Assembly: GCA_017649745.1 (NCBI GenBank)
Contig: JAGCGE010000148.1
Coordinates: 1 to 14,298 of the forward strand
From: Clostridiales bacterium
GTDB lineage: Bacteria; Bacillota_A; Clostridia; Saccharofermentanales; Saccharofermentanaceae
Length of the DNA stretch: 14,298 bases
Reading direction: 5' to 3'
The position numbers and the translations under genes are program-made. Positions 1 through 14,298 of the stretch are shown one piece after another. Within the stretch, counting starts at the first letter, position 1; the number at the start of each line of letters is the position of its first letter. The notes under the pieces were generated by a model that ran no database searches, had not been told where the DNA came from, and was given only the letters and a program-made list of their open reading frames with translations.

Positions 1-450
1 AAGGTAGTTAATACATCTGCATATGGTTCTGACAGAATCGTATTCGATACCAGCTATGTTGTAGACGGAGAGACGCTGTATGCCGACATCAGACTTGAGG
101 TAGATCCTTATCCTGACGGTTCTGACTATATCTTTATGATCGGCAATGAGAATCCTCTTGCCAAGGATTACAAGGTAGTCGAGCTTACTGTGTCGCCTGA
201 CTGCGAGATCAGCGAGATCGGTTTCGCGAGCGTGATGATCGGAGGAGAATTCGCTGATGATATGAAAGAGTTCATCGATGAGCAGGGCTATACTACGGTC
301 CTCTCGAAAACGATCACATACTACTACGCCATGGAGCTTGACGATTTCAAGCGTGAGACGTCTAATGGCTGGTTTCCGGTATATGGTCTTCTCTATCCGG
401 TATGTATCGAAAACGGTCAAGTAACGAAGATGTGGATAACAGCAAGATAA
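1..450 (+). CDS. Hypothetical protein, 3' part only (start lies outside the window)
   Basis: The frame is open from the first base to the TAA at 448-450, giving 149 residues, so the Met at 136 is internal and not a start. I do not recognise the family. The visible part is soluble-looking and acidic, with alternating hydrophobic and polar stretches suggesting beta structure (VELTVSPDCEISEIGFASVMI near residues 59-79) and an aromatic cluster ITYYYAMELDDF. No membrane segment or catalytic motif is visible. Codon choice (GAT, GAG, CTT, ATC, AAG) matches the neighbouring lipoprotein genes. An intrinsic terminator 12 bases after the stop closes the transcript. An extracellular or lipoprotein domain like those that follow is possible, but the N-terminus that would show this is missing. 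The reading frame is secure; the function is unknown. Confidence 0.8.
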   Translation, partial: KVVNTSAYGSDRIVFDTSYVVDGETLYADIRLEVDPYPDGSDYIFMIGNENPLAKDYKVVELTVSPDCEISEIGFASVMIGGEFADDMKEFIDEQGYTTVLSKTITYYYAMELDDFKRETSNGWFPVYGLLYPVCIENGQVTKMWITAR

Positions 451-461
451 TTTTATATAAT
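433..461 (+). promoter_or_regulatory. Putative sigma-A promoter for the two lipoprotein genes
   Basis: TGGATA (433-438) and a perfect TATAAT (456-461) are separated by 17 bases, overlapping the end of the preceding gene. The expected start near 467-469 falls inside the 5' arm of the terminator hairpin at 463-492, so a transcript from here could not form the full terminator. The -35 matches consensus at 4 of 6 positions. Inferred by eye only. Confidence 0.45.
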
Positions 462-462
462 G

Positions 463-492
463 ATGTCGAAATCTCGGATTTCGACATTTTTT
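463..492 (+). terminator. Intrinsic terminator of the 1-450 gene
   Basis: GTCGAAATC (465-473) pairs perfectly with GATTTCGAC (477-485) around a TCG loop. The stem extends by A-T and T-A pairs at 463-464/486-487, and a T-run follows (487-492). It lies 12 bases past the stop codon, as expected for a rho-independent terminator. Confidence 0.85.
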
Positions 493-508
493 ATGGAGCG
501 AGGATGTT

Positions 509-1531
509 ATGAAATTTAACAAGAAACTAACTGCCGAATTAATGGCAACAATGATGATCTTATCTGCAGGATGCAGTGATAAGAAGCCTTCTAAGACAGA
601 AGACACAGAGGATACTAAGGAGATAACTGAGGAAACTACTGAAGAGACAACTGAAGATACAGAAGCAACAGAGACAACAGAGACGACTGCTGCACCTGAG
701 CCTTCGACAGTTGTAGTTGAGAATGCTTACGAGTTTACAGAGGCTAATTTCCCTGTGCTCGACGGATCCACATCGACTAAGCCGATGGCTAGTGCGATCA
801 AGAGCCTTCTTCTTGGCACCGACAGAGAAGCAGCTGATGCTTCGATGGAGTTCCACAAGACATCTAAGTCTTTTGAATATCTGATGAACGGCTCTGCGGA
901 TCTTCTTATCGTAGCTCAGCCTAGCGCAGAAGTTTTCGAGAAGATGGAAGAAGAAAACTTCGATTATGAGATGGAGCCATTTGCTTTGGAGGCGCTCGTA
1001 TTCGTAGTTAATGAGAGCAACCCTGTTGACTCACTCACTAGAGAGCAGGTCGTTGCTATCTATAAGGGCGAGATCACGAACTGGAAGGAAGTAGGCGGCG
1101 AAGATAAGGAGATCGTAGCCGTTCAGCGTAACCACAGTTCCGGTTCCCAGGTTATGATGGATAATCTCGTCATGCAGGGTGAGGAGATGATGGAAGCTGA
1201 CACTGAGCTCATGCCGGGTGATATGGGCGGACTTATCGAGGTCGTAAAGGGATTCGATAATTCTGCTGAGGCGATCGGATATACACCATACTATTATGCT
1301 ACGAGCATGGGCATGGCAGCAGGTCTTAAGATCTTGAAGATCGATGATGTCGAGCCTAATAATGATACGATCAAGAGCGGCGATTATCCGTATATCACAG
1401 CTTATTATGTAGTTATCGATGCCAATGCTAAGGATGATTCTCCTGAGAGAAGGCTTTTCGATTGGATACTTGGTCCTGACGGCCAGAAGCTTACAGAGAT
1501 GGAAGGCTACGTTCCTGCAAAAGGAGAATGA
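509..1531 (+). CDS. PstS-like substrate-binding lipoprotein
   Basis: 340 residues. A basic start (MKFNKK) and hydrophobic segment end in LSAGC, with Cys22 the likely lipidated residue, so the protein should be anchored outside the membrane. Residues 30-66 are a Thr/Glu-rich linker. The rest reads as a type 2 periplasmic-binding fold of the phosphate-binding (PstS-like) family: DGSTST at 85-90 where the first anion loop lies, a hydrophobic strand ALEALVFVVNESNPV, the family-typical IYKGEITNWKEVGG near 185-198, and an SSGSQ anion loop near 211-215. GAGGA at 500-504 is the ribosome site. No pstC/pstA/pstB follows; the next gene is another lipoprotein with overlapping stop and start. It may therefore sense or scavenge an anion rather than feed a local transporter. 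The ligand is inferred and could be something other than phosphate. Confidence 0.85.
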   Translation: MKFNKKLTAELMATMMILSAGCSDKKPSKTEDTEDTKEITEETTEETTEDTEATETTETTAAPEPSTVVVENAYEFTEANFPVLDGSTSTKPMASAIKSLLLGTDREAADASMEFHKTSKSFEYLMNGSADLLIVAQPSAEVFEKMEEENFDYEMEPFALEALVFVVNESNPVDSLTREQVVAIYKGEITNWKEVGGEDKEIVAVQRNHSSGSQVMMDNLVMQGEEMMEADTELMPGDMGGLIEVVKGFDNSAEAIGYTPYYYATSMGMAAGLKILKIDDVEPNNDTIKSGDYPYITAYYVVIDANAKDDSPERRLFDWILGPDGQKLTEMEGYVPAKGE

Positions 1532-1536
1532 TCCCT

Positions 1537-3180
1537 ATGAAAAGAAATCTGTTTAAAATCACAACGACGGTCCTCATCGCGAGTATCGCCATGTCTTCCT
1601 GCACCTCGAAAAAGACGGACATTAAGGTTCGCCACAAAGAAGATGCGGAGATAACCGAAGAGACGGCAACAACAGAACCGACAGCGACTGAGACAACAGC
1701 TACACCGGAGCCGACAGTTCAGGTTACGACGACGAACGCATATTCAGATGCTGATGCTCCTATCGTTGTTAACTGGGATAACTATCAGAAAGCGGCTGAT
1801 CCGAAGGATTCGTATTTGTATACACGTATGTCGGATGACTATATCTCTGAATTTACACCGTCTGGTGATTACGGCAGGATCTTTCCTTATTTAGCTACAT
1901 CGACACCTGTACATTCAACTTATGGTGAGGAGGATTACATTGATGAATATGTAGATAACTACGAGAGGTCGTACGGTCTTTGTGATGAGAACGGCACGAT
2001 AATCTGTGATCCGATATTCTCATCAGCGAGCAAGTCCTACCTGATGGATTTCTATATACTGGGCAAGGGTCAGCGTCCAAATAAGAAAATTGGACTCGCT
2101 AACACCGAAGGAAGCAAGTTTACGGGCTTGATCTACGAATATGTCGACTGTGACTCTATCGACAGATTGATATTCGCTAGAGGTGACGGTGAGCTGACTG
2201 TTCTTGATGAGGATCTGAACGTTATCTTGAAAAAGCCATACAAGCTTAACTTTAATACCTTAGATTATGTCGATGACGAGTATGATCTCGGATTCAGCCA
2301 AATGATCGACGATACCCACTATGTGATCGGATTAGGTCAGGGAGAAACTACGGTTCTTGATATTACGACGGGTAATTTCACAGATACCTTCCAGAGTGTG
2401 GGATCGGATTTCCTTGTCAGGTGGGATAACGGAAATGTTTACATGGCTGATTCTGACGGAAATCCTAAGAGCGATATTTATGATGATTTTGTCTGGGGAA
2501 GCGGCATTCCGATCTTCGGCAACGACGGGTATTATTATGGCCTTGACCTTGAAGGAAATGTCATCAAGGAATTAGGTAAGTGCAACGCTCCGCAGCGCAG
2601 ATCAGCGGGTGACTATACATTTTTCTCTCCTGACGGAAAAAAGTTCACGCTTTACGATAAGGACTTTAATGAGTACGGAGAATACACTGATGAGCAGATC
2701 CTCAATGCTTATACCTGGAACGAGAATTGGGAAAACCTCAATAAGCCTTATGTGCTCGTTGACGGGAAGGTAATCGACCCTCTGACAGACGAAGTTCTCA
2801 TGGAGGGCGTAACAGGCAGTGGTTATTGTTATTTCTATCTTGGCAAAGATATGTGCGCGGTGAAGATAGATACGAAATATACTCTGTCGAACGGCAAGAC
2901 TTTTACCATATCGCAAGAATATAATTCTACGCTGCTTTTCGATGAGGAGCAGGACAAATACTACATTACCGACTGCAGAAACGATGCGCTGATCCTTTAC
3001 AGCGTTGAAGATGACAGGACTTACATCATTGAAGATATACATGATTACTATTCGTCATTTATCGCTGACAACAAGTTGTATTACCGCGCTGGTGACGATT
3101 CAACGATCTATGATATTTCTGACTTGAACAATATTCAGCCGATCTTCCATTATGTTGCTACAGATCCGATGGGAGACTGA
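1537..3180 (+). CDS. Lipoprotein with WG-repeat/propeller-like ectodomain
   Basis: 547 residues from the ATG at 1537. An in-frame ATG at 1528 overlaps the upstream stop (ATGA), but AAGGAG at 1521-1526 is about one base from it and 10 bases from 1537, and starting at 1537 gives a classic signal peptide, MKRNLFKITTTVLIASIAMSS followed by Cys22. A Thr/Glu/Pro-rich linker follows, then a beta-rich domain with repeated turns of the WG-repeat style: YGLCDENGTIICDPIF, GLANTEG, LDEDLNVILKKPY, YYGLDLEGNVIKELG and LYDKDFNEYGEY. The domain probably forms a repetitive beta sheet or propeller on the cell surface. Translation is coupled to the PstS-like gene, and the two share a linker style ending in PEP...NAY, so they probably act together. 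No enzyme motif is seen. The molecular function is unknown. Confidence 0.8.
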   Translation: MKRNLFKITTTVLIASIAMSSCTSKKTDIKVRHKEDAEITEETATTEPTATETTATPEPTVQVTTTNAYSDADAPIVVNWDNYQKAADPKDSYLYTRMSDDYISEFTPSGDYGRIFPYLATSTPVHSTYGEEDYIDEYVDNYERSYGLCDENGTIICDPIFSSASKSYLMDFYILGKGQRPNKKIGLANTEGSKFTGLIYEYVDCDSIDRLIFARGDGELTVLDEDLNVILKKPYKLNFNTLDYVDDEYDLGFSQMIDDTHYVIGLGQGETTVLDITTGNFTDTFQSVGSDFLVRWDNGNVYMADSDGNPKSDIYDDFVWGSGIPIFGNDGYYYGLDLEGNVIKELGKCNAPQRRSAGDYTFFSPDGKKFTLYDKDFNEYGEYTDEQILNAYTWNENWENLNKPYVLVDGKVIDPLTDEVLMEGVTGSGYCYFYLGKDMCAVKIDTKYTLSNGKTFTISQEYNSTLLFDEEQDKYYITDCRNDALILYSVEDDRTYIIEDIHDYYSSFIADNKLYYRAGDDSTIYDISDLNNIQPIFHYVATDPMGD

Positions 3181-3193
3181 TCAAAAACACATC

Positions 3194-3229
3194 AACCCGA
3201 TGCTTCATCCATGAGGCATCGGGTTTTTT
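3194..3229 (+). terminator. Strong intrinsic terminator after the lipoprotein pair
   Basis: AACCCGATGC (3194-3203) pairs perfectly with GCATCGGGTT (3216-3225). Inner TCAT/ATGA pairing shortens the loop, and six T's follow (3224-3229). It begins 13 bases after the stop at 3178-3180. Confidence 0.95.
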
Positions 3230-3322
3230 CATGCCTGCATTTTTGGTTGCATTTTTCTCCGTAATTGTTTCTGTGAGTGAGTGCAACCCCAGGGAGTAAA
3301 ACCTCAAATCCCTTTCTGTCAC

Positions 3323-3660
3323 ATGCAGCCTGAGGATGCAAAAATCTTGAAAAAACGTCGGTATCTAAGACATCGGTCTTCTTGCCGGCCTCTTTTGAGT
3401 TCTTTTTTGAAGATATTTGCAACCCTTGGAATCAAACAAGAAAAGGCTTTCTTGACTTAGCCTACACTTGGTTGCAAAACCTAAAAGTCTCTATTGGCCT
3501 ATGCTGCCCAAGGATGCAAAAAACTTGAAAAAATGACGGGATCTAAGGCAACAGACTTCTTGGAGATCGCTTTTGAGCTCTTTTCTGAAAATATGTGCAA
3601 CCCTTGGAATCAAACAAGGAAAGGCTTTTTTGACTTAGCCTACACTTGGTTGCAAAAAAC
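3323..3660. repeat. Tandem direct repeat, 178-bp period, with nested inverted repeats
   Basis: Unit A starts at 3323 (ATGCAGCC) and unit B at 3501 (ATGCTGCC). Matching landmarks keep an exact offset of 178: GGATGCAAAAA, TTTTGAG, GCAACCCTTGGAATCAAAC and CTTGGTTGCAAAA. The best-conserved block, 3416-3478 against 3594-3656, is identical at 60 of 63 positions. That block is bounded by an inverted pair, TTTGCAACC (3416-3424) and GGTTGCAAA (3470-3478). It encloses a second hairpin, CAAGAAA-AGGC-TTTCTTG (3437-3454). Decayed relatives occur outside the two units: TGCAACCCC at 3282-3290, GGTTGCATTTTT near 3245 and TTTGCAACC at 3717-3725. The stretch is richer in A and T than the flanking genes and lies between a terminator and the next promoter. 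It could be a non-coding RNA element, an interspersed mobile repeat remnant or a protein-binding array. Confidence 0.85.
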
Positions 3661-3793
3661 AAGAGAACACTTATGGAAGACATTATTAAGGGTTCAAAAA
3701 TGAGAAGGGAAGAAAATTTGCAACCTTTTGAAGACGGGATCTTGAAATCCTGTCAGGAGGGGAGACTAAATTGTCAGAGACCTTTTAGGGAAA
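3661..3793. other. Intergenic stretch without a recognisable gene
   Basis: AT-rich sequence following the second repeat unit. The only motif seen is one more TTTGCAACC copy at 3717-3725, which belongs to the repeat vocabulary upstream. Together with 3231-3322 (tandem TGCATTTTT at about 3237-3254), it makes up the rest of the long gene-free interval. No convincing open frame, RNA gene or terminator is visible. Confidence 0.5.
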
Positions 3794-3844
3794 TTGCCAT
3801 TAGTTGCTTTTTGTTATAATATCAGTACGTTCGCATATTATAAT
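3794..3844 (+). promoter_or_regulatory. Putative promoter(s) of the large membrane protein gene
   Basis: TTGCCA (3794-3799) lies 15 bases before TATAAT (3815-3820), which carries the extended -10 TG at 3812-3813. The short spacing is tolerable with an extended -10. A second perfect TATAAT (3839-3844) may give another start. GGGAG at 3852-3856 then lies 11 bases before the ATG at 3868. Confidence 0.55.
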
Positions 3845-3867
3845 TAAAAGCGGGAGAATTGGACTGA

Positions 3868-6800
3868 ATGCTGACTGATAAGGAAAACAGGAAGAAGTTA
3901 TTGTATTTCTTCGGCTTTTTTATAGTCTTTTATGCAGCATTCATGATCTTCAGCACAGTCGTCAAGCACATGGGTTATACATATCCTATCGGCGACTTCA
4001 GATTCTTTCCTCATGACAGGTTTAAGGATTATTTTACGATCAATCAGGCTGTTCAGGACCTGAATCCTTATCTGTCCGAATTAAGCAACTATCCGCCGAT
4101 AATACTCGTTTTCGCATATTTCTTCTCCAAGAGCGGTGATCTGTCGGGATATGATATCAACTCGCTCCAGAACGCGATCTACGATCCGAAGATGAAGGCA
4201 GCATTCGTGCTGTTCTTCGTTTTATGCGCGACGCTCTTTATCGGCGTTTGTCTCTTTCATGCATTCATGCTCAACAAGGAAGAGAAGGGCATGTCACTTA
4301 AGGACAGGCTCAAGCGGTTCGCACTGGCGGGCGGCATCTCGTTCGCGCTCCTTTTGTCAGCGCCGTCGATCTTCCTTATCGACAGAGGTAATTATCTCGC
4401 GATCACAGTCGTATTATTCATGCTGTGGGCGGTATTCGAGGACAGGAAGTCAGAGAGCGTCTGGGGCGCGATCTTCGCGGCTTTGTGCGCTGCGACAAAG
4501 ATCTATCCGATCTACATCCTTCTCCTCTATGTTTTCGAAAAGAAGTTCAAGAAGCTCATCTGGGCGATCATTACCGGCGCCGTTGTCACGATAGTTCCGA
4601 TATTCTTCTTTAAGGGCGGTTATATCGAGAATGTTCAGGCTTTCATCAAGGGCGTTCTGGGATTCGGCGGCGGCGGAATATACTCCGTTTACTTCACAGT
4701 AGGTATCACGGGTGTAGCAGGATACATCTTCAGGGCTTTCGGAATGATACCGAGTGTCAGGTTCATCAAGCTCGCGTGGGTTGTAATGGGCGGCTTCATG
4801 ACGCTTGTTGGTCTGCCGTTCCTCTGTAAGGAGAAGAAGACCTGGAAGAAGCTCCTCGTCATCACGGCTATGATGGTGTACCTCACACCGAACTCATACC
4901 TTTACAACACGACTTATATGTTCGGTCCGATCTTTGTCATGCTCATGAGCAGGGACAAGTCGGAGAAGAAGGACATCCCGTACTATATCATCAGCGCACT
5001 CCTTCTTGTTCCGAAGGCTTACATGTATATCGACGACCTTCCGGGAGTTATCCCGCTCGAATTTAACACTGTTAATATTGCCGTTGTATTCGACTCTTTG
5101 CTCTACTTCGCGCTCATCATGTGGTATTTCGCTGAGAAGATCGCGATCCTCATCAAAGAGGACAGAAAGGCAGTCGGAACCGGCAGTCTCACGTCACTTA
5201 CCCTCTCGAAAAAGCGTTCGACGATCCTTAATGCTGCAGTATGCTTTGGCCTTTTCGTAGCTTTCGTATCTGTATGCCTTATCGTAAAGGACACTGTTCT
5301 CGCATGTCACGACTCGATCGCCGATTTCGTACAGGCGAAGATGGAGGGCCCGGCAAGCGGTTTCAAGAGTGCCTGGGAATTCGGACTTGCAAGAGGCCGA
5401 GTAGGAGTCGTTTTCCCGTGCGTTGTTTACTTAAGATATCTCATCAATGCCAAGGGCAACTTCCTCGCGATCTGGCTCATGCAGTATGTGCCTGTGTTCG
5501 CGAACATAGCGCTCCTGTCGTACATCATCGGTAAACGCCTGTCGAAGATCCACGGATTCTTCTTCGCACTGTTCTTCCTCGCGTTCCTTCAGATCGACAT
5601 CTGGCACAATCTCATCACGAGCTATCCGCTCGACTTCATGTATGGACTTTTCATCATGATCGTCGGCCTCATGCTCTACGATTCATTCCTTAACGGCAAG
5701 CAGAACAAGCTCAAGTGGCTGAAACTCGCCGGAAGCGTATTCCTCTACTACGAGTCGCTCCAGGTATATGAGTCGTTCATCATGTCATCACTTATCTATG
5801 CAATCCTGGCGTTCGTATATGTGAAGAAGAACAAGAAGGGCATAAAGGACTTCATCATCAAGCTCCTGCCGCACTTCATCACAGCCGTCATCTACCTCGG
5901 CATTATGCTCTACTTAAGATCGCATCCTGTCGTAGATACGCCTGTTTCCCACATCGAGAAAACATCATTCAAGAGTTTTATCCTCCCTTATGGAGTCTTC
6001 ACGATGGGCATGTTCCCGCTCACAGGAATAAGGATCATCGATTCCATCAAGAATCTTTTCGTGCATTTCTCTCGAAAAGGCGTCCTCATCGCATTCTTCT
6101 GTTCTATCGGACTTGGTTCGGCAGCCAGCCTTCTCATGGCAAGGTTCAGGAACATGAACTTAAACGAGCGTAAGGAAGAATATCGTAAGAACATTATCTT
6201 CATGGCAATGGGTCTTGCTTTCGCACTTACATTCGCGATCCCTCACGCCATGATCCCTAGCTATCAGGAGTGGGTAAATGTCGGCCACGTCGGAGGCTAT
6301 GTTCCAACAACTATCTGTTACTATGCATGGTGCGTGGCTTTGATCCCGATGGCATCGATCTTTATCTATATTGCATCCTTCAGGTCAAAGAGGTTCAGGA
6401 TCTTGTTCCTTGCTGGATTCACGCTCATCTGCTATATTGCAGCGTTCATAACATTTGGTATCAACATCTCATACAGGAACAAGAATCACGTAACGGGAAC
6501 TGAGACTTCTCTCAAGGCACAGAACTTCTACGCTCTCATCCACGATGATTACATGCTTGAGAGAAAACCTAGATACATCTATTCACCTGACCTTATCGGT
6601 ATCCACTTCGATCTTGAAGCAGACGAGGAGTTCGCCGAGAGTGTTATGGGTTATGATATGGAATTCATCAATGATCAGCAAGCAGCGATCGACGCTACTA
6701 AAGAGACAGGCGACATCGTAACTTATAAGTACGACTTTGACGCAGAAGTCGGAATGATCGTCTATAATCCTAATTTCACAGGATCTTCCAAGATGTGGAT

Positions 6801-6978
6801 CACTTATGAGCCTGTCTATTTCTTCACGACATATGACGGAACATTCGATGTTTTCTATAAGACATTTAGGGGTGAGACTAAGTCACAGAGAGTTGAAGTC
6901 AAGGACGGTCAGATGGTCGACTTCAATGAGCAGGAGCCGATCTTCGTTAATTCGATCGATCTTGTAAGGGTCAGCTGA
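3868..6978 (+). CDS. Polytopic membrane protein, apparent fusion of two GT-C glycosyltransferase-type modules
   Basis: 1036 residues, roughly twice the usual length of a single such enzyme. Residues 1-430 resemble the GT87/DUF2029 mannosyltransferase-like group. They show a first membrane helix at about 11-32, an acidic first outer loop (IGDF, D43), the LIDRGNYLA segment at 170-178 and AATKIYPIYILL at 208-219, then further helices to about 425. Residues 430-452 form a charged linker. A second module starts with a helix at 453-473 and a short outer loop with HD at 481-482, followed by about ten more hydrophobic segments, in the manner of GtrC/GtrII-like lipid-linked sugar transferases. A hydrophilic C-terminal tail begins near 880. 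GT-C enzymes transfer sugars from polyprenyl-phosphate donors on the outer membrane face, so a role in cell-wall or surface-glycan decoration is inferred. Donor and acceptor are unknown. The frame is continuous with no sign of a frameshift. Confidence 0.75.
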   Translation: MLTDKENRKKLLYFFGFFIVFYAAFMIFSTVVKHMGYTYPIGDFRFFPHDRFKDYFTINQAVQDLNPYLSELSNYPPIILVFAYFFSKSGDLSGYDINSLQNAIYDPKMKAAFVLFFVLCATLFIGVCLFHAFMLNKEEKGMSLKDRLKRFALAGGISFALLLSAPSIFLIDRGNYLAITVVLFMLWAVFEDRKSESVWGAIFAALCAATKIYPIYILLLYVFEKKFKKLIWAIITGAVVTIVPIFFFKGGYIENVQAFIKGVLGFGGGGIYSVYFTVGITGVAGYIFRAFGMIPSVRFIKLAWVVMGGFMTLVGLPFLCKEKKTWKKLLVITAMMVYLTPNSYLYNTTYMFGPIFVMLMSRDKSEKKDIPYYIISALLLVPKAYMYIDDLPGVIPLEFNTVNIAVVFDSLLYFALIMWYFAEKIAILIKEDRKAVGTGSLTSLTLSKKRSTILNAAVCFGLFVAFVSVCLIVKDTVLACHDSIADFVQAKMEGPASGFKSAWEFGLARGRVGVVFPCVVYLRYLINAKGNFLAIWLMQYVPVFANIALLSYIIGKRLSKIHGFFFALFFLAFLQIDIWHNLITSYPLDFMYGLFIMIVGLMLYDSFLNGKQNKLKWLKLAGSVFLYYESLQVYESFIMSSLIYAILAFVYVKKNKKGIKDFIIKLLPHFITAVIYLGIMLYLRSHPVVDTPVSHIEKTSFKSFILPYGVFTMGMFPLTGIRIIDSIKNLFVHFSRKGVLIAFFCSIGLGSAASLLMARFRNMNLNERKEEYRKNIIFMAMGLAFALTFAIPHAMIPSYQEWVNVGHVGGYVPTTICYYAWCVALIPMASIFIYIASFRSKRFRILFLAGFTLICYIAAFITFGINISYRNKNHVTGTETSLKAQNFYALIHDDYMLERKPRYIYSPDLIGIHFDLEADEEFAESVMGYDMEFINDQQAAIDATKETGDIVTYKYDFDAEVGMIVYNPNFTGSSKMWITYEPVYFFTTYDGTFDVFYKTFRGETKSQRVEVKDGQMVDFNEQEPIFVNSIDLVRVS

Positions 6979-8770
6979 TCTTCTCGTAATAGTTGAATGC
7001 AGTTTCTTCGTAAGGGATGACGTCGATTATCTCATACCCTTCGAATTCATCATTACCATCACAGAACTTGATAAAGTGCTCGCAACCTTCGATCTCTTCC
7101 ATATTGAAGTGGAAATCCCTGCCGCCTCTGTCTCTTCCGAGCTCCATGAATACGGCTGCAGTTCCGTAGCCTGCGCCCTTGGTATCAGGCGCGATCCTCG
7201 TGTCGAGATCCTCACAGAAATCTTCGAAAGGCTTATAGTCGTAAGCTCCCGCATCATGCATGCTCTTAAGCTGGGATATCAGGAACTTGCCTTCGATACC
7301 GCAGAAGAACAGACAGAGCGCAGCGTATAGCGCGAGCATAGCGTTGATAACTTTGAACTTAGCCATCGACAGCAAAAGAGCGATGCCGACAACAAAGTAC
7401 ATACTAAGTATTCCGGTTCCGCCTGATGGATTATTCACATAATAAGTTCCGATGCCAAGGCCCATAACTCCAAGCGCGAGGAAGAGAGCACCTTTCGGCT
7501 CGAGCTCCTTCTGGATGTATACCGAGTGTATACCAAGCGTCGCACAGAGGAAAAGGACGATGAAGATATGAACATAAAGCGCATTTCCTGTATCGAGCTC
7601 TTTAGATATAGTATCAACGAATCCCTGTCCCTGGAAACCGATGAGTTCCCTGATGCCCATCGCGCTGCCGCCGTGGGTCAGGTTGTAGATATTAAGTATC
7701 ATAAGGCTTCCTACAAGAGATGATGCAGCGGAGATGATAACTGACAGGAACGTGCTAAGAAGCTTCTTGTCCTTAAGAAGGCAGAAGCCGCCGTAGACTC
7801 CCCATGTTACAACACACACAGCGCCTGTCTCAGTGTTCCAGATGAGCGCCATCGTCGTGATCGATAGACCGATGAAGAAGAAACTTCTCCTGAATATCTT
7901 CTTATATGTAAGTAATGTAATAAGGAAGATAATGAGCGCAGGGAAGAACATCCTGTGCGGGAATGACTGCCAGTAGATGCTGTAAGCGGTAAGACCGTAG
8001 AGGCCCAGGCCGCCAATCGCGAAGCACTTAAGGAAGAACGGCTTGATCGTCATCATCATAGATGCTGCAAGGAAGATGAACGCAGCCGCAGTAAGGATGC
8101 CCATGATGATACCTATCGTGAAGGTGTTCATGCCGAATATCTTCATCGGAAGGTACATAAGGATCGAGTAGTGACCGTAAAGCTCGGATTCGATGCCGGT
8201 AAACGGCGCGCCGTAGTAGGTGTTGATGATCGAATCGATGTAAGCCGACGAATGGTAGATGTTGTAGCTTCGTCCAAAGGAGTAATGCGAGAAAGTGTTG
8301 ACTGTCGAACTAGTAAGGAACCACAGGCCTGACATGAGAAGGGTCAGAGCCCAGAGAAGTATCACCTTTACTTTTCGAAAATGATCATGACGGACAAATA
8401 CTGCGTAAGCCGTAAGTCCCGTCGTAAAGATCGTCGAGACGATAATGTACTTGATCGTGGTGCCGTACACGAGGTGACGGTAGATCTTGTAGTAAAGGAT
8501 CGCGAGGATGACGACGAACGGTGCCGTGATGAGTATTTTCGAGATGAGGCGCGGCTGTCTGTTGTTGAACCTTCTAAGAAGGGTGTCGGCTAAGAAGAAT
8601 GTTCCGACCCAGAGGAGCGCGAAGATGAAGTAAGCCTTGATGTTGCCGAGCGTGTGGATGCCGAGAGCGCCGTCAGGACTGTTGAAAGCGATGTACCTGA
8701 AGAGCGCTGCAGGTACCGTTCCTGCTAGTGTAGACAGGAGAAGATTAAATCTGTCGCTCTTGTGTTCCAT
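6971..8770 (-). CDS. Polytopic membrane protein, probable GT-C-type glycosyltransferase or surface-polymer protein
   Basis: 599 residues from the ATG at 8770. A TTG four codons upstream (8782) would extend the frame, but it overlaps GGAG (8780-8777), which is placed 6 bases before the ATG and so acts better as the ribosome site. About 12-14 hydrophobic segments cover most of the protein. A long outer loop near 155-210 carries a Tyr/His-rich stretch with YYGAPFTGIESELYGHYSIL, which looks like a conserved substrate loop. A soluble C-terminal tail of about 100 residues contains EDLDTRIAPDTKGAGYGTAAVFMELGRDRGG. I recognise no named family, and GT-C membership is inferred from topology, length and the neighbouring gene. 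It converges on the 3868-6978 gene with an 8-bp overlap and is divergent from the RiPP-like operon. Confidence 0.7.
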   Translation of the reverse strand: MEHKSDRFNLLLSTLAGTVPAALFRYIAFNSPDGALGIHTLGNIKAYFIFALLWVGTFFLADTLLRRFNNRQPRLISKILITAPFVVILAILYYKIYRHLVYGTTIKYIIVSTIFTTGLTAYAVFVRHDHFRKVKVILLWALTLLMSGLWFLTSSTVNTFSHYSFGRSYNIYHSSAYIDSIINTYYGAPFTGIESELYGHYSILMYLPMKIFGMNTFTIGIIMGILTAAAFIFLAASMMMTIKPFFLKCFAIGGLGLYGLTAYSIYWQSFPHRMFFPALIIFLITLLTYKKIFRRSFFFIGLSITTMALIWNTETGAVCVVTWGVYGGFCLLKDKKLLSTFLSVIISAASSLVGSLMILNIYNLTHGGSAMGIRELIGFQGQGFVDTISKELDTGNALYVHIFIVLFLCATLGIHSVYIQKELEPKGALFLALGVMGLGIGTYYVNNPSGGTGILSMYFVVGIALLLSMAKFKVINAMLALYAALCLFFCGIEGKFLISQLKSMHDAGAYDYKPFEDFCEDLDTRIAPDTKGAGYGTAAVFMELGRDRGGRDFHFNMEEIEGCEHFIKFCDGNDEFEGYEIIDVIPYEETAFNYYEKIS

Positions 8771-8796
8771 CGGTCGCTCCAAAATTTTTTAAAAAG

Positions 8797-8805
8797 ATTA
8801 TACCA
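8797..8805 (-). promoter_or_regulatory. Extended -10 promoter of the minus-strand membrane gene
   Basis: Read on the minus strand this is TGGTATAAT, a perfect extended -10. The expected start near 8790 gives a leader of about 20 bases, with GGAG at 8780-8777 and ATG at 8770. No good -35 is visible. Confidence 0.6.
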
Positions 8806-8833
8806 TTTAATGAAACCTCCGTACTTCTAATCG

Positions 8834-8854
8834 TGATATTATAGGTAAAGGAGG
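8834..8854 (+). promoter_or_regulatory. Strong ribosome site and possible extended -10 of the peptide gene
   Basis: AAAGGAGG (8847-8854) is a near-perfect Shine-Dalgarno 9 bases before the ATG at 8864, the best in the window, and suggests high expression of the small peptide. TGATATTAT (8834-8842) is a possible extended -10, but its start would fall inside the ribosome site, so the real promoter may lie elsewhere in 8783-8833. Confidence 0.5.
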
Positions 8855-8863
8855 GCGATACAA

Positions 8864-9139
8864 ATGAAGATAGAGCCTAGACATGATTACAAAAAACCAC
8901 TTTATGCAGTAGGAATGACAGCTATCCTTGGAGCTACGATGCTCATGGGAACAGCTTGTGGAGATAAAGTTAAGACTTCTCTTGAAGTAAGATCCGGTCA
9001 CAGCAAGGAAGTAGAGCTTGACGGCGCTACAACTATTATTGAAGGTGACATCGCTGAACCTGATATCGACTATGCAGGCGAGATGGCTCCTGAAGATGAT
9101 CTGGAACTTTCAGGCGACGTAGAGATAGCTGAAGGCTGA
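8864..9139 (+). CDS. Candidate RiPP precursor: small acidic lipoprotein-like peptide
   Basis: 91 residues. The N-terminus (MKIEPRHDYKKPLYAVG) is polar and basic. A hydrophobic stretch at 13-31 follows, ending in MGTAC, where Cys32 satisfies a relaxed lipobox; it is the only Cys. The remaining 59 residues are acidic (17 Asp/Glu by count). They contain repeated blocks around Gly-acidic-hydrophobic: GDIAEPD at 61-67, GEMAPED at 72-78 and GDVEIAE at 84-90, plus paired ELDG/ELSG at 51-54 and 81-84. The gene lies 3 bases before a radical SAM/SPASM enzyme and has a very strong ribosome site, the usual layout of a precursor and its maturase. I infer that the repeat region is the modified core and that the peptide may be exported and lipid-anchored. 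It may belong to the 'FibroRumin' target group, which I recall only loosely. It could instead be a small lipoprotein that is modified in place. Confidence 0.7.
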   Translation: MKIEPRHDYKKPLYAVGMTAILGATMLMGTACGDKVKTSLEVRSGHSKEVELDGATTIIEGDIAEPDIDYAGEMAPEDDLELSGDVEIAEG

Positions 9140-9142
9140 TAT

Positions 9143-10207
9143 ATGAACCTGACACTGCATCTGACAGAGAACTGCAACATGGCTTGCAGCTATTGTTTAA
9201 GAGATAAGGCCCCCAAGGATATGTCCGTGGAGGTCCTTCATAAAGCATGCGACCTCGCTTTTTCCGAAGGGACAAAGGCGGGGCTGTGTTTTTTCGGAGG
9301 GGAGCCTCTTCTTCGAAAAGACCTGATATACGATGCGCTTGACTACTGTGAGGCGAAGTCGAAAGAGACAGGTATCCCGTTCAAATGCAAGATGACGACG
9401 AACGGAACTCTTCTTGATGAGGAGTTCGTAAAGCGCGCTAAGAAGGCGAACATGGGTATCGGCCTGTCGTTCGACGGCAAGGGACAGGACATCTCGAGGC
9501 GCTTCCCTGACGGCAGTTCGACTGCGGTACTTCTCGAAACGAAGGCTAAGATGCTTCTTTCGTATATGCCTAAATCCCTGGCGATGCTGACGTTGGATCC
9601 TAAGGCTGCTTCGACATTGTCAGATTCGGTAAAGTATCTGATCAGCCTTGGATTTACGAAGATATCGACGGTCCTCGCGTACGGCAGGAACGTTACTTGG
9701 ACAGATGAGGATCTGGAGATAGTAAGAGTCGAGCTCAATAAGGTCGCCGATTTCCTGAGGGATGAATATAAGCAGGGCCGTAAGTATTACGTGGCACCTC
9801 TCATCAATAAGATCCGCGAGTGCGTAGCCGGGAAGAATCCAGCTGAGCACTGTCACCTTGGTGTAAGGCAGATGCCTGTAACTCCTGACGGTGAACTTTA
9901 TCCGTGCACATCGTTCATCAAGGACGAGGACTACTTCATGGGTACCGTTTTCGACGGCATAGACAAAGAGCGCGTCATAGCGATCGCCAAGAGGAGCAAC
10001 ACTCCGTCGACATGCGTTGACTGTGACTTGAAGAAGCGCTGCACCAATTCATGCGGCTGCGCTAACAGGATGAACACAGGCCACGAAGATCAGGTATCAC
10101 CGCTGCAGTGTACATATGAGCGCATGATAATTGAGATCGCCGACCGTCTCGGAGGCGAGCTCTACGAGTATAGCGAGAAGGAATTCGCTGAATTTTTTGC
10201 AAAATAG
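9143..10207 (+). CDS. Radical SAM/SPASM peptide maturase
   Basis: 354 residues. CNMACSYC at 11-18 is the CxxxCxxC motif that binds the SAM-cleaving 4Fe-4S cluster, and GGEP at 52-55 is the usual SAM-contact motif. The C-terminal half has a SPASM domain: C237, G250-type turn (PDGELYPC) and C255, then C291, C294, C300, C304, C306 and C323, the spacing expected for two auxiliary 4Fe-4S clusters. No separate RiPP recognition element (PqqD-like) is obvious at the N-terminus, because the protein starts directly at the barrel strand MNLTLHLTENC. The start lies 3 bases after the peptide stop, with GAAGG at 9131-9135 inside the peptide's last codons, so the two are translationally coupled. The enzyme probably installs radical-derived crosslinks or epimers on the 91-residue peptide. 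The product chemistry is unknown. Confidence 0.92.
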   Translation: MNLTLHLTENCNMACSYCLRDKAPKDMSVEVLHKACDLAFSEGTKAGLCFFGGEPLLRKDLIYDALDYCEAKSKETGIPFKCKMTTNGTLLDEEFVKRAKKANMGIGLSFDGKGQDISRRFPDGSSTAVLLETKAKMLLSYMPKSLAMLTLDPKAASTLSDSVKYLISLGFTKISTVLAYGRNVTWTDEDLEIVRVELNKVADFLRDEYKQGRKYYVAPLINKIRECVAGKNPAEHCHLGVRQMPVTPDGELYPCTSFIKDEDYFMGTVFDGIDKERVIAIAKRSNTPSTCVDCDLKKRCTNSCGCANRMNTGHEDQVSPLQCTYERMIIEIADRLGGELYEYSEKEFAEFFAK

Positions 10208-10219
10208 TATAATGGGCTC
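10208..10219 (+). promoter_or_regulatory. TATAAT just before the hydrolase start, with no ribosome site
   Basis: TATAAT (10208-10213) begins at the base after the rSAM stop codon and ends 6 bases before the ATG at 10220. No Shine-Dalgarno is present in the gap; only GGG at 10214-10216 is seen. A start point 7 bases past the box would make a leaderless mRNA. This may be chance in AT-rich sequence, and read-through from the upstream genes is equally possible. Confidence 0.3.
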
Positions 10220-11077
10220 ATGGTTTATCATGAGTCAGCAAAAGTCGACGGAAAGTCGATAACATTTACGAGATACGGGGAGTGGACCAAGGTCTGCTGC
10301 CTGTTTTTTCATGGTTTTCTCGCATCATCCGATTTTCTGCCGCCTGACGCAGACAGCGAAGGCATGTGCGTGATATCTTTCGACAGGCCGGGAATTGGTG
10401 AGTCGGATTTGATCGGAAAGTACACCATGGAAGGATTTTGCAAGATCATAACAGATATCCTTAAGGAGCACGACGTCGAAAGCGTTCATGTTTTCGGACA
10501 CAGTGCGGGAGGATATTATGCGCAGGTCTATGCACAGGAATTCCCGGACATGACAAGGACGCTCACTCTCCTGAGCAGTCTTCCGCCTCTGAATTGCGAA
10601 GAGACGGAACATCTGATGACTGATGATCTTCGTAAAAGGAGATTGCTGGTCGCGAAGGCTAAGCTCCTTACAAGGTTCTACTTCGTGTCTGCCACTAATG
10701 TCATCAACAAGAAATGCGACAGTATCGTTAAGGATCGTATCGAACTGATGGCTCCTTTCGAGCAGGAAGTCTATCGAAAACACACAGACGTTTACAAAAA
10801 CGGCCTGATCATGTCTGCGACGAAGAAAGGCAAGGGCGCTTTCTATGATGCTATCGCGCTCTTCTCTCCCAAGCCTCATCCAGTGATCGATCCCAAGATC
10901 CCCGTTTATGTATGGAATGGGGAAGCTGATACCACGACCACTGTAGAATTCGCAGAGTATATGAGTAAGGCTTATAAGGCTAAGGAACTTCATGTGATCC
11001 CTGGGGGAACGCATATGATGTTTTTCGCCGTGTGGCATGATGCAGTAAAAGAGGTAAATTGTATAAATAATCTTTAA
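10220..11077 (+). CDS. Alpha/beta hydrolase
   Basis: 285 residues with the layout of the alpha/beta hydrolase fold-1 superfamily. The N-terminal strands come first, then the oxyanion HG at 31-32 (FFHGFLAS) and the nucleophile elbow GHSAGG with Ser95. A cap region of helices covers about 125-225. The likely acid is D237 in WNGEADTTTT and the likely base H265 in GGTHMMFF. No signal peptide is seen, so it should act in the cytoplasm. It follows the radical SAM gene by 12 bases on the same strand and may therefore belong to the peptide system, for example as a protease, esterase or leader-processing enzyme, though such hydrolases are also common unlinked genes. Its start lacks a normal ribosome site. 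The fold call is secure; the substrate is unknown. Confidence 0.85.
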   Translation: MVYHESAKVDGKSITFTRYGEWTKVCCLFFHGFLASSDFLPPDADSEGMCVISFDRPGIGESDLIGKYTMEGFCKIITDILKEHDVESVHVFGHSAGGYYAQVYAQEFPDMTRTLTLLSSLPPLNCEETEHLMTDDLRKRRLLVAKAKLLTRFYFVSATNVINKKCDSIVKDRIELMAPFEQEVYRKHTDVYKNGLIMSATKKGKGAFYDAIALFSPKPHPVIDPKIPVYVWNGEADTTTTVEFAEYMSKAYKAKELHVIPGGTHMMFFAVWHDAVKEVNCINNL

Positions 11078-11081
11078 GATT

Positions 11082-11090
11082 TGGTATAAT
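11082..11090 (+). promoter_or_regulatory. Extended -10 promoter of the HD-GYP gene
   Basis: TGGTATAAT, a perfect extended -10, lies directly after the hydrolase stop (11075-11077). The predicted start near 11097 gives a leader of about 25 bases, with AAGGAG (11111-11116) 5 bases before the ATG at 11122. The best -35-like hexamer, TTGTAT at 11059-11064, is 20 bases away, too far to be convincing. Confidence 0.6.
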
Positions 11091-11121
11091 AATTTGATAG
11101 GAAGATAGATAAGGAGCTGTT

Positions 11122-13251
11122 ATGTATCGGGAGAGGAAAGGACTTAGCAGCACAGCCGTTAAGTACATCTTGCATCTGGCTGTCTTATGCTTGATCGGCA
11201 TCGGTATCAATGTCGGAATGTCGAAGCTTGTCCGTGTGACAGGCATCCCTCTTTATCTTGACGCCATTGGAACCGTTATAGTCTCATTTGTCGGCGGCGT
11301 TCTTCCGGGTATAGTTGTTGGTCTTGCTACCAATTTCATCAACAGTCTTTCAGATTATTCCGCTATCTTCTATGGCACATTAAATGTCATGATCGCAGTA
11401 TGTGCTGCATTTTTCACGAGAGACGGATTCAAAAAACGTAACATGATCCCTCTTGTCGTATCGCTTTCGATCATTGGCGGTATTCTCGGATCTATACTTA
11501 CGTGGTTCATATATGGCTTTGGTTCTGAAGGCATTACTGCTGATCTCGCTAGGAAGTTCTATGATACCTGGTGCGGCAACAGATATATCGCCCAGATGTC
11601 GGCGGACTTCCTGATCGATCTGTGTGATAAGACTTTAACCGTCGTCATCGCTTTTATCGTGGCGCGATTCATATCAAAGAATTATATAGAATGGCTTAAG
11701 GGCTTTGGCTGGCAGCAGTCCAGGCTTACTGACGAGCAGCTTAAGAAGATCAACAAATCTCACGTAAGGCAGATGTCCATTAGAGCGAAGATCTTGATCC
11801 TTCTTTCTGTGGCGATCGCAGTCATCGCTATTGCAGCAGTTACAATAGGTTATTACATCTTTAAGCAGAGCACGGTAAGTGACCATGAGCAGTTCGGTAT
11901 GGGTATCGTAACTAACTGCAGTTACTACCTTGATCCTGAGATGGTCGATACTTATATCGAGCAGGGTGAAGATGCCCCTGGATATAAGGAAACTTATGAC
12001 TATTTCCAGAAGTTCCAGCAAAGTTCCGACGATATCGAATATCTGTATGTATATCAGATAAGAGAGGACGGCTGTCACGTCGTTTTCGATGTTGATACTG
12101 AGGACTTAGAAGGCGGTAATCCGGGAGACGTAGTACCGTTCGATGAATCATTCGAAGAACTTAAGGATGATCTTATCGCAGGTAAGCCAATAGAACCTAA
12201 GGTAACAAACGACACCTACGGATGGCTCCTTACGATCTATAAGCCGATCTATAACAGCGAGGGAAGATGCGTATGCTACATAGGCATCGATATCTCGATG
12301 CATCAGCTCGAACACAGCATCTACGGGTATCTTGCTAAGCAGGTATCGTTGTTCCTCGGATTCTTTATCCTCGTTCTCTGCGCAGGTCTCTGGCTTGCTA
12401 ACTACAACATCATCTATCCACTTAATGCGATGTCTTATGCGGCTAGTGCATTTGCTTACAATTCGACTGCCGAACGTAACGAGAGCGTCAAGAGGATCAC
12501 GGATCTTCATATTCACACGGGCGACGAGCTAGAGAACCTCTACACGGCTTATGAGAGAACTACTGTCGAGAGTATGCTCTTCCTTAATGAGAGCAGACGT
12601 AAGTCGAAGGTCATCGATAAGCTTCAGACAGGACTTATCATGGTACTCGCAGATATGGTCGAGAGCCGCGACAAGGGAACGGGCGACCATATCAAGAAGA
12701 CGGCAGCTTATACGAGCATAATCCTCATAAGGCTTAAGGAGAAGGGCGAGTTCCCTGATATCATCACAGGCTCTTACATCGACGACGTTGTTAAGTCAGC
12801 GCCTCTCCACGATATCGGTAAGATCAGCGTTCCTGACGCGATCCTTAATAAGCCGGGAAGGCTTGAAGCATCAGAATATGAGATCATGAAGAACCATACA
12901 GTTGCCGGTTCCGATATCATCATGAAGGTTATCGATAACGTCTCGGAGGCAGGTTATCTTGAAGAAGCCAAGAACCTCGCGAGATTCCATCATGAGAAGT
13001 ACGACGGTACAGGTTATCCGACAGGCCTTAAGGGTGAGGAGATACCTCTTTCTGCGAGAGTCATGGCCGTGGCAGATGTTTTCGATGCCCTCGTATCCAG
13101 AAGAAGCTACAAGGATCCTATGTCATTTGATGAGGTCATGCAGATCATCATCGACGGTAAGGGCACGCATTTCGACCCTAAGGTCGTGGACGCTTTCGTG
13201 GACATGAAAGAGGAAGTCAGAAGCGTTGCTGAGGCTTTCAACAACAGATAA
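11122..13251 (+). CDS. Membrane sensor with ECF-S-like module, Cache-like ectodomain and HD-GYP phosphodiesterase
   Basis: 709 residues. Residues 13-190 contain five or six membrane helices resembling the substrate-binding S component of ECF vitamin transporters, with LYLDAIGTVIVSFVGGVLPGI near 44-64 as the typical segment. A helix at about 222-247, an extracellular Cache-like region (about 250-405) and a second helix at about 408-426 follow, then a HAMP/coiled linker to about 505. The C-terminus is an HD-GYP domain with H523, H563-D564 (HDIGK), H623-H624 and GTGYP ending at Pro633, all key metal and family residues present. HD-GYP enzymes hydrolyse cyclic di-GMP to pGpG or GMP. No GGDEF domain is present, so the protein should lower c-di-GMP in response to an external or membrane ligand. 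It has its own ribosome site (AAGGAG) and an extended -10 promoter. The domain calls are confident except the ligand. Confidence 0.9.
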   Translation: MYRERKGLSSTAVKYILHLAVLCLIGIGINVGMSKLVRVTGIPLYLDAIGTVIVSFVGGVLPGIVVGLATNFINSLSDYSAIFYGTLNVMIAVCAAFFTRDGFKKRNMIPLVVSLSIIGGILGSILTWFIYGFGSEGITADLARKFYDTWCGNRYIAQMSADFLIDLCDKTLTVVIAFIVARFISKNYIEWLKGFGWQQSRLTDEQLKKINKSHVRQMSIRAKILILLSVAIAVIAIAAVTIGYYIFKQSTVSDHEQFGMGIVTNCSYYLDPEMVDTYIEQGEDAPGYKETYDYFQKFQQSSDDIEYLYVYQIREDGCHVVFDVDTEDLEGGNPGDVVPFDESFEELKDDLIAGKPIEPKVTNDTYGWLLTIYKPIYNSEGRCVCYIGIDISMHQLEHSIYGYLAKQVSLFLGFFILVLCAGLWLANYNIIYPLNAMSYAASAFAYNSTAERNESVKRITDLHIHTGDELENLYTAYERTTVESMLFLNESRRKSKVIDKLQTGLIMVLADMVESRDKGTGDHIKKTAAYTSIILIRLKEKGEFPDIITGSYIDDVVKSAPLHDIGKISVPDAILNKPGRLEASEYEIMKNHTVAGSDIIMKVIDNVSEAGYLEEAKNLARFHHEKYDGTGYPTGLKGEEIPLSARVMAVADVFDALVSRRSYKDPMSFDEVMQIIIDGKGTHFDPKVVDAFVDMKEEVRSVAEAFNNR

Positions 13252-13309
13252 ACCATCAAATTGGCGCTTTTTTTGGCGAAAATGACGAACGCGCCTGACC
13301 TTTGATCCG

Positions 13310-13318
13310 TGATATAAT
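13310..13318 (+). promoter_or_regulatory. Extended -10 promoter of the CarD-family gene
   Basis: TGATATAAT, a near-perfect extended -10 without a clear -35. The predicted start near 13325 coincides with the base of the hairpin at 13324-13360, so the mRNA would begin with that hairpin and its U-run. Confidence 0.55.
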
Positions 13319-13323
13319 CAAAT

Positions 13324-13365
13324 CACTTGAGAAAACCCTGAACAATGGGTTATTTGAGTGTTTTT
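13324..13365 (+). terminator. Intrinsic terminator or 5'-leader attenuator ahead of the CarD-family gene
   Basis: The upper stem is AACCC (13334-13338... AAACCC region) pairing with GGGTT (13347-13351) around TGAACAAT. The lower stem is CACT (13324-13327) with AGTG (13357-13360), with G-T and A-T pairs in between, and TTTTT follows (13361-13365). It may end the HD-GYP transcript. Because an extended -10 lies just upstream, it could also act on the CarD-family gene's own leader. Confidence 0.65.
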
Positions 13366-13395
13366 CGGCATTTTTAATCACAGTTAGAGGTACGT

Positions 13396-13914
13396 ATGGA
13401 ATTCAAAGTTGGTGACAACGTTGTCTATGGTGGCAACGGTGTGTGTAAGATCACAGAAATCAAGGAAATGAGTGTCTTTTCTGGTGCTCCCCTTAAGAAG
13501 TATTTCGTTCTGGAACCGATCTTTACCAAGCAGTCCTCAGTTATGTATGTTCCTTTGGACAGCGAGGTCATGCTTGCCAAGATCCATCCTGTTATCGACA
13601 AGGAAGAGGCTTTGTCCCTCATTAAAGAACTACCGAACAACAACATCGAGTGGATCGAGGACAAGAATCTTCGTAAGGACACATTTAACACCATTGTGAC
13701 AAAGGGTACACGCATGGAGATCATGGGCGTTATTAAGGCTGTAATCTCCCATCAGGCTGAACTCGTTAACGAGGGCAAGCGCCTGAACATGCAGGATGAG
13801 AAGACTCTGACGGATGCTAAGAACCGCATGAATGCAGAGCTGGCACTGGCGCTGGACTTGCAGCCTGATGAGGTTCCCGAGTTTATCAGAAAAGAGATAA
13901 AGATCGCGATCTAA
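13396..13914 (+). CDS. CarD/CdnL-family RNA polymerase-binding transcription regulator
   Basis: 172 residues. The start MEFKVGDNVVYGGNGVCKI is the hallmark of the CarD_CdnL_TRCF domain, a Tudor-like module that binds the beta subunit of RNA polymerase. Strands continue through KYFVLEPIF and SVMYVPLDSE to about residue 60, and the rest is the helical C-terminal domain (about 75-172) that touches promoter DNA near -10. The length fits the family (about 160-180). Such proteins stabilise open complexes, often at rRNA and housekeeping promoters, which may matter in a genome where promoters seem to depend on extended -10 boxes. AGAGG at 13386-13390 lies 5 bases before the ATG. The gene stands alone between two terminators. 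The stop codon lies inside the loop of its terminator. The family call is firm; its targets here are unknown. Confidence 0.93.
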   Translation: MEFKVGDNVVYGGNGVCKITEIKEMSVFSGAPLKKYFVLEPIFTKQSSVMYVPLDSEVMLAKIHPVIDKEEALSLIKELPNNNIEWIEDKNLRKDTFNTIVTKGTRMEIMGVIKAVISHQAELVNEGKRLNMQDEKTLTDAKNRMNAELALALDLQPDEVPEFIRKEIKIAI

Positions 13915-13927
13915 TCGCGATCTTTTT
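13899..13927 (+). terminator. Intrinsic terminator overlapping the end of the CarD-family gene
   Basis: AAAGATCGCGAT (13899-13910) pairs perfectly over 12 bp with ATCGCGATCTTT (13914-13925) around the loop CTA, and the T-run continues to 13927. The TAA stop (13912-13914) sits in and beside the loop, so the last four sense codons (Lys-Ile-Ala-Ile) are the 5' arm. Confidence 0.92.
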
Positions 13928-13978
13928 ATTTGTCGGAAATCCAGTTCCTACTCCTGAGATATATGTCGCCGCCCGGTA

Positions 13979-14003
13979 GCGAAAATCATTTTTCGACTTT
14001 TTT
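13979..14003 (+). terminator. Possible weak second terminator
   Basis: CGAAAA (13980-13985) pairs with TTTTCG (13990-13995) around TCAT, followed by ACTTTTTT. The stem is short and AT-rich, so it may be only a backup to the strong terminator 50 bases upstream. Confidence 0.35.
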
Positions 14004-14076
14004 CTAAATGGACGGTACAGATTTTACAATTTGACTCAAAAAAGTCCGAATTTTAGTAAAGATTTATTTGAAAAAA

Positions 14077-14116
14077 TGGTATATACTCTATGAGTGGAAA
14101 TTTGGGTTTCCACTTA
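14077..14116 (+). promoter_or_regulatory. Putative pckA promoter with a 5'-end hairpin
   Basis: TGGTATATA (14077-14085) resembles an extended -10. The predicted start near 14092 coincides with a hairpin: AGTGGAAA (14093-14100) pairs perfectly with TTTCCACT (14107-14114) around TTTGGG, extendable by two pairs. A-rich sequence follows, so this is not a terminator. A second small hairpin, GGTAT (14128-14132) with ATACC (14139-14143), follows in the approximately 80-base leader. Confidence 0.5.
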
Positions 14117-14175
14117 AAAAAGCAGATGGTATGGTTTTATACCCTGAAAAATACTATAGAAAAGAGAGAAAGATT

Positions 14176-14298
14176 ATGGCAAAAGTTGATTTGACCAAGT
14201 ACGGCATCACCGGTACAACAGAGATCGTCTACAATCCTTCTTACGAGCTCCTCTTCGAGGAAGAGACAAAAGCAGGTCTTGAGGGATACGAAGTAGGT
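14176..14298 (+). CDS. pckA: Phosphoenolpyruvate carboxykinase (ATP), first 41 codons
   Basis: The frame ATG GCA AAA GTT... runs open to the end of the window and gives [18 protein letters not shown] then [13 protein letters not shown] and GLEGYE. This matches from memory the conserved N-terminus of bacterial ATP-dependent PEP carboxykinases (KYGI-[TK]-G, YNPSYE-LF-EE). The full enzyme is about 530-540 residues and converts oxaloacetate plus ATP to phosphoenolpyruvate, CO2 and ADP. In many rumen and gut anaerobes it runs in the carboxylating, ATP-forming direction on the way to succinate. The nucleotide-binding and metal sites lie beyond the window. The ribosome site is only a purine-rich AGAGAGAAAG stretch (14164-14173). 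The leader is structured, as noted separately. The gene is cut by the window edge, not truncated biologically. Confidence 0.9.

Follow-up and report, generated by a model that had tools for sequence, protein, structure and literature searches.

The locus considered here, from a gut bacterium, raises the question of what a radical SAM/SPASM enzyme may do to an adjoining peptide that looks like a lipoprotein. The window, a stretch of 14,298 nucleotides, contains a substrate (precursor) gene for a 91-aa lipoprotein-like peptide at 8864-9139 (+ strand), assigned from the sequence, its homologues and the enzyme neighbourhood; a radical SAM/SPASM enzyme gene at 9143-10207 (+ strand), whose 354-aa product has no N-terminal extension ahead of the barrel; and a gene for a 285-aa hydrolase at 10220-11077. 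Gaps of 3 and 12 bases separate the first gene from the second and the second from the third, respectively, and an initial annotation of this DNA was correct in all its coordinates, sizes and gaps. The Shine-Dalgarno sequence of the substrate gene, AAAGGAGG (8847..8854, + strand), was read directly and scored by anti-SD pairing at -12.2 kcal/mol, against -8.9 kcal/mol for the next-best of the ten window ORFs scored; the earlier description of it as the strongest ribosome site in the window thus holds among these ten. The enzyme's own site reaches -3.7 kcal/mol by the same pairing, and a scan of positions 8600-11200 for sigma-70 promoters returned none.

The pairing of peptide and enzyme was followed through the best 80 of 160 related loci, several of which end at contig ends. 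Upstream of the enzyme, 74 of 81 loci encode one to five substrates, 116 copies altogether, as counted with a leader profile built from substrates of those same loci, and in 73 of the 74 the substrate and enzyme genes overlap or are at most 49 bases apart. Six of the seven loci without an upstream substrate have fewer than 160 bases of upstream contig, and the genome of the seventh (L050, in G094) encodes a leader-bearing substrate elsewhere. Enzyme homologues consistently lacking such a peptide, which the initial annotation would have counted against its own reading, were looked for and did not turn up.

The substrates share a common plan, namely an n-region of the form MKIxPxKxYKKPxYA, a hydrophobic stretch and a Cys. 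In an alignment of 29 leaders, M1, P12 and C32 are invariant and I3, Y14 and A15 are conserved in at least 90% of the sequences. Residues 1-15 of the window peptide, MKIEPRHDYKKPLYA (8864..8908, + strand), form this n-region and constitute a putative enzyme recognition element within the signal peptide, while Cys32 (8957..8959, + strand) is the putative site of lipidation and of cleavage by signal peptidase II. As previously proposed, Cys32 is the sole Cys of the peptide, with none after it, and stands at a lipobox-like site, although this lipobox (GTAC, with Gly at -3) is imperfect. The lipobox consensus is [LVI][ASTVI][GAS]C; a slightly wider pattern admitting G at the second position, [LVI][ASTVIG][GAS]C, fits 85 of 115 upstream substrates and fails in 30, and at locus L069 the nearest substrate has no Cys. 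Both Lgt and LspA (signal peptidase II) are encoded in 8/8 related genomes, and the lipid-anchored product suggested earlier is probable. A ribosomal substrate with a conserved leader and a variable core, adjoining a modifying enzyme, corresponds to the genetic layout of RiPP biosynthesis, in which the enzyme would then modify the core. None of the 13 substrates scanned against NCBIfam gave a match above cutoff, and where names are given among the 120 matches listed for the family, they read 'hypothetical protein'.

Behind the Cys, the substrates carry a recurring hydrophobic-x-Gly motif. Compared with shuffled controls, which preserve composition only, Leu-x-Gly occurs 277 times in the upstream substrates against 58.6 expected (z 31) and Tyr-x-Gly 86 times against 30.7; because Ile-x-Gly stays at chance (58 against 51.8) and Val-x-Gly is underrepresented (28 against 75.6), the first motif position is mainly Leu or Tyr. 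The motif is absent from 10 of the 115 upstream substrates. A search with the window peptide finds 7 homologous proteins and a profile search 291, the latter with a profile that itself contains the motif, so that motif counts on 107 of these substrates are not independent. In a scan covering all residue pairs, L(+2)G came out on top for the main family (z 29.8, 97 cores). Constraint falls on the same residue: over 27 substrate pairs, each used once, the motif Gly is 97% identical with a ratio of nonsynonymous to synonymous changes of 0.09, while the linkers are 70.5% identical with a ratio of 1.81 (both ratios being raw counts of changed codons, not dN/dS), and Gly residues outside the motif are identical in 91 of 118 cases. 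In the window peptide, this enrichment and constraint mark Leu52-Asp-Gly54 (9017..9025), Tyr70-Ala-Gly72 (9071..9079) and Leu82-Ser-Gly84 (9107..9115), all on the + strand, as candidate sites; Ile59-Glu-Gly61 (9038..9046, + strand) is less sure, since Ile-x-Gly shows no enrichment in the family.

The association extends beyond adjacent genes. Among 115 genomes of one family, the leader is present in 47/47 enzyme-bearing genomes and in 1/68 enzyme-less ones (Fisher p 1e-31, kinship among genomes inflating this and all other p-values), with enzyme matches split at E 1e-140, a threshold set after seeing the gap from 3e-143 to 3e-103, and with the weak leader matches of G108 and G120 (E about 1e-5, in frames of ~1,040 aa) excluded; if these are counted, the latter figure becomes 3/68. 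The enzyme-less genome G064, which encodes a leader-bearing protein, may be incomplete. Enzyme-bearing genomes also encode leader-bearing lipoproteins elsewhere, some with folded domains, and the leader is found on proteins of 190-410 aa. Among 27 proteins classed as not directly upstream of the enzyme, which include L148 (a convergent enzyme neighbour), L143 (from G064), L147 (an interrupted frame) and several orthologues, [LY]xG lies no more than 60 residues from the Cys in 16 of the 17 distinct long proteins, several of them orthologues, and in 7 of the 10 short ones; the figure for ordinary lipoproteins encoded at the same loci is 9 of 32. In three of the 17 (L133, L134 and L143), the sole match is LSGR beside the Cys. 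A stricter form of the pattern gave 15 of 18 long leader proteins (one a duplicate) against 11 of 32 ordinary lipoproteins. For one long substrate, AF2 models a stretch of low confidence ending near residue 110 and, from roughly residue 120 onward, a confidently predicted domain. Ten long leader-bearing lipoproteins returned no Pfam match above cutoff, and the best Foldseek hit for the C-terminal domain of the L070 substrate, in a model of which much is low-confidence, had an E value of 0.046. The initial annotation recognised the lipoprotein-like peptide itself and missed the putative role of the signal peptide as leader, the Leu/Tyr-x-Gly repeat and the distant leader-bearing lipoproteins.

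A sister clade, whose enzymes show 34-41% identity and whose substrates bear a different leader, preserves the arrangement. A branch supported at 100/99 separates it from the rest of a tree from which three of 80 loci, with an internal stop or a short sequence, were excluded and for which the program warns of long branches. A Tyr-Pro-type leader, a pattern defined after inspection, together with a Cys was present in all 19 loci examined out of 33 weaker enzyme places, and 16 of the 19 have clear motifs, the substrates of L155, L156 and L169 fitting poorly. Here too, L(+2)G ranked first in the all-residue-pair scan (z 13.9, 16 cores).

The motif could serve a function at the surface instead of the enzyme, the repeats contributing to the structure or the binding properties of surface tethers under selection outside the cell, with the enzyme modifying another site, for example near the Cys or at a single linker position. 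The motif and its flanks have alternating hydrophobics at -2, 0, +4 and +6, a beta-strand-like pattern that could serve folding or binding, and one substrate gives a weak, sub-threshold Bactofilin match (E 0.05). However, the motif tracks the enzyme through two clades with differing leaders and is kept in the tethers of unrelated long lipoproteins, its density behind the Cys is 3.6 [LY]xG per 100 residues in upstream substrates but 0.52 in ordinary lipoproteins of the same loci, and its spacing is irregular, unlike that of a beta-solenoid. This alternative is considered unlikely.

A conventional secreted RiPP, in which the peptide would be modified, cut and released as a small antimicrobial or signalling molecule and the hydrolase would serve as leader protease or tailoring enzyme, is what a small peptide beside a SPASM maturase and a hydrolase only 12 bases downstream would first suggest. 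The hydrolase nevertheless fails as a member of the unit, for although it adjoins the enzyme in the window, tblastn (E 1e-5) found it in 0 of the best 80 of 160 related loci, 73 of which have at least 1.5 kb of downstream sequence. Considering ORFs of at least 80 aa, no recurring transporter, protease or immunity gene lies beside the enzyme and no non-substrate family occurs in more than 9 of 81 loci, the figure reached by an ABC-type ATPase family found both upstream and downstream. In addition, the leader ends in a conserved lipobox-type Cys and the same leader precedes proteins of 190-410 aa; a secreted RiPP of this kind is very unlikely. The three-gene RiPP-like cassette proposed at the outset accordingly loses its hydrolase and keeps its peptide and maturase; what is conserved is a two-gene unit, in which a lipoprotein-like substrate accompanies a radical SAM/SPASM enzyme.

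The enzyme has the full set of cluster cysteines ascribed to it. It combines a CX3CX2C radical SAM motif (Cys11, 15 and 18; 9173..9196, + strand) with a TIM-barrel core and a seven-Cys SPASM motif (Cys237, 255, 291, 294, 300, 304 and 323, for two auxiliary clusters; 9851..10111, + strand). In an alignment of 55 enzyme sequences, Cys15 and Cys18 are invariant and Cys11 is conserved in at least 90%, and all seven SPASM cysteines are invariant, two sister enzymes included. The search of NCBIfam radical SAM models that had been recommended placed the window enzyme below the cutoff of every one of the best 25 of 78 models. The suspected overlap with the FibroRumin group (TIGR04136) found no support, the relative L010 scoring 43.8 bits against a cutoff of 400 and the model falling outside the window enzyme's best 25 of 78, the 25th of which has 47.4 bits. 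Relatives of the enzyme in phage records are all distant: the three listed have 28-29% identity, and each of the 42 stays below 60%.

The nearest model is PapB (NF047865), a SPASM maturase that, as is proposed here, acts on a leader-directed peptide at several sites, making six links in PapA according to passages of PMC9413430 in which the PapA leader is nowhere presented as a lipoprotein signal peptide. A PapB-like ranthipeptide or sactipeptide system joining Cys by thioethers to Asp or Glu is nonetheless highly improbable. The window enzyme scores 187.3 bits and four relatives 175-198 bits, far under the cutoff of 340; PapB requires Cys with Asp or Glu, pairs that the window core does not contain, and lipidation would have to compete with any thioether formed on Cys32. 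In 41 of the 115 upstream substrates, the window peptide among them, no Cys follows the leader Cys, and 14 of 74 loci have no adjacent substrate with such a Cys. Because of these Cys-free cores, Cys thioethers of the sactipeptide or ranthipeptide kind are excluded as the common chemistry, as the initial annotation had argued for the window peptide, and individual Cys-bearing substrates could still carry them. Splicease-type chemistry, which acts at Tyr-Gly, was also considered; with only 19 YG in the cores against 485 hydrophobic-x-G, Tyr-Gly is not the common motif.

Other known systems offer partial parallels. Conceptually, the closest precedent is TIGR04133 (rSAM_w_lipo), a radical SAM/SPASM enzyme paired by its NCBI name with a lipoprotein, which we take to be the 'rSAM/lipoprotein system' with its own partner family. 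This group, found in Bacteroidetes, is a different enzyme family with a different substrate, its model giving the window enzyme 47.4 bits against a cutoff of 425. Alignment with CteB (PDB 5WGG/5WHY), presumably a thioether-forming SCIFF maturase, starts at CteB residue 94, so that the N-terminal part of CteB, assumed to be an RRE-type leader-binding domain, is missing here, as are Cys-rich substrates. ChlB, solved bound to the leader of its precursor (PDB 9GM3/9GMC), shares 17% identity with the enzyme. The TigB/TigE system (TigE presumably being PDB 8VPO) is a repeat-motif radical SAM RiPP whose motif, leader and export differ from those considered here. Among open-licence PMC papers, no paper on a TigB/TigE-type motif was found and no account of the present pairing of enzyme and substrate turned up, which is weak evidence of absence.

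That the enzyme leaves the adjacent peptides untouched, their linkage being accidental or regulatory, draws on both families being common in the same gut clade, where shared descent could keep them together, but has a negligible chance of being right given the tight spacing, the lack of any comparably frequent neighbour, the substrate encoded in trans where none adjoins (L050) and the pairing that persists at 34-41% identity.

Taken together, a dedicated system for modifying surface lipoproteins is the probable explanation of substrate and route. Computation establishes the linkage and co-occurrence, the common leader, the enrichment and constraint of the motif, the absence of further conserved genes and the presence of Lgt and LspA in relatives; alongside these, we infer action of the enzyme on the motif, the order of the steps and lipidation. 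Briefly, the lipoprotein signal peptide would double as the RiPP leader, its n-region recruiting the enzyme in the cytosol, and the enzyme would modify hydrophobic-x-Gly repeats, for the most part Leu-x-Gly and Tyr-x-Gly, that lie in the acidic and flexible region following the Cys; in the window peptide these would be LDG, YAG, LSG and perhaps IEG. The conserved Gly is the best candidate for the modified site, most likely through hydrogen abstraction at or beside it, and chemistry at the Gly itself is put forward tentatively. Sec export and lipidation of the Cys by Lgt would follow, and signal peptidase II, in removing the leader, would act as leader peptidase, so that neither a dedicated transporter nor a dedicated protease would be needed. 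The product would be a lipid-anchored modified tether on the surface, standing alone in short substrates and joined to a folded domain in long ones, whose genes are often at other places in the genome. The broadest form of this proposal, in which one enzyme, single in most genomes, recognises a specialised type of lipoprotein signal peptide and makes a new kind of alteration at the Gly of Leu/Tyr-x-Gly in the membrane-proximal tethers of many lipoproteins genome-wide, with signal peptidase II as leader peptidase and a product that stays at the cell surface permanently instead of being secreted as a natural product, is plausible but falls somewhat short of an even chance.

If true, a radical enzyme would be using a signal peptide as its leader, the standard processing of lipoproteins would stand in for the protease and exporter that a RiPP normally requires, and full-size surface proteins would be among the targets. 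The analysis supplies a large enzyme family of rumen and gut Clostridia with a precise substrate motif that can be tested, points to chemistry on Cys-free, Gly-centred motifs and would also prompt the question of how surface tethers benefit from being modified in this way. It would represent a widespread and apparently undescribed way of customising surface lipoproteins.

Re-reading of the window sequence bore out the gene positions of the initial annotation, namely those of the 91-residue lipoprotein-like peptide (8864-9139), the 354-residue radical SAM/SPASM enzyme (9143-10207) and the hydrolase (10220-11077). Among ten window ORFs scored, the peptide has the best ribosome site, as had been proposed, and that of the enzyme is weak, which together with the 3-base gap after the peptide gene is the pattern expected of translational coupling. 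The enzyme does contain the full set of cysteines needed for a radical SAM cluster plus two SPASM clusters, and the peptide indeed has no cysteine other than Cys32. A consensus scan returned four terminator-like hairpins against 2.0 in shuffles; one of them, at 10171-10200, falls where the enzyme gene ends, and it is a consensus match only.

Relatives of the enzyme, taken as the best 80 of 160 found in bacterial genomes (52-80% identity over the best segment), derive mostly from rumen and gut Clostridia, as judged by titles. When neighbouring proteins of at least 80 aa were clustered across 81 loci, substrates alone proved to be recurrent partners, the next family occurring in 9/81. A leader profile recovered 116 upstream substrates in 74 of the 81 loci, with two to five in 30 loci, and in 73 of the 74 the nearest one overlaps the enzyme gene or lies at most 49 bases away. 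Six of the seven loci without an upstream substrate have fewer than 160 bases upstream; L050, the only locus whose enzyme truly has no adjacent substrate, belongs to a genome (G094) encoding one elsewhere, of 108 aa with the motifs LMG, IAG and IDG. In L020 (6373-7996, forward strand) one enzyme is preceded by five tandem substrate genes with differing cores. The nearest-to-enzyme substrate of 13 loci (L019, L020, L021, L023, L024, L027, L029, L031, L035, L038, L039, L042 and L046) is a 65-99 aa protein with ITAGIV or ITDGIV near its C-terminus; including a looser match in L076, such proteins make up 14/74 nearest and 0/42 other upstream substrates and are possibly a second substrate type.

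The hydrolase had been counted as a cassette member, a view that did not hold: no relative was present in any of the 80 related loci, so it is probably an accidental neighbour. The window's CarD-like protein and the two membrane proteins encoded upstream likewise have relatives in 0/80 of these loci, and the HD-domain protein in 6/80. In the latter (11122-13251, forward strand) the N-terminus resembles an ECF-transporter S-component (CD3073-like, 59.5 bits, under the cutoff of 180), which may serve as a sensor, and is fused to a domain of the HD_5/HD-GYP type found in c-di-GMP phosphodiesterases; a relative in L038 shares 42% over 701/709 residues. Two further lipoprotein-like genes (509-1531 and 1528-3180, forward strand) overlap by 4 bases and lack the special leader, the first encoding a PBP-like protein (PF12849).

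A leader some 32 residues long is common to the substrates. Among 29 diverse aligned leaders Met1, Pro12 and Cys32 never vary and Ile3, Tyr14 and Ala15 rarely do; a lipobox-like site is found in 85/115 upstream substrates. Conservation of this sort is unusual for signal peptide n-regions, and the n-region is therefore read, from sequence, as a putative recognition element. Across 115 genomes of one family, and not counting two weak hits that fall inside very long frames, the leader is present in 47/47 genomes with a close enzyme (single copy in 45 of them) compared with 1/68 without. A leader-bearing lipoprotein at G064:C144 (locus L143, 2204-2803) comes from a genome without detected enzyme, which is either incomplete or has lost it; its close relatives in L133 (G091) and L134 (G077) are both from enzyme-bearing genomes.

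Downstream of the leader cysteine comes an acidic region, rich in Thr and Pro and varying in length, with a recurrent motif: first a hydrophobic residue (Leu in 57%, Tyr in 18%, Ile in 12%), then a residue of any kind and finally Gly, flanked on either side by hydrophobic residues at every other position; the window peptide carries LDG, IEG, YAG and LSG. In upstream substrates L-x-G (277 versus 58.6 in shuffles) and Y-x-G (86 versus 30.7) are enriched, whereas I-x-G (58 versus 51.8) and F-x-G are at chance and V-x-G is depleted (28 versus 75.6), so the motif is defined by Leu and Tyr. Hydrophobic-Gly pairs without the spacer residue are also depleted, and hydrophobic-x-Gly is absent altogether from 10/115 upstream substrates. 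When every residue pair was scored at each spacing from 1 to 12, without prior choice, L(+2)G came out on top (z 29.8, 97 non-redundant cores). In 27 substrate pairs, each used once, the motif Gly is 97.0% identical (3 non-synonymous versus 33 synonymous codon changes), compared with 70.5% for linkers (426 versus 236); other Gly were kept in 91/118 cases, and Leu/Tyr in 74/80 at the first motif position versus 70/112 elsewhere.

Sister enzymes (33.5-41.1% identity), also encoded in this genome family, are set apart by a branch supported at 100/99, in a tree that carries a long-branch warning. In the 19 of 33 such places examined, an upstream substrate with Cys after a hydrophobic stretch was always present. 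Its leader differs from that of the main family, with Tyr-Pro in 19/19 and Pro-x-Tyr-Pro in 16/19 (Ala there in L152-L154). Clear hydrophobic-x-Gly motifs, often followed by Asp or Glu, occur in 16/19, the poor fits being L155, L156 and L169, and L(+2)G ranks first among residue pairs here too (z 13.9, 16 non-redundant cores). As far as sequences tell, leader and enzyme changed together between the clades and the motif was retained, a pattern that favours the motif as the target of the enzyme family.

In four of 14 whole genomes searched with the leader alone (G002, G004, G006 and G008), strong leader-bearing genes turned up on a contig or in a region other than that of the enzyme. Leader-bearing proteins encoded other than directly upstream number 27 distinct ones, 17 long (at least 160 aa) and 10 short, and [LY]xG occurs no more than 60 residues from the Cys in 16/17 and 7/10, compared with 9/32 ordinary lipoproteins of the same loci; the 17 include several orthologues, and in three the sole match is LSGR beside the Cys. 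A stricter pattern gave 15/18 long proteins (one a duplicate) versus 11/32. Ten long proteins searched received no Pfam name. AlphaFold2 modelled one long substrate with low confidence as far as roughly residue 110, a region holding most of the motifs, and with a confident domain beyond roughly residue 120, so the motif seems to be a property of tethers. Leader-bearing lipoproteins distant from the enzyme include L136 (1851-3011, reverse), without a Pfam match, and the adjoining pairs of L137 (1662-3433, forward) and L138 (1045-2822, reverse), one of each having a HELTH metallopeptidase-like motif by eye. In L059, by contrast with these in position, a leader-bearing lipoprotein (5783-6781, forward) directly precedes another long substrate and the enzyme; it weakly resembles leucine-rich repeats (LRR_14, E 4.9e-6, under the cutoff).

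With respect to chemistry, Gly is the motif residue most strongly kept between relatives, and our best guess, a tentative one, is hydrogen abstraction at or next to it. Epimerisation and cross-linking of neighbours are possible alternatives; Leu is commoner than Tyr at the first motif position and the two have little reactivity in common, so a role as pocket residue seems likelier for this position than one in cross-linking. Cys thioethers are ruled out as a reaction common to all substrates. Lgt and LspA are encoded in 8/8 related genomes and no transporter or protease is conserved, which points to completion of maturation by normal lipoprotein processing: the enzyme would modify the substrate in the cytosol, Sec would export it, and Cys32 would be lipidated before cleavage just ahead of it.

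SPASM maturases acting on leader-guided, multi-site substrates are already known, and TIGR04133 is a curated NCBI radical SAM family whose name refers to a lipoprotein partner. By the tested cutoffs the enzyme belongs to neither PapB nor TIGR04133; 13 substrates searched against NCBIfam and 11 against Pfam matched no family over cutoff, and the literature searched contained no published account of this enzyme/lipoprotein system. For the substrates the computational evidence is strong, and the predicted new features are the use of a signal peptide as leader and of full-size lipoproteins as targets.
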